A stretch of DNA of 64,000 nucleotides from Paenibacillus aceti. GTDB taxonomy: Bacteria > Bacillota > Bacilli > Paenibacillales > Paenibacillaceae. The notes below the pieces were generated by a model. That model did no database searches and had not been told where the DNA came from. It was given only the letters and a program-made list of their open reading frames with translations. The DNA lies in contig NZ_KZ987724.1 of NCBI RefSeq assembly GCF_003614185.1, positions 540,679 through 604,678 on the forward strand, given 5' to 3'. Position numbers and translations under genes: made by a program. This document shows, in pieces, positions 1-64,000 of this stretch. Positions within the stretch are counted from its first letter, which is position 1. Every line of letters begins with the position of its first letter.

Positions 1-296
1 TGCTTCCTTCCCGGGCCGAGGCGTTCGGCTCGGTATTTGCTGAAGCTGCGCTCTGCAGTTTGGCATTGGTAGGCACGGATGTCGGAGGCATCGCCGAGCA
101 GATCGAGAATGGTTCCAACGGTCTGCTCGTCCCGCCGGAGGATGCGGTTGCACTGGCCGATGCCTTGGAGCAGGTCATTATCGACCCGGCCTTCCGTTAT
201 GAGTTGGCCCGTACCGGCTCTGATCATGCCAAGCAGCACTATTCCTTGAACCGGGTTGTCTATGAATTGAAGAAGCTATATTTGGAGTATCAATGA
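1..296 (+). CDS. Glycosyltransferase, C-terminal fragment (GT-B fold, GT4-like)
   Basis: Open from the window edge in the frame starting at base 3, so this is the 3' end of a gene beginning upstream. The visible ~97 residues begin LPSRAEAFGSVFAEAALC, matching the sugar-nucleotide binding segment of GT4/GT1 glycosyltransferases (the E-x7-E region: AEAFG...FAEA). Then come GTDVGGIAEQI and NGLLVPPEDAVALADAL, typical of the final Rossmann domain. The enzyme would transfer a sugar from a nucleotide donor to a glycan or lipid; the acceptor cannot be told from this fragment. The family assignment is secure, the specificity unknown. Confidence 0.85.
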   Translation, partial: LPSRAEAFGSVFAEAALCSLALVGTDVGGIAEQIENGSNGLLVPPEDAVALADALEQVIIDPAFRYELARTGSDHAKQHYSLNRVVYELKKLYLEYQ

Positions 297-318
297 GAGA
301 GTGCCTGGTATCTGTTAT

Positions 319-1362
319 CTATGGTTTCGCTCGCTTCGGTCTGTAGGTAGCCAGCATCGCTACCCAGAGCAGGCTGAATATGCCGAAGAGCGGGTATAAT
401 ATAGACAGTAATGTGCTGAAGCCGAATTGGCTGGTCGCATAGCACAAGCAGAGAATCGTCACGGAAATGAGACGAGGGGGTACATTAATCCGCTGTCTAA
501 GCTGCAGGGTGACCCCATAAATATCGGATACGAAGGTGCTGAATATTTCCATGAAGATCAGCAGGATATAGATAAGCTGGATTGCACTTCCCAATTGCTG
601 GGCGATATTGCCCATCGGAATCTCAAATTGGACGATGCCTGGCATATTCGCGGATAAGGCGAAATGACCCGCCATCAGCATAAAACCGACGCCGCAGCCG
701 CCGAGAACGCCTCCCCATATAATAGCTCGGCGGTTATTCGTGTGGCTGCCGATCGGGACGAGTACAGCTTGCGCCATCGACAGATTGAAGGCGGTGTACA
801 TCAGCGGGGATGCCCAGGCGGCGAACAGGCCTGTATCGGTATCGAGGGTCAGGAAGCGTGTGGCGCCTGGAGAACCGGCGGTATTAATAATGATGGCCAG
901 CGACAGGGTGATCATCATCGGCACGACGATGGAATTGAGCTTCATAATTCCGCTAATTCCTCTGCCGAGCAGCATATAGGTGCAGATCAGCGTGATCCAA
1001 AGGCCAATCTGGTAATTAATACCGAGATGCTCATTGAAGACGGAGCCGGCTCCAGCCAGCATAACGCTATTCACCCCGATCAGCACGAGCAGGGTGAACA
1101 AGCTTAGCGCTTGTCCGAATTTCTCGCCGAATAATTTACGGTTCAGGTCTTCATAGGAGACGGCTTTGATCTTGCTGGCCAGCAGCATCATCTTCGTACC
1201 GAGCCATATGAAGAGAAGGGTGGCCAATAGAATGGTCAGAATCCCCCATTTGCCAAAACGGGTAAAAAACTGCAGTATCTCTTGCCCGGTTGCAAAACCG
1301 GCGCCGACAACGGTCCCGATATAAGTGAATGCAATCTGCAAAACTTTGACGGCATTTTTCAT
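319..1362 (-). CDS. YkvI-family multi-pass membrane protein
   Basis: A 347-residue protein with about ten hydrophobic segments and an N-terminal GAGFATGQEILQFF motif. That motif is the glycine-broken first helix seen in YkvI/COG3949 proteins, distant relatives of amino-acid/cation symporters of the LeuT fold. It probably moves a small solute across the cytoplasmic membrane; the substrate is unknown. It is convergent with the glycosyltransferase and divergent from xpt. The start is an ATG, with the purine-rich GGGAGGAAAAC just upstream on the minus strand. Length matches family members I recall. Function beyond transporter-like is inference. Confidence 0.8.
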   Translation of the reverse strand: MKNAVKVLQIAFTYIGTVVGAGFATGQEILQFFTRFGKWGILTILLATLLFIWLGTKMMLLASKIKAVSYEDLNRKLFGEKFGQALSLFTLLVLIGVNSVMLAGAGSVFNEHLGINYQIGLWITLICTYMLLGRGISGIMKLNSIVVPMMITLSLAIIINTAGSPGATRFLTLDTDTGLFAAWASPLMYTAFNLSMAQAVLVPIGSHTNNRRAIIWGGVLGGCGVGFMLMAGHFALSANMPGIVQFEIPMGNIAQQLGSAIQLIYILLIFMEIFSTFVSDIYGVTLQLRQRINVPPRLISVTILCLCYATSQFGFSTLLSILYPLFGIFSLLWVAMLATYRPKRAKP

Positions 1363-1474
1363 GTTTTCCTCCCGGTAATTATGCTATATATAGTACAAGG
1401 TATGTTGTCTTCAAAGAGGACATGACTCAATCTGTAAAATGAAACTTATTTGCTGTAACTCGGGAGGAATTAGG

Positions 1475-2047
1475 ATGGATAAATTAAAACAACGAATCGT
1501 TGAGGATGGCATGGTGGTATCGGAGGAAGTATTGAAATTGGACAAGCTGCTTAACCATCAGGTTGATCCGCAGCTTATGATGGAGCTTGGCCAGGAATTT
1601 GCCCAGCGATTCCGTGATGAAGGGGTTACCCGCGTCGTTACGGTGGAATCCTCAGGGATCTCCATCGCGTTCGCTACCGCTTATGCTCTAGGTGTACCTC
1701 TGGTATTCGCGCGGCGCAAGAAGACGCTGCTGGAGGAAGCGGATATGCTTCAGGAACGGGTTCCATCCTTTACGAAGGGGATTGTGAGCGATATTCTGAT
1801 TTCCCGAGATCTGATTTCTGCGCAGGACCGGATTCTGTTCATCGATGATATTATTGCCCACGGCGATGCCGCCAAAGGTCTGATCAAAATTATCGAACGC
1901 TCCGGCGCCAAGCTGGTCGGTGCGGGGATTGTTGTCGAGAAATGTTTCCAGCCCGGGGCGCAAGCGCTTCGCGAGCAAGGAATCCGTTTGGAGACGTTGG
2001 TCAAGATCAAGTCTCTGGAGGACGACAAGGTTATTTTTGCTGAATAA
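1475..2047 (+). CDS. xpt: Xanthine phosphoribosyltransferase
   Basis: A 190-residue type I phosphoribosyltransferase that converts xanthine and PRPP to XMP in purine salvage. The PRPP-binding motif ILFIDDIIAHGDAAKGL is present (about residues 122-138), as is the N-terminal VTVESSGISIAFATAYAL segment. It is nearly the length of the Bacillus subtilis Xpt I recall (194 aa). The ATG at 1475 is chosen over an in-frame ATG at 1439 because CGGGAGG lies 7-8 bases before it. In B. subtilis xpt follows a guanine riboswitch; I looked for one in 1363-1474 and see none. No pbuX permease gene follows. Confidence 0.93.
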   Translation: MDKLKQRIVEDGMVVSEEVLKLDKLLNHQVDPQLMMELGQEFAQRFRDEGVTRVVTVESSGISIAFATAYALGVPLVFARRKKTLLEEADMLQERVPSFTKGIVSDILISRDLISAQDRILFIDDIIAHGDAAKGLIKIIERSGAKLVGAGIVVEKCFQPGAQALREQGIRLETLVKIKSLEDDKVIFAE

Positions 2048-2135
2048 AATTGGCTCTTCCCATTTTCTCCTGACTCCTTTGCAGGGCACTGTTTTTTCGC
2101 TATAATGAGGATTACTAGGGAGAGGAGGCTTAAAA

Positions 2136-2462
2136 ATGGGAAAAGATTCGGTAGTCCCTACAGAATTTTTTATTTCAAAACTATCCGAAGCCAAGACTGC
2201 TTTTGAACGGGCTCTCGATTGTAAGCATACAGAGTTTGATGACCTTTATCCCTATATGCTGGAACATCCCCAGTTCTTCTGGTACAAACGCTATGTGGCG
2301 TGGTCGAAGCTGCTGACGATTGTTGAACTTTGCGAAGAGCTTGATATGCCTTGGAAAGACGAATTCAGCTCGCAGCAGGTCGAGTATTTGGAGCAAAGGG
2401 TTATGTCCGCGAAGGTGCTCGATTTCTGGTTCGATGGAAGCAAGGAGCATGCTCAGCGTTAA
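2136..2462 (+). CDS. Conserved hypothetical protein, 108 aa
   Basis: Preceded by a strong GGGAGAGGAGG site at good spacing and followed by a terminator hairpin, so it is very likely expressed as a single gene. The protein is soluble and rich in aromatic residues (LYPYMLEHPQFFWYKRYVAWSKLL) with an acidic C-terminal helix. I recognise no catalytic motif and no named domain. It sits between xpt and another small unknown, giving no functional clue. I believe similar proteins occur in Paenibacillus, but this is from memory. Confidence 0.65.
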   Translation: MGKDSVVPTEFFISKLSEAKTAFERALDCKHTEFDDLYPYMLEHPQFFWYKRYVAWSKLLTIVELCEELDMPWKDEFSSQQVEYLEQRVMSAKVLDFWFDGSKEHAQR

Positions 2463-2542
2463 TAGGGATTCGGGCGGATCAGGGCGCCGTATGCCCCCGT
2501 TATTGGGGAGACAGACGGAACCTTAAGCTGAACGATATAGAG

Positions 2543-2570
2543 GACTCCGCCTGATGCGGGGTCTTTTTTT
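2543..2570 (+). terminator. Rho-independent terminator
   Basis: GACTCCGC (2543-2550) pairs with GCGGGGTC (2556-2563) with one wobble, a CTGAT loop and then a run of eight T. It closes the 108-aa gene. Confidence 0.85.
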
Positions 2571-2672
2571 GAGGGATGATGGATAAATATAGTCCCTTCT
2601 GATATAGAGTTAGTTGTTGTTTAGTCTGTATTGGGGCATATTGGAGGAAGAGGGGAGTGAATTGTAAAGACG

Positions 2673-2888
2673 ATGATTACGGACGAACAGTTAAATGAGT
2701 ATCGGTTATCCGGAGAAAAGGTGCGTGTGGTGCGCGATGCGCTCGCTGAGAACGACGTAAGGGGAATTGTGGTGGCCTGGGATGAGACCCATGTGCTGAT
2801 CCGTAGACCCAATCGCAATGTGGTTAAGCTGGATCGCAATTATTTGATCCAATCGGCGAAGGAGCCGCGCCCTTCATTTGAAGAATAG
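2673..2888 (+). CDS. Conserved small hypothetical protein, 71 aa
   Basis: A 71-residue protein (MITDEQLNEYRL... VVAWDETHVLIRRPNRNVVKLDRNYLIQ) with alternating beta-strand pattern and basic patches, resembling a small barrel of SH3 or Sm type; that fold guess is inference. GAAGAGGGGAG lies about 12 bases ahead of the start. It ends just before a strong hairpin. No known motif is recognised. Convincing as a gene because of its context and codon use. Confidence 0.6.
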   Translation: MITDEQLNEYRLSGEKVRVVRDALAENDVRGIVVAWDETHVLIRRPNRNVVKLDRNYLIQSAKEPRPSFEE

Positions 2889-2891
2889 ATG

Positions 2892-2950
2892 ATACAACTA
2901 TCCAGGGTGATTGTCGCTTGCGGCTCACATCCTCGGATAGTTGTATTTGT
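2892..2950 (+). terminator. Long-range hairpin terminator
   Basis: ATACAACTATCC (2892-2903) and GGATAGTTGTAT (2935-2946) are perfect 12-base inverted repeats followed by TTGTATC. It is likely the transcription stop for the 71-aa gene. The T-run is short, so RNA processing is an alternative. Confidence 0.55.
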
Positions 2951-2954
2951 ATCC

Positions 2955-3422
2955 GGGGCTGTCTCAAAAGTCGATCTTCCGACTTGAAAGACGCCTCTTT
3001 TGCGTGCCCAAAGATGTCAACATCCCCCTGTTCTGGCCAGATCACTCGGACACGGACATAAATGTCCGTTAGCGTTGATTCTGTGGCATCCCGCCCTTGT
3101 AACGGACAATAATGTCCATTACAAGGGAAGTTTTCGTGAAAATGGCATTTTGTGCTTCTAAGGGTAAAAAGTGTCCGTTAGAGGCGGATAGTTGTCGTTT
3201 TCAGGCTCTAACGGACATTTGTGACCGCTAGATCAGCGGAGAGTCCTGACCGTCCGTGTTTGTCTCTTGCGCCACGCAAGCTTAATAGATGGTACAAGGA
3301 TCGAAGCCGACGCGAATAAATACGGAGTTTGGGGATTGTGGCTTTGGCCCACAAAGAAGTTGGACAGAAAACATGACGTTTCTCCGCCCAACTTTTATTT
3401 TAGGGGCTTATTGGACAGCCCC
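2955..3422. mobile_element. Decayed IS1182-like element (internal deletion)
   Basis: The left end starts GGGGCTGTCTCAAAAG (2955-2970) and the right end is the inverted form (GGGGCTGTCCAATAAG on the minus strand, 3407-3422). This end type is common in IS1182-family elements. Inside, bases ~3285-3330 (+) encode LIDGTRIEADANKY, close to the DGT-K-IEANANKYTFVW segment of IS1182 transposases, and the reading frame breaks soon after. Only ~470 bp remain of an element normally near 1.6-1.9 kb, so it is non-autonomous. Its interior also holds TAACGGACA-type repeats. Confidence 0.7.
3049..3235. repeat. Cluster of CTAACGGACA / TGTCCGTTAG intergenic repeats
   Basis: Several copies of (T)AACGGACA and its complement TGTCCGTTA occur at ~3050-3072, 3098-3122, 3172-3182 and 3208-3222, some arranged as small palindromes with ATAAATG or ATAATG centres. 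A related TAACGGAAATGAGGGACGTTATT group lies at 23.9 kb. I recognise this as a repeat style of Paenibacillus intergenic DNA; its function is unknown to me. Confidence 0.6.
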
Positions 3423-3835
3423 CTGACCTCTGAGTTAGTACGTCTGCTGGGCTGCTGGCGTACTCGCTTAGGGGCATTTCCTGCCAGATAGGCCCGCATG
3501 CGGGAGTTGATCTCATGGCGCAAGCCGGACCATAGTATTCTCATCTCACCGCGATATCCGCGGCAAGTATAATCGGCCCAGATCCCGTTCTCATCCTGGC
3601 GGATTTGATAGAGCTTGATGTTCCGCTTGCGGAATTCGCTCTGTATCTCGGATAGCACGAGCGCGGCCCGCTGTTCTCCACCTTGAATCATCTCTACATA
3701 GATCTCAGGACTCTTCAATACCCCGCTCTGTTCCAGAATCCTTGCGTCCCGCTGAAATACATGACGCACGAACTTCAACAGCAGGGCGCTCTTGATCAGA
3801 GCCAGCTCCTCTTCAACCATACCGGGCACTGCCAT
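3395..3835 (-). CDS. Hypothetical protein, 146 aa, C-terminus supplied by IS end
   Basis: Starts MAVPGMVEEELALIKSALLLKFVRHVFQRD. It contains a mixed alpha/beta core (EIYVEMIQGGEQRAALVLSEIQSEFRKRNIKLYQIRQDENGIWADYTCRGYRGEMRILWSGLRHEI). No domain is recognised; the family appears to be a Paenibacillus-type unknown. Its last ~9 codons (GLSNKPLK and stop) lie within the terminal repeat of the adjacent IS1182 remnant. The native C-terminus was therefore probably replaced by the insertion. Upstream bases 3842-3850 give a GAGAAGAAGGTG ribosome binding site on the minus strand. Confidence 0.65.
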   Translation of the reverse strand: MAVPGMVEEELALIKSALLLKFVRHVFQRDARILEQSGVLKSPEIYVEMIQGGEQRAALVLSEIQSEFRKRNIKLYQIRQDENGIWADYTCRGYRGEMRILWSGLRHEINSRMRAYLAGNAPKRVRQQPSRRTNSEVRGLSNKPLK

Positions 3836-3952
3836 ATGAACACCTTCTTCTCGTATACGAACTTATGTTCTTATTATATCCAAAATATTTAGAAATAACA
3901 ATGGAATAAGCAGCATTGGGAATAGGGCTAGAATTTTTTTGTGAAAAAAGTA

Positions 3953-3981
3953 TTGACTCTTTGAAATGAGCGTAATATTAT
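3953..3981 (+). promoter_or_regulatory. Sigma-A promoter of first tRNA-Leu
   Basis: TTGACT (3953-3958), 17-base spacer and TATTAT (3976-3981). The same -35 and spacing occur before the other two copies of this tRNA. Confidence 0.75.
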
Positions 3982-4031
3982 ATATCTTGTCGCTGCAGAA
4001 CACCAAGTGATCTGCAATAGACATTACATAT

Positions 4032-4115
<84 letters not shown>

Positions 4116-4133
4116 TCACCCTAAGAATGAACA

Positions 4134-4173
4134 AGCTCTTGAATCGGTCCTTTTGACGGTTCAGGGGCTTTTT
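4134..4173 (+). terminator. Terminator after tRNA-Leu copy 1
   Basis: AGCTCTTGAA (4134-4143) pairs with TTCAGGGGCT (4160-4169), followed by a T-run. The same arms recur after copy 2. Confidence 0.8.
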
Positions 4174-4253
4174 GTTTGATTGGAATTTGCAATGTGTTGC
4201 TCATGACTTGCACCGACGAAACCTTGGTGCTGTAATCCAAATGGGCATAAATG

Positions 4254-4733
4254 TTAGCCGTTGTGGGGGTAGTGGAAAGAAGATACTCTTTTGGCCTTCA
4301 ATTGCTTCTCTGCCTGTTCAGAGGCACCCGTTCGGTCTTCGACAGGATATTTCTTACAATTTGTCCCCTGTTCTAGCTTCAGATCGATAAAATCCACGGC
4401 CTGCTGTAACAAATGAATCTGTTGCACCATATGTTCGCGGTGCCGCCTCATGTAGTCAACCAACTCGGAATAATTGGCGGAGCTCCAGTCGGCAGACACC
4501 TGCAAAAAAGGCTTCATTTTCTCTAGCGGCATCCCCGTCTTCTTCAGGAAACCAATTAGCTTGAGGGTCTCGATATCCTTCTCCCGGAAAACCCGGTGAC
4601 CGTTCTCTTTTTTTTCCACCCGCGGCAGCAATGAAATTTTTTCATAATATCGGATGGTATCCTCGGAAATGCCGGTTTGCTCGGCAGTTTGCTTAATACT
4701 GAATGCTGCGTTTTGATCCAAACCCATGCTCAT
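4254..4733 (-). CDS. MerR-family transcriptional regulator
   Basis: A 159-residue regulator. The N-terminal winged helix FSIKQTAEQTGISEDTIRYYEK (residues ~11-33) and the wing LLPRVEKKENGHRVF are diagnostic of MerR. A coiled-coil dimerisation helix follows (REHMVQQIHLLQQAVDFIDLKLEQG). It has no MerR-type metal-binding cysteine pair (single Cys at NCKKY), so an organic effector or redox signal is more likely than a metal. It is divergent from an SDR and MDR oxidoreductase pair, whose promoter has an elongated spacer filled by a palindrome: the usual MerR target. GGGGGAAT precedes the ATG at suitable spacing. Confidence 0.9.
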   Translation of the reverse strand: MSMGLDQNAAFSIKQTAEQTGISEDTIRYYEKISLLPRVEKKENGHRVFREKDIETLKLIGFLKKTGMPLEKMKPFLQVSADWSSANYSELVDYMRRHREHMVQQIHLLQQAVDFIDLKLEQGTNCKKYPVEDRTGASEQAEKQLKAKRVSSFHYPHNG

Positions 4734-4867
4734 AATGATATTCCCCCTTCGTTTTGTTGGGCTGGAGTCCCTATTGTCCTGAACAGTTCATTTAACGCTA
4801 TTTTACAACATGGAGTCAACTTCAGGTCAAGCAACTTGAGAGGTTTTAAAAAAATGAATTGGTCCTC

Positions 4868-4898
4868 TTGACTTGGAGTCGACTCCAATATTTAAACT
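4868..4898 (+). promoter_or_regulatory. MerR-type promoter with operator in a 19-bp spacer
   Basis: TTGACT (4868-4873) and TAAACT (4893-4898) are 19 bases apart. The spacer contains a perfect 16-base palindrome TTGGAGTCGACTCCAA (4873-4888). Overlong spacers holding a dyad are the signature of MerR-activated promoters. It drives the SDR gene at 4953 and probably the MDR gene. Confidence 0.8.
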
Positions 4899-4952
4899 GT
4901 TTCCTAACGGCAGGAAAATCATTCTGCCCACTCTATACGAGGAGGGGATAAC

Positions 4953-5828
4953 ATGCAAAGAAGTAAAAGTGAACACGTTGCACTGATTACGGGAGCAAAC
5001 TCGGGAATCGGGTTGGAGTTGACTAGAAAACTGCTTGCTGAAGGCTGGCAGGTCATTGCTCTAAACCGCTCTAAGGTGCCGACCGAGGATATGGAACTGC
5101 AAAAAGCCATTAGCTCCGAACAATTAAGGATTTATAAGGTTGCCGATCTTACCGATTATGATAGTTTGCGGCTTGCGCTGCAGAAACTTCATAATAAGGA
5201 GCCGTATATCGACGTCATCTTCAATAATGCCGGCCAGAGCTTTCCTGAGCTTACCTATTCCAGGCAAGGCCGGGAAACCCACTATGAGCTGATAACCGTC
5301 GTACCTTACATCATTTTGATGGAGCTCAAAGACTTACTGCTGAAGGGGCGCCTCAAGACCGTCATCAATACCTCGTCATCCGCGTTAAACATGAGAAAAT
5401 CTTTTACTCTAGAGCAACTTGAGCACCCGCAAAAGTTCCGCAAAGTAGTTGGACCTTACGCTGCTTCCAAGCTGGCGCTTTCGCTATGGACGGAGGCCAT
5501 AGCTCCTTCCCTTGCTAATGAGGGAATTCTTATCCGCAGCGTTGATCCGGGAGTCAACAATACGGTGCGTAAAAACCAAAAATCCGGTCTGCCCATTTGG
5601 ATGAAGCCATTTATGCGCTTCGCCTCGCCCCCAACGCATGGGGCTGGTTTGCTCTTTGAAAGCGCCGTAGGGAAACATCAGAGCAAGACAGGCGTATTTC
5701 TTATCAAAGGAAAGATTCAATCGCTCCCCTTCAGAGAGTCCGCTCCGCAGCTGCTTAAACGTCTGGAAGAGATTTATCGCCAGCAATTTAAACAAGAGGC
5801 CGGAATTGAAGCCGACGCCAGAGTGTAA
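4953..5828 (+). CDS. SDR-family NAD(P)-dependent oxidoreductase
   Basis: A 291-residue short-chain dehydrogenase/reductase. Cofactor motif TGANSGIG (residues 13-20), structural NNAG, catalytic serine region NTSSSA and catalytic YAASK are all present, so the enzyme should be active in reducing a carbonyl or oxidising an alcohol. The substrate is unknown; the overall shape resembles WW-domain oxidoreductase/retinol-dehydrogenase-like SDRs. GAGGAGGGG lies ~8 bases before the ATG. It follows the MerR-type promoter and precedes an MDR reductase, suggesting an aldehyde or quinone stress response controlled by the divergent MerR protein. Confidence 0.9.
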   Translation: MQRSKSEHVALITGANSGIGLELTRKLLAEGWQVIALNRSKVPTEDMELQKAISSEQLRIYKVADLTDYDSLRLALQKLHNKEPYIDVIFNNAGQSFPELTYSRQGRETHYELITVVPYIILMELKDLLLKGRLKTVINTSSSALNMRKSFTLEQLEHPQKFRKVVGPYAASKLALSLWTEAIAPSLANEGILIRSVDPGVNNTVRKNQKSGLPIWMKPFMRFASPPTHGAGLLFESAVGKHQSKTGVFLIKGKIQSLPFRESAPQLLKRLEEIYRQQFKQEAGIEADARV

Positions 5829-5922
5829 GCACATATGCCCAATGGAAGCACGCTTTGCTAGAAACATTGTTTGAATTTATGTAAAAAACATTATTTTCCA
5901 AATAAAAATGGAGGTTATCGAA

Positions 5923-6915
5923 ATGGAGAATTTAGATACGTCGAGCAAAGAGGTGAACAATCAGGCAACCAACCGTGCTACTATGCGGACGATCCGCTTC
6001 CACGACTATGGCGAACCGGCCGAAGTCCTGCGCATGGAACAGGTCGCGATCCCTGACGCAGGTCCAGGACACATTCGCGTGACGGTGCGAGCTTGCGGGC
6101 TGAATCCTGTCGACAGGGCCTTGTGCAGAGGGCTGTTTCCCGGTAATCTGCCCCGCGGTATCGGGCTGGAACTGTCCGGGATTGTGGACGCGGTCGGTGA
6201 GGACGTCACCGATGTTGCCATCGGTGACGCCGTCCTGGGTACCGCCGACTTCGTGGGCGTCCGGAGCGCCGGCGCGTCGGACCGAGCGATCATGGACCAT
6301 TGGGTCCGCATGCCTACAGGACTCGACTTCGTGCAGGCTGCGGCGCTGCCAATGGCGGTCACAATAGCATACAACCACCTTGAATCGCTTGGGGTGAAGT
6401 CGGGCCACACCCTGCTTGTACACGGAGCCGGCACAATGATGGGCTTCGCTGCCGTCCAGATCGCCCTCATGCACGGCGCCCGCGTGATCGCTACCGCCGG
6501 AAACACTTACGCCGACCGGCTCCGTTCGATGGGAGCGGCAGTAACTTCGTACGGTAACGGAATGGTCGAGCGGGTAACCGAGCTCGCCAGACAGCAGGTG
6601 GATCTGGTTCTGGACACTGCACCAGTCAGTGGCATAATACCCGATCTTATCCGGATCGCCGGTGGTGATCCCCGTCGTGTTCTAACCATCAGCGACTTTG
6701 CCGCTGCCGCCGAACTCGGCGTCCGCGCCAGCACCGAAGAAGACCAGACCTTTCGCTATGACGTTCTCAGCGAGTTCTCCCAGTACGCCGCAGATGGCAA
6801 GTTCACCGTTCCGGTCGCCCAGACTTTCGCCCTCAAGGACTGGCGTAGAGCACTCGACATCAGCCAGAGCGGCCACGCCCGTGGCAAACTGATCCTCCTG
6901 CCTGCCGACGACTGA
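5923..6915 (+). CDS. Zinc-independent MDR oxidoreductase (quinone reductase-like)
   Basis: A 330-residue medium-chain dehydrogenase/reductase. It has an N-terminal GroES-like domain (VRACGLNPVDRALCRG, GLELSGIVDAVGEDV) and a Rossmann NADP site VHGAGTMMGFAAVQIA. The catalytic zinc ligands of alcohol dehydrogenases are absent, as in NADPH:quinone oxidoreductases. The start at 5923 is chosen because TGGAGG sits 8 bases ahead; the ATG at 5908 overlaps that site. Base composition is much more GC-rich than its neighbours, with many GCC/GTC/CGC codons, which suggests transfer from a high-GC donor. It lies 94 bases after the SDR gene and is probably co-transcribed. Confidence 0.85.
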   Translation: MENLDTSSKEVNNQATNRATMRTIRFHDYGEPAEVLRMEQVAIPDAGPGHIRVTVRACGLNPVDRALCRGLFPGNLPRGIGLELSGIVDAVGEDVTDVAIGDAVLGTADFVGVRSAGASDRAIMDHWVRMPTGLDFVQAAALPMAVTIAYNHLESLGVKSGHTLLVHGAGTMMGFAAVQIALMHGARVIATAGNTYADRLRSMGAAVTSYGNGMVERVTELARQQVDLVLDTAPVSGIIPDLIRIAGGDPRRVLTISDFAAAAELGVRASTEEDQTFRYDVLSEFSQYAADGKFTVPVAQTFALKDWRRALDISQSGHARGKLILLPADD

Positions 6916-7044
6916 TGTATTTTCTTGTCCTGCGCTCGTGTTAGCCCCATTTCCAAGATACGCATCTTATGCCATAATAAGGGCAATTGTTTAGGGCGAA
7001 GTACGAGAGAAAGCTCTAGACGGGAAACGGAATGCGATCCGAAT

Positions 7045-7077
7045 TGCGGCTTTATTTGCCCTTCGGGGCTTTTTTTT
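7045..7077 (+). terminator. UUCG-tetraloop terminator after MDR gene
   Basis: GCCC-TTCG-GGGC (7058-7069) followed by eight T. It is short but has the classic stable tetraloop. It closes the SDR/MDR operon; the rest of 6916-7044 shows no gene. Confidence 0.65.
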
Positions 7078-7125
7078 GCGTGAGACCCTCAGTTGGAGGA
7101 GAGGGAGTGAACGGTCGGTGCGCTC

Positions 7126-7206
7126 AAAAAACGAAACGGTGGAGGAACTGCTTTACGACAGAATGCCGATTTATCCCGGCGTCAAAGAGTTAGCAGCGAC
7201 ATCTTG
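7126..7206 (+). pseudogene. Possible HAD-hydrolase fragment
   Basis: Bases ~7140-7206 read EELLYDRMPIYPGVKELAATSW. This resembles the cap-to-core stretch of YhcW/beta-phosphoglucomutase-like HAD phosphatases (...PxxPGVxELLxxL...), then it stops. There is no start, no DxDxT motif and no continuation. If real it is a relic; the match is short and from memory. Confidence 0.3.
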
Positions 7207-7317
7207 GAAAAAGCCTCGCCATAGTGCGTGACGCAAGGAGGCGATAAATAAGTTATATTAAGGACATGGAGAAACGGAACCGATATACCGAACGCACAGG
7301 AAAGGAGCATTCCAGTT

Positions 7318-8019
7318 ATGTCAGAAAAAATACTTATTGTGGATGACGAACAGGAAATTGCGGACTTAGTTGAATTATATTTAAAAAATGAAGGATATAC
7401 GGTTTATAAATTTTATTCAGCAAAGGACACTCTTACCTGTATTGATACAGTTGAACTTGACCTTGCAATATTAGACGTTATGCTGCCAGATATGAATGGG
7501 TTTCAGCTATGTCAGAAAATTCGAGAAAGATATACTTACCCCATCATTATGCTTACAGCAAAAGATGAAGAAATTGATAAAATCACAGGTTTGACATTAG
7601 GTGCAGATGATTACATTACAAAGCCATTTCGTCCTCTTGAAATGGTAGCGAGGGTAAAGGCACAATTACGAAGATATAAAAAATATAATCCGTCACATTC
7701 TGCGGATCATGAAGAACCCGTAATTGTACATTCGGGTTTACTAATGGATATTAAAAATCACGAGTGTCTCTTGGACGAAAGGCCACTGACCCTTACTCCT
7801 ACCGAGTTTTCTATACTCCGTATCCTGTTAGAGAATAAAGGTAGTGTTGTGAGTGCAGAAGAATTATTTCGTAAAATTTGGAAGGACGAGTATTACAGTA
7901 AGAGTAACAATACGATTACCGTTCATATTCGTCATTTAAGGGAGAAAATGAATGATACGTTAGAAAATCCAAAGTACATCAAAACTATATGGGGGGTAGG
8001 ATATAAAATTGAAGGGTAA
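7318..8019 (+). CDS. VanR-like OmpR-family response regulator
   Basis: A 233-residue regulator very similar in wording to enterococcal VanR (KILIVDDEQEIADLVELYLKNEGYTV, GADDYITKPFRPLEMVARVKAQLRRYKK, NTITVHIRHLREKMNDT, YIKTIWGVGYKIE). The phosphoacceptor is Asp53, with acidic pocket Asp9/Asp10 and Lys102. The C-terminal winged helix is intact. GGAAAGGAG lies ~8 bases ahead of the ATG. It overlaps the kinase gene by 11 bases. In enterococci VanR~P activates vanHAX; no vanHAX occurs here, so the target is probably the VanZ-like gene downstream and distant genes. Markedly AT-richer than the flanking genes. Confidence 0.92.
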   Translation: MSEKILIVDDEQEIADLVELYLKNEGYTVYKFYSAKDTLTCIDTVELDLAILDVMLPDMNGFQLCQKIRERYTYPIIMLTAKDEEIDKITGLTLGADDYITKPFRPLEMVARVKAQLRRYKKYNPSHSADHEEPVIVHSGLLMDIKNHECLLDERPLTLTPTEFSILRILLENKGSVVSAEELFRKIWKDEYYSKSNNTITVHIRHLREKMNDTLENPKYIKTIWGVGYKIEG

Positions 8020-9139
8020 AAGTAAAAAAGAACTTGATTATACCCGTTTGCAAGTTAAAATTTTCTTTGCCCTGATTGGAGTATTGGCTGCCTTTCTTTT
8101 AGCGATTGGTCTAATGTATTTTTTCCATTGGAGCAGCATCGGCGGAAGATGGGTTACTCAGATCGCAGCGGATTTCCTTCAAGTGGGTTTTTTTGTAGCA
8201 CAAAACATATACCGGCCATTTTTCATTTTATTAGTATTGCTTACCGGTGTAGTATTTTTTTTCATAATTCGTATATTCTTACGCTATGTTACCAAGCCAC
8301 TGTGTGATGTTGAGCAAAGCATGGGGATGCTTCTCATCGACAATTCGGAGGAAATCCACTTATCGAGAGAACTCACTGCCATCACCCAAAGGCTAAACGC
8401 TATGAAACAAACCTTGGAACGTCGGAAGCTGGAAGCGCAATCAGCGGAACAGCGTAAAAACGAACTTGTGATGTACCTTGCCCACGACATCCGCACTCCG
8501 CTTACTTCTGTAATAGGATATTTAAACTTGCTGGAAGAAGTGGAGAATATGCCGCCTGAACAGAGAAAAAAATACACGCATATTGCACTCGATAAAGCAT
8601 ACAGGCTGGAAAAAATGATCAATGAGTTTTTTGAAATAACACGTTATAACCTACAACAAATTAATATAGAAAAAGCAGATATAGACCTCTACTATATGCT
8701 GGTACAATTAACCGATGAGCTGCTGCCCATTTTGTCAAGACGCGGAAATACTGCCGTTTTACATGCAGAAGAAGAACTAATGCTTTATGGAGATGCTGAA
8801 AAGTTAGGGCGAGTTTTTACTAATGTTTTGAAAAATGCGACTGCTTATAGCTACCCAGATACAGAGATTCAAATCACAGCCCAAAAAAGCGGTAGCAATA
8901 CCGTAACAATTACATTTCAAAATAAAGGAGATACAATACCTCCTGAAAAATGCGATGCTATATTTGGAAAGTTTTATCGTCTTGACGAAGCTCGAACAAG
9001 TAATACCGGGGGCGCGGGATTGGGACTTGCCATTGCGAAAGAAATTATTATTTTGCATGGTGGATCAATTACTGTGGAAAGCCGTGAACATATAACTTCT
9101 TTTATAATTACACTTCCGTTAAATGACACCGCATCTTAG
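8009..9139 (+). CDS. VanS-like sensor histidine kinase
   Basis: A 376-residue membrane kinase with TM helices at ~19-39 and ~70-91 enclosing a short extracellular loop, then HAMP-like linker and coiled coil. The DHp box YLAHDIRTPLTSVIGYL carries phospho-His159. The N box (NVLKNATAYS) and G box (GGAGLGLAIAKEI) are intact. Starts with TTG overlapping the end of the regulator gene. The catalytic half is strongly VanS-like, but the sensor loop is different and short. The ligand could therefore differ from vancomycin/teicoplanin; cell-wall stress or lipid II binding is inference. Confidence 0.92.
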   Translation: MKGKSKKELDYTRLQVKIFFALIGVLAAFLLAIGLMYFFHWSSIGGRWVTQIAADFLQVGFFVAQNIYRPFFILLVLLTGVVFFFIIRIFLRYVTKPLCDVEQSMGMLLIDNSEEIHLSRELTAITQRLNAMKQTLERRKLEAQSAEQRKNELVMYLAHDIRTPLTSVIGYLNLLEEVENMPPEQRKKYTHIALDKAYRLEKMINEFFEITRYNLQQINIEKADIDLYYMLVQLTDELLPILSRRGNTAVLHAEEELMLYGDAEKLGRVFTNVLKNATAYSYPDTEIQITAQKSGSNTVTITFQNKGDTIPPEKCDAIFGKFYRLDEARTSNTGGAGLGLAIAKEIIILHGGSITVESREHITSFIITLPLNDTAS

Positions 9140-9195
9140 TATTTTCTTAGGAATTAATCAAGAAAGTATTAAATTTTATGCGGCACAAATGTTTT

Positions 9196-9242
9196 ATATT
9201 GTAGTTATTGATTACAAAGACTGTTGCCTATAACTACAATAT
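9196..9242. repeat. 13-bp perfect inverted repeat before VanZ-like gene
   Basis: ATATTGTAGTTAT (9196-9208) and ATAACTACAATAT (9230-9242), 21 bases apart, ending 6 bases before the AGACGGAGG site of the VanZ-like gene. It could be an operator or an mRNA hairpin near the ribosome binding site. Upstream, TTCTTAGGAATTA at ~9143-9155 vaguely resembles VanR boxes as I remember them. Confidence 0.7.
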
Positions 9243-9260
9243 ATAGACGGAGGATGTTTC

Positions 9261-10688
9261 ATGGACTTTATTACAATTTCTCAAGCGTTGCTTCGATGGG
9301 GTGTGTTTGCACTCATCGGAGGCCTTGTATTGGCACTTACCCTCTCTCTCGGCTACATGGTATATAAAAAGGTGTTTCATGGCCAAAGGAGTATGTCGAA
9401 AACAGAGTGGATTGTCCTGTTTCTTTTATGCTGCTGGTTGTTGCTGGTACTGGCACTGACCACCTTAAGCCGCGGTGCAAACTTCACCGGAAGCTTTAAC
9501 ATCGACTTTTTCAGTGCCTATTTGAACGCATGGAATAAGTGGTCAATCAGCGAATTGCAGCTTATTATCTTCAATATGCTGATGTTTACACCATTGGGAT
9601 TTTTATTACCGCTTCTCTGGAAAAAAGCAGAAAAGTTTAAAGTCACTTTTTTTACATCTATTGGGCTGACTATCTGTATTGAAATCGTACAATTATTGAC
9701 AGGAACGGGGATATTTGAACTTGACGATTTATTTCACAATTGTATTGGAAGTTTGTTTGGATACTTCTGCATAATGGCGATTATTTCTACTGTTAGAGAA
9801 AAGCGCATTCGTTTTGCTCCCATTGGCAAAGTGCTCATATTCCCATGTCTCATTGGAATGATAATCGGTGCCGTGTCGTTTGTTTATGAGCAGCAGCCTT
9901 ACGGAAATATGCCTATTCTTCCTGCATCAAAACAGGATATGTCAAAGGTTCATATTAACACTGACCTTTCCTTATCGGATCAACCGGCAACGGCCTCCAT
10001 GTATAAAAATAAATATACAGAAGATCACAATTATATAGAACAAATAATCGCTAAACTTTCCGAATCGGAAGATGTGACCTTCTCTGGTGTTCAACGCCGT
10101 GAAGGTGAAAATCGTGTTTACATTGGAAAAAGTCCAAATCGTGAAAATGTTCAACTCAACTTCTTTTTCAGGACAGGACAATGGAGCTACACAACATGGC
10201 GTGATCCCGCTGCATTGAAAGAGAAGGCGGCAAAGAACTATGCAGACTTTTATAAAAACTGGCTAAAAGAAAGTGGGCTGTTTCCCAATTCCGCTGTATT
10301 CAGTATACAAAATAACGATACGCTTCGATGGGAGATACCGGAAGAGAACAACCTGTCAACTTCCAAAACCGCATTCACATCCGGCGCGATTTTAATACAG
10401 TTCGATAGCGATTTGGAGCTTTCCTCCATATATTACGGAATCAGCTGGAATGAATTTGTAGCCGCAGAAGAAATTATTTCTCCCAAAGCAGCATTTAAAG
10501 AAATTGAAGAGGGGAACTTTGAACAATATGTCCCGTTCCAGCAGGGGGATACCTTGTGGATAAAGGAATATAAGCTCGCTTATGTTTACGATACAAAAGG
10601 ATTTTATCAGCCGGTTTATCAATTTACTGGATATATTAACAATGAGGATAATTTATGGGATTGTCAAATTCCTGCTTTAATTAAATAA
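9261..10688 (+). CDS. VanZ-domain membrane protein with large C-terminal extension
   Basis: A 475-residue protein. Residues ~1-200 contain six hydrophobic segments with the VanZ pattern (NMLMFTPLGFLLPLLW, SIGLTICIEIVQLLTGTGIFELDDLFHNCIGSLFGY). Residues ~205-475 are hydrophilic, probably extracellular, and contain no motif I know. VanZ proteins confer low-level teicoplanin or lipoglycopeptide tolerance by an unresolved route; most are ~160-200 aa, so this extension is unusual. The gene lies 121 bases after the kinase and is likely its regulated output. A terminator follows. Confidence 0.85.
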   Translation: MDFITISQALLRWGVFALIGGLVLALTLSLGYMVYKKVFHGQRSMSKTEWIVLFLLCCWLLLVLALTTLSRGANFTGSFNIDFFSAYLNAWNKWSISELQLIIFNMLMFTPLGFLLPLLWKKAEKFKVTFFTSIGLTICIEIVQLLTGTGIFELDDLFHNCIGSLFGYFCIMAIISTVREKRIRFAPIGKVLIFPCLIGMIIGAVSFVYEQQPYGNMPILPASKQDMSKVHINTDLSLSDQPATASMYKNKYTEDHNYIEQIIAKLSESEDVTFSGVQRREGENRVYIGKSPNRENVQLNFFFRTGQWSYTTWRDPAALKEKAAKNYADFYKNWLKESGLFPNSAVFSIQNNDTLRWEIPEENNLSTSKTAFTSGAILIQFDSDLELSSIYYGISWNEFVAAEEIISPKAAFKEIEEGNFEQYVPFQQGDTLWIKEYKLAYVYDTKGFYQPVYQFTGYINNEDNLWDCQIPALIK

Positions 10689-10713
10689 CAACTTTACTTG
10701 CCAATAAGCTGCT

Positions 10714-10750
10714 AGCGCGCACCGATACTTAATCGGTGCGCGCTGTTTCA
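10714..10750 (+). terminator. Strong hairpin after VanZ-like gene
   Basis: AGCGCGCACCGAT (10714-10726) pairs perfectly with ATCGGTGCGCGCT (10732-10744), loop ACTTA, followed by GTTTCAATTTG. It marks the end of the van-like module. The stretch 10751-10960 holds no gene and probably the promoter of the next operon. Confidence 0.75.
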
Positions 10751-10965
10751 ATTTGTCTTGAAAGCGGTGATAATTTCATAGCGCCGCTCCTTTAACACTC
10801 CTTTTAATGCTGCCAATACAAAACCAGCTACTTTTACCGGCAATTAATAAATTTAAACCCTTCAGTTAATCCCGCGCAAATAGTCACTTTCTATACTTTA
10901 AGAGGGCCTGAAACAACGAGAATATATCATGAACCCACATTAATTCACAGGGAGTGCGATAAAAC

Positions 10966-12093
10966 ATGAAACCTTGGTTAAAGAAAGAATTAGGATTGGG
11001 TCTTGTTCTAAGCTTATTTGTTTTGATGCTGGCAGCTTGTGGAGGTTCAAACAGCAGCAAAGAAGCAACTACAAGCGGAAATGCGAGCGCTGCTCCTGCA
11101 ACGGAAGAAATCTCAGTAACTGATCTGGAAGCCAAAGCGAAGGAAGAAGGCTCTGTCGCAAGCGTTGGCATGCCGGATTCCTGGGCGAACTGGAAGGGGA
11201 CATGGGAGGATCTCAAGAGCAAATACTCTCTTACTCACACAGATACAGATATGTCGAGCGCGGAGGAAATCGCCAAATTCGAGGCGGAGAAGGACAAGCC
11301 TACTGCCGACATCGGTGACGTAGGTATTGCCTTCGGATCGGTTGCGATTGATAAGGGTGTCACACAGCCCTATAAAACTTCCTATTGGGATGAAATTCCG
11401 GACTGGGCTAAGGATAGCGAAGGCCACTGGCTGGTCGGCTACCAGGGCTCTATCTCGATCTTTACGAATACACAGCTTGTTCAATCCGCACCGCAAAGCT
11501 GGGAGGAACTCAAGAACGGGGACTATAAAATCATTGTTGGCGATGTAACAAAAGCAGCGCAAGCGCAAATGGCTGTGTTAGCGGCTGCAATAGCTTATGG
11601 CGGCGATGAATCGAACATCGAGCCGGGAATTGCTTACTTTGAAGAGCTTGCGAAGAAGGGACGTCTGTCCAATGCAGAAGCTTCACTGGCCAACATAGAG
11701 AAGGGCGAGGTTCAAGTTACGCTGTTATGGGACTTTAATGCACTCAACTATAAGGATCAATTGGGTGCGGATAAATTCAGCGTGGCTATTCCTAAAGAGG
11801 GCAGCGTAGTAAGCGGCTATGCAACGATTATCAACAAATATGCTCCACATCCAAATGCCGCCAAGCTTGCCCGCGAATATATTCTAAGCGACGACGGCCA
11901 GATTAACCTGGCTAAAGGTTATGCGAGACCGATTCGTGACAGCGTACAGCTTCCTGAAGAGGTAGCCGCCAAGCTTTTGCCTGCAGAAGCCTATACCAAC
12001 GTGAAGCCGGTTAACGATTACAAGGTATGGGAAGAAACCGCGAAGACTCTTCCGCAGCTTTGGCAGGAACGCGTACTTGTTCATATGAATTAA
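10966..12093 (+). CDS. ABC importer substrate-binding lipoprotein (spermidine/phosphonate-type)
   Basis: A 375-residue lipoprotein. The signal peptide has lipobox LAAC at residues ~22-25 followed by a Gly/Ser-rich tether. The mature part is a type II periplasmic-binding fold of the family that includes iron(III), putrescine/spermidine and 2-aminoethylphosphonate binders (TADIGDVGIAFGSVAIDKGV, YQGSISIFTNTQLVQSAPQSWEEL, NKYAPHPNAAKLAREYILSDDGQ). It is the first gene of the operon continuing at 13618. The original stop TAA overlapped the next start (TAATG). An IS now sits exactly between them but leaves this gene intact. AGGGAGTG precedes the ATG. Confidence 0.88.
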   Translation: MKPWLKKELGLGLVLSLFVLMLAACGGSNSSKEATTSGNASAAPATEEISVTDLEAKAKEEGSVASVGMPDSWANWKGTWEDLKSKYSLTHTDTDMSSAEEIAKFEAEKDKPTADIGDVGIAFGSVAIDKGVTQPYKTSYWDEIPDWAKDSEGHWLVGYQGSISIFTNTQLVQSAPQSWEELKNGDYKIIVGDVTKAAQAQMAVLAAAIAYGGDESNIEPGIAYFEELAKKGRLSNAEASLANIEKGEVQVTLLWDFNALNYKDQLGADKFSVAIPKEGSVVSGYATIINKYAPHPNAAKLAREYILSDDGQINLAKGYARPIRDSVQLPEEVAAKLLPAEAYTNVKPVNDYKVWEETAKTLPQLWQERVLVHMN

Positions 12094-12095
12094 TG

Positions 12096-13615
12096 ACTCA
12101 ACTTTCGCAGAGCGAAAACTAGCCTTATTACATGGTGTTACTGGGTAGAATGTCGATTCAATATGGAAGTTGTAAAAATAGAAAAACACCGCTTCGTTTG
12201 GTAAAGTGAGAGTGTCCTAAGCAATCACTACCACGCAGAAGAGGTGTCCTCTACATGATAGAACAAAACGTACAGCAGAATCAACTTCCAAATGAAATTA
12301 AACCAGCCTTTAAAGAACTAAAAGTACTGCAACACCTAAGAACAGCGGGCTTTAAAAAGAAATTCGGTTATACCTGTTCGTTTTTATTCCAGCTTGTCTT
12401 TGTCCTTTTGTTCCACCACAAGAACTGGTTTCGTCTACTGGAAAGCGAGAAAGGTGCATCCTTTCCTGGCAAAGATGCGGTCTATCGCTTCCTGAATCAC
12501 AGCGGCTATGCATGGCGGCGGTTTCTGTCGTTGCTCAGTTCCTCTACAATTGAGAAAATTCAACCGCTAACGGGAGAAGATCGCGTATCCGTATTTGTAG
12601 TTGACGACTCCATGTTCGAGCGCAATCGCAGCAAAGCGGTTGAACTGCTTTCCCGATTTAAAGACCATGCAACGGGGTGCTACTATAAGGGATTTCGTAT
12701 GCTTACTCTAGGTTGGTCAGATGGCCATACGTTCATTCCGGTGGACTTCTCCTTGCTTGCTTCGATGAAGTCTCAAGTGAACGGCATCATGCAAGAGATT
12801 GATAAGCGTACGTCCGGCTACAAGCGGCGAGTTGAAGCTTTGCTTCCTGCTCCTGAAGTCATTCCGGCGATGATTGATCGGGCGCTTTCAGCGGGTGTGC
12901 AGGCTTCATACGTCCTCATGGATAGTTGGTTCACTCATGCCCCATTGATCCAATCGATACTTGATCGCGGTCTGGATGTGATCGGCATGGTTAAAGATGA
13001 CAAGAAGCGTTATCTTGTTGGCGGAAGCCGATTAACTTTGCAAGAGCTTTACTTTAGAGCAACCCCTGTCCAAGGAAAAAACAAGGGAATCTTACGTTCC
13101 ATCCGTACCGAGTTATCCCCAGGGATTCCGGTTATGATGGTATTTGTCCGCCACCGCTCGAAGAAGAAGGAATGGCTTGCGATTCTATGCACCGATCTCT
13201 CGATCCCCGAAGAAGAAATTATCCGGATTTACGGAATTCGTTGGGATATTGAAGTGTTTTTCAAGTGCGCCAAATCCTTGCTGCGTCTACAAAAGGAGTT
13301 TCAGGGCCGTTCTTATGACCTGCTGATTAGTCATACGACGATTGTCTTTTCACGTTACATTTTGCTGGCATGGCAACACCGACAAAGCACTGACAACCGC
13401 ACGCTGGGCGGCTTATTTCATTTGCTGTGCGACGAAGTAAGTCAACTAGATTGGGCAGTCGCCTTAACACAACTTATTGAATTGCTTGAGGATATCGCCA
13501 AGAAGGCCAGTAAGAAGATCACAATACTCATCCAGACACAACTCCAGCAATGGATCGCTGGTTTGCCTAATTACATCAAGGCCTACCTGCCGAAATTAAG
13601 CTGCGAAAGTTGAGT
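12096..13615 (+). mobile_element. Complete IS4-family insertion sequence, 1520 bp
   Basis: Terminal repeats ACTCAACTTTCGCAG (12096-12110) and CTGCGAAAGTTGAGT (13601-13615) are perfect 15-base inverts. They are flanked by a 5-base target duplication TAATG (12091-12095 and 13616-13620). The element carries one transposase whose stop codon lies inside the right terminal repeat. It looks recent and intact. It splits the importer operon at the overlapping stop/start between the binding-protein and first permease genes. Confidence 0.93.
12255..13613 (+). CDS. IS4-family DDE transposase
   Basis: A 452-residue transposase. Catalytic residues are Asp117 (VFVVDDSM), Asp223 (VLMDSWFTH) and Glu333. The IS4 signature Y-(2)-R-(3)-E-(6)-K is exact at Tyr326, Arg329, Glu333 and Lys340 (IYGIRWDIEVFFKCAK). 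GAGGTG precedes the ATG. The reading frame is full length with no damage, so the element is probably active. The closest named group cannot be told without a search. Confidence 0.95.
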   Translation: MIEQNVQQNQLPNEIKPAFKELKVLQHLRTAGFKKKFGYTCSFLFQLVFVLLFHHKNWFRLLESEKGASFPGKDAVYRFLNHSGYAWRRFLSLLSSSTIEKIQPLTGEDRVSVFVVDDSMFERNRSKAVELLSRFKDHATGCYYKGFRMLTLGWSDGHTFIPVDFSLLASMKSQVNGIMQEIDKRTSGYKRRVEALLPAPEVIPAMIDRALSAGVQASYVLMDSWFTHAPLIQSILDRGLDVIGMVKDDKKRYLVGGSRLTLQELYFRATPVQGKNKGILRSIRTELSPGIPVMMVFVRHRSKKKEWLAILCTDLSIPEEEIIRIYGIRWDIEVFFKCAKSLLRLQKEFQGRSYDLLISHTTIVFSRYILLAWQHRQSTDNRTLGGLFHLLCDEVSQLDWAVALTQLIELLEDIAKKASKKITILIQTQLQQWIAGLPNYIKAYLPKLSCES

Positions 13616-13617
13616 TA

Positions 13618-14616
13618 ATGAGCAAGCTTAAAGGTGGAGCGTCTTCGTCATCCGATGAACGACGCCCCCTTTTTTACAAGAAGGAGAGTGAGGGCGTGAA
13701 GCATAGTCATCGATGGTTCTTACTGGGGTTAGTTCCTTTTGTAGTAATGATCGTCCTGTTTCAATTAGCTCCAATCCTGTCGATGCTGACGGGAAGCATT
13801 AGTCAGGGGAACGGTTCAGGTTTTACGCTTGATTATTACTCGCGGATTATTCATAGCGAATTTTATTTGAAAGCCATTAAGAACAGCTTGCTGATTTCCA
13901 TTTTCTCTAGCGTGATTGGTATTGTAGCCGGGTTGATTTGTGCTTATTCGATTACGCGATTCTCGCCAAAGATGCGGGATCGGTTGTTGATGCTATCTAA
14001 CATGACATCGAATTTTGCGGGTGTTCCGCTTGCGTTCGCTTATATTATTCTGCTTGGCAGCAATGGGGTATTTACGTTGCTCTTTAAGCAGTGGGGCTGG
14101 AGCGTGTTCGCCGATTTCAATTTATATAGCTGGGCAGGACTTGTGCTGGTCTATGTGTATTTTCAGGTACCCCTTGCTTTATTGCTGTTGTATCCTTCCT
14201 TTTACGGGATTCGGGAGCAGTGGAAGGAGGCGGCTTCCCTGTTAGGCGCAAGCAAATGGCAGTTTTGGAGAACGATCGGACTGCCTATTCTGACGCCTGC
14301 TGTTTTCGGTACATTGGGAATTTTGTTCGCTAACGGGATGGGGGCCTATGCAACAGCCTATGCCTTGGTTGGCGGGAATTACAATTTGCTTGCAGTTCGG
14401 ATAGGATCATTGGTCGCGGGAGACGTGGTCAATGAGCCACAGCTAGGCAATGCACTCGCAGTTATATTGGCATTATCGACGCTGCTAGCGGTGTATCTTA
14501 ATCATAAAATGACACAGCGTTCCAAGATGCTTCAATCCGGATTTACTTCAAAGAATACCAGGAGCTTACGGATATTTCCCAAGCTGAAGTCCTCGGCAGT
14601 GAAGGAGGAGCTGTAA
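13618..14616 (+). CDS. ABC importer permease 1
   Basis: A 332-residue BPD-type permease with six membrane segments. The cytoplasmic coupling loop EEx3GAx6Gx~LP appears as WKEAASLLGASKWQFWRTIGLPIL. It pairs with the permease at 14616 (start overlaps this stop by one base) and the ATPase at 15422. Its ATG lies within the duplicated TAATG at the right edge of the IS, so the coding sequence is preserved. Its native ribosome binding context (the end of the binding-protein gene) is gone and IS sequence replaces it. An alternative internal GTG at 13696, preceded by AAGGAGAG, could serve as the start. Confidence 0.9.
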   Translation: MSKLKGGASSSSDERRPLFYKKESEGVKHSHRWFLLGLVPFVVMIVLFQLAPILSMLTGSISQGNGSGFTLDYYSRIIHSEFYLKAIKNSLLISIFSSVIGIVAGLICAYSITRFSPKMRDRLLMLSNMTSNFAGVPLAFAYIILLGSNGVFTLLFKQWGWSVFADFNLYSWAGLVLVYVYFQVPLALLLLYPSFYGIREQWKEAASLLGASKWQFWRTIGLPILTPAVFGTLGILFANGMGAYATAYALVGGNYNLLAVRIGSLVAGDVVNEPQLGNALAVILALSTLLAVYLNHKMTQRSKMLQSGFTSKNTRSLRIFPKLKSSAVKEEL

Positions 14617-15425
14617 TGGAGAACCATAGAAAGAAGGCAGGCTGGGGTCATCGGTCACTAATGCTGCTCTTGATGGTTTATTTGCTTCTTCCTTTGCTTG
14701 CTACGTTTATTTATGCGTTCGCGAAGGAGTGGCAGGCAACGATCCTGCCGCAGAGCTGGACGTTGGCATGGTTCAAGGAGATGCTTCAGGATGTCAGGTA
14801 TACGGAGGCTCTGTGGACCTCGCTATATCTCTGCATCATTAGTGTAGCGCTGAGCCTCGCCGTGATGCTGCCCGCTGTGTTTATTATTACGGTGTATCTG
14901 CCCAGGCTGGAGAGGTTCATGAAGGGAATCGTTGTCCTTCCTTATGCCGTGCCGGGCGTCGTTGCAGCGGTAGGGCTGATTCGGGCCTATTCCTCGGGGC
15001 CGATACCGATTGCAGGTACAGCGTATATTTTGATCGGTGCGTATTTCATTATTATATTGCCTTACATGTACCAAGGGATTCGCAACAGTCTACTAACGGT
15101 ATCTGCCGTTGAACTGGTTCATTCGGCTGAGATGTTAGGCGCCGGTCGATGGCAAGCTTTCGTAACCGTAATTGTGCCTAATATTTGGCCAGGGATTATC
15201 ACATCTACATTGTTATCCTTTTCCGTATTATTTGGTGAATTCGTTCTAACGAACATGTTGGTAGGCGGACATATTCAGACCATCCAGATTTATTTGTATC
15301 AAAGGGTCAACGAAAGCGGACATTTGGCTAGCGCCATTGCAATTTCCTACTTTTTGTTTATTCTAGTGCTGTCTATGATTCTAATGAAGCTAGGCAAAAA
15401 AGTGAATAAGGGGATATCAGGATGA
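14616..15425 (+). CDS. ABC importer permease 2
   Basis: A 269-residue inner-membrane permease with about six helices and coupling motif VHSAEMLGAGRWQAFVTVIVPNI. It belongs to the PotC/CysW-like half of spermidine/phosphonate-type importers. It overlaps the preceding permease by one base (TAATG) and the following ATPase by four bases (ATGA), so translation is tightly coupled. Confidence 0.9.
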   Translation: MENHRKKAGWGHRSLMLLLMVYLLLPLLATFIYAFAKEWQATILPQSWTLAWFKEMLQDVRYTEALWTSLYLCIISVALSLAVMLPAVFIITVYLPRLERFMKGIVVLPYAVPGVVAAVGLIRAYSSGPIPIAGTAYILIGAYFIIILPYMYQGIRNSLLTVSAVELVHSAEMLGAGRWQAFVTVIVPNIWPGIITSTLLSFSVLFGEFVLTNMLVGGHIQTIQIYLYQRVNESGHLASAIAISYFLFILVLSMILMKLGKKVNKGISG

Positions 15426-16465
15426 AACCATATTTGAGACTTGAAGGTATCCGCAAGCAATTCGGGGATACTACGGTGCTTCATGATGTCAATTTGGATA
15501 TTCGTGAGGGAGAACTCGTTACGCTGCTGGGTCCATCCGGCTGCGGAAAAAGTACGCTGCTGCGTTGTATTGCCGGCCTGACTGACCTGGATGGCGGACA
15601 TATTTTGCTCGATAGCAAGGACATCGTGAACCTGCCACCCCGTAGCCGCGAGATCGGCATGGTATTCCAATCCTATGCCCTGTTTCCGAATTTGTCGGTC
15701 AGCGAAAATATAGAGTACGGGATGAAGATGAGAGGAGTCTCCAAGGAAGCAAGACGTAAAAGATCGGCTGAATTGCTGGAGCTTATTGATCTTGGTGATA
15801 AACGGGATGCGTATCCTCAGCAGCTGTCGGGAGGTCAACAGCAGCGCGTCGCGCTCGCGCGTTCACTTGCGGTTCAGCCTAAGGTTCTTCTGTTGGATGA
15901 GCCCCTTAGCGCTTTGGATGCCAGAATTCGAAAAAACCTGCGGTCGGAAATCCGGGAGATTCAGAAGAAATTTAATATAACGACGATCTTTGTGACCCAT
16001 GACCAGGAGGAGGCGTTAACCTTATCCGATCGGGTATGCCTGATGAATAAGGGAAGTATTGTTCAGCAGGGTACTCCGGAGGAGCTATATGCAATTCCAC
16101 GCACAGAGTTTGTCGCGCAGTTTATGGGAAGCTATAACGTGCTGACTCGTCCTGAGGTAATGCGATTATTCGGAAAGGTGAACGGGGATGCAGACAGCTT
16201 CGCCATTCGGCCTGAAGCGTTGCTACTGGTGAGTCCGGATCTATTAAGCGAAGTTTCGCGTGAAGGTAAGCAAATCGTGCAGGGTACTGTCCATTCGATA
16301 TCCATTCTAGGCAATATTATCCGATATGCCATTGATGCTGCCGGCGTAAGGTTAATCGTAGATGCGCTTAATGATGGCCGATCCTTAAGAATTCAAGAGC
16401 AGAGTCACGTGAAGCTTGCCCTGGATCATACGCAATTGCTGCAGCTAGAGAAGGAAGGAGCCTAA
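15422..16465 (+). CDS. ABC importer ATPase (PotA/FbpC-like)
   Basis: A 347-residue ATP-binding subunit. Walker A GPSGCGKST (residues ~38-46), Q-loop MVFQSYALFPNLSV, signature LSGGQQQR, Walker B VLLLDEPLSALD and switch histidine VTHDQEEA are all present. A C-terminal TOBE-type regulatory domain follows (FAIRPEALLL). It energises uptake with the two upstream permeases. Overlaps the second permease gene by four bases. Confidence 0.93.
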   Translation: MKPYLRLEGIRKQFGDTTVLHDVNLDIREGELVTLLGPSGCGKSTLLRCIAGLTDLDGGHILLDSKDIVNLPPRSREIGMVFQSYALFPNLSVSENIEYGMKMRGVSKEARRKRSAELLELIDLGDKRDAYPQQLSGGQQQRVALARSLAVQPKVLLLDEPLSALDARIRKNLRSEIREIQKKFNITTIFVTHDQEEALTLSDRVCLMNKGSIVQQGTPEELYAIPRTEFVAQFMGSYNVLTRPEVMRLFGKVNGDADSFAIRPEALLLVSPDLLSEVSREGKQIVQGTVHSISILGNIIRYAIDAAGVRLIVDALNDGRSLRIQEQSHVKLALDHTQLLQLEKEGA

Positions 16466-16469
16466 AATA

Positions 16470-17294
16470 ATGGTCCATTTCAGAGAAGCCAAGCTTATCG
16501 TAGTTGTACTGGACGGATTAAGATACGATGCAGCCCGCAAGTATTTGGGATATATGGAGCATCTTGTTGAGCAGGGCGAGGTGAACTGTTATCGGGTACA
16601 ATCCCAGCTGCCGAGTCTCTCGCGTCCGTTGTACGAAGTACTGCTGACCGGCACGCACGTGGCGAGAAACGGGATTACGGCGAACCATATTGCGAGGTTA
16701 AGTCATGAACAGAGCGTGTTCCATCTCGCGCGCGAAGCCGGGTTAAGGACTGCTGCGGCAGCGTATCATTGGGTAAGCGAGCTTTATAACAGCGCTCCAT
16801 TTAACCTTGCCTCAGACCGCCATCAGCATGATGACAGCAGGCCGATCCAGCACGGGATATTCTATTTCGAGGATCACTATCCCGACAGCCATCTGTTTAT
16901 AGATGCCGAACATTTAAGATCGGTATACGATCCGCACTTTTTATATATTCATTCTATGAACATCGACGACATGGGCCATAAGTATGGGGGTGAAAGCAAG
17001 GAATATGCGGGTTCAGTACGTGTTGCAGATGGAATACTGGCCACCTTGGTTCCTATGTGGCGCTCACAAGGGTATCAGGTGGTAGTCACGTCCGATCATG
17101 GGATGAATGCGATGGGTCATCATGGAGGAACCGAGCCTGAAGAACGGAATGTTCCGCTCTACGTGTTCGGCGAGCTGCCTTCGCCTTCCTTAATGCCGGA
17201 TCAGACATGGGCAATATCGCAGCTGCATTTGGCACCGTTAATGTGCCATTATTTGGGGATTAAAACTTCGGAAGCCATGCTGGCATGGAATTAG
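16470..17294 (+). CDS. Alkaline-phosphatase-fold phosphodiesterase
   Basis: A 274-residue enzyme of the type I phosphodiesterase/nucleotide pyrophosphatase branch. Metal and nucleophile motifs: VVLDGLRYDAARKY (first Asp), LPSLSRPLYEVLLTGTH (Ser/Thr nucleophile region), MNIDDMGHKYG and TSDHGMNAMGHHGG (metal Asp/His). It would hydrolyse a phosphodiester or phosphonate ester. There is no signal peptide, so it acts on imported substrate in the cytosol. It follows the ATPase by 4 bases, which ties its substrate to the importer. Phosphonoacetate hydrolase-like activity is an alternative. Confidence 0.85.
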   Translation: MVHFREAKLIVVVLDGLRYDAARKYLGYMEHLVEQGEVNCYRVQSQLPSLSRPLYEVLLTGTHVARNGITANHIARLSHEQSVFHLAREAGLRTAAAAYHWVSELYNSAPFNLASDRHQHDDSRPIQHGIFYFEDHYPDSHLFIDAEHLRSVYDPHFLYIHSMNIDDMGHKYGGESKEYAGSVRVADGILATLVPMWRSQGYQVVVTSDHGMNAMGHHGGTEPEERNVPLYVFGELPSPSLMPDQTWAISQLHLAPLMCHYLGIKTSEAMLAWN

Positions 17295-17313
17295 ATCAAG
17301 GAGGATACGACGA

Positions 17314-18321
17314 GTGAAGGTAGATATGCATTTTCATCTGGAGGAGGGTCCCTATTCGCTGCGTTGGTTATCCCGCACTTTGCAGGCGCTTGCCTCTACA
17401 GAGCCTGAACGGGATGTCTCATTAGGTCATCATACGCTGCAATATGGGGAGGAAATGACCAAGCTCCTGTCGCATAGAATGGAGCAGGGTTGCTATAATG
17501 AGGAATGGCTTGATCGCTTTCTGAATACGGGGCGTAAAAGAGGAATCGGACAGTTCGGCGTGGTAGATCATTTATACCGATTTCGCGAATGTCGGCCGTA
17601 TTACGAGAGACATATGCTGCTGGACGACAGCCCTGTCGGGAGAGTGCAGCAAGCATGGCTGGATCAGGTATGCGTGGCGTCGCTTCCCGATTTCGTTCGC
17701 TTCTTAACGGAGGCAAAGGCCTCAAGACCGGATATTGCCCTGGGAATCGAGGCTGATTTTTTCCCGGGTGGAGAACGGGAGCTGAGGGAAATCCTCGCAG
17801 GGTACGAGTGGGATTATGTCATTGGGTCCGTTCATTTCTTGGATGGCTGGGGGTTTGACAATCCCGAGACGAGACATGAATTTGAGGGTAGAGACCCGGT
17901 TCAAACCTATAAGCACTATTACGAGCTGATGAGGCAGGCTTGCGTGTCCGGGTTGTTTCATATTATCGCCCATCCCGACAACCTTAAGGTATTCGGCTTC
18001 CGGCCAGTTGACGAGAAGGAGCTGCTTCCATATTATCGAATGCTGGCGAAGGAAATGGTGCAATGCGGGGTCATTACCGAGATTAATACAGGACTTGCTT
18101 ACCGTTACCCGATCGAGGAGAGCTGTCCGAGTCCCTTATTTCTCTCTGTGCTGGCTGAATACAAGGTTCCGCTCACTCTGTCCTCGGACGCACATTTTCC
18201 GGATGATATCGGGATGCTGTTGGATCAAGCCAGAGCGGATGCTGAACGTATGGGTTATAAAGAGCTTGTGGCCTTCAGAGACGGGAAGCGGTTGTTAGTA
18301 CCCATAAATAATGATAGGTAA
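17314..18321 (+). CDS. PHP-domain phosphoesterase
   Basis: A 335-residue polymerase-and-histidinol-phosphatase fold enzyme. Metal-site motifs: MHFHLEEG at the N-terminus, VVDHLYR, GIEADFF, GSVHFLDGW, IIAHPDNLK and SSDAHFPDD. The start is a GTG at 17314 with AAGGAGG 9-10 bases ahead; the downstream in-frame ATG at 17326 would cut into the HFH motif. It probably removes a phosphate monoester left by the upstream phosphodiesterase. It is the last gene of the operon. Histidinol phosphatase activity is unlikely given the absence of his genes. Confidence 0.85.
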   Translation: MKVDMHFHLEEGPYSLRWLSRTLQALASTEPERDVSLGHHTLQYGEEMTKLLSHRMEQGCYNEEWLDRFLNTGRKRGIGQFGVVDHLYRFRECRPYYERHMLLDDSPVGRVQQAWLDQVCVASLPDFVRFLTEAKASRPDIALGIEADFFPGGERELREILAGYEWDYVIGSVHFLDGWGFDNPETRHEFEGRDPVQTYKHYYELMRQACVSGLFHIIAHPDNLKVFGFRPVDEKELLPYYRMLAKEMVQCGVITEINTGLAYRYPIEESCPSPLFLSVLAEYKVPLTLSSDAHFPDDIGMLLDQARADAERMGYKELVAFRDGKRLLVPINNDR

Positions 18322-18360
18322 TCGTAAGGGCAGTGCAACCATTTCTTCTCCGGAGCTGTT

Positions 18361-18668
18361 CAATCCTTAACAGACAGCAACGGTAAAAAGCTGGCGCCAA
18401 TTACCTACCAAAATACGACGTATTTGCCGGTGCGGGCGATTTCCAACATGGCTGGAATTCACGTAGAGTTTGATGACGTTAGCCATCAGATTCGACTGGA
18501 AACGCAACAGGACGGCGATAACCAGCCGCGGAATGGTATACACCTTCTGATACACCGATGCTCGGTTTCCAAATGGACGACCGGACGGTGACGCTTAGCT
18601 CCCCTGACGGTTTCCTGAGCAGCCGTCAAATTGAGCAGGTCGCTGTTAGTGTAGCTAAACTAAAGTAA
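18361..18668 (+). pseudogene. Remnant of a stalk-domain (copper-amine-oxidase-N-like) surface protein
   Basis: Bases ~18370-18490 encode DSNGKKLAPITYQNTTYLPV and RAISNMAGIHVEFDDVSHQI. This is the repeated stalk/Cu-amine-oxidase N domain common in Paenibacillus surface proteins. A frame change then leads to LSSPDGFLSSRQIEQVAVSV and a stop at 18668. It lacks a start and a signal peptide. A terminator follows. Confidence 0.65.
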
Positions 18669-18706
18669 GGAAGGACTTCAACGTGGCACTGTACTAAATA
18701 ACAAAT

Positions 18707-18748
18707 AAGCTCGTGAATTTCCATCTCCGGGGATTTACGAGCTTTTTA
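18707..18748 (+). terminator. Rho-independent terminator
   Basis: AAGCTCGTGAA (from 18707) pairs with TTTACGAGCTT (~18734-18744) followed by TTTAA. It is the original terminator of the stalk-protein remnant. Between 18749 and 19141 I see no gene or known riboswitch; it presumably holds the malic enzyme promoter and a long leader. Confidence 0.7.
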
Positions 18749-19141
18749 ATATAGTAAAGCAACAAAGGGGGTTCTAAGAACCTGACGGAGGGCATATCTA
18801 GAACAGTGATGTCCGTATGTTAGGAACATAGGGACAAAGACTTCAGCTTGCCAAGGCTTACTCTCATAGGATTTTTAAGTTTCCGCCATTATCGATTCCC
18901 ATAAAGGACGGCGCGTGTTATTATATGAATGTCCACTGGTGATATACATCATAACGCCGGGTATACGGTAGATGTTCTGGCAACTTGGTCGTTGGCAACC
19001 CTGAGTCAATGAAGTGAGGGGGGATACGCTGTAAGCGCTGTCAGAATGGAAAGACAGGTCGGTCATTAATGTTATCCGTTTAGGTTAAGAAGGAATGATA
19101 AGAGCCGAACAGATCTATCAATTATGCCGGGGGTTGGGACA

Positions 19142-20314
19142 ATGAGCATTAAGGAAGAGGCGTTACAGGCACATAGGTTGAGACACGGTAAGCTCGAAAT
19201 AGCAACTAAAGTACCACTTAATAACAAACATGATCTGGAGCTGGCCTATACGCCGGGGGTAGCGGAACCTTGCAAGGAAATTGCCAAAGATAAAGAAAAA
19301 GCCTATGAGTACACGATCAAAGGCAGCACCGTAGCTATTGTCACGAATGGGACCGCCGTTTTAGGGCTGGGCAACATCGGCCCTGAGGGAGGATTGCCCG
19401 TTATCGAAGGCAAGGCATTGCTGCTCAAGAAATTTGGCAATGTGAACGCGTTCCCGATCTGTATCGATAGCCTGGATCCAGATGAAATTGTAAGAACTAT
19501 TCAAGTTATCGCACCTGGCTTCGGAGGTATTCATCTAGAAGATATAAAAGCGCCTGAATGCTTCTACATCGAGGATAAGCTGAAGGAAACTCTAAATATT
19601 CCCGTATATCATGATGACCAGCACGGGACGGCTGTCGCAGTGCTTGCCGGTCTGTACAACGCAATGAAGATTGTTGATAAGTCTTTGGATAGTATACGCA
19701 TCGTGATCAACGGCGCGGGCGCATCGGGCATTGCTATAGCGAAATTGCTGCTGGCGGCGGGGGTAAGGCATATGGTGCTATGCGATATTAACGGTGCCAT
19801 TTCGGAGAAGGCCGGCTCAATGAACGAGGCCCAGTATAAAATCGCCAAGGTTACGAATAGGGATTTCGAGACCGGAACCCTTGCAGATATTATTAAGGGT
19901 AAGGATGTATTCATCGGAGTGTCGGTTGAAGGGGTGTTGACGAAGAGCATGGTGCAATCCATGAATCCGGACGGTATCGTCTTTGCTCTTGCCAACCCGG
20001 TACCGGAGATAATGCCGGAGGATGCTGTTAAAGGTGGAGCAAGAATAGTGGCCACAGGTAGATCTGATTACCCCAATCAGATCAATAACCTGCTTGTCTT
20101 CCCAGGCATCTTCAGAGGTGCTTTGGAGGCAAGAGTACGGAATATTACGGACAAGATGAAGCTTGCTGCGGCTCAGAGTATTGCAAAGCTGGTGAAGGCT
20201 GAGGAACGAAATGAAAATTACATCGTCCCGGACGCCTTCGACAAGAGAGTGAGTAATGCCGTTAGTGAAGCAGTAATCCGCATCGCCCGGAAGACGGGAG
20301 TCGCAAGGATATAG
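19142..20314 (+). CDS. NAD(P)-dependent malic enzyme
   Basis: A 390-residue enzyme that decarboxylates malate to pyruvate. Key features: catalytic tyrosine in [23 protein letters not shown], metal-binding VNLEDI-like segment [19 protein letters not shown], Rossmann [13 protein letters not shown], and [12 protein letters not shown] with [11 protein letters not shown]. Sequence style is that of the short bacterial YtsJ type. ATG 19142 is preferred over 19124 because the conserved start (MSIKEEAL...) begins there and GGGGGTTGGG precedes it. No N-terminal ACT domain. A tRNA promoter begins 30 bases after the stop. Confidence 0.93.
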
Positions 20315-20344
20315 TTTGCAAAATGTAATGTTAGGAAATTTTGA

Positions 20345-20373
20345 TTGACTCACTCATAAATACATGGTATATT
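20345..20373 (+). promoter_or_regulatory. Promoter of tRNA-Leu copy 2
   Basis: TTGACT (20345-20350), 17-base spacer, TATATT (20368-20373). Confidence 0.75.
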
Positions 20374-20411
20374 ATATTTCGTTGCTGCAAAACATTGCAT
20401 CAACGAAATAT

Positions 20412-20495
<84 letters not shown>

Positions 20496-20513
20496 TCAAT
20501 CTAACAATGAACG

Positions 20514-20554
20514 AGCTCTTGAATTTCTCTTGCGGATATTCAGGGGCTTTTTTG
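20514..20554 (+). terminator. Terminator after tRNA-Leu copy 2
   Basis: AGCTCTTGAAT (20514-20524) with ATTCAGGGGCT (20538-20548) and six T. The stretch 20555-20812 shows no gene I can support. Confidence 0.8.
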
Positions 20555-20813
20555 TATGCTTGGGATCGGCAACAGCATCTATTATTGTGGGAATTTGCTC
20601 CAAGCTGCCGCTGGCAAACGGCATCATAACCTCGATGTTATCGAAGCTCCCCTCGTCTGAGCAGGCTGCCCTAATGCAGTGACGCCTGTCCCATAATTAG
20701 TGCCAAGCGGTGTAACTGCGCATTTACTCCAAATATTGACTTATATTATCGGATATGGTATTCTTAACTTTGATACATTAGCGGACATCAAGTATGGGAT
20801 TCTAAAAATGCCT

Positions 20814-20843
20814 AATGGCCGCTAATCTTTATTAGTGGCCATT
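20814..20843 (+). promoter_or_regulatory. Stable hairpin in the leader of the cold-shock gene
   Basis: AATGGCCGCTAAT (20814-20826) pairs with ATTAGTGGCCATT (20831-20843) with one wobble and a four-base CTTT loop, 42 bases before the csp start. There is no T-run, so it is not a typical terminator. It could be a structured 5' UTR element of the kind that controls cold-shock mRNA stability. Confidence 0.6.
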
Positions 20844-20884
20844 GAAATAGTTGTGTTAAATAATTTGATTTTTGGAGGAATCCT

Positions 20885-21088
20885 ATGCAAACAGGTACAG
20901 TTAAATGGTTTAATGCTGAAAAAGGCTTCGGTTTTATCGAAATCGAAGACGGAAACGATGTGTTTGTTCATTTCAGTGCGATTGAGGGTGATGGTTACAA
21001 GTCGTTGGATGAAGGTCAACGCGTCCAGTTCAATGTGACCCAAGGCAATCGTGGACCGCAGGCTGAGAACGTTTCTAAACTCTATTAA
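20885..21088 (+). CDS. csp: Cold-shock protein (CspA family)
   Basis: A 67-residue single cold-shock domain with RNP1 KGFGFIE and RNP2 VFVHFSAI. It binds single-stranded RNA and DNA and acts as an RNA chaperone. TTTGGAGGAATCCT precedes the ATG with good spacing. Length is standard (65-70 aa). Some Paenibacillus and Bacillus Csp proteins lie singly like this one. The upstream leader contains a strong hairpin; a terminator follows at once. Confidence 0.95.
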
Positions 21089-21098
21089 ATCTTTCGAG

Positions 21099-21124
21099 CT
21101 GCCCTAAATGTGGGGCAGTTTTTT
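21099..21124 (+). terminator. Terminator of cold-shock gene
   Basis: CTGCCC (21099-21104), loop TAAATGTG, GGGCAG (21113-21118) and a six-T run. Confidence 0.85.
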
Positions 21125-21164
21125 ATTATGGCTTTAGCCAGTTGAGTGCGTGAAACGCGCGAAA

Positions 21165-21880
21165 CAAAAAACCACCCGCTATGCGGGTGGAGGGATCGAG
21201 GGTTTGACCAATAAGACCATCCCGATAGAATTGAGATGTTCAGGCTCAATTGAAAGGAATGGTCTTAGATGGCAAACAAGAGCTATAGTCTAGCTCACAC
21301 GAAGTGGATGTGCAAATACCACATTGTGTTCACCCCGAAGTATAGACGGAAAGAGATCTATAATCAAGTGAGGAAAGACTTAATCGAAATTTTCAAACGT
21401 TTATGTAAGTATAAGGGAGTGGACATCCTGGAAGGTCATATGATGCCAGATCATGTACACATGCTGGTAGCGATCCCCCCAAAGATAGCCGTGTCCACAT
21501 TCATGGGATATCTGAAGGGGAAAAGTTCGCTAATGATCTTTGAAAAGCACGCGCAACTAAAGTATAAATATGGGAATCGAAAATTTTGGGCAGAAGGCTA
21601 TTATGTAAGTACAGTGGGCCTAAATGAAGCAACCGTAGCAAAATACATTCGTGAACAAGAAGCACATGACCAAGCAATAGATAAGTTGAGTGTAAAAGAG
21701 TACGAAGATCCGTTTAGCAGTAACAGGAGCAAAAAGAAATAAACCAGTTTAACTGGTTAGTGAAAGTGACAAATTACACTGAGCCTGAACAGATTTGTGG
21801 TCAGGCTAGCGTCTTTAGGCGCAGTTTGGCAACAGGGGGTTATACCCCAAGTGCAAACCACCCGTTGGACGGGTGGTCAT
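21165..21880 (+). mobile_element. IS200/IS605-family element (tnpA only)
   Basis: The left subterminal hairpin CCACCCGC-TAT-GCGGGTGG (21172-21190) and right hairpin ACCACCCGT-TGG-ACGGGTGGT (21857-21877) flank a single transposase gene, with no terminal inverted repeats. This is the layout of IS200-type single-strand transposons. Exact ends are estimated from the hairpins. It sits between the cold-shock and HU genes without breaking either. Confidence 0.88.
21269..21742 (+). CDS. tnpA: IS200-type Y1 HUH transposase
   Basis: A 157-residue TnpA. The HUH metal motif is PDHVHMLVAIPP (His-Val-His), and the candidate catalytic tyrosine lies in AEGYYVSTVGLNEATVAKYI. The N-terminal HTKWMCKYHIVFTPKYRRKEIY is typical of the family. 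Full length and undamaged, so probably able to transpose. TTGAAAGGAATGG precedes the ATG. Confidence 0.95.
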   Translation: MANKSYSLAHTKWMCKYHIVFTPKYRRKEIYNQVRKDLIEIFKRLCKYKGVDILEGHMMPDHVHMLVAIPPKIAVSTFMGYLKGKSSLMIFEKHAQLKYKYGNRKFWAEGYYVSTVGLNEATVAKYIREQEAHDQAIDKLSVKEYEDPFSSNRSKKK

Positions 21881-21952
21881 GATTTGTTCCTATTTTACAT
21901 CTATGCACGAGGACTGTCATCTTCGTAAATAAAATAAGCGGAGGTATTGAAA

Positions 21953-22225
21953 ATGAACAAAGAACAATTGATCGAAGAAGTGGCGAAATCTAGTGGATTT
22001 TCAAAAAAGAATGCTGAAAAGGCAGTAACACATGTGCTGGACTCGATTTTTGAAGCTCTAAAGCAAGGCGAAGAAGTTAAACTAGTAGGCTTCGGAAGAT
22101 TTAATGTCCGTACTCGTGAAGCACGCATGGGAAGAAGCCGCAAAACCGGTGAAAGAGTGGAACTTCCTGCAGGTAAAGTTCCTGTATTCACGGCAGGAGT
22201 CACTCTGAAAAAGGCTTTGAATTAA
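21953..22225 (+). CDS. hup: HU-family DNA-binding protein
   Basis: A 90-residue nucleoid protein (MNKEQLIEEVAKSSGFSKKN..., KLVGFGRFNVRTREARMGRS, TGERVELPAGKVPVFTAGVTLKKAL). The beta-arm with its proline is present. ATG 21953 is chosen because GCGGAGG ends 8 bases before it; an in-frame TTG at 21947 is too close. It is a second-locus type HU; whether it is the only copy in the genome cannot be told here. Confidence 0.95.
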   Translation: MNKEQLIEEVAKSSGFSKKNAEKAVTHVLDSIFEALKQGEEVKLVGFGRFNVRTREARMGRSRKTGERVELPAGKVPVFTAGVTLKKALN

Positions 22226-22529
22226 ACATAACGTCAAATGCTAATATAAAAAAGATGTAACCACATCAGAAAGCGGTTTTTTATCAAAACAAGTACACAT
22301 GATTCGAACGTTAGCGGCGCATTTTCTACCATTGATGACATTATTAATTTTTATTCCAAACAGAGTTTGGAGAGAAAAGCAGCCAATTTGAGCAATTTAA
22401 AGAAGGACATAAGCAAGGAAAGCGATGATAAATGATAATTGGAGAAATGATTTCCTGTGTTTTTTCTTCATGTCTGGTAAATTCCAGGAATTCATGGCTG
22501 CAAGTGACTTCCAAGAAAAGGGGATTGCT
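22226..22529. other. Intergenic region with possible coding relic
   Basis: No gene is supported. Bases ~22305-22432 (+) read without stops as SGAFSTIDDIINFYSKQSLE and on to a stop after KESDDK, with protein-like composition but no start codon. It may be a fragment of a lost gene. Confidence 0.3.
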
Positions 22530-23528
22530 ATGAAATCACTTCAAGAATACAACCGCTGGAAGAAGGACATGGCTCTTCACGGTAAATCGGATTTGCGGAA
22601 GAGCGTCTGGCAGTTGGTTAATAGCATCGTTCCCTTCCTCTTGCTGTGGGGGCTTGCCTATGAAATGCTGTCTATCTCAATATGGATCACCCTGTTACTT
22701 GCCATTCCAGCAGCCGGATTCATGATCCGAATCTTCATTATATTCCATGATTGCTGCCATCTGTCGTTCTTCGCTGGGAAGAGGGCGAACACGATCATCG
22801 GAACGATAACGGGGATACTCACTCTCTTCCCTTATGAGCAATGGAAAAATGAGCACTCCATTCATCATGCGACTAGCGGCAATTTAGGACGTAGAGGCAC
22901 AGGTGACATTTGGACGCTGACTACGAAGGAATACGCGGCACTTTCCTCATGGAAGCGTCTGGGATACCGTCTATACCGCAACCCATTTGTCATGTTCGGA
23001 CTCGGACCGGTATTTATCTTCTTGTATGTATACCGCTTGAACCGGAAGAATGCCAGACGCAAAGAGCGCATGAACACGTACCTAACGAACGCAGCGTTAG
23101 CAGGCTTGATGGGACTGCTCTGTTGGTTGCTAGGCTGGAAGGAGGTCCTACTAGTGGAGGGAACGATTCTCTACTTGTCTGGCGTTGCGGGCATATGGCT
23201 CTTCTACGTGCAGCATCAATTTGAGGGTACCTATTATGAGCGTGCAGAAGAGTGGGATTTCGTCAGCGCGGCTATGAAAGGCAGCTCCTACTACAAGCTG
23301 CCCAAAATCCTGCAATGGATAACGGGGAATATCGGCTTCCACCATATTCATCATCTGGATCCTCAGGTGTCAAACTATAACTTGCAGCTAATACACGATA
23401 GCAACGCAGCCATGCATGACGTTCCTGCTATTGGAATTCGTTTGAGCCTGCAGGCGCTTCGATACCGACTGTGGGACGAGAACAGCAAACGATTTGTGGG
23501 GTTTCGGGGTCTGAATAGCGAAGGATAA
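22530..23528 (+). CDS. Membrane fatty acid desaturase
   Basis: A 332-residue membrane desaturase with the three histidine boxes: HDCCH (in FIIFHDCCHLSFF), HSIHH (KNEHSIHHATSG) and HHIHH (GFHHIHHLDP), which hold the di-iron site. Paired hydrophobic segments lie at ~25-60 and ~165-215. It would insert a double bond into membrane acyl chains (delta-12/omega-6 style), changing fluidity. ATG 22530 is chosen because AAAAGGGG lies just upstream and homologues start at this motif; an open frame extends back to 22425. A cold-shock gene nearby may be coincidental. Confidence 0.88.
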   Translation: MKSLQEYNRWKKDMALHGKSDLRKSVWQLVNSIVPFLLLWGLAYEMLSISIWITLLLAIPAAGFMIRIFIIFHDCCHLSFFAGKRANTIIGTITGILTLFPYEQWKNEHSIHHATSGNLGRRGTGDIWTLTTKEYAALSSWKRLGYRLYRNPFVMFGLGPVFIFLYVYRLNRKNARRKERMNTYLTNAALAGLMGLLCWLLGWKEVLLVEGTILYLSGVAGIWLFYVQHQFEGTYYERAEEWDFVSAAMKGSSYYKLPKILQWITGNIGFHHIHHLDPQVSNYNLQLIHDSNAAMHDVPAIGIRLSLQALRYRLWDENSKRFVGFRGLNSEG

Positions 23529-23658
23529 GCGGCATTTTTTCCATATCAATCTTTTGGGTTGGTACACCCATAATGTTTCTATAGTGATCGGTTACGGAGT
23601 TAAAGGAAGATATTTCTTCCTGTGTTTTATTATTTTCTTCATTATCCGACTTAGTCAT
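23428..23658 (-). CDS. Possible small protein, antisense to the end of the desaturase gene
   Basis: A 76-residue candidate (MTKSDNEENNKTQEEISSFNSVTDHYRNIMGVPTQK...) with an AAAGAGG site ~10 bases before the ATG on the minus strand. The first ~45 residues look protein-like (acidic, then VTDHYRNIMGV). The last third overlaps the desaturase gene in antisense and looks non-native, so the gene may have been truncated by whatever brought the two together. No family recognised. It could also be spurious. Confidence 0.35.
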   Translation of the reverse strand: MTKSDNEENNKTQEEISSFNSVTDHYRNIMGVPTQKIDMEKMPLILRYSDPETPQIVCCSRPTVGIEAPAGSNEFQ

Positions 23659-23849
23659 AAACAACATACCTCTTTATAATGTGGTTTTATGAATTGTAGG
23701 ACTATACAAGCTATATGTTCAAATTTTTAGAAGCTGGTATGCAGAGATTAGGGTGGGAGCTAGCGTACAGAAGCTAGGTTCAGAGGATAGAGTAGGAATT
23801 AGGTGCAAAGCCAAAGTGTTAAAAACTGAGCATAAGAGTGAAGTTCGGA

Positions 23850-23985
23850 GTGCTAACGGAAATGTGGTTCGCTATATGGCTGAAATTAGCAGATAACAAA
23901 TTCTAACGGAAATGAGGGACGTTATTCGGGGTGGAACAACTAATGTCTCTCATTTTTGGTCCAATAACGTCTCACATGGCTCAGG
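23850..23985. repeat. CTAACGGAAATGAGGGACGTTATT-type intergenic repeats
   Basis: The motif family GCTAACGGAAATG, TCTAACGGAAATGAGGGACG and AATAACGTCTCACAT appears in direct and inverted form, a relative of the TAACGGACA repeats at 3.1 kb. The remaining bases from 23659 to 24087 show no other feature. Confidence 0.55.
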
Positions 23986-24087
23986 ATCACTATTAAAACA
24001 CCCAAGCACCTTGCTTGAAAATTAATTGGAAGAGATCATGCAACATCACACCGCGCTGGGGGGTATGAGGAAGGCCATCCCCTTAGC

Positions 24088-24126
24088 AAAAAAAGAGCGG
24101 CGCATCACAATCTTCTGCGCTGCTCG
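24088..24126 (-). terminator. Terminator of the YesN/YesM operon
   Basis: On the minus strand GAGCAGCGCA pairs with TGCGCCGCTC (one mismatch), followed by seven T (24088-24094). The stem overlaps the last codons of the regulator gene. Confidence 0.75.
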
Positions 24127-25709
24127 TTCGGCGAATGGCCGGAATAGTTGCGAAATAGCTTGATGAAATAGCTTGTATGCTCATAGCCAAGCTGCTCTGC
24201 TATTTCATGAACAGTGAGATCGGATTGATCTAACAGTTCTTGCGCTCGTTCCATTTTGACCCTGGTTACAAAAGAGATGAAGTTTTCCCCGGTTTCATCC
24301 TTGAACATTCGGCTAAAATGGCTGGAATTCAAATTGATCCGCTGTGCCATTTCCTCCATGCTTATTTTTTTGCCTGGATTCATTATCACGTAGCGTTTGG
24401 CCTCGGCAACCTCCTTGCGAAGTGAGACATCCTTAATTGCCCCAAGAGACGTAATTTTTTGCTCCAAATACTGCGTAAGCCACCGTTCCAAATGATCCAG
24501 CGTTTCTATGGCATAAATGATACGGTGAAATTGCTCGACGTTGAAATTAGTAACAAAGCTTTGCATCACGGTATATTTAAGCTCGATTTCTGTAACTAGC
24601 TTTAATACCAGGCCTTGCACAGCCTCCATAGGATACTTCAAGTGATTGATGTGGACGATCCAGTGGTGGATCGTTGTGGCAGCCAGTTGCTTGTCTTTGC
24701 CGACGATACAATTTCGAATGCTTTGTAATATGTTGGCATAGTGAACGAAAATATCATCTTTTGTTGTTTCTATAGCTTGCCATTTGACGAGACAATTCTC
24801 TCCAGCATAAAACCGAAAGGAGCCTAAGTCCAAAATTCGCTGCGCTTCGGTCTTCAACTCAGTCAAGTTTAAGCAAACCCCTCCCAGATAGAAGGAAATG
24901 CCGGTTTTCAGATACTGGATCATTTTATTTTGGATTTGCTTAAGCAGCAGTTGGATCTCTTCATACAGATTGCGAGAAATCGTCTTTGGAAAAGGAAACA
25001 TTATCAGTGAAGAGCGTTCATCGAAGGAGAGAAGTACACAACCGTCGATTGTAATCAGTTCATCGAGTCCATTAAGGAGCACAAACCGCATATTATGCTT
25101 TCCGCCAAAACGCTCCTCTAATTCATGCGGATGCTCAAGAATCGATATAACCGGCAAGTAGGGCATTTTTTGCTCAAAATGAATACCGATCGACTCCGCT
25201 TTTTCCTCCCACTCGGTCAGATTCCAGATAGGCTGCTCAATTAATGAACGCAGGAAAGTGGCACGGATGGCTGAGCCGTTGGACTTGACGACATCCTGCA
25301 GTTGTTGATGTTCACGCTGCGATGCGCGTTCAGCATCCAGCTTCCCACGAAGTTTTTTTAGTATCTCCGTAATCTGCTCAATCCGCAAGCTTTCTTTCAG
25401 TACATAATCACTGACCTCCAGTTGTACGGCACGCTGAGCATATTGGAAATCCTCATGGCAAGACAGGATAATTGTTTTTAATCGGGGGTTCGCTGCACAG
25501 GCGAGTTGAATGACCTCCAGACCGTTCATGATAGGCATACCAATATCGGTAATTAATATGTCGGGCCGATGCCTAGCGCAGGCTTCCAACGCTTCCTCAC
25601 CATCAGCGCAAGTTGCAACCAGTTCAAGTCCAAGGCTTTGCCAAGGGATATTGGCTGAGAGATAGTTAAGCATGGGCATATGATCATCGGAAATAATTAC
25701 TTTATACAT
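24105..25709 (-). CDS. YesN-type AraC-family response regulator
   Basis: A 534-residue regulator. The N-terminal receiver (MYKVIISDDHMPML..., ILITDIGMPIMNGLEVI, phospho-Asp ~55) leads to a ~280-residue middle region and C-terminal AraC HTH (ISMEEMAQRINLNSSHFSRMFKDETG, TVHEIAEQLGYEHTSYFIKLFRNYSGHSPNEQRR). These regulators activate adjacent sugar ABC transporter operons in Paenibacillus. The gene overlaps the 3' end of the kinase gene by 8 bases and is divergent from the sugar importer at 27711. Likely target: that importer with the GH31 enzyme. Confidence 0.92.
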   Translation of the reverse strand: MYKVIISDDHMPMLNYLSANIPWQSLGLELVATCADGEEALEACARHRPDILITDIGMPIMNGLEVIQLACAANPRLKTIILSCHEDFQYAQRAVQLEVSDYVLKESLRIEQITEILKKLRGKLDAERASQREHQQLQDVVKSNGSAIRATFLRSLIEQPIWNLTEWEEKAESIGIHFEQKMPYLPVISILEHPHELEERFGGKHNMRFVLLNGLDELITIDGCVLLSFDERSSLIMFPFPKTISRNLYEEIQLLLKQIQNKMIQYLKTGISFYLGGVCLNLTELKTEAQRILDLGSFRFYAGENCLVKWQAIETTKDDIFVHYANILQSIRNCIVGKDKQLAATTIHHWIVHINHLKYPMEAVQGLVLKLVTEIELKYTVMQSFVTNFNVEQFHRIIYAIETLDHLERWLTQYLEQKITSLGAIKDVSLRKEVAEAKRYVIMNPGKKISMEEMAQRINLNSSHFSRMFKDETGENFISFVTRVKMERAQELLDQSDLTVHEIAEQLGYEHTSYFIKLFRNYSGHSPNEQRRRL

Positions 25710-27531
25710 GGTAGTCCTCCTTCTCGGTCTGGAGCGGCAGCATTAATGTGACGCAGGTTCCTCGCTGATCCTGACTGCGAATAGTCATTTCAAACTGCTC
25801 GCCAAAAATCAGCTTCAATCGATCATAAACATTGGACAAGCCGATGCCAGCGGATTGCTGTTGATCGTCTGCAAGAGAGACGTTAATAATTTCCCAGGTT
25901 TGTAGTTCGAGGCGCTGTTGCAAGGCCTCTAAATCCGCTGCCTTCATACCTCGGCCATTATCTTCGATTTCTATTTTTAACATGACCTTGTTTTTTTTAC
26001 TACAATTCATGTTTTCCATATGTGCTATTGGCTTGACTTGCTCAACGCGAATAACGATGATCCCGCCCTTGCTGCCAAACGAATGTTTATAGGCATTTGC
26101 GATAATAGGCTGAAAAATAAAGCGGGGTATCATTTCAAGCCATAGCTCCTCATTTACATCTATCTTGACTTCGATCGGGTGCCTCATTGTGAAATTCATT
26201 AACTCAACATAATCTTTTACCGTTTCCAGCTCGGCATAGAGCGTAATAAACTCATCCTTTTTGGAAATCGTGGCCCGCAACAATGAGGATAGCGAACCAA
26301 TCAGTTCGGCGTTCTCCTCATCCTGCTTGATCAACAGCTGCATGCGAATAGAACTCAGCACATTGAACAAAAAATGCGGATGGATCTGCGCTTGCAGAAG
26401 CGATAGCTCTGCGCGCCGTTTCAGCTCTTGCTCGATCTGGACCTGATCCAAAGTGCGCTGAATTTGATCCAGCATCTTATCAAAGGAACGACCGAGACTG
26501 CCAACCTCATCACCGCCGCGGATATTGGAACGGATTGTGAGATTGCCGCCTTCTACCTTCTTTGCTACTTGGCCGAGTACTTTTACGGGCTTGGTAAAGC
26601 GCTGTAACAAATAGGTGAGTGCGATCAGAAAGCTGACCGCCAACAAGATTTGAACTAAGATGCCGCTCCGGGAAATGCCGTTCAGCTTTTCAGTTAATTG
26701 TTCATAGCGGGCTACACTCACTAGGCGCCAGTCGGAAAATCGAACAGGCATCGAGATGTAGAGCTGATTCTCTCCATTAGCATGAATAATACTTGGCGAT
26801 TCCAACGCTTTTGTATCCAAGATAGAATCAAAGTTTTGTCCAATCAGCTCGTCTTTACAATTTGATAAAATACGATTTTGACCGTCAAGCAAATAAATAT
26901 CCTCTTTAAAATCAGCGAACAGCTCGCGAATCGTATTTTCGGTGCGGCTAACGATGAGGTAGGCATAGGGTGAACGTGACACATCCTCCATTATTGCGCG
27001 TGCCGTGATGATGACATATTGCTGATCGGCAGATTGCGGAGGCAAGTAGTTCTGCTCTGCTCCAAGAAACAAGGTTTCGAACGGAGAGAGCTCAGACATC
27101 TCGGAAAACCATTGCTTTTCAAAAAACAGCTTAGGCTGAAAATCGTAAAATGAATAATCGGAATAAGCCCTTCCATCCTGTAGCAGCAGAGTAATCTTCA
27201 GGTCGCTTTTCTCTCCAGCAATTTGTTCCAATCGGGTCGTTAGACGTTTCGCTGCAGTCGGATCATCTTTGGCTAGATCAAGTAAGGTTTTAATTTCCGC
27301 ATCAAATTGAATGAAGTTTGATACAGAGATCATCTCTTCCAAAATCGCTCTGATTTGAGACTGAATGATAGCAAGCGATTGGGTTGCGCTTTCTTGAGAA
27401 TGCTCACGAATAATCCATTGGGAGTAAACATTGGTGATGTTTAGCATGAGGATCGTCGGAAGCATTAAACACAAAATGGAAGTCATAATCAGTTTTTTGC
27501 GAAGTGACAATTTACTTTGAAAATTACGCAA
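25702..27531 (-). CDS. YesM-type sensor histidine kinase
   Basis: A 609-residue membrane kinase. TM helices at ~13-34 and ~292-312 bound an extracellular dCache-like sensor. A HAMP domain follows (RFTKPVKVLGQVAKKVEGGNL). The His_kinase domain has QIHPHFLFNVLSSIRM (phospho-His) and the ATPase has IEDNGRGM and GIGLSNVYDRL. It starts with TTG at 27531 preceded by AAAGGAGG 11 bases upstream. A cre-like sequence overlaps the start codon. It senses an extracellular sugar or bound binding-protein for the divergent importer (inference from family). Confidence 0.92.
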   Translation of the reverse strand: MRNFQSKLSLRKKLIMTSILCLMLPTILMLNITNVYSQWIIREHSQESATQSLAIIQSQIRAILEEMISVSNFIQFDAEIKTLLDLAKDDPTAAKRLTTRLEQIAGEKSDLKITLLLQDGRAYSDYSFYDFQPKLFFEKQWFSEMSELSPFETLFLGAEQNYLPPQSADQQYVIITARAIMEDVSRSPYAYLIVSRTENTIRELFADFKEDIYLLDGQNRILSNCKDELIGQNFDSILDTKALESPSIIHANGENQLYISMPVRFSDWRLVSVARYEQLTEKLNGISRSGILVQILLAVSFLIALTYLLQRFTKPVKVLGQVAKKVEGGNLTIRSNIRGGDEVGSLGRSFDKMLDQIQRTLDQVQIEQELKRRAELSLLQAQIHPHFLFNVLSSIRMQLLIKQDEENAELIGSLSSLLRATISKKDEFITLYAELETVKDYVELMNFTMRHPIEVKIDVNEELWLEMIPRFIFQPIIANAYKHSFGSKGGIIVIRVEQVKPIAHMENMNCSKKNKVMLKIEIEDNGRGMKAADLEALQQRLELQTWEIINVSLADDQQQSAGIGLSNVYDRLKLIFGEQFEMTIRSQDQRGTCVTLMLPLQTEKEDYHV

Positions 27532-27541
27532 ACGCTTTCAT
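27528..27541 (-). promoter_or_regulatory. Candidate cre (CcpA) site at the kinase start
   Basis: Minus strand TGAAAGCGTTTGCG matches 13 of 14 positions of the cre consensus TGWAARCGYTWNCW as I remember it. It overlaps the ribosome-binding/start region of the kinase gene, a position where bound CcpA would block expression when glucose is present. Confidence 0.6.
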
Positions 27542-27710
27542 ACCTCCTTTATTTACGATTATATATGAACGAAAAGAATTTTGTCGAATATGATATTGGG
27601 AATTACGCAAGTTAGCATATTTTTTTCAGAATAGAAAAAATCGTTTCATGTAATGAACAAACAATGCTTCTATAATGGGCTTATAGTGAAGTAAGCGAGA
27701 GGTGATAGAG

Positions 27711-28601
27711 ATGAAGCAACGCAAGCAGTCTTTCTATAATAGTATAGCTGGATACCTGTTTGTTTTGCCGATGTTGCTGACGACCATGCTGTTGACGATC
27801 ATACCGATTTTTCTGTCGGGCATAATTAGTTTTACGGATTGGAATTTCATCACAGGGCTGGGGAATATCCATTTTATTGGTTTTGGCAATTATGAGGAAT
27901 TATTCAAGGATGAGCATTTTTGGCGGGCGATGACAAATAATCTGACGATGATATTAACGGTCCCATTCAGTATGATTATTGCGCTTGTGTTGGCTGTCTT
28001 GATTGATCGCATGACGTATTTCAAATCGTTCTTTAAGGTTATCTATTTCATGCCGTTTATATCTAGCTTTGTAGCCGTCTCATTATTGTGGAGAGTGCTG
28101 TATCATCCGACAAGCGGACCGATTAACGGTTTTCTAAAATCCATTGGAATTGCCAATCCGCCGCTATGGCTTGCAGATCCAAAGTATGCACTGATCGCTG
28201 TGATGATTATTATGGTGTGGACAGGCCTTGGATTCAATATGATCTTATTTATTGCCGGCTTACAAGGGATTCCGAAGGATTTGTATGAGGCCGCCGATAT
28301 GGATGGGGCTTCGAAATTCAGACAGTTTATGAATATTACGATTCCGATGCTGTCGCCAACTATCTTTTTCTTGCTGATTACAGGAGTCATCGGCTCCTTC
28401 AAAGTGTTTGATCTGGTCATGGTGTTGACCGAGGGGGGACCGGCAGGCTCTACTTCAGTGATCGTGCATTATTTGTATGAGGTTGCCTTTGTTAATTTGC
28501 GCTCAGGGTACGCATCTGCAATTGGAATTGTATTACTGTTCTCTCTGATAATCGTTACGGTTGTTCAATGGTTTGGACAGAAAAAATGGGTCAACTATTA
28601 A
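27711..28601 (+). CDS. Sugar ABC importer permease 1 (MalF-like)
   Basis: A 296-residue CUT1-type permease with six membrane segments. The coupling motif is LYEAADMDGASKFRQFMNITIPMLSP. The N-terminal YLFVLPMLLTTMLLTIIPIFLSGIISFTDW is typical. The ATG at 27711 has GAGAGG 8 bases ahead; an upstream GTG at 27702 overlaps that site. First gene of the operon, divergent from the YesM/YesN pair. A TATAAT box lies at 27671-27676. Confidence 0.92.
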   Translation: MKQRKQSFYNSIAGYLFVLPMLLTTMLLTIIPIFLSGIISFTDWNFITGLGNIHFIGFGNYEELFKDEHFWRAMTNNLTMILTVPFSMIIALVLAVLIDRMTYFKSFFKVIYFMPFISSFVAVSLLWRVLYHPTSGPINGFLKSIGIANPPLWLADPKYALIAVMIIMVWTGLGFNMILFIAGLQGIPKDLYEAADMDGASKFRQFMNITIPMLSPTIFFLLITGVIGSFKVFDLVMVLTEGGPAGSTSVIVHYLYEVAFVNLRSGYASAIGIVLLFSLIIVTVVQWFGQKKWVNY

Positions 28602-28614
28602 GGAGTGATCAAGC

Positions 28615-29445
28615 ATGCAACCGATTCGTGTTAACCGTGTATTGGTCACGGTTCTGATGGCATTCGCAGGTATCTTCTTTATTATGCCGTTTTTGTGGAT
28701 GCTCTCCGCATCTTTCAAGCCTGAGCTTGATGTTATGAAATATCCGATTCAGTGGATTCCGGAAACCTGGCGAGCCATTGAAAATTATAGAGAAGTGATG
28801 TTTGGTACGGTACCCTTCGGACTTTATTATTGGAACAGCATTAAGGTGACATTAGCTACGACAGCCTTTTCGCTGACCATATCGTCCATGGCTGCTTATG
28901 GTTTTTCGAAAATTGCTTTTAAAGGGCGCGACTTCCTGTTTCTCGTCGTTTTAGCGACATTTATGATTCCCTCGCAAGCGGTGCTGGTTCCGCAGTTTAT
29001 TATTTACCGCTGGTTTGGACTGTTTGACAGTCATATAGGGCTTATGCTGCTTGGCGCTTCAGGTGTGCTTGGAACGTTTATGCTGCGCCAGTTCTTTATG
29101 GGCATTAACAATGAAATTATCGAGTCGGCGAGAATGGACGGAGCGAATCATTGGTCGATTTTCTGTAAAATAGCGATTCCACTCGTGATGCCAGGACTGG
29201 CAACGTATATGATTTTGCGTTTCATTTGGACATGGAACGATTATCAAGGCCCTCTAGTTTTCCTGCGATCAGAGAACCTTTATACGATTCAGCTTGGCAT
29301 CAGGAAGTTCTCGGATATGCATGGCGAGTTTTACTCACTTATGATGGCAGGTACGGTTATTGCAATATTTCCCTTGCTGCTGATCTTTATTTTTGGGCAA
29401 AAATATGTCATTGCAGGTGTAGCTTCAGGCAGTGTGAAAGGTTAA
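28615..29445 (+). CDS. Sugar ABC importer permease 2 (MalG-like)
   Basis: A 276-residue CUT1 permease with six hydrophobic segments and coupling motif IIESARMDGANHWSIFCKIAIPLVMPG. C-terminal QKYVIAGVASGSVKG is the classic MalG-like end. AAGGAGTG precedes it, 13 bases after the first permease. No ATPase gene is nearby, so it probably shares a genome-wide MsmX-type ATPase, as CUT1 systems of Firmicutes do. Confidence 0.92.
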   Translation: MQPIRVNRVLVTVLMAFAGIFFIMPFLWMLSASFKPELDVMKYPIQWIPETWRAIENYREVMFGTVPFGLYYWNSIKVTLATTAFSLTISSMAAYGFSKIAFKGRDFLFLVVLATFMIPSQAVLVPQFIIYRWFGLFDSHIGLMLLGASGVLGTFMLRQFFMGINNEIIESARMDGANHWSIFCKIAIPLVMPGLATYMILRFIWTWNDYQGPLVFLRSENLYTIQLGIRKFSDMHGEFYSLMMAGTVIAIFPLLLIFIFGQKYVIAGVASGSVKG

Positions 29446-29518
29446 TCCCCGTTCGAAATCCGCAATAGCGGTTCCGATATAGCATTCCGTTTCTTCACAA
29501 AAAAGGGAGGGTATTATT

Positions 29519-30856
29519 ATGAAACATTTTTGGGCAAAATCGATGGCAGGACTGCTAGCATCGACTTTGTTGCTTTCTGCTTGTTCCACGTCAGGGGGAA
29601 ACCAAGAGAATGAAAAAGCCGAAGGAACAAGTAAAAACGAAGTTGTAACCTTGAAGTTTAATACTTGGAACAGTCTCGATGCGGGGTTTGACGTTATGAT
29701 CAAAGAATTTGAAAGCTCTCATCCAAATATTAAAATTGATTTCGTATCGCCGGGCGACAATAACTCGCTGGAGGCTATGAAAAGAGTTGATTTAGCCGCG
29801 GCCTCCGGTGAAGAGATGGATGTTATCATGGTGCCCGGAACGAATCAGCTCGTACCTAGAATTGCACTTGATATGTTCGAACCGCTTGATGACTACATGG
29901 CCAAAGAAGGCGTTGCTTATGAAGACGAATATAAAGTTGATTTGAAAGTAAACAACAAGTACTACGGGCTTCCAGGAACGATGACGACGAATTTGGTTAT
30001 TATTAATGAGGATCATTTGAAAGAAGCTGGTCTTGAAGTTCCTAAGGATTGGACTTGGGACGAGTACTTGGAATATGCGAAAGCGATGACAAAAACAGAA
30101 AACGGTAAAACGAGGTACGGGAACTATTTCCACACTTGGGCGAACTATGCGTCGCTGGCGCTAAACGGTCAGATGGAAAATACAGGGCTTGTTATGGATG
30201 ATCATAAGACAGCTAATATTCTAAATCCGGCACTGAAAAAATCACTTGAGCTGCGCTTGCAATCTGAGAAAGATAAATCGTCAACTCCCTATGCAGAAGT
30301 GATCAGCCAAAAGCTGAACTATCGTCCGCAATATTTGAATCAAGATGCAAGCATGCTCATTACGGGATCTTATATATTAGTTGACGTTGGCGGTACGGAA
30401 ACCGTTCCCGCTAACTTTAAGACCGCGTTCGCTCCTTATCCTAAAATGAATAAAGAAGATCCGATGGTTGGACCGATAAGCGCAGATATTTTGACGATAT
30501 ACGGTAGATCGAAGCATAAAGAAGAAGCCTACACATTCGTCCGCTGGTTTACCACAGAGTGGTTAACGATGCAAGGGCAGTATTTGCCATCCTGGAAAGG
30601 TGCAGACCTTGAGCAGGTAGTAGATAAAATCATTTCCAATACCCAAACGCCTGAGCATGTGGATAAAGAATCTCTTCTTTATGTGCTGAACAATTCCATT
30701 ACACCAAAAATAAATGTGCCAGTCTCTTATCAGCCTGAAGTTGAGAAAATCTTCATTGAAGAGTTCGACCGCATGATGCTCTCTAATCAGGATTTGGATA
30801 CAACGATGAAAAATATGAATGAGAAAATTCAGAAACTGATTGATGATAGACAATAA
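29519..30856 (+). CDS. Sugar-binding lipoprotein of ABC importer
   Basis: A 445-residue extracellular solute-binding protein, family 1. The signal peptide ends in lipobox LSAC (residues ~19-22), then a charged tether. The mature part shows the typical YKVDLKVNNKYYGLPGTMTTNLVIINEDHLKEAGLEVPKDWTW-like hinge region. It captures an oligosaccharide for the permeases upstream. AAAAGGGAGGG precedes the ATG. It is unusual that the binding protein comes after the permeases; the GH31 gene follows at once. Confidence 0.92.
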   Translation: MKHFWAKSMAGLLASTLLLSACSTSGGNQENEKAEGTSKNEVVTLKFNTWNSLDAGFDVMIKEFESSHPNIKIDFVSPGDNNSLEAMKRVDLAAASGEEMDVIMVPGTNQLVPRIALDMFEPLDDYMAKEGVAYEDEYKVDLKVNNKYYGLPGTMTTNLVIINEDHLKEAGLEVPKDWTWDEYLEYAKAMTKTENGKTRYGNYFHTWANYASLALNGQMENTGLVMDDHKTANILNPALKKSLELRLQSEKDKSSTPYAEVISQKLNYRPQYLNQDASMLITGSYILVDVGGTETVPANFKTAFAPYPKMNKEDPMVGPISADILTIYGRSKHKEEAYTFVRWFTTEWLTMQGQYLPSWKGADLEQVVDKIISNTQTPEHVDKESLLYVLNNSITPKINVPVSYQPEVEKIFIEEFDRMMLSNQDLDTTMKNMNEKIQKLIDDRQ

Positions 30857-30885
30857 TGATTGCTTTGCAGTGGGAGGCATGGAAA

Positions 30886-33144
30886 ATGACAAAAATTCAT
30901 TCCGATCGCTTGAACGGATCAATCGATGTCGGCGAATCGTTCAGGACGCTGGAAAGCCAGTATTTTCATGGACATGAAGTCACTTCGTTTGCTCCTCTCG
31001 AGCAGCAGGGCATACTGAAATGGGTGCGCGCCAGCCGCAAGCCAAGAATGGCGTTTAATAAAATAGATTACTTTTTCGAGCCAACGGCGATGTGGGAGTT
31101 TCCTCCTGATTATGAGCAGTCGCCGGAAATGCCCTTTAAGCTGTCCTTTGTAGCGCAGGATGCCGTGCGGATACAAATTCAGACACGCCTAAGAACGGCC
31201 GCTGCAGTTCCATCGGTTATGCTTGATGGAGAGATTGGCATAGATGAGTCTTGGCGTGAAGAAAAAATGGAGAAGGGTTATCGCTGGAGTAATGAATGCG
31301 GCTCCGTTGAACTGGAGCTTGCTCCATTCCGTTTGATCTTTAGAGACAGTAAAGGTAGAGTGCTGACCCAAACGTATCATCACGAAGATAAGCCGTCCTT
31401 AAACAATACGTACCCTATTCCGTTTTCCTATGCGCGTTCTATTTCCGACATGTCACATCGCATGGCGGCATCCTTTACCTTGTCTCCTGGAGAGAAAATA
31501 TATGGCACAGGCGAGTCCTTTACGGCATTGAATAAACGAGGGCAACGTATCCGTTTGTTTACCCGGGACCCGCTGAGCGCGCAGTCGCCTGATATGTATA
31601 AGCCGATTCCGTTTTTCATGAGCAATAAAGGCTATGGCATGTTTATTCATTCCAGTGCTCCGATGACGTTAGATATTGGTCAGGATTACGATGCTGCCAA
31701 TACTCTTTATGTGGATGATGACAGCATTGATTTGTTTTTCTTTTTTGGAGAGCCTAAGCAACTCCTGTTATCCTATACAGCGATAACGGGTAGAAGCCCG
31801 CTTCCTCCGCTATGGTCTTTCGGGCTTTGGATGAGTCGGATTACGTATAATTCTGAAGCACAGGCTAGAGAAGTGGCTGCTAAGCTTAGAGAGTATGATA
31901 TTCCCTGTGACGTTATTCATTTGGATACCGGTTGGTTTGAGCAAGATTGGCGTTGCGACTATCAGTTTTCATCCACCCGCTTCGATGATCCGCAGCAGAT
32001 GATTCACGATTTGCGCAAGGACGGTTTTCGGATCAGTTTATGGCAAATTCCTTATTTTACCCCGCATAATCCGTTTTTTGAGGAACTGATTGAGAAGGGC
32101 CTGGTCATTACAGATCATGAAGGCAATTTGCCGACAGGCGATGCTATTCTGGACTTTAGTAATCCAGAGGCGGTTGCATGGTATCAAGAGAAAATTGAAG
32201 GTTTGCTGGATATGGGCGTTGCAGCGATCAAAGCAGACTTTGGCGAAAGCGCGCCGATCTATGGACGTTATCATTCCGGCAGAAGCGGACGACTGGAGCA
32301 TAATCTCTATCCGCTTCGCTATAACAAGACGGTTGCAGAAGTAACGCAAAAGGTAACAGGCGATACGATTATTTTTGCCCGCAGCGCCTGGGCGGGAAGC
32401 CAGCGTTATCCGCTTCATTGGGGTGGCGATGCTGAGAACACGGATTCCGCGATGCATGCCAGCTTGCGTGCCGGCTTATCGATGGGGCTTAGCGGCTTTA
32501 CCTATTGGAGTCATGATATTGGCGGATTCGTGAAGAAGAGCCCCGAGTCTCTATACCGTCGCTGGCTTCCATTCGGTATGCTCTCCTCACACAGCCGTGC
32601 GCACGGAGCTCCGCCCAAGGAGCCATGGGCTTACAGTGAGCAGTTCTTGAAGGATTTCCGAGCCGCGGTACAAATGAAATATAGACTGATGCCCTATATT
32701 TATACGCAGTCTTATTTGTCATCCGAAGCAGGATTGCCGATGATGAGAGCGATGTTCATAGAATATCCGCAGGACCCGGCATGCTGGATGGTTGATGATC
32801 AGTATTTATTCGGCTCAGACCTGCTTGTTGCTCCTATGTTGGAGGAGACCTCTGAGCGCCACGTTTATTTGCCGAAGGGCAAGTGGATCGACTACCAAAC
32901 AGGTGAAGTCTATGAAGGCGGTGGCTGGGTAACTATTACAGCAGGTGATATCCCGATTATCGTGTTGGTGCGCAGCGGTGCAATCATTCCGCAGGTAGAG
33001 CCTGCTGTTTCTCTTGATTTTGTAAATTGGGAGGAAGTAGAGGCGGTGGCTTATAGCGCTGATGGAGCTACTTGTTCAGGCGTTTTTTATCATCCAATTA
33101 CGAGGAAGTTAGTAGAGTTAGAGGATCGAAGGGTCAACTCTTAA
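30886..33144 (+). CDS. GH31 glycoside hydrolase (alpha-xylosidase/alpha-glucosidase-like)
   Basis: A 752-residue cytosolic GH31 enzyme. N-terminal beta-domain includes GEKIYGTGESFTALNKRGQRI; the catalytic barrel has VIHLDTGWFE and the nucleophile motif IKADFGES (Asp451), closest in pattern to YicI alpha-xylosidases (KTDFGE). Acid/base and substrate loop: ARSAWAGSQRYPLHWGGDAENT and YWSHDIGGF. No signal peptide, so it acts on imported oligosaccharide. ATG 30886 has GTGGGAGG ahead; the upstream ATG at 30856 overlaps the previous stop and gives an atypical N-terminus. Substrate could be an alpha-xyloside or alpha-glucoside. Confidence 0.9.
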   Translation: MTKIHSDRLNGSIDVGESFRTLESQYFHGHEVTSFAPLEQQGILKWVRASRKPRMAFNKIDYFFEPTAMWEFPPDYEQSPEMPFKLSFVAQDAVRIQIQTRLRTAAAVPSVMLDGEIGIDESWREEKMEKGYRWSNECGSVELELAPFRLIFRDSKGRVLTQTYHHEDKPSLNNTYPIPFSYARSISDMSHRMAASFTLSPGEKIYGTGESFTALNKRGQRIRLFTRDPLSAQSPDMYKPIPFFMSNKGYGMFIHSSAPMTLDIGQDYDAANTLYVDDDSIDLFFFFGEPKQLLLSYTAITGRSPLPPLWSFGLWMSRITYNSEAQAREVAAKLREYDIPCDVIHLDTGWFEQDWRCDYQFSSTRFDDPQQMIHDLRKDGFRISLWQIPYFTPHNPFFEELIEKGLVITDHEGNLPTGDAILDFSNPEAVAWYQEKIEGLLDMGVAAIKADFGESAPIYGRYHSGRSGRLEHNLYPLRYNKTVAEVTQKVTGDTIIFARSAWAGSQRYPLHWGGDAENTDSAMHASLRAGLSMGLSGFTYWSHDIGGFVKKSPESLYRRWLPFGMLSSHSRAHGAPPKEPWAYSEQFLKDFRAAVQMKYRLMPYIYTQSYLSSEAGLPMMRAMFIEYPQDPACWMVDDQYLFGSDLLVAPMLEETSERHVYLPKGKWIDYQTGEVYEGGGWVTITAGDIPIIVLVRSGAIIPQVEPAVSLDFVNWEEVEAVAYSADGATCSGVFYHPITRKLVELEDRRVNS

Positions 33145-33154
33145 AGCACAAACC

Positions 33155-33190
33155 AAGCGACTTCGGACATATTTGTCCGGAGTCGCTTTG
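33155..33190 (+). terminator. Hairpin after GH31 operon
   Basis: AAGCGACTTCGGAC (33155-33168) pairs with GTCCGGAGTCGCTT (33175-33188) with one wobble; the following T-run is short. Bases 33191-33374 hold nothing else that I can identify. Confidence 0.6.
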
Positions 33191-33374
33191 CTAGACCTCC
33201 ATAGATTCGTCAACGTGATGGATCGGCGTTCTATTGGGATTTATATGAAATTCATTAAAAATAACTATGAATGATGAAGGTATTATTAGTTCCGAACAGG
33301 ACGGAAGCCAAAAGGGTTTATTTTCCTATATCGGCTGTAAACCGGGGCATTATATACAGTCGAACCTGGTGTGA

Positions 33375-34183
33375 AAGTACAAGTTAATAGAAGTAGACCT
33401 AAAAGCGTCCACTCTTATCGGCGGCGGGCCGATAGGACTCTTTTCAGCGTTTTATGCTGCATGAGGGATATGAAAATAAAAATTATCGAGGCGGCTCCGT
33501 TTCTGGGTGGAAAACTACCGTATTATTCGGAGAAGTTTCTGTACGACGTTGGAGGAATCGCTGCGATTACGGCCGGAGACTTGACGAAGCAGCTGGAGAA
33601 GCAGGCGCGCATCTTCGAGCCGACGCTAGTATATTCGCAGTTGATTGAAAAAATGGAGCGTTTGGAGGACGGAACATTTCGTTTGACAAGCAACACCGGG
33701 GAAAAGCATTTGACGCGTTCGATTTTACTCACGATTGGATTCGGCACGCTTGTGGCCAACAAGCTGGAAGTACCAGGCGCAGCACAGTATGAAGGCCGTC
33801 ATCTGCATTATAGGCCCATAAACGTGGAACAGTTCCGGGCTCACGAAGGAAACGTCGTTCAGCTTCAGAGGCAGGCCGTAGCTGTCATGACTTCCTCCCG
33901 GATCAAGGAGATATATGGGAATGATGATCGAATTGACAGTGTAAAGATTGAACGGTTGGATATGGAGGAGCTGTTTACACTGGAAGTGGACGAGATCCTT
34001 CCGCCCGCCTATTGCCGCCTGTTCAATCTTTCGCGTTGTCTCTTGAAGTCACTGCTGCCCGGTGTTCTTCAGCTTGGACTCGATTTTAAGGTCAATGGAA
34101 GCTTGTTGATAGAGCTCAGGTCCGCATGGAACGCTTTGATGCGGTCCAGAAACAAGTGGTTGGATAGGGGCGAAAACAGATAG
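33375..34183 (+). pseudogene. Broken ferredoxin/flavodoxin-NADP reductase (YumC type)
   Basis: The FAD-binding start STLIGGGPIGLFSAFYAA is read in one frame and stops at a TGA (~33463). The continuation MRDMKIKIIEAAPFLGGKLP, FLYDVGGIAAITAGDLTKQL and ILLTIGFGTLVANKLEVPGA is in another frame. After HLHYRPINVEQF the sequence jumps to RAHEGNVVQLQ, so the NADP-binding Rossmann motif (~50 aa) is deleted. After VDEILP the frame is lost again. This gene had at least two frameshifts and one deletion and cannot be functional. Confidence 0.85.
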
Positions 34184-34293
34184 ACCGCATGATGAGGAAA
34201 AAGGAAAGAACAGAGCTAATTGAAGCGGCACTAATGGCCATATACAGAAAGCCTGCAAATATGCAGGAATTTCCTCATCACGATAAGCAAGCT

Positions 34294-34334
34294 GCTCCTG
34301 TAATTGTCCTAGTGGCGAGTCAGGGGCTTTTTTT
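34294..34334 (+). terminator. Rho-independent terminator
   Basis: GCTCCTG (34294-34300) pairs with CAGGGGC (34321-34327) with one wobble, then seven T. It is left from the broken reductase gene. Confidence 0.65.
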
Positions 34335-34373
34335 ATGTGTATTGCATGCATCTATTGTTCATTGCTAAAGTAG

Positions 34374-34389
34374 ATATAACATGTTATAT
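34374..34389. promoter_or_regulatory. 16-bp palindromic operator before the AraR-like gene
   Basis: ATATAACATGTTATAT is a perfect palindrome. Its half ATGTTATAT recurs at 35735-35743 in front of the mannan operon, so both are candidate binding sites of the regulator at 34476 (autoregulation). Confidence 0.6.
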
Positions 34390-34475
34390 TATTATATAAG
34401 GTTATACATAATATCTATATTATTGAGTATTATCTATCCGACAGGGTAGATATTTTCTTGTGGAGGGGTCTTACC

Positions 34476-35636
34476 ATGTCGCATGAATCATCCTCAAAAC
34501 CGATGTACGAGCAAATATTCGAAGCGCTGCGAGATCAGATCATATCTCATAAATATGAATTAGGCGAACGGATTCCTTCCGAGAAGGAGCTGGGCGAGGC
34601 CTATAATGTCAGTCGTATAACAAGTAAAAAGGCGCTTGATATGCTGACTCAAGAAGGATATATCGTCAGGAAACCGGGGCGAGGCTCTTTTGTTTCCGAA
34701 CAGCTTGATCCGGAGATTATATCGAAGGGCAATGCAGCGGCAGTTGGCGTTAAGTCGCGACGCGATAATGAAAAACTTATAATAGGAGTTGTCATGACTG
34801 ACTTCGGCGACAGCTACGGCACAGGACTTATATATGGAATGGAGGAAGCATCCCGGCAGCATGGCAGCTACTTAATTCTTAGAAGATCTCTTGGAGAGCC
34901 AGAGAAAGAGCAGGAGGCCATTCAAGACTTCTTGGAGCTTGGAGTCGACGGGATGATTATTTTTCCGGCCCAGGGGGAGTATTTTAATGCCGAGATTCTG
35001 AAGCTTGTTATCAGTCAATATCCTTTTGTATTGCTAGATCGCCATCTCAAAGGTGTCTCAGCCAGCTCGATCAGTTCGGACAATATTGCGGCAGCGAAGC
35101 ATATGGTACACTATCTTTTTGAATTGGGGCATACGCATATTGCATTGATGACAACCCCGCCGCAGGACACATCAGCCATTGAAGAGCGGATCGAAGGGTT
35201 CATCCAGGCTCATGCCGAAAGAGGCATCGTCGTGGATCAGAGTCTTTGGATGGATCATATCACAGCCACCCTGCCGACCGCATTTGTCTCCAAAAATAAG
35301 GAGAAGGAGAAGGAAAACATCAAAGTTCATCTTCAGGTGCATCCCGAGATCACTGCATTGTTCGCGATGGAGCACAATATTGCTCAACTGGCCTATGAGG
35401 CTGCGCGTGAATTGGGATTGCGTATTCCGGAAGATCTGTCGATCGTATGTTTTGATAGTCCGGATTATGCCGGAGGCTTTCTCTTTACTCATATGCGTCA
35501 AAATCAAGAGGAAATGGGAAGGCTGGCTTTTGAAAATGTCCTCAAGCTAATAAGCGGAGAAAGCGTGCCAAGCAAAATTCTACTGGAAACTGAGCTGATT
35601 GAAGGCTCCTCTACAGGGCCTGTAAACAAACGGTAA
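34476..35636 (+). CDS. AraR-like regulator (GntR HTH + LacI-type sugar domain)
   Basis: A 386-residue repressor. Residues ~8-75 form a GntR winged helix (YEQIFEALRDQIISHKYELG, SRITSKKALDMLTQEGYIVRKPGRGSFV). Residues ~95-380 form a periplasmic-binding-like sugar sensor (IIGVVMTDFGDSYGTGLIYGMEE, VDGMIIFPAQGEYFN, ISSDNIAAAKHMVHYLFELGHTHIAL). This architecture is that of AraR. GTGGAGGGG precedes the ATG at 34476; the earlier ATG at 34458 lacks a site. It precedes the mannan operon and probably represses it until a mannooligosaccharide binds (inference). Confidence 0.9.
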   Translation: MSHESSSKPMYEQIFEALRDQIISHKYELGERIPSEKELGEAYNVSRITSKKALDMLTQEGYIVRKPGRGSFVSEQLDPEIISKGNAAAVGVKSRRDNEKLIIGVVMTDFGDSYGTGLIYGMEEASRQHGSYLILRRSLGEPEKEQEAIQDFLELGVDGMIIFPAQGEYFNAEILKLVISQYPFVLLDRHLKGVSASSISSDNIAAAKHMVHYLFELGHTHIALMTTPPQDTSAIEERIEGFIQAHAERGIVVDQSLWMDHITATLPTAFVSKNKEKEKENIKVHLQVHPEITALFAMEHNIAQLAYEAARELGLRIPEDLSIVCFDSPDYAGGFLFTHMRQNQEEMGRLAFENVLKLISGESVPSKILLETELIEGSSTGPVNKR

Positions 35637-35721
35637 CTAAAACTGAACCTAATTAAGATGCTATTCGATATGAATGGCATCTTTTTTTAGATTTTGAACA
35701 GAAATCTCTTTAAATATTATA

Positions 35722-35771
35722 TCAATATGTTCAAATGTTATATTGACATACTAACTAACTGGAATTATAAT
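35722..35771 (+). promoter_or_regulatory. Consensus promoter and operator of the alpha-mannan operon
   Basis: TTGACA (35743-35748), exactly 17 bases, TATAAT (35766-35771): a perfect sigma-A promoter. An inverted repeat TCAATAT (35722-35728) / ATATTGA (35740-35746) overlaps the -35 box. It contains ATGTTATAT, shared with the palindrome before the regulator gene. So strong a promoter needs a repressor; the AraR-like protein is the obvious candidate. Confidence 0.8.
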
Positions 35772-35844
35772 GTGTTTATGCAAGAGCTGGCAATACCTGA
35801 TATATGGTTGTCATAAAAAACTACATACAGCAGGAGGAATGCAC

Positions 35845-37137
35845 ATGGAATCATTGGGCCAGGAACCAGCTTCCTTGAGGCAACTGGTTGAAAGAATGTC
35901 CGGTAGACTAAGTTCGACTCCGCATCTTTTGTCTATCTTCCAAAATGCCATCCGTAACACATGGGGGACAACACTGAAGAGGATGGAGAACGGGACCACC
36001 TTTGTCATTACCGGCGACATTCCCGCTATGTGGCTTCGCGATTCAACTGCGCAGATAAGACCTTTTCTGGTATTGGCGGCAGAGGATAGCGAAGTGGCAG
36101 ATCTGATCGAGGGGTTGGTGGTTAGGCAGTTCAAGTCCATCTTACTCGACCCATATGCAAACGCTTTCAATAAAGACCCTAACGGTCAAGGGCATCAGGC
36201 GGACGAGACGGAAATGTCCCCATGGATCTGGGAACGCAAATATGAAGTTGACTCTCTCTGTTATCCGCTGCAGCTTAGCTACCTTCTCTGGAAGAATACC
36301 GGGAGAATCTCGCAATTTGACGACCTGTTCAAAGAGGCGTCGAGCGTAATCATGAATCTTTGGATTACGGAACAAAGGCATGAGACCGACTCGAAGTACA
36401 GTTTCCAGCGAAAGGACTGTGTCCCGACGGACACGTTAATCCGCGAGGGAAAAGGCGCCGAGACCGCATATACCGGCATGACGTGGTCAGGATTCCGTCC
36501 GAGTGATGATGCTTGCGACTATGGCTACTTAATTCCGTCTAACATGTTTGCGGTGGTCGTGCTTGGATATCTTCAGGAGATTGCCAAAGAGGTACTTCGT
36601 GATGAAGATCTATACAGCAGGGCCTATCAATTAGCTGCGGAGATCGACAACGGCATTCAGCAGTATGGAATTGTAGAACACCCTGAATTCGGCAGAATTT
36701 ATGTTTATGAGACGGACGGTCTCGGCAATTACAATCTGATGGATGATGCCAATGTACCGAGTCTTTTATCCATTCCCTACCTTGGATACCGAGGGACGAA
36801 CGATGCAGTTTATCAGAACACGCGCCGGTTTATTTTAAGTAGAAATAATCCTTACTACTACACGGGAAGTGCCGCGGCGGGGATCGGCAGTCCACATACG
36901 CCAAGAGGTTATATCTGGCACATAGCGCTGGCGATGCAGGGGCTCACTGATGACCGCGTGGAGGAAAAGGAACGTCTTCTTAAGGTCATTAGTGAGACGG
37001 ATGCCGGTACAGGCTTGATGCATGAGAGTTTCAACGCTGATCATCCCGAGGACTACACCAGACCCTGGTTTTCCTGGGCGAATATGATGTTCTGCGAGCT
37101 GCTTATGGATTATTGTGGAGTTCGGGTACTGCGGTGA
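35845..37137 (+). CDS. GH125 exo-alpha-1,6-mannosidase
   Basis: A 430-residue GH125 enzyme (formerly DUF1237). Diagnostic stretches are GDIPAMWLRDSTAQIRPF, DPYANAFNKDPNGQGHQADETEM, ERKYEVDSLCYPLQLSYLLW, GMTWSGFRPSDDACDYGYLIPSNMFA and YYYTGSAAAGIGSPHTP. It removes single mannose units from the non-reducing end of alpha-1,6-mannan. No signal peptide: cytosolic. ATG 35845 is chosen since CAGGAGG lies 7 bases before it; the open frame extends upstream to 35770 over the promoter. A cre-like sequence lies within the gene at 36156-36169. Confidence 0.93.
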   Translation: MESLGQEPASLRQLVERMSGRLSSTPHLLSIFQNAIRNTWGTTLKRMENGTTFVITGDIPAMWLRDSTAQIRPFLVLAAEDSEVADLIEGLVVRQFKSILLDPYANAFNKDPNGQGHQADETEMSPWIWERKYEVDSLCYPLQLSYLLWKNTGRISQFDDLFKEASSVIMNLWITEQRHETDSKYSFQRKDCVPTDTLIREGKGAETAYTGMTWSGFRPSDDACDYGYLIPSNMFAVVVLGYLQEIAKEVLRDEDLYSRAYQLAAEIDNGIQQYGIVEHPEFGRIYVYETDGLGNYNLMDDANVPSLLSIPYLGYRGTNDAVYQNTRRFILSRNNPYYYTGSAAAGIGSPHTPRGYIWHIALAMQGLTDDRVEEKERLLKVISETDAGTGLMHESFNADHPEDYTRPWFSWANMMFCELLMDYCGVRVLR

Positions 37138-37196
37138 CCCATGGATGATAGCCGGATTCATTTCAAGATAAAGAGAATATTAAGGGAGGTTCTTTT

Positions 37197-38498
37197 ATGA
37201 AAAAATGGGCATTCATGATGCTGACTGCGTTAATGATGGTCTCGCTGTTGGCAGGGTGCGGATCGAAAGGAACAGATAGCAATACAGCAGCTAAGGGAGG
37301 TGTGAGTTCCTCTGATGAACCAGTTGAACTTGCTTTCTGGGGAGATTGGGCCGGTGAAGGACAAAAACAATTCGAGACGATGGTTGATGCTTTCAACAAA
37401 TCCCAGGATAAAATCCGTGTGAAATATGTACTCCAGCAGGATATGATCACGAAATTCATGACGACGGCAACTTCGGGCGGGGAAGCACCGGATCTTGTGT
37501 TTTGGGACAGATGGCGGACCTCGCTGTATGCGCCGAAAAACGTGTTTCATCCTATCGATGAATTTATGGAGCAGGACCAAATCAACAAAGACGATTTCTA
37601 CGGCGAAGCGCTCAAGGAATTGAGCTATGACGGCAAGCTCTACGGTCTCCCACTGACAGTGGATGCAAGGGCACTCTTCTATAATAAGAAAATCCTAGAT
37701 GAAGCCGGTGTGACACCTCCGACGAACTGGGATGAACTAGAGCAGGCTGCAACCAAAACAACCAAGTGGAACGGTAGCAAGCTGGAGGTCGCAGGTTTCT
37801 CACTTGCGGACAATGGATTGTTCAACATGTATCTGCAGCAGGCTGGCGGCCAAATGCTGGATGAGACTGAAACGAAAACCAACTTCAATAACGAGAAGGG
37901 GCTTGAGGTGCTGGATTTCTGGGATCTTCTCTTAAATAAAGACAAAGTCTACAAAATTGGATTCGAACAAGGGTTGGGCGAAGGGACCGATGCTTTCGTA
38001 ACCGGGAAGCTGGCGATGCAGTATACCGGGCCTTGGATGCTTAGCACCTACAAAAAATACGGCAAGGACCTTGACTTTGGCATTGTCACGCCTCCGGTCG
38101 GGCCCAATGGTGATAAAGGCAGCGTAATGGGCGGTTTGGGGCTTGTCATCCCGGAAGGCTCTAAGCATCAGAAGGAAGCCTGGGAGTTCATGAAATGGTG
38201 GGCGGCGAATAAGGACAACGCTCTGCTCTGGGCCAAGACGAGTCTGAATATTCCGGGCTTCAAGCCGGCTATAGAGGATCCCTTCTTCCAGGAGGATCCG
38301 CTCTGGAAGCCGTTCCTGGATACCCTAGAATTTGCGAAAATCAGAGCACAGCATCCAGGCTATTCTGTGATGGAGGATGACGGTCTAATTCCGAATTTAG
38401 AGCTGTTCCAGCAGAATAAGCTGAGCAAGGAAGAAGCACTGGCCAAATCCCAGCAACGCGGCGACCAGCTTCTGCAGGACAACGCGGTCGTGAAATAA
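37197..38498 (+). CDS. Sugar-binding lipoprotein of mannan-oligosaccharide importer
   Basis: A 433-residue family 1 solute-binding lipoprotein with lipobox LAGC (~residues 17-20). The mature protein shows APDLVFWDRWRTSLYAPKNVF and DGKLYGLPLTVDARALFYNKKILDEAGVTPPTNWDEL, typical of CUT1 oligosaccharide binders. AAGGGAGG precedes the ATG. It lies between GH125 and two permeases in one operon, so the ligand is most likely an alpha-1,6-mannooligosaccharide. Confidence 0.92.
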   Translation: MKKWAFMMLTALMMVSLLAGCGSKGTDSNTAAKGGVSSSDEPVELAFWGDWAGEGQKQFETMVDAFNKSQDKIRVKYVLQQDMITKFMTTATSGGEAPDLVFWDRWRTSLYAPKNVFHPIDEFMEQDQINKDDFYGEALKELSYDGKLYGLPLTVDARALFYNKKILDEAGVTPPTNWDELEQAATKTTKWNGSKLEVAGFSLADNGLFNMYLQQAGGQMLDETETKTNFNNEKGLEVLDFWDLLLNKDKVYKIGFEQGLGEGTDAFVTGKLAMQYTGPWMLSTYKKYGKDLDFGIVTPPVGPNGDKGSVMGGLGLVIPEGSKHQKEAWEFMKWWAANKDNALLWAKTSLNIPGFKPAIEDPFFQEDPLWKPFLDTLEFAKIRAQHPGYSVMEDDGLIPNLELFQQNKLSKEEALAKSQQRGDQLLQDNAVVK

Positions 38499-38524
38499 AG
38501 CCGACAGAGTTATTTACAATAAAT

Positions 38525-38561
38525 GAGCCATAGGGGCTCCAAAAGAGGGCCCCTATGGCTC
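38525..38561 (+). promoter_or_regulatory. Intercistronic hairpin between binding-protein and permease genes
   Basis: GAGCCATAGGGGC (38525-38537) pairs perfectly with GCCCCTATGGCTC (38549-38561), 13 pairs, 11-base loop, with no T-run. It probably stabilises the upstream mRNA end or partly terminates, so the binding protein is made in excess. The stem includes an ATG at 38555, which argues that the permease starts later. Confidence 0.75.
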
Positions 38562-38575
38562 AAAGGGAGGGATGG

Positions 38576-39466
38576 ATGTTGGCTTCGATAGGAAAGCTGA
38601 ACCGGCATCAGGAAAAAATGGCCTATGTGTTTATCACCCCGACACTGCTTTTATTTGCGATCTTTACCGTAATTCCGGTCGTGATGGCTCTATATTTGAG
38701 CTTTACGAATTACGATGTCTTGAGCCGGATGGACTGGGTGGCTCTGGACAATTACCAACGGTTGTTTAAAGACGGCCTTTACTGGACTACTTTCAAAAAC
38801 GTCATTTTTTATTCGATTATTTTCGTACCGCTGAATATTTTGCTCTCCTTGGGAATGGCGATGCTGATGAATTTTAAACGCTTCGGTATCCGTCTGTTCC
38901 GTACCATGAACTATTTGCCGACGCTGACTTCAGCCGTTGCAGCGGCAACGGTGTGGATTTGGCTGTTGCACCCGGAATTCGGCTTGGTGAACAACATGCT
39001 TGGCTGGTTCGGGATTACAGGCCCAGCCTGGCTGGCTCAGACCGAGACGGCGATGCCTTCTATTATTATGGTGACCCTATGGCAGTCGATAGGCTCCAAT
39101 ATGGTAATTTATATTGCTGGTCTGCAGGGAGTACCGGATTATCTGTATGAGTCGGCAAAGCTCGACGGTGCCTCTGCTTTTGCGAGATTCCGCTATATCA
39201 CCTGGCCGCAGTTAAGACCGACAACCTTCCTCATTAGCACGATGGCGATTATCGGTGCACTGCAGTTGTTCGATCAGGCCTTCGTGCTCACGCAGGGCGG
39301 TCCAGGAAATGTGACCAAAACGCCAGTGTATCTGATTTACCAGCAGGGCTTCAAGCAACTTCAGATGGGGTATGCGTCGGCGCAGGCATTCGTCTTGGCC
39401 ATTGCCATTCTCATATTCTCGCTGATCAATATGCGTATCAATAAAGCGGAAGAACCGGTGGTATAA
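38576..39466 (+). CDS. Sugar ABC importer permease 1 (mannan locus)
   Basis: A 296-residue CUT1 permease with six membrane segments and coupling motif LYESAKLDGASAFARFRYITWPQLRP. ATG 38576 is preferred: AAGGGAGG ends 5 bases before it, while the in-frame ATG at 38555 is inside a hairpin. Works with the next gene and a shared ATPase encoded elsewhere. Confidence 0.9.
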   Translation: MLASIGKLNRHQEKMAYVFITPTLLLFAIFTVIPVVMALYLSFTNYDVLSRMDWVALDNYQRLFKDGLYWTTFKNVIFYSIIFVPLNILLSLGMAMLMNFKRFGIRLFRTMNYLPTLTSAVAAATVWIWLLHPEFGLVNNMLGWFGITGPAWLAQTETAMPSIIMVTLWQSIGSNMVIYIAGLQGVPDYLYESAKLDGASAFARFRYITWPQLRPTTFLISTMAIIGALQLFDQAFVLTQGGPGNVTKTPVYLIYQQGFKQLQMGYASAQAFVLAIAILIFSLINMRINKAEEPVV

Positions 39467-39479
39467 AGGAGGAAAGACC

Positions 39480-40406
39480 ATGGATACAACGATGGAACCT
39501 AATGCTGGAACAGGAAGGCTTTCGAGACCGCCGGGGGTTGTTTTTGGTAAAATCGCGGCTACAGCGCTGTTCTATATAGTAGCCATTCTGATTGCGGTGG
39601 CCATGTTTCTGCCTTTTTTCTGGAGCTTGATCACCTCGTTCAAGCCAAGCGACGAAATTTTCTCAGTGCCGCTGCGCTGGCTGCCATCGCACTTTACATT
39701 AGAGCATTACATCAAGGCGTTTACGACGGTGTCGTTCGGCCTGTATTTCAAGAATTCCGTGATCTTGGCTGTCGCCGGCGTTATTGCAAACCTGTTTTTC
39801 GGTTCCCTTGCCGGATATGCGTTCGCCAAGCTGAGATTCCGCGGTAATATGCCGATTTTTCGCACGCTCCTGGCAGCGATGATGATCCCGGGCATCGTGA
39901 CGATGATTCCAAGCTTCTATGTATTGCGACATTTGCCGCTACTAGGAGGTAATGATCTCTTCGGCTCCGGGGGAATGGGATTGTTGAATTCCTTCTGGGG
40001 GATTATTCTTCCGGGAGCTTCCGGAACGTTCGCTGTCTTTTTTATGCGGCAGTTCTTCCTGACATTGCCCTCTGACATGATGGAAGTCGCTCGAATCGAA
40101 GGGTGTAGCGAATTCCGCATCTTCTGGAACATATATCTGCCACTCACGAAGCCGGCGCTTGCCACACTCAGTATTTTTACGTTCCAGGCAGGTTGGAACA
40201 GCTTCCTGTGGCCGATGATCGTTCTAAACGATCCAGCCAAAGCGACCATTCAGATGGGGCTGCAGGCCTTTTCCTACAATAACCAGACAGACTATGGACC
40301 GATGATGGCGGGCGCCCTTATTGCGATTCTGCCGATTCTTCTTCTGTTCCTGTTACTGCAAAAGTATTTCGTGCAAGGTATTGCCTTCAGCGGCATTAAA
40401 GGCTAA
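39480..40406 (+). CDS. Sugar ABC importer permease 2 (mannan locus)
   Basis: A 308-residue CUT1 permease with six membrane segments and coupling motif MMEVARIEGCSEFRIFWNIYLPLTKPAL. It ends QKYFVQGIAFSGIKG, the usual MalG-like tail. AAAGGAGG lies 6-7 bases before the ATG, 13 bases after the partner permease. No ATPase gene in the operon. Confidence 0.92.
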   Translation: MDTTMEPNAGTGRLSRPPGVVFGKIAATALFYIVAILIAVAMFLPFFWSLITSFKPSDEIFSVPLRWLPSHFTLEHYIKAFTTVSFGLYFKNSVILAVAGVIANLFFGSLAGYAFAKLRFRGNMPIFRTLLAAMMIPGIVTMIPSFYVLRHLPLLGGNDLFGSGGMGLLNSFWGIILPGASGTFAVFFMRQFFLTLPSDMMEVARIEGCSEFRIFWNIYLPLTKPALATLSIFTFQAGWNSFLWPMIVLNDPAKATIQMGLQAFSYNNQTDYGPMMAGALIAILPILLLFLLLQKYFVQGIAFSGIKG

Positions 40407-40471
40407 GGAATGGCACGGCCACATGCTGCTGAATTTTATCCTATTCCACGTAAGGAAGGAATGAAGAGTAT

Positions 40472-42013
40472 ATGAGGAAGAAATGGGGGAAATGGGCGCT
40501 TGCAGCTCTGTTGTTTACCGGAGCTTTTGCTGGAGGTGCCGCCGCACCCAAACAGGCTAAGGCGTTCACAGCGGATAATGCGGATACTGCAATGCATGCG
40601 TTCGTAAGCGTGTTTTATGACTCGGATGCTAAATATTTCTATACAAACAGCGATCATCAAATTCATGCCGAACATGCGTATGGACCGGATAACGGAAGGT
40701 ACACTGATTTCTGGTGGGAAGCCCAACTGTGGGAGACGGTGATGGATGCTTATGAGCGAACGAACAGCAGCACATATCGAACGATGATTGATGATATCTA
40801 TACAGGCTTCAATACGAAATATACCGATATGATGAGCAATGATTTCAACGATGATCTGGGTTGGTGGGCGCTAGCATGCATGCGGGCTTATGAACTAACG
40901 GGGACTGATGAATATCGGAATCGCGCATCATTCTTGTTTGATCAGATCTACAGCTTTTCTGACGAAACCTATGGCGGCGGGATTTGGTGGAAGCGGGACG
41001 GAACCTCCCCTCAGAAAAATATGGCGACTAAGGCACCTATGGTCATGTCTGCCGTTAAGCTTAAAAATGCCACTGGCAATACGGATTATCTGACGAAAGC
41101 GAAAAAAATCTACGGATGGATTCAGAGCAGGCTCGCCGGAAACGGTAAGCTGGCGGATCATGTGGAGGGCAGCGGCAACGGTGCTGTTGTCGATTGGGAA
41201 TTCAGTTACAATTACGGCACATATCTTGGGGCTGCACTGGAATTGTACAAAGCGACCGGAGACAGTTCTTACTTGGTGGATGCGAATAATGCCGCGAACT
41301 ATGTAATCAACAATATGACATTATCCAATACACCGATGTATGAAGGGGAAAATGACGGTGCTGGTTTTAAAATGATCTTTATGCGCAACCTTAATCAGCT
41401 CCGGCTGGAAACTAACGATGCGGCTTACCTGACTTTTTTACAGCAAAATGCCACGCAGGCATACAACCATAGACGTATCTCGGATCAAATCATCGGCAGC
41501 GACTGGACAGGACCTACCGGTTCGGGGTATGTTCAGAGCCTTGCCGCTGCTGCGGGAGCTTCTGTTCTTCAACTCGTGCCTGCTGATGGTTACACCGGAT
41601 ATATTGCCGGTAATGGGAACTATGAAGCGGAAAATGCCCTGTTAGTTAAAGCTGAAGGTGGCGGTATCCTGACAGAGAGTAGTTCGCCGGGATTTTCCGG
41701 AAGAGGTTATGTTGCGGGTTGGAATACCGACGGAACGGCTGTGAAGTTCAATGTGAACCAGAACTCGGCGAGTACGCGCACAATGACGATCCGTTATGCC
41801 TCTGGGGCGGGGAATGCGAGCCGATATGTCTCGGTGAACGGAAATGTGGTTCAATCAGACCTGAATTTTCCCGCTACAAGCGGCTGGGGGGACTGGAAGA
41901 CTGTGACGATTAACGTAGATCTTCAAGCTGGATATAACCAAATTGTCATCGGCCAGGATACCTCGAAAGGAAATGCTAATTATTTGAACCTTGATAGAAT
42001 ATATGGACTGTAA
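40472..42013 (+). CDS. Secreted GH76 endo-alpha-1,6-mannanase with C-terminal carbohydrate-binding domain
   Basis: A 513-residue secreted enzyme. The signal peptide (MRKKWGKWALAALLFTGAFA...) probably ends at AKA near residue 31. Residues ~32-370 form the GH76 (alpha/alpha)6 barrel with the catalytic Asp pair Asp127-Asp128 in NDDLGWWALACMRAYELTG, and GGIWWKRD, KNMATKAPMVM and WEFSYNYGTYLGAALELY. Residues ~385-513 form a CBM6/CBM35-type beta-sandwich (YEAENALLVKAEGG, GYVAGWNTDGTAVKFNV, YNQIVIGQDTSKGNANYLNLDRI). It cleaves the backbone of fungal alpha-mannan outside the cell. AAGGAAGGAATG precedes it. Resembles Bacillus circulans Aman6. Confidence 0.93.
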   Translation: MRKKWGKWALAALLFTGAFAGGAAAPKQAKAFTADNADTAMHAFVSVFYDSDAKYFYTNSDHQIHAEHAYGPDNGRYTDFWWEAQLWETVMDAYERTNSSTYRTMIDDIYTGFNTKYTDMMSNDFNDDLGWWALACMRAYELTGTDEYRNRASFLFDQIYSFSDETYGGGIWWKRDGTSPQKNMATKAPMVMSAVKLKNATGNTDYLTKAKKIYGWIQSRLAGNGKLADHVEGSGNGAVVDWEFSYNYGTYLGAALELYKATGDSSYLVDANNAANYVINNMTLSNTPMYEGENDGAGFKMIFMRNLNQLRLETNDAAYLTFLQQNATQAYNHRRISDQIIGSDWTGPTGSGYVQSLAAAAGASVLQLVPADGYTGYIAGNGNYEAENALLVKAEGGGILTESSSPGFSGRGYVAGWNTDGTAVKFNVNQNSASTRTMTIRYASGAGNASRYVSVNGNVVQSDLNFPATSGWGDWKTVTINVDLQAGYNQIVIGQDTSKGNANYLNLDRIYGL

Positions 42014-42046
42014 GGCTTAGTCTAGAGAAAGAGGAGGAGAGAAGGC

Positions 42047-43096
42047 ATGCTATGGTCTGACCGTGCGGAAGCCGCTCAAGAAGCACTCCAGCAATATTTT
42101 TGGAATCCGGAGATTGCGATGTACAACATTGAAACGCCTTGCCCGAACGGGGAGTGCAATACGATTTTTCATTACTGGTGGATGGCTCATGCCGTAGATG
42201 TGTTGGTAGATGGTTTACTCAGAACGAAGCGGGATATTTATGACCGGACGCTAGCCGAGCTTCACCAGGGTATTTTGCGCCGCAACGGAGGCGTGTATCC
42301 GAATGAGCTATATGACGATATGGAATGGATGGCCATCGCCTGGCTCCGTGCTTACAACGCGACTGGGCGAGAGACCTACAGGGAAACGGCTCTTTTGCTA
42401 TGGGAAGATATCAAAACAGGTTGGAACAATCATATGGCCGGAGGCATTGCCTGGCAGAAATCGCAGCTGGATTATAAAAATACCCCTGCCAATGCTCCGG
42501 CTGTTATTTTGGCAGCAAGACTATATCAGTGTTTCGGGAATCAGGAAGATCTCGATTGGGCAAAGAGGATTTATGATTGGCAGAAACAGCATCTGGTTGA
42601 TCCGTTGAACGGATTTGTCTGGGATGGGATGAACCGCACCGGTGATGGGAGCATTGATAAGGATTGGAAGTTCACCTATTGCCAGGGGGTGTTTATAGGC
42701 GCAGGAGTAGAAATGTATCGTGCAACTGGAGAGCCCTTGTATCTAAAGGATGCACTGCGGACGGCAGAGGCGGCAGAAGCGGAACTTGTGGGACAGGACG
42801 GATTGTTCCCGGATGAAGAGGACGGCGACGGTGGCCTGTTCAAAGGTATTCTGGTACGTTATTTGGCGGAGCTATGCCTTTGTATCGGCTCTCCTGGACA
42901 GCAGTCGACAGCATTGCTGATCCGCAATGCGGAAAGCTTATGGGAAAAGGGAAAAGGCGCGGATCATCTCTTCGGGACGGATTGGGGCCAACCTCCTGTC
43001 GGGCACGTATCGCTCAGCACGCAGCTTAGTGGTATCAAGCTTCTGGAACGGATGGCCGAGTTGGAAAGGAACAGGATTCTACTTCAAAAGATTTAA
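42047..43096 (+). CDS. Cytosolic GH76 alpha-1,6-mannanase
   Basis: A 349-residue GH76 enzyme without a signal peptide or binding module. The Asp pair is Asp90-Asp91 in YDDMEWMAIAWLRAYNATG; other family motifs are AGGIAWQKSQ, NTPANAPAVILAARLY, WKFTYCQGVFIGAGVEMYRATG and FKGILVRYLAEL. It would shorten imported mannooligosaccharides, leaving short chains for GH125. A pair of secreted and cytosolic GH76 in one operon implies long oligomers are imported. AGGAGGAGAG precedes the ATG. Confidence 0.92.
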   Translation: MLWSDRAEAAQEALQQYFWNPEIAMYNIETPCPNGECNTIFHYWWMAHAVDVLVDGLLRTKRDIYDRTLAELHQGILRRNGGVYPNELYDDMEWMAIAWLRAYNATGRETYRETALLLWEDIKTGWNNHMAGGIAWQKSQLDYKNTPANAPAVILAARLYQCFGNQEDLDWAKRIYDWQKQHLVDPLNGFVWDGMNRTGDGSIDKDWKFTYCQGVFIGAGVEMYRATGEPLYLKDALRTAEAAEAELVGQDGLFPDEEDGDGGLFKGILVRYLAELCLCIGSPGQQSTALLIRNAESLWEKGKGADHLFGTDWGQPPVGHVSLSTQLSGIKLLERMAELERNRILLQKI

Positions 43097-43122
43097 TATT
43101 ACGCATAACAATAAGGTTTTAA

Positions 43123-43157
43123 AAGCGCTCTTCGTCTACAGTGAAGGGCGCTTCTCT
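43123..43157 (+). terminator. Hairpin after mannan operon
   Basis: AAGCGCTCTTC (43123-43133) pairs with GAAGGGCGCTT (43143-43153) with one wobble, followed by CTCT. A second, stronger hairpin is downstream. Confidence 0.55.
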
Positions 43158-43284
43158 AGGTTCAGTTCTACTTTTGCCAAAGCTTTCCGTTAGAAAGGGA
43201 TTTAGTCTATTCATTCCTCTTTGATTACGCTTTAAATAGTACTGGTCGTTCCGAAATAAATCCAAAATGATTAAAAATAACAAC

Positions 43285-43331
43285 AAAATCGTAACAGCGC
43301 CCTATCTGAAAGGGCGCTGTTACGATTTTAA
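43285..43331. terminator. Bidirectional terminator, 19-bp perfect stem
   Basis: AAAATCGTAACAGCGCCCT (43285-43303) and AGGGCGCTGTTACGATTTT (43311-43329) with loop ATCTGAA. T-runs on both strands let it serve the mannan operon and the convergent TetR gene. Confidence 0.85.
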
Positions 43332-43372
43332 AATAATATCAAATGTCTATTAATTATCCCGAGTTTTAGGAA

Positions 43373-44005
43373 TCAATTAACTTCTAAATGTGGGGGATTG
43401 CCCGGGCACGGCTTCTGATCGAAAGTGGGCCCTCCCTGGCTATTCTTAATCAGCTCTTTCGCTTGTTGCTTGCCCGCCTCCAGGAGGCCGTCGCTAAGTT
43501 GGGGATCACTAACCGATCGTGCGAGCATAAGCGTGCCGACCATGAGGCTAAGCAAAGCGCTGCCAGAAGAATGATCGATTCTCCCCAGATCAGAGACAAA
43601 GTCGATCATACGTTGCAACTCGAGGTTGAAGACTTGACGCACCTCTTCCGATAATCGGGATATTTCACCAGAAAGAGCAGGGAGAATGCAGCCGATCTCC
43701 GCATGATCACGATGATGCGGGCTTAAATAAAAATGGATAACCGCATGAATCTTGGGTTCTTCCACTGCCTGGTCTGCCGCTTTCTGCAAAAGCGCGATCG
43801 TATCCTTTATGGCATAACGGCAAGTTTCCGACACCAGTTGGTCCTTATTGTCAAAGTGTGAATAGAACCCCCCGTGCGTCAGACCGGCACCTTTCATAAT
43901 GAACGGGACGCTGGTATCGTGTATTCCGTTCGAGCGAAACGCTTTGGCGGCACTTCCGATGATACGACCTCGAACTTTGATCTTATGTCCTTCAGGATAT
44001 GGCAT
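43373..44005 (-). CDS. TetR-family transcriptional regulator
   Basis: A 210-residue repressor. The N-terminal HTH is KVRGRIIGSAAKAFRSNGIHDTSVPFIMKGAGLTHGGFYSHFDNKDQLV, close to the AcrR/YxaF style. A C-terminal TetR_C_16-like helical ligand domain follows. The ATG at 44005 is preferred because AAAGGAGG lies 8 bases before it; two upstream in-frame ATG codons overlap or precede that site. Divergent from a dihydrolipoamide-dehydrogenase-like gene, with a perfect 12-base inverted repeat in that gene's promoter as its likely operator. Confidence 0.88.
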   Translation of the reverse strand: MPYPEGHKIKVRGRIIGSAAKAFRSNGIHDTSVPFIMKGAGLTHGGFYSHFDNKDQLVSETCRYAIKDTIALLQKAADQAVEEPKIHAVIHFYLSPHHRDHAEIGCILPALSGEISRLSEEVRQVFNLELQRMIDFVSDLGRIDHSSGSALLSLMVGTLMLARSVSDPQLSDGLLEAGKQQAKELIKNSQGGPTFDQKPCPGNPPHLEVN

Positions 44006-44083
44006 CGTCATCGCCTCCTTTCGCATAAACTATCTTCAAAACATTATAATCATCATAATAAAACGCGTCAATTTCGCAGGGTA

Positions 44084-44134
44084 TTGACTGGATTTAAATA
44101 TGATGACTATAATATATTATGATCATCATATTTA
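44084..44134 (+). promoter_or_regulatory. Promoter and TetR operator of the flavoprotein gene
   Basis: TTGACT (44084-44089), 18-base spacer, TATAAT (44108-44113). A perfect inverted repeat TAAATATGATGA (44095-44106) / TCATCATATTTA (44123-44134) brackets the -10 box. A repressor bound here would block RNA polymerase. Confidence 0.8.
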
Positions 44135-44156
44135 AGGGCGGGAGGTGTTGTTGGAA

Positions 44157-45560
44157 ATGAGCCAACATAAACAAGTAGATACATTAGTCATTGGTTCAGG
44201 GCCAGGAGGTTATACCGCGGCGGTGCGATCGGCGCATCTTGGAATGAAGACCATTGTTATTGAACGCGGTCAAATTGGTGGCGTGTGCACAAATGTGGGC
44301 TGCATTCCTTCCAAAGCGCTGATTGCGGAATCACATCGATATAATTTACACAGACAATGGAGCCGTTCGGTTGCTTCAGATTACTTTGCTGAGGCTCAGG
44401 CTTTCAAGCAATCGGTCGTTAACAAACAGTCCGGTGGTGTTCAATATCTGTTGCAAACTGCCGGAGTAACGGTTCTCGAAGGGGAGGCCAGCTTGATTGA
44501 CGAACATACTGCCATGATTAAACAATCGGAATCGGAGCAATTGATATCTTTTAAATACGCTATATTGGCGACGGGTTCTCGTCCAATTGAGTTGCGGGCG
44601 TTGCCGCTGGGTGGACGTATTTTGTCTTCAACGGAAGCTCTGGCATTATCTCATATTCCAACCAGTTTGGTAGTGATAGGCGGCGGATATATTGGCGTTG
44701 AGTTGGGACAGATGTACGCCAAATTCGGCAGCAAAGTTACCATTTTGGAAGGAGGACGGCAAGTGCTTCCCGGGTTCGAGGCAGACCTTGTAGCCCCTGT
44801 TATCAAGCAGATGAATACCGACGGGATGACCATGATAACCGAAGCGACTGCGGTCAAAGCGGAGCAAGATGCGGATGGGCTAACACTTCATTATGTAAAA
44901 AATGAAGAACAGCATGTTGTTAGAGCGGAGTATGCGTTAGTGACTGTCGGAAGGAGACCAAACACAGACGGTAGTCTAGGGCTTGAACGAATCGGCTTGC
45001 CGACAACGAGCAAAGGGTTGATTGAGACGGACGAACAATGCAGAACGGTGATACCGAATATTTTTGCTATCGGAGACATTACAGGCGGTCCGGCGCTTGC
45101 CCATAAAGCCTCTTATGAGGCCAAGGTCGCAGCCGAGGTGATTGCGGGCCAACCTTCCATCGTCGATTACAAAGCGATTCCGCTTGTCGTTTTTTCCGAG
45201 CCGGAGCTGGCCAGCGTCGGCTTAAGCGAGACAGAGTGTACGGCAAGAGCGATTCCGGTTGTCATTGGGAAGTCTTCATTCGGTATTAACGGTAGAGCGC
45301 TGGCACTAAAAGCTACGGAAGGATTTGTAAAAGTGATAGCCAATTCGGAATCCGGGATGGTTATAGGCGCGCAAATTGTGGGTGCAGAGGCGTCAACCCT
45401 CATTTCTGAGCTTACTTTGGCAATGGAGATGGGAGCAACCGTCGAGGATTTAGCGATGACCATCCATCCCCATCCTACCTTGGGTGAAGTTATTATGGAG
45501 GCTGCCGGCAACGCCGTAAGAAAAATATCGAAAAATAAAAACAATAAACAGGTTGTTTAG
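44157..45560 (+). CDS. Dihydrolipoamide dehydrogenase-like flavoprotein disulfide reductase
   Basis: A 467-residue FAD enzyme. FAD motif VIGSGPGGYTAAVRSA; redox-active disulfide GGVCTNVGCIPSKAL; NAD motif VIGGGYIGVELGQMY; second FAD motif IFAIGDITGGPALAHKA; and the active-site His-Glu pair HPHPTLGEVIMEAA. It should oxidise a dithiol with NAD+. No PDH/OGDH E1 or E2 genes are adjacent and a TetR regulator controls it, so a role in stress or detoxification is possible. ATG 44157 lies 11 bases after GGGAGG; a TTG at 44151 is an alternative. Confidence 0.92.
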   Translation: MSQHKQVDTLVIGSGPGGYTAAVRSAHLGMKTIVIERGQIGGVCTNVGCIPSKALIAESHRYNLHRQWSRSVASDYFAEAQAFKQSVVNKQSGGVQYLLQTAGVTVLEGEASLIDEHTAMIKQSESEQLISFKYAILATGSRPIELRALPLGGRILSSTEALALSHIPTSLVVIGGGYIGVELGQMYAKFGSKVTILEGGRQVLPGFEADLVAPVIKQMNTDGMTMITEATAVKAEQDADGLTLHYVKNEEQHVVRAEYALVTVGRRPNTDGSLGLERIGLPTTSKGLIETDEQCRTVIPNIFAIGDITGGPALAHKASYEAKVAAEVIAGQPSIVDYKAIPLVVFSEPELASVGLSETECTARAIPVVIGKSSFGINGRALALKATEGFVKVIANSESGMVIGAQIVGAEASTLISELTLAMEMGATVEDLAMTIHPHPTLGEVIMEAAGNAVRKISKNKNNKQVV

Positions 45561-45669
45561 AAGCATGCAGAGAGTCCGGGGACAATTGCATGTCAATGCG
45601 GCTGTGGCGATTCCGTCAAACAGGAAGATCCTCTCCTCTTTAGTGAAGTTTCATCAATGACAGGTTTCT

Positions 45670-45698
45670 GCTCTGCCTTTTCTGGCAGAGCTTTTTTT
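45670..45698 (+). terminator. Terminator after flavoprotein gene
   Basis: GCTCTGCC (45670-45677), loop TTTTCT, GGCAGAGC (45684-45691), seven T. Confidence 0.88.
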
Positions 45699-45761
45699 AT
45701 TTCAACAGAAGTGAAACTTAATGAAGGATAAGAGTGTTTATTATATAAAGGAGGGAGAATC

Positions 45762-46619
45762 GTGCGGATTAGACTCGTTTATCTTATACTCATACTTATT
45801 TGCGTCACTTTTGGTTTTACCGTACTTTCTGCATGTACAACCGAAAAATCTGAAACGTTCCAGTCAATACAAGTACAAGGAAAGGAAGGAAGCGAAGAAA
45901 TGCTAGGCCATACGTCCATTGAAAAAATCAAATTCACTACGACGATTTATTCAATGGATTTGAGCAGCTATGCAGGTAAGAACGTTAATAAGATACCATT
46001 TTATTCGGCCGGAAAGATCGATTACCTTACTGAAGACACAGTAAAGTCCTTCAATGAGGGTCATCACCCTTGGTTAGGGCATGCAGAAACCTTCATTAGC
46101 ATTAAGGCGGCAAATCTTGTTCCCGATGAATATAAAGAGGAGGATGGGATAAAGAGGGAGAATATCAAAATCAAGGCCCTTTCCGATATTGCTGCAATAG
46201 CTACGATTACGCTGGGAAGTAGTAAGTATTATGAAATAACCATGGAGTCATCCGAGAACACCGGAGGTATTTTCTATATCACAAATATTGTTCTACATAC
46301 GACCATCGATGAACAGCCTGCGGTTATTTCACAATTAGAATTTGAAATCTCCGGTAAGATAGATGGATTGGAGCAAGATTATTTCTTTTATCTGGTTGAG
46401 GATGGACATGGTTTTTTGGCTGACGGAAAAATAGTTCTTCAAAAGAATGGAGAATTTAAGACGAAAATATCAATAAAACCTCCAACAAATGGCTTTGGAC
46501 AAATTTCGTTTTATAGTGATGTGAATCAAAATGGGGAATTCGATATTGAAATGGATACGCAGCAAAAAATAAATTCATATGATCTTGTGTACGATAAGCC
46601 TCTTGTCGTATCCAATTGA
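45762..46619 (+). CDS. Hypothetical lipoprotein
   Basis: A 285-residue protein with a hydrophobic signal and lipobox LSAC (~residues 22-25), so anchored outside the membrane. The mature part is beta-rich with acidic patches (ISFYSDVNQNGEFDIEMDTQQ), and the DVNQNGEFD stretch looks like a calcium-binding dockerin-like loop. No family is recognised. It starts with GTG after AAAGGAGGGAG. It lies upstream of a cytosolic SGNH hydrolase; the 42-base gap and GGAAGGGATG site suggest co-transcription. Confidence 0.6.
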   Translation: MRIRLVYLILILICVTFGFTVLSACTTEKSETFQSIQVQGKEGSEEMLGHTSIEKIKFTTTIYSMDLSSYAGKNVNKIPFYSAGKIDYLTEDTVKSFNEGHHPWLGHAETFISIKAANLVPDEYKEEDGIKRENIKIKALSDIAAIATITLGSSKYYEITMESSENTGGIFYITNIVLHTTIDEQPAVISQLEFEISGKIDGLEQDYFFYLVEDGHGFLADGKIVLQKNGEFKTKISIKPPTNGFGQISFYSDVNQNGEFDIEMDTQQKINSYDLVYDKPLVVSN

Positions 46620-46660
46620 AGTAGTAAGGAGAATTTAACACAGGGAAGGGATGATGATCT

Positions 46661-48391
46661 ATGACTAATTCTTCGTCTGATGTCGTAAATGGAACGGGAG
46701 GTCCGATAGCGCCGCGGGATCCGGTAGCAAAGCGCAGTGAATTATACATATTACATGAATCTATGATTGAAGCAACGCTTCGTTCTGATGGGAAGTTCTC
46801 TCAAGAGATTTACCTGGACGGCACCCGGCTTGTTGATAAAGCGCGTATTGTGGGCAATGTATCAGATGAAGCCATTCTTGAACTTCTGAAGAGCTCTAGC
46901 GGGTTTCGTCGACTCGTCCATAGTATTGGAATCTCCGTTCAAGCGCATGAAGAAGAGGTTACCCATGTTAATTTTACGCTTGAGCATCGTGGGATGAACA
47001 ACTCGGGATCCCGAGTGAGCGTCTCATGCCCTACTGATGGCAATGAAACGCTCCTGATCTTGGACGATTACGAAGCGTCTCCGGATGATGATGTTCTCGC
47101 CAAATTCGTATTTGAGTTTGGGCGAGTGGGCGCTCTGGCGACGACTACCGTAGTTTTCTATCTGAATGATGGTTACGAGGTCCCAGAGCTTGTGAATGAC
47201 TCACCTGTCGAGTTCGAGTCGCAGGCCTATCGGGAGATGATTAAGAGATCTCTCATGTCTACAGGCAATAACAAGAGATTGAAGGCAGCCATCGAGAAGG
47301 CGAAAAGAGGCGAGCCCGTCACGATCGCTTACATTGGCGGCTCGATCACTCAGGGCGCAGGGGCAGTTCCGATTCATAGCCATTGTTACGCTTATCGTTC
47401 TTATGATCTCTTTAAACAAATGTTCGCTCCGCAGGATGGCAGCTCGATTCGACTGATCAAGGCTGGGCTAGGAGGCACGCCATCTGAGCTGGGCATCGTC
47501 CGCTATGACCGGGACGTACTGAAGGAAGGCACCACCCATCCAGATATCGTCATCGTGGAGTTTGCTGTTAACGATGCGGGCGACGAGACTGGGGGGAATT
47601 GTTACGAGAGCCTGGTACTGAAGGCTCTTAACGCTGATAACAAGCCTGCGGTAGTTTTACTGTTCAGCGTGTTCATGAATGACTGGAACCATCAGGACCG
47701 TCTTGCTCCTGTCGGACAGCATTATGATCTTCCTATGGTCAGTGTGAAGGATGCCGTAGTGGAACAGTTCCGCTGGACTGCAGACCAAGGCAAGGTTATC
47801 TCTAAAAAGCAATTTTTCTACGATATTTATCATCCTACCAATGCGGGACATAGGGTTATGGCCGATTGCTTAACCTGGCTCTTCGCTGTAACCGACCAGG
47901 CCATATCTGATGAGGAGGATATTTCGACGGACAAGTTGCCGATCATCGGGAATGATTATATGGGGATTCAGCTGCTGGATCGCCTGAATGGCGAGGGCAT
48001 AGTTCAGATCGATGCGGGGGGATTCCGGGAGACAGATACCGATCTGCACACAGCAAATATGGACGATCATACTTACGGAACGCCACAATTTCCTAATAAC
48101 TGGATGCACACCGCCGAATCAGGAGCTGACCGCTTCAAGATGACACTTCGGAGTAAACGGCTTATTCTGGTGTTCAAAGACTCCGGAGATCCTAGCTTCG
48201 GCACCGCAAATATATGGGTAGACGGGAAGCTGGTGAGGCAGGGTGATCCACATATAGCGAATTGGACGCACTGCAATGCTGTGATCCTGTATGATGAACG
48301 GGACTCGAATGAGCATACGGTGGAGATCGAAATGGCAGTAGGGCATGAGGACAAGCGCTTCACGATTTTAGGGTTCGGTTATGTGCTGTAA
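46661..48391 (+). CDS. SGNH/GDSL hydrolase with flanking beta domains
   Basis: A 576-residue protein without a signal peptide. The central SGNH esterase domain (~residues 210-410) shows block I AYIGGSITQGAGA (Ser), block II KAGLGGTPSELG (Gly), block III VEFAVNDAG (Asn) and block V YDIYHPTNAGHRV (Asp/His). N- and C-terminal regions are beta-rich and may bind substrate. It would remove acyl groups from a carbohydrate or other polymer. Its position ~3 kb from the mannan operon suggests but does not prove a role in deacylating imported glycans. It ends 9 bases before the third tRNA-Leu promoter. Confidence 0.8.
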   Translation: MTNSSSDVVNGTGGPIAPRDPVAKRSELYILHESMIEATLRSDGKFSQEIYLDGTRLVDKARIVGNVSDEAILELLKSSSGFRRLVHSIGISVQAHEEEVTHVNFTLEHRGMNNSGSRVSVSCPTDGNETLLILDDYEASPDDDVLAKFVFEFGRVGALATTTVVFYLNDGYEVPELVNDSPVEFESQAYREMIKRSLMSTGNNKRLKAAIEKAKRGEPVTIAYIGGSITQGAGAVPIHSHCYAYRSYDLFKQMFAPQDGSSIRLIKAGLGGTPSELGIVRYDRDVLKEGTTHPDIVIVEFAVNDAGDETGGNCYESLVLKALNADNKPAVVLLFSVFMNDWNHQDRLAPVGQHYDLPMVSVKDAVVEQFRWTADQGKVISKKQFFYDIYHPTNAGHRVMADCLTWLFAVTDQAISDEEDISTDKLPIIGNDYMGIQLLDRLNGEGIVQIDAGGFRETDTDLHTANMDDHTYGTPQFPNNWMHTAESGADRFKMTLRSKRLILVFKDSGDPSFGTANIWVDGKLVRQGDPHIANWTHCNAVILYDERDSNEHTVEIEMAVGHEDKRFTILGFGYVL

Positions 48392-48399
48392 TCTTGTAA

Positions 48400-48428
48400 T
48401 TGACTCACTTAGAAATTCATGTTATATT
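48400..48428 (+). promoter_or_regulatory. Promoter of tRNA-Leu copy 3
   Basis: TTGACT (48400-48405), 17-base spacer, TATATT (48423-48428). Confidence 0.75.
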
Positions 48429-48465
48429 TTATTTCCCTGCTGCAGAATATTGCATCAGTGAAAAT

Positions 48466-48549
<84 letters not shown>

Positions 48550-48564
48550 TCAACTTAACAAAAG

Positions 48565-48601
48565 GGTTCGTAGTTGCTTAGGCGATTACGAGCCTTTTTT
48601 T
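48565..48601 (+). terminator. Terminator after tRNA-Leu copy 3
   Basis: GGTTCGTA (48565-48572) pairs with TACGAGCC (48587-48594) with one wobble, followed by seven T. Confidence 0.7.
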
Positions 48602-48759
48602 GTGTAAACAGAAAGTATGAAACTCTGGATTACGTCTGCTCTATTTGATCATAAGAAGATAAGCTGAATGTCAACCAAGAGCTGTCCGATGAAAAAATTA
48701 GCATAGAGTTTACAAAAGTTCATTAAATTTACCTATCAAAAACTATTATCGTTCAAAAA

Positions 48760-48799
48760 ATGCCTCCAGTTGCTTTATAAAGCTTGGAGGTATTTTTTT
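48760..48799 (+). terminator. Orphan terminator in the 48.6-48.97 kb gap
   Basis: ATGCCTCCA (48760-48768) pairs with TGGAGGTAT (48785-48793), then T-run. No intact gene precedes it. Bases ~48661-48726 read KLNVNQELSDEKISIEFTKV in one frame, perhaps the end of a lost gene. The rest of the gap shows only an AT-rich promoter-like stretch. Confidence 0.6.
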
Positions 48800-48977
48800 G
48801 TGTACTTATTATTAACAGGCCTCTTCCCTTAAACGATACTAACTTTGCCTAATTTACGAAAACGACAAGTTCATTTAATTTTCGACAAATATTTTATCTC
48901 TATCATGATGGTGAAGGGAAAATATCATTTGAGCAAGAACGAAGGAAATCCTACAAAGGGGAGAAGTGGATGAGGTT

Positions 48978-49691
48978 ATGATTCGTTACTTATGGTTTGA
49001 CCTGGGCTACACCTTAGTTGCAACTAACCGGGAAGAGGTCTATCAGAAGACGCTGGAGCGATTTGCGGTGACGAAAACGATCGATGAAATTACTATGGCC
49101 TACCATCAGGCAGACAAACTGTTCATGCGAGAGTATCCAGGAGTTTTGGGCAAGGACAGCAGGACGTTTTTGCCGTGGTATGTAGGCACATTGAATTATT
49201 TCCTTGGACTGTCGCTGCCGATTGAGGACTTGATTCGTATTCATTTGGAACTGGCGAAAGAGCAGCCGATACAGTGGAGAGCATTCGAATTTACTAAACC
49301 GACCCTTCATTGTTTGAAAGAAGCGGGATATCAGCTTGGCTTGATCTCTAATTGGGATCAGAGCGCTCGTGAGGTGTTGTCACGCAATCAATTAGAAGAG
49401 TTGTTCGATGAAATCATCATCTCTTCGGAGGTAGGGGTAGAGAAGCCGGATCCGGCTATTTTTGAACTGGCTTTGGCCCGAGTCCAGGTGACGGCAGAAC
49501 AATCCTTATATGTAGGAGACAATTACTATGATGACGTCAGAGGTTGTCAGCAGGTTGGCATTCATTGCCTACTAATCAATCCGTATAACAACCAAGGCAT
49601 TGAAGAGTTGGATTATACACATATCATCCCAAGTATCCAAGGTGTAGTTGATTATCTGGGACTCAAATCTATCCCGCAAGAGATTAAATAG
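48978..49691 (+). CDS. HAD-superfamily hydrolase
   Basis: A 237-residue HAD phosphatase. Motif I is WFDLGYTL, unusual because the second Asp of DxD is Gly-Tyr here, as seen in some HAD subgroup members. Motif II is GLISNWD, motif III is the lysine in GVEKPDPAIF, and motif IV is YVGDNYYDDVRG. The missing second Asp may weaken phosphatase activity. The start is uncertain: ATG 48978 fits homology; a GTG at 48966 is very close to AAGGGGAG. First gene of a nine-gene operon with an RpiR regulator and peptide-type importer. Confidence 0.82.
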   Translation: MIRYLWFDLGYTLVATNREEVYQKTLERFAVTKTIDEITMAYHQADKLFMREYPGVLGKDSRTFLPWYVGTLNYFLGLSLPIEDLIRIHLELAKEQPIQWRAFEFTKPTLHCLKEAGYQLGLISNWDQSAREVLSRNQLEELFDEIIISSEVGVEKPDPAIFELALARVQVTAEQSLYVGDNYYDDVRGCQQVGIHCLLINPYNNQGIEELDYTHIIPSIQGVVDYLGLKSIPQEIK

Positions 49692-49706
49692 TCTGGAGCA
49701 AGGATC

Positions 49707-50564
49707 ATGACAACGATTAAGGACAAAATTCAAGAGCAATTCGAGACTTTGAGCGCGGGGCAAAAAAGAGCGGCCCATTACATTCAGCAGCATATGCAGG
49801 AGGTTGCGCTGCAACCTGCTCATAAGACTGCTACCAAAGCCGGCGTTAGCGAAGCAACGGTTCACCGGCTGGCCCAGGCACTATCCTATCCGAGCTTCTC
49901 GGCGATGCATCAGGATATCCAGCGATATATATTGCGCGACCAGCGCGCTGTCAAGAATCTTGAGCATTTGACCAGCCGGCAGGAAGAATCATGGCTGGAG
50001 AAGCACTTTACACAAGAAATGGATAATATTCGGGAGACGATGCTGCAAACGGACAAGATGCAGATTCAAGAGACGGTAAGGGCGCTTCTGCAGGCGGAGC
50101 GGATTTGGGTAGCAGGCTGGCGAATGGGGTTATCGGTCACCTCTTTTCTCAGCTTTGTCCTTAAGTATATGCTGGGCAATTGCGAGCTAATTCCGCAGGG
50201 CAGTGTAGCGGAGTATTCAGCCTATATTCGGCCTAATGATGCCTTATTCGTCTGCGGGTTTCCAAGATACTGCTCCAGAACACTAAAGGTATCGAAGCTG
50301 GCCAAGGAGCAAGGAGCCACGGTTATTGCATTGACGGACTCCAATCTATCGCCTTTCGCCAAGCTGGCCGATCTGACTTTATTGGCGCAGAGCAAATCGA
50401 AGGGATTTCTTGACTCGTATACGGCTTCTTTATCCGTAGTGAATGCAATCATTAATGAAATCTCTTATTTGGAGAAGGACCGGGTCAAGGTCAATATTGA
50501 GCGAATGGAGCTTATGTTTGAAGAGTTCCAGGATAGTTTCGAGTGGATGGGTAGAACGAAGTGA
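49707..50564 (+). CDS. MurR/RpiR-family regulator
   Basis: A 285-residue regulator. Residues ~1-77 form the RpiR HTH (LSAGQKRAAHYIQQHMQEVAL, HKTATKAGVSEATVHRLAQALSYPSFSAMHQDI). Residues ~110-265 form a SIS phosphosugar-binding domain (RIWVAGWRMGLSVTSFLSFVL, ALFVCGFPRYCSRTLKVSKLAKEQGATVIALTDS). Such proteins sense sugar phosphates, often amino-sugar or muramyl derivatives. It lies 15 bases after the HAD gene and probably controls its own operon. Confidence 0.9.
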   Translation: MTTIKDKIQEQFETLSAGQKRAAHYIQQHMQEVALQPAHKTATKAGVSEATVHRLAQALSYPSFSAMHQDIQRYILRDQRAVKNLEHLTSRQEESWLEKHFTQEMDNIRETMLQTDKMQIQETVRALLQAERIWVAGWRMGLSVTSFLSFVLKYMLGNCELIPQGSVAEYSAYIRPNDALFVCGFPRYCSRTLKVSKLAKEQGATVIALTDSNLSPFAKLADLTLLAQSKSKGFLDSYTASLSVVNAIINEISYLEKDRVKVNIERMELMFEEFQDSFEWMGRTK

Positions 50565-50585
50565 TTTGTTGGAAAGGAAATAGCA

Positions 50586-51320
50586 ATGGATCTTACGGTT
50601 ATAGGGTACTGGGGAGCATATCCCGACAAAAATGAAGCAACCTCAGGTTATTTACTTGAGCATAAGGGCAGCAAAATTTTATTGGACTGCGGCAGCGGGG
50701 TTCTGTCCAAGCTGCAAAATTACACGACGCTAGAGGAACTGGATGCCGTCGTTATAACTCATCTGCATGCGGATCATATGGCGGATGTGTACAGTCTGGA
50801 GTTCGCTACACTTATTTCCATGCAATTAGGTAGGCGCCTTAAACCGCTGGAAGTGTACGTCTATTACAAGGATTCCAACAGGCTCGATTTCTCTTATCCG
50901 CAATATGTAAATGTACATCAGGTTACTCCGCAAAGTGTAGTGACGATTGGCGAGCTTACTTTGGAATTCTCGGAGAATATTCATGAAGTTCCTTGTTGCG
51001 CAGTCAAAGTGACATCAGGGGAAGGAAAGAGCCTCGTCTACTCTGGTGATACGGGTTACTGCCAGAAAATCATTGATTTCTCATGGGGTGTTGATGTGCT
51101 GGTGCTGGAGAGCAGCTTCTACAGCTGGCAGAAGGAATTGAATCAAGGCCACCTGACTGCGGGAGAGGCAGGTCAAATCGCTGCCATAGCTCAGCCCGGA
51201 AGGTTAATCCTGACGCATCTTCCCCATTATGGTGATCATCAACAATTGGTGCTAGAAGCTTCCGTTCATTATAACGGTGAAATTCAATTAGCTTATTGCG
51301 GTATGAGACTGACGATTTAA
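50586..51320 (+). CDS. YhfI-like metallo-beta-lactamase-fold hydrolase
   Basis: A 244-residue MBL-fold protein, close in pattern to B. subtilis YhfI (MDLTVIGYWGAYPDKNEATSGYLLEH..., LLDCGSGVLSKLQ). Metal motif THLHADHMAD (HxHxDH), later YSGDTGYC (bridging Asp) and LTHLPH (His). RNase Z-like hydrolases of this branch act on phosphodiester bonds, but YhfI has no established reaction that I know. GGAAAGGAAA precedes the ATG. Confidence 0.85.
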   Translation: MDLTVIGYWGAYPDKNEATSGYLLEHKGSKILLDCGSGVLSKLQNYTTLEELDAVVITHLHADHMADVYSLEFATLISMQLGRRLKPLEVYVYYKDSNRLDFSYPQYVNVHQVTPQSVVTIGELTLEFSENIHEVPCCAVKVTSGEGKSLVYSGDTGYCQKIIDFSWGVDVLVLESSFYSWQKELNQGHLTAGEAGQIAAIAQPGRLILTHLPHYGDHQQLVLEASVHYNGEIQLAYCGMRLTI

Positions 51321-51341
51321 TTCAGGAAGGGGAAAATCAAC

Positions 51342-52940
51342 GTGGCAATTTTGAAGAAAAAACTGGCTCTTGGTATTTCTACTCTCTCTTTATTGGCGGT
51401 TATCATCACAGGCTGTGGCAGTAATAGTACGGCAAGTAACTCAGTAGGCAATTCAGCAAACACAACAGCATCTAACGAATCCAACCAAACTGTGCAGAAT
51501 TCAGGTGAAAAGGTCATGGCGGGTGGGACCGTCCGAGTAGCGATGTCTACGGAGCCCGATAATCTGGATCCTTATTTATCGGCTGCAACGGATACCAACT
51601 CCATGATGGATAATGTGTTCGACGGATTATTTGAAGCGGGAGAGAACAGCGATTTGGTCCCAGCGATTGCTTCTTCCTACCAAGTGTCGGAGGATGGATT
51701 GACGTATACTTTCACTTTGAAACAGGGCATTAAATTTCACAACGGCGCTGATCTGACGTCAAAGGATGTGTATTACTCCTATGCCAAGCTGTCCGGGCTT
51801 AATGGACAAGAGCCGCTATCATCCAAGTTCTCGGGTATCGAAAGTATAGATACGCCGGACGATTATTCAGTTGTCATTAAATTGAAGGAGAAAAATGCCG
51901 CCTTCCTCGCTGCCAACATTATCGCTATTGTACCTAAGGATTATGAGCAGCAAAGCGAGAAACCGATTGGCGCAGGACCTTACAAGTTTGTTGAATATAA
52001 ACCGGGTCAGGAACTGGTTCTAGAGAAAAACGAAAATTTCTACAACAAGGACCATGCCCCTGTAATAGATAAAGTCGAGTTCAAAATTATGCCGGACGCC
52101 AACGCGTCTGTATTAGCCCTGCAATCGGGGGATATTGATATGATCCCAGGCATCAGCAGTCAAGGCGTACTTCAATTGGGTGATGGCTACACCGTGATCT
52201 CCGGTCCGCAAAACATGGTTCAACTGATGGCTTTAAACAACTCTGTGAAGCCATTAAACGATGTAAAGGTTCGTCAGGCCATCAACTATGCGATCGACAA
52301 GGATGCAATTATTCAGACCGTTGCGGAAGGGAATGGCACGAAATTAGGTTCCAATATGAGCCCTGCCATGAAGATGTACTACCAGGAAGGTCTGGAAGAT
52401 TACTATAAGACTAACGTTGATAAAGCCAAAGAACTGTTGAACGAGGCCGGTTATCCTAATGGATTTGATCTAACAATCACAGTTCCATCCAACTATCAAT
52501 TCCACGTAGATACTGCTCAGGTGATCGCAGATCAACTCAAGAAGGCTGGCATCAATGCAACAATCAAGCAAATTGAGTGGAGCAGCTGGCTGGAGGATGT
52601 CTATAATAACGCCAAATATGAATCAACTATTGTTGGACTAACCGGCAAGCTGGATCCGCAAGAGGTATTGGGAAGATACGAAACTACTTACGCTAAAAAC
52701 TTCTTCAAATTCAGCAATGCTGATTTCGATAAGTTAATCAGTGAAGGCAAGATAGAAATCAATGAAGCAAAGCGGGCCGATTTATATAAGCAGGCACAAA
52801 CCCTGTTAACAGAACAGGCAGCGGCCGTCTTTATTATGGACCCTAACCGGACCGTTGCGATGAAGGGGAATTTAAAGGGCTTCAAAATGTACCCGGTGCA
52901 AAAATACGATTTTGCTGAGATGTACTACACAGAACAGTAA
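51342..52940 (+). CDS. Oligopeptide-type substrate-binding lipoprotein (SBP family 5)
   Basis: A 532-residue DppA/OppA-like protein. The signal peptide has lipobox ITGC near residue 23. Mature motifs: GGTVRVAMSTEPDNLDPYLSAATDT, YTFTLKQGIKFHNGADLTSKDVYYSY and LLNEAGYPNGFDLTITVPSN. It starts at GTG 51342 with AGGAAGGGG ahead. It feeds the importer encoded by the next four genes. Family 5 binders take peptides, but also nickel, glutathione, sugars and muropeptides; the RpiR regulator suggests a sugar-bearing ligand. Confidence 0.92.
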   Translation: MAILKKKLALGISTLSLLAVIITGCGSNSTASNSVGNSANTTASNESNQTVQNSGEKVMAGGTVRVAMSTEPDNLDPYLSAATDTNSMMDNVFDGLFEAGENSDLVPAIASSYQVSEDGLTYTFTLKQGIKFHNGADLTSKDVYYSYAKLSGLNGQEPLSSKFSGIESIDTPDDYSVVIKLKEKNAAFLAANIIAIVPKDYEQQSEKPIGAGPYKFVEYKPGQELVLEKNENFYNKDHAPVIDKVEFKIMPDANASVLALQSGDIDMIPGISSQGVLQLGDGYTVISGPQNMVQLMALNNSVKPLNDVKVRQAINYAIDKDAIIQTVAEGNGTKLGSNMSPAMKMYYQEGLEDYYKTNVDKAKELLNEAGYPNGFDLTITVPSNYQFHVDTAQVIADQLKKAGINATIKQIEWSSWLEDVYNNAKYESTIVGLTGKLDPQEVLGRYETTYAKNFFKFSNADFDKLISEGKIEINEAKRADLYKQAQTLLTEQAAAVFIMDPNRTVAMKGNLKGFKMYPVQKYDFAEMYYTEQ

Positions 52941-52954
52941 AGTAGGGGAATATC

Positions 52955-53899
52955 TTGAGATTTTATATTCGCAAGCTGATCACCTTTATATCTACACTGG
53001 TTCTTGTGTCCGTCATTACGTTTCTGGTATTTCAGGTTCTTCCCGGAGACCCGGCGCAAATTATTCTCGGTGTGGATGCAGACCCGCAGCAAATTGCCGC
53101 TTTGCACGAAGCAATGGGGCTTGACCGATCGGCCGGAGAACGTTATTTGATGTGGATCAAGGATACCTTATCCGGCGATTTCGGCACCTCGGTGCGATAT
53201 CACAGACCGGTAGCCGACCTGTTATTGGAGCGTCTGCCTGTTACCTTATCCTTGGCTTTATTCTCCCTGGGGCTGACCCTGATCATAGGGCTCCCCCTGG
53301 GGATTTATATTGCCAGAAGAGACGGCAAGTTATCGTCCTTGCTCCTGTCGCTATTTACGCAGTTAGGCGTATCGGTGCCTTCATTTTGGCTGGCTTTTAT
53401 TCTAATCTTATTATTCTCGGTCACGTTCAAATTGTTCCCGACCTATGGATATACTTCATGGAGCACAAATCCGCTTGGTGCCATCAGGTCGTTGTTTCTG
53501 CCCTCTCTGGCCCTCGCTATTCCCGGCTTCGCGGTGGTGATCCGTTATTTAAGAAATACGCTGCTGGATCAATCGCGCATGGATTATGTACGGACGGCTA
53601 GAAGCAAAGGTCTGCATGAGAAGGGAATCATGTACCACCATATACTGCGCAACGGACTGATTCCTGTCATTACCATTGTCGGGTTATTAATTGCCGATAC
53701 GCTGGGAGGCAGTATTGTGGTTGAGAATGTATTTGCACTCCCGGGTATTGGAAATTTGCTGGTCAGCTCCATCGGGGCGCGAGATCTGCCGCTGGTACAA
53801 ACGATGGTGCTGTATATTGCCGTGATTGTCGTCAGTATTAATTTTATCGTCGACATGCTCTATAAAGTCATCGATCCCCGGATCCGGTTGAAAAGGTGA
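52955..53899 (+). CDS. Oligopeptide-type ABC permease (DppB-like)
   Basis: A 314-residue permease with six membrane segments. Starts with TTG at 52955 after TAGGGGAA (MRFYIRKLITFISTLVLVSVITFLVFQVLPGDPAQIILG). Coupling motif: DYVRTARSKGLHEKGIMYHHILRNGLIPVITI. Partner of the DppC-like gene that begins 5 bases after its stop. Confidence 0.92.
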   Translation: MRFYIRKLITFISTLVLVSVITFLVFQVLPGDPAQIILGVDADPQQIAALHEAMGLDRSAGERYLMWIKDTLSGDFGTSVRYHRPVADLLLERLPVTLSLALFSLGLTLIIGLPLGIYIARRDGKLSSLLLSLFTQLGVSVPSFWLAFILILLFSVTFKLFPTYGYTSWSTNPLGAIRSLFLPSLALAIPGFAVVIRYLRNTLLDQSRMDYVRTARSKGLHEKGIMYHHILRNGLIPVITIVGLLIADTLGGSIVVENVFALPGIGNLLVSSIGARDLPLVQTMVLYIAVIVVSINFIVDMLYKVIDPRIRLKR

Positions 53900-53904
53900 A
53901 AGCT

Positions 53905-54723
53905 ATGAATTGGAAGCAGTTAACTAAAAGCAAGCCGCTCCTTATCGGCAGTTCGCTCATTGCCCTGTTAATGCTGATGATGCTAATCAGTTTGTTCTAT
54001 ACTCCTTATGGCCCCAACGATATGAATTCCGGCATACGGTTGTCGCATCCCCAATTGTCCCACTTATTTGGGACAGATAATTTCGGGCGGGATATCTTTA
54101 GCCGGATTATGAAGGGCTCACAGACCGCTTTTCTTATAGGGCTAAGTTCTGTGCTGATCGGATTATCCTTGGGTGTGCTTATCGGCGCAATCTCCGGCTA
54201 TTTCGGAGGCTGGCTGGACGAAGTGATTATGCGTTTGATGGACGCGCTGCTGGCTTTTCCGGGCATTTTGCTGGCCATCATGCTTGTTTCGGTATTTGGA
54301 CCGGGACTTAACAATACAATCATTGCCTTGGGCATCATGAGTATTCCCTCCTTCTCGCGGATCGCCCGCAGCGGTTTTATGCAGTATAAGGAGTTTGATT
54401 TCGTTAAGGCGGCAATAGCCAAAGGGGCAGGGCCGCTGCGAGTCATCTGGTATCATATTTTGCCTAATATTGCTTCGTCCCTTATTGTTGCCACCTCATT
54501 GAGATTCTCAGGCTCCATTCTGGCCGAGGCCGGGTTGAGCTATTTGGGACTAGGCGTACAGCCACCTGACCCAAGCTGGGGCAGAATGCTGAATGAAGCG
54601 CAGCCTTTTATGATCAATGCTCCTTGGTATGTTCTTATTACAGGTGTGATCATTACGATCATGGTTCTGGGTTTCAATTTATTGGGCGATGGGCTTCGTG
54701 ATCTTTATGACAGGAAGAGCTAG
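53905..54723 (+). CDS. Oligopeptide-type ABC permease (DppC-like)
   Basis: A 272-residue permease with LFGTDNFGRDIFSRIMKGS near the N-terminus and coupling motif FDFVKAAIAKGAGPLRVIWYHILPNI. ATG 53905 is preferred over GTG 53896, which overlaps the preceding gene and the AAAAGG site. Six membrane segments. Confidence 0.92.
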   Translation: MNWKQLTKSKPLLIGSSLIALLMLMMLISLFYTPYGPNDMNSGIRLSHPQLSHLFGTDNFGRDIFSRIMKGSQTAFLIGLSSVLIGLSLGVLIGAISGYFGGWLDEVIMRLMDALLAFPGILLAIMLVSVFGPGLNNTIIALGIMSIPSFSRIARSGFMQYKEFDFVKAAIAKGAGPLRVIWYHILPNIASSLIVATSLRFSGSILAEAGLSYLGLGVQPPDPSWGRMLNEAQPFMINAPWYVLITGVIITIMVLGFNLLGDGLRDLYDRKS

Positions 54724-54735
54724 GGGGTGGACATA

Positions 54736-55719
54736 ATGAATCCGGCTTTATTGGCCTTGGAGAATGTGGAGGTTGCCTTTTCCGTTAACGGGAAGAGCTA
54801 TCCAGCATTGCAGGATATCTCCTTTCAGGTAGGGGAGAAGGAAGTAGTAGGCATTGTAGGTGAATCTGGTTGTGGCAAGAGCCTGACTTCATTATCTGTG
54901 ATGGGCTTGCTGCCGGGTACGGCAAAGACGACAAAAGGCCAAATTGTTATGGATGGGCTGGCGGTAAGCGGCTTAACCCCGGAGGCCTGGTGCGAAATCA
55001 GGGGGAAACAAGTCTCCATGATCTTTCAAGACCCCATGACCGCATTAAATCCTCTAGTGCCGATCGGCAAGCAAATTGCTGAGACGCTATTAATACATTC
55101 CGCTGTTACAAAGAAGGAGGCTAAAGAACGGGCACTCGAAATGATGACCAAGGTTGGTCTATCCAGAGTTGAGCAGTTGTATAATGACTACCCTCATCAG
55201 CTCTCCGGCGGGATGCGGCAGAGAGTGATGATTGCCATGGCGTTGATCTGCAATCCACGGCTATTGATCGCTGATGAGCCCACTACGGCACTGGATGTTA
55301 CGATACAGGCCCAGATTCTCCAGCTACTACGTGATATTAATGAAACGATGGGTACAGCGATTATCTTAATCTCTCATGATTTGGGGGTTATTCGCGAGGT
55401 ATGCGATCGGGTTCTGGTCATGTACGCCGGGTATATCGTTGAGGACGCACCGGTGCAGCGTATATTAGAGGAACCGAAGCACCCGTATACGCGCGGCTTG
55501 CTGCACTGTATTCCTGATATCAGCAAGCGGGGACAGCCTCTGTACACGATACCTGGCAGAGTTCCGCCGATTACGGAACGGCCTGGAGGTTGTCCTTTTG
55601 CCGGGCGTTGTGCGCAGGCGATGCCGGAATGCAGGGAGCATGTGCCGCAACTAGAGCAAGTAGTGGAGCAGCATCAAGTTCGCTGCCATCTTTATCCCGG
55701 GGCAGGTGAAGCCGTATGA
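54736..55719 (+). CDS. Oligopeptide-type ABC ATPase (DppD-like)
   Basis: A 327-residue ATPase: Walker [10 protein letters not shown], signature [15 protein letters not shown], Walker [13 protein letters not shown] and switch His in ISHDLG. The C-terminal cysteine-rich [19 protein letters not shown] region is the oligopeptide/dipeptide ATPase extension that can bind an iron-sulfur cluster. GGGGGTGG precedes ATG 54736. Overlaps the next ATPase gene by 4 bases. Confidence 0.93.
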
Positions 55720-56723
55720 CACAGTCTCTACTCCGGGTTGAGGATTTATCGAAGCACTATGAAGTAGCGAGACAGGGACTGCTGGAAGAGAAGAGGTGCG
55801 TAAGGGCGGTAAATGGTGTTTCTTTTGACATCAGAGAAGGTGAAACGTTTGGACTAGTTGGGGAGAGCGGTTGCGGTAAATCTACGACAGGGCAAATGCT
55901 CGTTCATTTAGTGCAGCACACGGGTGGGCAGATCCATTTTGCTGGCAGAGATATTACCAATCTGTCCAAGCATGAGATGAAGGCGCTGCGCAAGGAGCTG
56001 CAAATCGTCTTCCAAGACCCTTATTCTTCGCTTAATCCGAAGAAAAAAATCGGCTGGCTGCTGGAAGAGCCGCTCATCATCCATCAAATCGGCAGCAAGG
56101 CTGAGCGGCAAAAAACCATAAGCGAAGTGCTGGAACAGGTTGGATTGGATCAAAGCCACCTTCAGCGCTATCCTCATGAGCTTAGCGGCGGCCAAAGACA
56201 ACGGGTCGGGATTGCTTCGGCTCTAGTTCTGAACCCTAAATTTATCGTTATAGATGAGGCGGTTTCGGCGCTCGATGTTTCCGTTCAGTCGCAAATCCTG
56301 AATCTGCTGAAGGAGCTGCAGCGGGTGCGCGGCCTAACTTATCTGTTCATCTCACATGACCTGAATGTTGTTCAGTACATGAGTGATCGAGTAGGTGTGA
56401 TGTATTTGGGAAAAATGGTGGAGATTTTCGATGTAGAAGCAGGCGGCGAGCCGCTGCATCCTTATACACGTGCGTTATTTTCGTCGATCCCTCAAGTAGG
56501 AAGCCGCCAGAAGGAACGTATCGTATTGTCTGGAGATGTTCCTAATCCCATTTCTCCGCCGCCCGGTTGCGCTTTCCATCCCAGATGTCCTTTGGCTGTG
56601 GAGCAGTGCCGTCACTCTACCCCTGTACTTCGCAGTCAGGAAGCCGGTCATTACGTTAGTTGTCATTTATATGAGGAGGAAGCAGTTCATGAGATTAGGA
56701 GTCATATCGGATCTGCATGTTGA
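55716..56723 (+). CDS. Oligopeptide-type ABC ATPase (DppF-like)
   Basis: A 335-residue ATPase: Walker [10 protein letters not shown], signature LSGGQRQRVGIASAL, Walker B FIVIDEAVSALD (Ala in place of the usual Pro, a known variant) and switch His in ISHDLN. The C-terminal CAFHPRCPLAVEQCRHSTP extension holds cysteines. Its end overlaps the metallophosphoesterase start by 35 bases. Confidence 0.93.
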   Translation: MTQSLLRVEDLSKHYEVARQGLLEEKRCVRAVNGVSFDIREGETFGLVGESGCGKSTTGQMLVHLVQHTGGQIHFAGRDITNLSKHEMKALRKELQIVFQDPYSSLNPKKKIGWLLEEPLIIHQIGSKAERQKTISEVLEQVGLDQSHLQRYPHELSGGQRQRVGIASALVLNPKFIVIDEAVSALDVSVQSQILNLLKELQRVRGLTYLFISHDLNVVQYMSDRVGVMYLGKMVEIFDVEAGGEPLHPYTRALFSSIPQVGSRQKERIVLSGDVPNPISPPPGCAFHPRCPLAVEQCRHSTPVLRSQEAGHYVSCHLYEEEAVHEIRSHIGSAC

Positions 56724-57501
56724 TCTAAACGAAGTGTCCGGGCAGCCGCTGATTGAGGAGGTATTGCTCGAGGTCGTTGCTGCAAGTGAATTGCAGCATC
56801 TGATCATTGCCGGCGATATCTCTAATGATGTGAACCGAAGCATGGCTGTACTGAGAAGACTGAAGGCTGAATCAGGCATTCCGGTGCTGTTCGTACCGGG
56901 TAACCATGATTATTGGAGCAAGGATAACGGTATAACCGATACTTGGGAGATTTACAGACAATATCAGTCTTATGAAGGCTGTTTGAGTCAGAATCCAATC
57001 CAGCTTGATGACGATTGGGTCGTTATCGGCAATTCCGGCTGGTACGACTATACAATGGGCGAGCCCAAATACAGTTTCGCCGATTTCGAGAAAATGCATG
57101 CTATGGACCGCACCTGGCAGGATAGCATTTACGTGAAGTGGAACATGAGCAATCAGGAGATTCATCGTTACTTCTATCGCCATTTAGAGCAGGAATTGGA
57201 GCGTCATCAGGGCCAAAATATTATTATGGTTACCCATATGCTCACCCACCCTTATTTTAAGGCGCCTGTCGATCATCCGCAGTGGCAGTATTTTAATGCT
57301 TTTCTTGGGAGTAATGAGTATGCTGAACTGTATCATAAATACAAGGTGCGCTACGGGATAATGGGTCATGTTCATTATCGCAAGCGAATGAAGGAACAGG
57401 AGACGGAGATGATCTGCGCTTGTCTTGGTTATCGCAAAGAATGGAGAACGGTGGAAGCGCTGAAGGAAGTTCAGGATTGCTTACAGATTATTTCGATCTA
57501 A
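56689..57501 (+). CDS. Calcineurin-type metallophosphoesterase
   Basis: A 270-residue metallophosphoesterase with the full motif set: GVISDLHVD (D-x-H), IAGDISND (GD), VPGNHDYW (GNHD), MVTHMLTHP and GHVHYRKR (GHxH). No signal peptide. ATG 56689 is chosen because ATGAGGAGGA lies ~9 bases upstream and motif I begins immediately. It overlaps the DppF-like gene by 35 bases, so it is translationally coupled. It probably dephosphorylates the imported compound or a derivative. Confidence 0.9.
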   Translation: MRLGVISDLHVDLNEVSGQPLIEEVLLEVVAASELQHLIIAGDISNDVNRSMAVLRRLKAESGIPVLFVPGNHDYWSKDNGITDTWEIYRQYQSYEGCLSQNPIQLDDDWVVIGNSGWYDYTMGEPKYSFADFEKMHAMDRTWQDSIYVKWNMSNQEIHRYFYRHLEQELERHQGQNIIMVTHMLTHPYFKAPVDHPQWQYFNAFLGSNEYAELYHKYKVRYGIMGHVHYRKRMKEQETEMICACLGYRKEWRTVEALKEVQDCLQIISI

Positions 57502-57608
57502 GAGACACCATAATAAAAGATATATTACAGATAGCCTCTGTTCATCGCTTAAATTAGCGGAGGGGGTGGTCCAAGCCTGCGACTCGATCTTACCATGCCT
57601 AAAAAATC

Positions 57609-57648
57609 AGCTCCTGAAATGTCCTTAAGGCGGTTCAGGAGCTTTTTG
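57609..57648 (+). terminator. Terminator of the nine-gene importer operon
   Basis: AGCTCCTGAA (57609-57618) pairs perfectly with TTCAGGAGCT (57634-57643), then TTTTT. Confidence 0.88.
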
Positions 57649-57695
57649 CATATTAGGGGATTATAAGTATTGCTCAACACTTGTGCGTTACCTTC

Positions 57696-58607
57696 TTAAG
57701 AATATTTCTTCATCATTTCATGCAAATAATTTCGAAAATCTTCAACATAAGTTTTTGGCTCTATTATTTCTAGATTTGTACCGAAGCTTGCTAGAAATTG
57801 AAATCCAATACTGTTTTGAGGAACATGGATTGTTGCCAATAAAAGTTCAGAACTATAGTTTTCAATACTCTTTCGACCATACCTTTCTATGAAGTGATCT
57901 TGTATGCTGGGCGAAATCAACGCTCTTACAGCGACTAGTTCCGGTTGATAACTTGTTTCATGTTCTTGTTCTAACGAATAATCCCTAGGGTTAAATGTTT
58001 TTTCATCTACATGAAACTGATCGATCCTAGATAATTTAAATGTTCTAAATCTCATGCGATGCAAACAGAATCCTTTCAAATACCAACTCGTTTCACTGAA
58101 ATGAAGCTGATAGGGCTCGACCATTCTCTTCGTTATCATGCCATTTTTATCGATATAATCAAATGAAATCAATCTTCTCGCTAATATGGCCTCTTGACAC
58201 ATCTTCAAGATTTGACGAATTTCGGACCGACCCTCCCAATCATAAAATGACAGTTGGATGGAACCTTTCGGGGACAACGGGCTAACCATGGCTTCTATTT
58301 TTTTTATCGTCACTTCAACTTCTTCGCTAATTAGAATTTGTTCCAATCCGCCGAGCGCGGTCAATATATTCTCCAAGTCAGAGCTGCTTAAAAGACGTTT
58401 ATCAACCTTATATTCGTCCATAATACCATAGCCACCATGAACTCCGTTGACAGAATAGATGGGGATATTTGATAAACTCAATGTTTCCATATCACGAAGA
58501 ATCGTTCTTTTGGTAACGTTAAATAACTGTGCGAATTCTTTGGTTGAAACAACATCCTTTTTCAGCAATATCATGATGATGGATATTAATCTCTCAACCT
58601 TTTCCAT
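57696..58607 (-). CDS. WYL-domain transcriptional regulator (YafY-like)
   Basis: A 303-residue regulator. The N-terminal HTH_11 is RLISIIMILLKKDVVSTKEFAQLFNVTKRTILRDMETL. The WYL domain (~residues 140-225) includes LISFDYIDKNG, VEPYQLHFSETSWYLKGFC and FRTFKLSRI. A WCX C-terminus follows. WYL domains bind nucleic acid or nucleotide-type ligands. Divergent from a VOC protein gene, with a palindrome between them. GAAGGAGAAC precedes the ATG. Confidence 0.9.
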   Translation of the reverse strand: MEKVERLISIIMILLKKDVVSTKEFAQLFNVTKRTILRDMETLSLSNIPIYSVNGVHGGYGIMDEYKVDKRLLSSSDLENILTALGGLEQILISEEVEVTIKKIEAMVSPLSPKGSIQLSFYDWEGRSEIRQILKMCQEAILARRLISFDYIDKNGMITKRMVEPYQLHFSETSWYLKGFCLHRMRFRTFKLSRIDQFHVDEKTFNPRDYSLEQEHETSYQPELVAVRALISPSIQDHFIERYGRKSIENYSSELLLATIHVPQNSIGFQFLASFGTNLEIIEPKTYVEDFRNYLHEMMKKYS

Positions 58608-58642
58608 ATGTTCTCCTTCTTTTTTGAACTTTATTTATAAAT

Positions 58643-58662
58643 GGTGACATACATATGTCACC
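58643..58662. promoter_or_regulatory. Palindromic operator between WYL regulator and VOC gene
   Basis: GGTGACAT-ACAT-ATGTCACC: 8-base perfect arms with a 4-base centre in the divergent promoter region. Likely target of the WYL regulator. Confidence 0.65.
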
Positions 58663-58708
58663 TCTTATTCATTATACTACATTTATAACAAGAAGGAGGT
58701 TTTACTTT

Positions 58709-59173
58709 ATGTCAGCTATTGTCTATTTAAACTTTGATGGGGTTGCAGAACAAGCGATTGATTTTTATTCGGAGGCTTTAAATGCAATTGAAGTAAAAAA
58801 AGTTAAATTTAAGGATTTTCCGCAAGATCCAAACTACCCGTTACCGGAAAATGAGTTAAATATGATCATGGAGTCTTCAGTAGAATTTGCAGGCGGGAAA
58901 ATCATGATGTCGGATATTATACCTTCGATGAAGAGTGTAACGGGCGAGTTGGTTAAAGGTAATAATATACTGATTAGTATCGTTAATGATGATAAACAGG
59001 CACTAGAAAAATATTTTTCTAATTTGTCTGTAGGTGGTTATGTTATCATGCCGTTATCCAATACGCCTTGGTCTTCGTGCTTTGGGATGCTGGTCGATAA
59101 GTTCGGAGTTTCCTGGAAGTTTAATAGTGACGCAGATAAGTTTCTAAATAACGTAATTTCCAACAAACAGTAA
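58709..59173 (+). CDS. VOC-family protein (PhnB/YjdN type)
   Basis: A 154-residue glyoxalase-fold protein (MSAIVYLNFDGVAEQAIDFYSEALNA..., GKIMMSDIIPSMK, VIMPLSNTPWSSCFGMLVDKFGVSWKFN). The PhnB/3-demethylubiquinone-methyltransferase-like group; the enzymatic role is unknown. ATG 58709 has AAGAAGGAGG ~9 bases upstream. Paired with the divergent WYL regulator. Confidence 0.85.
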   Translation: MSAIVYLNFDGVAEQAIDFYSEALNAIEVKKVKFKDFPQDPNYPLPENELNMIMESSVEFAGGKIMMSDIIPSMKSVTGELVKGNNILISIVNDDKQALEKYFSNLSVGGYVIMPLSNTPWSSCFGMLVDKFGVSWKFNSDADKFLNNVISNKQ

Positions 59174-59235
59174 CTCATTTTTGCATATCCCTTAGGCGTA
59201 TAAATCTATTCAGAACAGGAGAATGGATTTGATTT

Positions 59236-59409
59236 ATGGAAATCGGAGATCTAATTCCAGTAAAATCGAGAGCAGATTTAAGGATTTGGCTGCAGAACAA
59301 TTTATCGGAGACGGATCTAGCGCAGAGACTGTCTCCCAGGAGCAAAAAAAGTTCAAGGACTGAATTGTACGGTCAATGGAACGATAATGGACGTCTGCTA
59401 GACTATTAA
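59236..59409 (+). pseudogene. Internally deleted YdeI/OmpD-associated family gene
   Basis: A 57-codon frame starting MEIGDLIPVKSRADLRIWLQ resembles the start of YdeI-type proteins (S-R-x-x-L-R-x-W-L-x-x-N). It jumps to RLSPRSKKSSRTELYGQW, like their C-terminal FTPRKKxSxWSELN motif. The central ~100 residues are missing. A relic with an ATG and an AACAGGAG site still in place. The assignment rests on remembered family patterns. Confidence 0.5.
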
Positions 59410-59422
59410 TATAGGCAAGAAT

Positions 59423-59466
59423 AAAAAAACCGTCAAAAGTCTTGATTTTACAAGGTTTTGACGGGT
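59423..59466. terminator. Bidirectional terminator between YdeI relic and L4 paralogue
   Basis: CCGTCAAAA (59430-59438) and TTTTGACGG (59456-59464), with a run of seven A on the left (T on the minus strand). Ends transcription of the L4 paralogue on the minus strand. Confidence 0.8.
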
Positions 59467-59474
59467 TAAAAATG

Positions 59475-60098
59475 TTAAGAGTACATTTCCGTAATCATAT
59501 TGACGGCTTCCTTGGCGATTATTAATTTATCACAATTCAGAACGTTGTATACATTAAGTGAATCTGCTACAGTGGTTTCTACACCAGGAATGTTATTGGC
59601 GCTCTTAAAAACAAAGTTATTTATCATAGGTGTAACAATTAGCACCTTTTTCTCTGCCCCAAGAGCATTAAGCATAGCTACTATAGACTTTGTCCTGTAG
59701 TTATCCAACTTGATTTCATCGACGACAATGAATTCTTTATTCTGTACTTTGCTTGATAAGGCAGATTTTATCGCGAGCCGCTTAACCTTTTTATTGAGTT
59801 TGTAGCTATAGTCGCGAGGTTTAGGAGCAAACACAACTCCTCCACCGCGCCAATGTGGCATACGAATCGAACCTGCTCTAGATTTATCAATTTTATTCTG
59901 CTTATATGGTTTTCTGCCACCGCCCCTAACTTCACCACGTGTTAATGCAGATTGGGTTCCACTGCGATTATTTGCTAGATAATTTAGAACTGCATCATGC
60001 ATAACTGATTCATTGGGAATAATACCAAAAATAGATTCTTCAAGTTCCATTTCCCCAACATGAATACCATCCATGTTAAAAATAGTAACGTTCAACAT
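59475..60098 (-). CDS. rplD: Stand-alone divergent ribosomal protein L4 (RplD) paralogue
   Basis: A 207-residue, full-length L4-like protein, the same length as bacterial L4. Conserved blocks: SVFGI-like ESIFGIIPNESVMHDAVLNY, GEVRGGGRKPYKQ, GSIRMPHWRGGGVVFAPKPRDYSYKLNKKVKRLAIKSALS, NNIPGVET. The usual loop tip WRQKGTGRARQG is YKQNKIDKSRAG here (residues 65-76), so the KGTGRA segment lining the exit tunnel near the macrolide site is replaced. It is not in the S10 ribosomal operon: neighbours are a YdeI relic and a CD3324-like gene. CTGGAGG lies 8 bases before the ATG. A 30-codon leader ORF precedes it. It could be an inducible, drug-tolerant L4. Confidence 0.9.
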   Translation of the reverse strand: MLNVTIFNMDGIHVGEMELEESIFGIIPNESVMHDAVLNYLANNRSGTQSALTRGEVRGGGRKPYKQNKIDKSRAGSIRMPHWRGGGVVFAPKPRDYSYKLNKKVKRLAIKSALSSKVQNKEFIVVDEIKLDNYRTKSIVAMLNALGAEKKVLIVTPMINNFVFKSANNIPGVETTVADSLNVYNVLNCDKLIIAKEAVNMITEMYS

Positions 60099-60124
60099 TA
60101 TTCTTTCCTCCAGATCCTAAACTT

Positions 60125-60217
60125 TCAGGATGTTGGTACCCACATCCAAAGTAAAAACTTCATTGCATTAGAAAAGTTGTTGATTAATGTTCTTTGTATA
60201 TTTACAATAGCATCCAT
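60125..60217 (-). CDS. 30-codon leader ORF upstream of the L4 paralogue
   Basis: Encodes MDAIVNIQRTLINNFSNAMK followed by FLLWMWVPTS and stop. It has an excellent CGGAGG site (60226-60231) 8 bases before its ATG, and ends 26 bases before the L4 start. The end of the ORF can form GGATGT/ACATCC, which competes with pairing of CCAxxATCC to GGATxTGG next to the L4 ribosome binding site. This matches the logic of ribosome-stalling leader peptides. It is too short for routine gene calling; expression is unproven. Confidence 0.6.
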   Translation of the reverse strand: MDAIVNIQRTLINNFSNAMKFLLWMWVPTS

Positions 60218-60344
60218 TATATTAACCTCCGTTTGTCCTGCTACATTTTAGAAGAACCGCTAGTAATTAAGGTAACAGATAGAAATCACATAAACTATAC
60301 ACAAAACGGCTCTGTAATGTTTGGTATAACCTGCATCAGGGGAC

Positions 60345-60382
60345 AAAAAAAGATGGTCCCGTGTGAGTACAGGGATCATCTT
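60345..60382 (-). terminator. Terminator of the CD3324-like gene
   Basis: On the minus strand AAGATGATCCC pairs with GGGACCATCTT (one mismatch) followed by seven T. It separates the CD3324-like gene from the leader/L4 transcript, whose promoter should lie in 60218-60344; I see no strong consensus boxes there. Confidence 0.8.
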
Positions 60383-60419
60383 ATAATTTGTGCACAATAA
60401 GGATCGCAGTTCAGCGTTT

Positions 60420-60683
60420 TTATTTGTTATAAATTATTTTTCTGATAGCATAAACAGAAAGGCAGTAAGATTCTGCAAGTTCCTGAATCGAATTACCAGA
60501 ATTATATGCTTGTATTATTTCACTATTTCTCCTATCAATCTCTTTACGAAAACCGGATAATTCTCCCCAATTTTTATGTTGATCTTTAATTGCCGGAATG
60601 TAGATGTATTCACCTTGTATAAAATCTTGCAATTTTTCAACCAATTCTTTTGGGAGAATGTCATTAGCGTTGATATACCTCAT
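60420..60683 (-). CDS. CD3324-family protein (small helix-turn-helix)
   Basis: An 87-residue protein: MRYINANDILPKELVEKLQD, GEYIYIPA, NWGELSGFRKEIDRRNSEII, then an HTH-like IQELAESYCLSVYAIRKIIY. This pattern matches the CD3324 family (Mor-like DNA-binding) as I remember it. AAGGAGTGAG lies 8-9 bases before the ATG. Single gene with its own terminator; target unknown. Confidence 0.8.
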   Translation of the reverse strand: MRYINANDILPKELVEKLQDFIQGEYIYIPAIKDQHKNWGELSGFRKEIDRRNSEIIQAYNSGNSIQELAESYCLSVYAIRKIIYNK

Positions 60684-60750
60684 GTAGACTCACTCCTTGA
60701 ATAAATGTAGGATCTCAAGTAGCAAAGCCAGCATGATTGGTGATGATGTT

Positions 60751-60792
60751 ATTCCATGCAAATATCACCAAATATCTGTCTTTGCATGGAAT
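60751..60792. repeat. 12-bp perfect inverted repeat upstream of the CD3324-like gene
   Basis: ATTCCATGCAAA (60751-60762) and TTTGCATGGAAT (60781-60792), 18 bases apart, ~70 bases before the CD3324-like start. No T-run. Possible operator or mRNA hairpin. Confidence 0.65.
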
Positions 60793-60944
60793 TGAACATG
60801 GGTTATAGTAATATTCTTACGAGACATAATCATTCTCCCACTATAAATTAATGTTTTCTTTCATTTGCTCACGTTTTCTTAGAATCTCAAACACGATGTT
60901 CTCAAGAGATGGGGATATCATGCTGTTATGACATATTTTTCTCG

Positions 60945-61232
60945 AGGAACCGGTGACGGGAATAAAGCCTGGAACACATTTTCCAATCTGTGGATGGTAC
61001 CTATGATCGCACCTTGGATATCCACAATTCCCTCGACGGTTTACCCTCCCATGTCACACTGGGTCTATGCCCTCACATTCCTTCGTTCTACCTCTCAAGG
61101 GGTGGATGCCGCTTCTTGCTCCTTTACTGGGTCGTTGCCCTTATGATGAAAAATCTGCGGCTACTCCGTGCTTCTGTTTGTCGCGTTTGAAGTCTAAGCA
61201 CTGTGAAGCAAGATGAATCGTTAATGTTTGAA
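60945..61232 (-). ncRNA. Candidate IS110 bridge-RNA region
   Basis: About 290 bases of conserved-looking, GC-richer DNA lie 3' of the transposase within the element and contain no convincing gene. IS110-family elements encode a bridge RNA in a non-coding end that pairs with target and donor DNA. In the IS1111 group it is downstream of the transposase, as here. The position fits; the structure was not computed. Confidence 0.4.
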
Positions 61233-62528
61233 TTAAGCAACCATCTGTAGCTGAGACTGGCGTACCGGTCCCAATACGTCATTTGCATTGTAGCGTATCT
61301 GTTTTGTTCCCAACGTATGCAATACTCGAATGAGTTTTCCACATAAGGCTACAATAGATTGTTTCTTCTTTAGCGGGTTCTGGGCTCGTTTCGTGTAATA
61401 GTGATGCAGCGCTTTAAATTCTGTATTTTTTGCCACCATGGGCATCATCGCACGGAACAGTAAAGCTCGAAGTCGAGACCGTCCCCGTTTGGTAATCGTG
61501 GACTTCCCTTTCTTCTTCCCAGAACTGTTCTCCCTTAGATTAAAGCCCGCAAGCCGTATAATCTGCTGACTATGATTATATCCTTTGAGATCGCCTACCT
61601 CGGCCAGAAATCCAGCCAATGTTACGACTCCAACCCCAGGAACCGTTAGCATTTCTTCCGAACCAGGGATCTGTTCAAGCAGTTCTACCACCTGTCTCAT
61701 GATGTCGTCTATCTGCCGAGTAAACAAAGTATGCTGCTCCAGCAAGTTCTTCAATTCAATCTTGGCTGCCATTAAACCCTCTGTGAGGCCGATAGAGTCC
61801 TGAGCTGCTTGAACCAGTTTCTCTGCTCGCTTCATGCCAACCGCCCGTTTAACCTCTTGTTTCCACCGTTTCAAAACTGTGAAAGCTCCAAGTGTTACAA
61901 TTTCTTGCGGGGTAGGAAATTCTGCAAGCGTGATGAGAGAGGCTTTTCCTTCCCAGTCAGCAAACACGTTTTGATATTCAGGAAAGAACCGGTCGAGCCA
62001 ATTTTGAATCCGTCTTTGGACTTGACCCAGGTTTAACATAACCTTTTCTCGATGATTCATGAGGATGCGTAAATCCGCATAAACGCTCTTTGGAAGCCGG
62101 GGCTCCGAATAATGGCCGTTACGAACGAGATCTGCAATAACCTTGGCATCCTTGTAGTCGTTTTTCGTTGGTGAATTGTCTTCAAGTTCTTTACTCTTGC
62201 TAACATGATGAGGGTTTACGATAACTAGTTTAATGCCCTCATGCTGTAGAAACTCAGCCAGGGTAAACCAGTAGTGTCCGGTTGGTTCGATGCCGAAGAT
62301 GACGTCAGTCTTGGCATGTTGCCGTTGAAGTTCCTTCATCCACGATACTAGTTTTAACAAACCTGAACGGTCGTTTTTAAATACACAATCTTTTCCCAAT
62401 TCGATCCCACGAAAATCGATCCCGCGTGCTACATGGGTTTCTTTGGCGATGTCTGCACCGATAACCAGTGTATTTTCGGTAATTTGTTCAATACGTTGAT
62501 TCTGTTTCTTAGATTGTTTATACTTCAT
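61233..62528 (-). CDS. IS110-family DEDD recombinase/transposase
   Basis: A 431-residue enzyme. RuvC-like DEDD residues: Asp26 (VIGADIAKETH), Glu81 (FGIEPTGHYW), Asp124 and Asp127 (KNDYKDAKV). A coiled-coil middle leads to the C-terminal Transposase_20 domain (IPGSEEMLTVPGVGVVTLAG, RLAGFNLRENSSGKKKG, RGRSRLRALLFRAMM) with the reactive serine region. It is full length and undamaged. GAAGGAGGAC precedes the ATG. It acts with a bridge RNA in characterised relatives. Confidence 0.95.
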   Translation of the reverse strand: MKYKQSKKQNQRIEQITENTLVIGADIAKETHVARGIDFRGIELGKDCVFKNDRSGLLKLVSWMKELQRQHAKTDVIFGIEPTGHYWFTLAEFLQHEGIKLVIVNPHHVSKSKELEDNSPTKNDYKDAKVIADLVRNGHYSEPRLPKSVYADLRILMNHREKVMLNLGQVQRRIQNWLDRFFPEYQNVFADWEGKASLITLAEFPTPQEIVTLGAFTVLKRWKQEVKRAVGMKRAEKLVQAAQDSIGLTEGLMAAKIELKNLLEQHTLFTRQIDDIMRQVVELLEQIPGSEEMLTVPGVGVVTLAGFLAEVGDLKGYNHSQQIIRLAGFNLRENSSGKKKGKSTITKRGRSRLRALLFRAMMPMVAKNTEFKALHHYYTKRAQNPLKKKQSIVALCGKLIRVLHTLGTKQIRYNANDVLGPVRQSQLQMVA

Positions 62529-62633
62529 ATTGAGCGTCCTCCTTCTAACTTAGGGAATGAATGTCGACCATTCGGAACCCAGCATACAGGAGACGCTCTT
62601 TTTATTCAAACCTCAAATTAATTCATTACAGGA

Positions 62634-63281
62634 ATGGCTCCTATAGTTTTTGTTTTCGGTATGTTTGAGCATACCGAAAAACTGGATACCATTTTATATC
62701 TGCATAAAGGCATACAAAAAGCCGGATATAAGGTAAAAACGATTCTTACCCGGAAAAATGAAACAGATGCTGAGGAGTTCCTTTCCTTCCCTAGTTTCAT
62801 GTATGAGAAGCAGTATTCCGATACGGACAAGGTTTTCTTTTTCAACCATTTCATAAGAAGAATAGAATTGGAAGAGAAACCAGACATCATTGTGATAGGC
62901 CTGCCAGGTGAAATGATGCCACTGGATGAAAAGCATAACGGGAATTTTGGAATATTTCCTTATCTTATTTCTAATGCTGTTCATTGTGATTATGCCGTTA
63001 TGAAATTATTCCATAATTTTTATGATAATACCTTTGCGGATAAGATGCAGGAAATAGTAAGGAGCAAGTTTGAAATTGATATTAACGCTTTTGTAGTGTC
63101 CAACAGTATATTGGATGTTACCAGTGTTTCAACGGCTACTCTTAGGTTTTATGAATCCGAGAAAAGGCCTACTGATTTACCACAAAATTATTACTTTAAT
63201 CATTTCGATGGTACTGGTGAGTCTTTGTGCAAGCATCTTATCAATACTTTACAGATGTTTGGAAATTACAGAACAGTCTAA
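62634..63281 (+). CDS. TIGR04066-like peptide maturation protein, 5'-truncated
   Basis: A 215-residue protein: MAPIVFVFGMFEHTEKLDTI, AEEFLSFPSFMYEKQYSDTDKVFFFNHFIRRIELEEKPDIIVIGLPGEMMPLDEKHNGNFGIFPYLISNAV. I recognise it as the C-terminal part of the TIGR04066 family (Clo7bot-type peptide maturation systems of clostridia). Family members as I recall are longer, with an extra N-terminal domain. The frame is closed by TAA at 62619, right at the IS110 edge, so the element probably removed the 5' part. The next gene, an acyl-carrier-related protein, supports the assignment. Confidence 0.65.
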   Translation: MAPIVFVFGMFEHTEKLDTILYLHKGIQKAGYKVKTILTRKNETDAEEFLSFPSFMYEKQYSDTDKVFFFNHFIRRIELEEKPDIIVIGLPGEMMPLDEKHNGNFGIFPYLISNAVHCDYAVMKLFHNFYDNTFADKMQEIVRSKFEIDINAFVVSNSILDVTSVSTATLRFYESEKRPTDLPQNYYFNHFDGTGESLCKHLINTLQMFGNYRTV

Positions 63282-63295
63282 AGAGGTGAAAATTA

Positions 63296-63550
63296 ATGGA
63301 TAATGATCAGAAATTAGATAATTTATTCCTTCAATTATTTTGCTATCCTTTTCCGAAAAATCTTAAAGACACTTTATTCTTTGAAGAACCGATTAATATG
63401 AAAGCGAGACATTTCGTGATGTTGTTATTAGAAGTAGAAAAAGTATTCGATATATGCATCCCGAATGAATTGATCGATGAAATGAAACTGGTAACGTATA
63501 ATGCCCTGCTTCGTGAAATTAACCGTTTAACTAGTTCATACGTTGTATGA
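63296..63550 (+). CDS. Peptide maturation system acyl-carrier-related protein
   Basis: An 84-residue helical protein resembling acyl/peptidyl carrier proteins (ARHFVMLLLEVEKVFDICIPNELIDEMKLVTYNALLREIN) but lacking the DSL serine for phosphopantetheine. This matches TIGR04069-type acyl-carrier-related proteins of Clo7bot clusters. AAAGAGGTGAAAAT precedes the ATG, 14 bases after the previous stop. Its role is unknown; it may hold a precursor or docking partner. Confidence 0.65.
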   Translation: MDNDQKLDNLFLQLFCYPFPKNLKDTLFFEEPINMKARHFVMLLLEVEKVFDICIPNELIDEMKLVTYNALLREINRLTSSYVV

Positions 63551-63566
63551 TCAATAAAAAAATTAT

Positions 63567-64000
63567 ATGGCGATGTTTATGAAGGATACTACAGGTTTTT
63601 TCCATGCCATTAAATATTCTTTACATATCTGCTGGATTGCCGCAAAGAGTTATACAATTTGCAATGTAATGATACAAATTGTCAATGCTTTGCTTCCTTT
63701 CATTACAATCCTATTAACAAAAAAATTGATTGACACCCTCTCTCTTTCTTTCGAGAGCCAGAACTCGAATTTCTTACTAATTCTAATCCTTCTCGGGGTC
63801 GTTAATCTAACCACGGCTATTTTATCTAAAATCCATGAATATACACAGACCATGCAAGAAAACTTACTTCAGAATTATATAAATGTAGAATTAATGCACA
63901 AGAAGCTTGGTATGGATATGGAATATTTCGATAGTCCGAAATATCAAAATATCCTTCATGCAGTAGAACGAGATGTGTATGCCTTAAATAGTGTGGCTTG
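63567..64000 (+). CDS. ABC transporter permease/ATPase, N-terminal part (runs off window)
   Basis: Open from ATG 63567 to the window end (144 codons). Starts MAMFMKDTTGFFHAIKYSLH, with membrane helices at about residues 26-48 (VMIQIVNALLPFITILLT) and 60-82 (FLLILILLGVVNLTTAIL). It continues with KKLGMDMEYFDSPKYQNILHAVERDVYAL, the coupling-helix region of type 1 ABC exporters. An ATPase domain is expected beyond the edge. It likely exports the product of the peptide maturation cluster. The ribosome binding site is weak. Confidence 0.75.
   Translation, partial: MAMFMKDTTGFFHAIKYSLHICWIAAKSYTICNVMIQIVNALLPFITILLTKKLIDTLSLSFESQNSNFLLILILLGVVNLTTAILSKIHEYTQTMQENLLQNYINVELMHKKLGMDMEYFDSPKYQNILHAVERDVYALNSVA

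Follow-up and report, generated by a model that had tools for sequence, protein, structure and literature searches.

Why would a bacterium keep, outside its ribosomal protein operon, a second full-length gene for ribosomal protein L4 in which the tip of the exit-tunnel loop has been rewritten? The question is raised by a stretch of 64,000 nucleotides from Paenibacillus aceti (hereafter the window, to which positions refer unless a genome or locus is named), in which a sequence-only reading had noticed such a gene and had proposed that it underlies a ribosome swap tolerating a tunnel-binding drug or a self-made peptide.

A second, full-length L4 gene

The gene, here called L4p, occupies 59475..60098 on the minus strand, starts with ATG and encodes a protein of 207 aa that was assigned to the uL4 family from its open reading frame and from family models. 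It passed the cut-offs of both bacterial L4 models (TIGR03953, 226.9 bits against 130.1; PF00573, 224.4 bits against 25.8), and the report of a full-length L4 outside the ribosomal operon was thereby borne out. Its Shine-Dalgarno site and start, CTGGAGGAAAGAATAATG, were read directly at 60096..60113 (minus strand), and direct reading also gave, 3' of the gene at 59420..59464 on the same strand, a terminator-like inverted repeat with a T run that was missed by the terminator scan. The genome of the window's strain has one further L4 match, 3 Mb off (G000:C1:3643418-3643981), which we designate the canonical rplD because genes for L3, L23 and L2 adjoin it; the normal copy expected elsewhere in the genome is thus present, and L4p is not the sole L4. 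The two proteins align without gaps at 50% identity, and L4p is without two marks of canonical rplD, namely location in the S10 operon and the KGTGRAR tip. The zone around the gene had been described as IS-rich, which holds for one IS110 transposase gene upstream of L4p; over 55000-59302, on the other hand, the window matches a congener collinearly, with 95.5% identity.

The fold of L4p was predicted from an input alignment that held L4p rows and the genome's own L4, and is hence not independent of sequence; the model had a pLDDT of 76.9, falling below 50 in loop 46-96. Its five best PDB matches were chains of ribosome entries aligned over their length (TM 0.73-0.76, rmsd 7.5-8.2), and L4 chains were the best among the structural matches.

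The rewritten loop tip

In the alignment, L4p residues 68-74, encoded at 59877..59897 (minus strand), read NKIDKSR opposite the KGTGRAR of canonical L4, as had been noticed from the letters. The pattern NKI[DN][KR]SR was present in all 20 intact L4p sequences, with positions 68, 69, 70, 73 and 74 invariant, position 71 being D in 17 and N in 3, and position 72 being K in 13 and R in 7. Excluded from these 20, which also served for the dN/dS counts, were the truncated or broken copies of L045, L052 and L058, and L060 had been dropped beforehand as the same place as L040. Conversely, KGTGRAR was found at all seven tip positions in 28/28 canonical L4s examined from the genus, which comprised those of 27 of the 38 genus genomes without L4p (returned as loci) and the own copy of the window's genome. 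Given these counts and the presence of L4p in 3/41 genus genomes, the loop change is not a standard feature of the genus.

The difference between L4p and canonical L4 is not limited to the tip, since 41 of the 207 columns were fixed (90% or more) to different residues, including 4 of the 7 tip columns and 13 columns in residues 46-96; canonical W65 is replaced by Y. The loop motifs GGGRKP and RGGG are largely kept. The view that the rest of the fold is conserved therefore stands for the predicted fold, but less so for the sequence.

Selection, phylogeny and distribution of L4p

The dN/dS of the window's L4p was 0.059 against its nearest relative, G011, and 0.049 against L033. For the family the median was 0.13 (121 usable of 190 pairs, the other 69 having a dS of 1.5 or more, or no estimate), compared with 0.05 for canonical L4 (377 pairs). 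L4p is under purifying selection and is kept less strictly than housekeeping L4. The dN/dS of the window's L4p led us to reject a pseudogene there, and this copy also has the shortest protein branch of the L4p family (0.004).

L4p was identified in 19/395 genomes of Paenibacillaceae and in 3/26 of Brevibacillus, the genus of L033. A scan of genome contigs gave 26 loci, of which 21 were L4p or fragments of it (in Paenibacillus, Brevibacillus, Cohnella and one record named Bacillus), and the other 5 were L4s of Actinomycetota and Planctomycetota with an ordinary KGTGRAR tip. Many of the loci L033-L052 are the same records as loci with G handles, so that the loci are not independent of the 395-genome sample. 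Second L4s were found not to be common in Bacilli, as two matches were read only for G000, G781 and G505 among 398 genomes of the class; the second L4 of G781 (the Brevibacillus of L036) is the same L4p, and the G505 pair is one canonical L4 read over two frames. That canonical L4 (G505:C76:23884-24445, L171) is frame-split just past the tip, which reflects either an error of sequencing or an oddity within an essential gene.

In the tree, the L4p sequences formed one clade (support 100/99), whose long stem joins outside the sampled canonical Bacilli at a point where, as the tool warned, long branches meet. A recent duplication of the host rplD was rejected, as this single clade is far from canonical Paenibacillus L4. 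The window's L4p and the Brevibacillus L4p of L036 share 90% identity, compared with 71% for the canonical L4s of these two genomes, a difference that points to the spread of L4p by horizontal transfer. As for the vehicle, a plasmid gene was rejected on the basis that all 62 matches in plasmid records were below 60% identity, with 24 of the 30 listed annotated as L4 or rplD, and a phage gene on the basis that all 14 matches in phage records were below 60% identity and that viral contigs gave none. Compared with uL4 (rplD), L4p is alike in its full length, its passing of the family models, its best structural matches and its largely kept tip-flanking loop motifs, and differs in its 50% identity to the L4 of its host, its location outside the S10 operon, its NKI[DN][KR]SR tip and its long stem branch outside the sampled canonical Bacilli.

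Linkage of L4p to cfr

Searching for L4 paralogues without KGTGRAR and mapping their neighbours, as had been suggested, revealed that cfr adjoins L4p in most relatives, where the usual order is cfr, a CD3324-family gene and L4p, all on one strand and with L4p last. Cfr was called with the TIGR04432 equivalog model at a cut-off of 550 bits; the products of three cassette cfr genes that were checked scored 617, 621 and 638 bits, and Cfr scores across the 395 genomes were 550.7-645 bits. Among these Paenibacillaceae genomes Cfr was present in 17/19 with L4p and in 55/376 without it (Fisher p 6e-12, uncorrected for kinship), and in 16/19 L4p genomes cfr lay 133-1344 bp upstream of L4p on the same strand. 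The exceptions were G218 (the L046 record), in which cfr is adjacent to L4p but split over two frames; G011, in which cfr occurs only at another place and is 57% like the cassette type; and the window's genome, which has L4p without any Cfr. All three L4p genomes of Brevibacillus have Cfr, with cfr adjacent in one and 26-27 kb off on the same contig in two, and the host of L050 has cfr on a different contig from L4p. Since 55 of the 72 Cfr genomes in the Paenibacillaceae sample are without L4p, the paralogue is an optional addition to cfr.

The CD3324-family gene was rejected as an essential part of the cassette because it is missing from L042 (the same as the L078 record). Counted by recurrence, no neighbour besides cfr, the CD3324-family gene and a small opposite-strand ORF (9 loci) was present in more than 6/24 loci. 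Intact L4p is also not universal in the cassette, as the gene is broken in L052 (the same as the L090 record), L058 and L089 and truncated in L045, and the L4 half seems to have been lost repeatedly. Each of these broken or truncated copies adjoins a cfr match.

Set against the Cfr and Cfr-like 23S A2503-C8 methyltransferases of Bacillales, such as ClPa, the partner gene of L4p passes TIGR04432 in most loci. The term "ribosomal protein" is absent from PMC11047308 and PMC5155152, both papers on cfr of Paenibacillaceae. The description of the window's L4 as an orphan needs changing, for in relatives the gene is part of a cfr-CD3324-L4p cassette, and in the window it belongs to a remnant of one.

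The window's locus as a cassette remnant

The L4p of the window belongs to what is left of a cassette, of which only the CD3324-family gene and L4p remain. The former (60420..60683, minus strand) encodes a small Mor/HTH-like protein of 87 aa (NF040785, 114.2 bits against a cut-off of 65; PF08765, 27 against 24.9). The gene is accompanied by a leader ORF of its own and by a perfect inverted repeat of 12 bp, and in relatives it lies between cfr and L4p. The repeat, ATTCCATGCAAA...TTTGCATGGAAT, was read directly at 60751..60792 (minus strand), over the end of that leader (leader B, below). Between the CD3324-family gene and the L4p unit, the terminator scan placed a terminator-like hairpin at 60345..60382 (minus strand); the scan gave two terminator-like sites in the region compared with a shuffle mean of 0.8, which is weak alone, and a sequence like that of the hairpin was seen by eye in L034, L036 and L041. 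A sigma-70 promoter scan found 5 sites where 6.3 were expected.

Homology to the cassettes of six related loci extends from L4p as far as leader B, at whose start (60838-60861) it ends, and the IS110 transposase gene assigned by family models lies upstream of the remnant at 61233..62528 (minus strand). When the window was searched in translation with one Cfr, no trace of cfr emerged, and no Cfr was found in its genome, which gave only two TIGR04432 matches, at 273 and 235 bits against the cut-off of 550. Both of these (G000:C1:2108638 and C1:4056502) are RlmN-like by score, and each of the 41 genus genomes has at least two TIGR04432 matches. With no Cfr in the genome, the partnership of L4p and Cfr is absent from the very strain in which L4p was first noticed, and our finding is less certain for that strain. 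Just beyond the IS110 gene, at 62634-63281 (plus strand), there is a fragment matching positions 148-318 of the 361 in TIGR04066 (175.9 bits, cut-off 200), a family of peptide-maturation proteins from natural-product systems; the part of the family before position 148 was not seen.

Leader ORFs and attenuation

In most loci, short leader ORFs with Shine-Dalgarno sites precede each of the cassette genes. In the window, pattern searches identified leader ORF C, MDAIVNIQRTLINNFSNAMKFLLWMWVPTS, before L4p at 60125..60217 (minus strand), of which the first seven or so codons are kept among relatives, together with its strong Shine-Dalgarno site, ACGGAGGTT, at 60224..60232 (minus strand), and leader ORF B, MSRKNITITHVQFHAKTDIW, before the CD3324-family gene at 60765..60827 (minus strand), with an alternative start two codons upstream. 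Leader B was present in 11/21 loci by pattern and in 6 more by eye, and was absent in four.

Leader C was found by pattern search in 17/22 loci and was not found in 5/22. Its residues follow M-[DN]-[AVE]-I-V-[ND]-[IT], with I4 and V5 in 17/17 and a GTG start in one locus. Silent third-position changes occur at codons 3, 4 and 5, alanine 3 being encoded by four codons and isoleucine 4 by two, and the frame is lost past about codon 9 through insertions and deletions. Entropies at codon positions 1/2/3 were 0.20/0.17/0.58 bits over codons 2-6, values that are partly built in because the search pattern fixes parts of codons 1-6, and 0.32/0.57/0.65 bits over codons 2-9, where the near-equal second and third values limit the third-position signal to the first codons of the leader. 

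Leader C opens (MDAIVNI...) in a way that resembles many of the leaders of cfr (MFEVVN, MIEVVD). Across Paenibacillaceae and Brevibacillus, cfr is preceded by a conserved leader some 34-47 codons long. Among 18 cassette loci, the exact block M-x-E-[IV]-V-[ND] was present in 10 and was shifted by one or two residues in 7, and in the remaining locus, L044, no cfr leader was found in the stretch read; similar blocks precede most of the other listed cfr genes. When 52 distinct regions upstream of cfr (for example, L034 5833-6052) were searched with simple patterns and no shuffle control, a CTCC...GGAG hairpin over the cfr start site was found in 50. The same kind of search gave an upstream CCGG[AG] stretch that could pair with the CTCCGG arm in 49/52, a GTGAAC-type repeat in 40/52 and an intrinsic terminator pattern in 11/52. 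Judged from these patterns, the upstream leader and hairpin look like a general cfr attenuator.

RNAalifold gave no conserved attenuator fold at leader C of the main clade (-3.9 kcal/mol over 12 sequences), and the fold of the region upstream of L4p had a z of -0.93; in clade 2 the consensus fold at leader C was -15.2 kcal/mol (n=5). No known RNA family scored above its gathering score at the leaders of the window stretch and L034. In view of the fact that the main clade yielded no convincing attenuator fold for L4p, control of the gene by translation of its leader is a lead rather than a demonstration. 

A search of 41 genomes with the leader-opening pattern gave 12 places, compared with 8 for the reversed control. 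Half of these 12 are leaders, three belonging to cfr (in G006, G013 and G034) and three to L4p (in G000, G011 and G034). Another five lie at or in the starts of longer ORFs (414, 414, 173, 91 and 91 codons), and the last, an ORF of 13 codons, precedes an apparent metE. As a test the pattern is insensitive, having missed the cfr leaders in four of seven cfr genomes; at this sensitivity, the search shows that the motif with such spacing is apparently not found before other short ORFs of the 41 genomes, save the 13-codon one.

Leader-peptide attenuation of the erm/cat type supplies a general scheme with which the cassette can be compared, and the region before cfr is laid out in the erm manner. 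The likeness lies in a short ORF with a Shine-Dalgarno site before each gene in most loci and in the hairpin at the cfr start site; L4p differs in that its main clade gave no conserved fold. Under the context rule, an alanine such as residue 3 of leader C would presumably suit arrest by chloramphenicol or linezolid.

Clinical precedent and related systems

The target of Cfr, A2503, we take to be at the tunnel entrance, and the L4 tip to be part of the constriction beyond it. 

Clinical isolates that combine cfr with L4 changes have been described. PMC13041314 describes two Finegoldia isolates that carried both cfr(C) and L4 G71D and showed linezolid MICs > 256 mg/L; for a third, which had cfr(C) but an unmutated L4, the MIC was 8 mg/L, and the isolates are not isogenic. 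A review (PMC4036669) lists L4 K68N, as well as tip deletions and insertions, for linezolid resistance in staphylococci and pneumococci; it states E. coli numbering, yet K68 coincides with the tip lysine only under our numbering of L4p. In this numbering, residue 68 of L4p is N and residue 71 is D or N; by number, these would be the residues named for linezolid resistance. L4p thus shares residues 68 and 71, as numbered, with the clinical changes (K68N, G71D and tip deletions or insertions, with or without cfr), but in those cases it is the single rplD that is mutated, whereas L4p is a separate, conserved gene that is spreading between genera.

A second precedent is TclQ, a paralogue of ribosomal protein L11, which is presumed to give immunity to micrococcin P1 by replacing the native copy (PMC12724294). 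Like TclQ and TclT (L11 paralogues of micrococcin and thiocillin immunity, altered at the drug site), L4p is a ribosomal protein paralogue; it differs from them in the protein and site concerned, in being linked to cfr and in that the recurrence of neighbours showed no shared biosynthetic cluster. The literature searched, outside which most subscription journals lay, gave no dedicated, spreading, cfr-tied L4 paralogue and no paper on an L4 paralogue at all, in agreement with the earlier remark that no system of this kind had been described. The kind as such is already known, however, given that L11 replacement has been proposed for TclQ and that L4 mutation and Cfr are known routes to resistance.

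Proposed role of L4p and its alternatives

Our preferred explanation, which we hold to be somewhat better than an even bet, is that L4p serves as a spare uL4, induced by drugs and, usually alongside Cfr, remodelling the tunnel constriction. What the sequences show is the paralogue with its fixed tip, its purifying selection, the cfr linkage of relatives and the leader ORFs; the induction, the incorporation into ribosomes, the resistance and the drug are what we infer. An inhibitor of the PTC or tunnel entrance would stall a ribosome on leader C, and the stalling would open expression of the L4p gene downstream. New 50S subunits would be assembled with L4p replacing L4, and the tip changes K68N, G69K, T70I, G71D/N and A73S, in part R72K, plus W65Y, would reshape the tunnel constriction and so lower the binding or action of the drug. 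In most hosts L4p would act together with Cfr, which methylates A2503 and has a leader of its own. The linkage to cfr, the conserved leader ORFs and the clinical isolates with cfr and L4 changes all support the core of the sequence-only reading, that an accessory L4 allows a ribosome swap tolerating a tunnel-binding drug. Macrolides, by contrast, are no longer the first candidates, because a Cfr partner directs attention to drugs of the PTC and tunnel entrance, namely phenicols, lincosamides, oxazolidinones, pleuromutilins and streptogramin A. More tentatively, and with rather less than even confidence, we speculate that Bacillales have a mobile cassette in which two drug-sensed leaders would co-switch a methyltransferase of the tunnel nucleotide A2503 and a replacement L4, the tip of which would rebuild the protein wall next to it, to give a specialised, drug-proof ribosome, and of which the L4 half may last and function alone, as it would in the window's genome.

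The tight linkage of L4p to cfr would also be expected if L4p conferred no resistance of its own and instead compensated for Cfr, restoring function (sensing of stalling, peptidyl transfer or assembly) to ribosomes with C8-methylated A2503. This we judge to be unlikely, though the strongest of the alternatives, since the window's genome keeps L4p without Cfr and on the shortest branch of the family (0.004), with a dN/dS of 0.059 against G011 (which, being pairwise, gives no date for that loss of cfr), and since 55/72 Cfr genomes of Paenibacillaceae manage without L4p. The several loci with a broken or truncated L4p are what one would see if a foreign L4 were a passenger on the cassette without a selected role, or a simple stress spare; a family-wide dN/dS well below 1 and the fixation of the unusual tip make such a passenger highly improbable. 

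In E. coli, L4 has a second role in repressing its own operon, and the position of L4p in a cassette that also has leaders and encodes a small HTH-like protein could suit an RNA-binding regulator that controls the cassette or the S10 operon and does not enter ribosomes. The distinguishing changes of L4p nevertheless include the tunnel tip, and GGGRKP and RGGG are largely kept, which suits entry into ribosomes, so that we attach little weight to a purely regulatory role. The peptide-maturation gene fragment 2.5 kb away is compatible with immunity to a self-made tunnel peptide or antibiotic, similar to that of TclQ for micrococcin P1. Ribosomal protein paralogues are presumed immunity genes (PMC12724294) and provide a precedent. 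Against self-immunity, besides cfr, the CD3324-family gene and the small opposite-strand ORF, the neighbours of L4p recur in no more than 6/24 loci; the self-made peptide of the sequence-only reading thus finds no support in this recurrence, and we consider it a very poor prospect.

Implications

The finding gains interest from the fact that in relatives L4p is one part of a resistance cassette. If our preferred explanation is true, drug-induced use of L4p would be, within the literature searched, the first described resistance by a swap of the tunnel protein L4 and an evolved counterpart of the clinical mutational route that joins cfr to an L4 change. Surveys directed at cfr only would miss half of the locus, and conditional, specialised bacterial ribosomes would become directly testable in a Gram-positive host.
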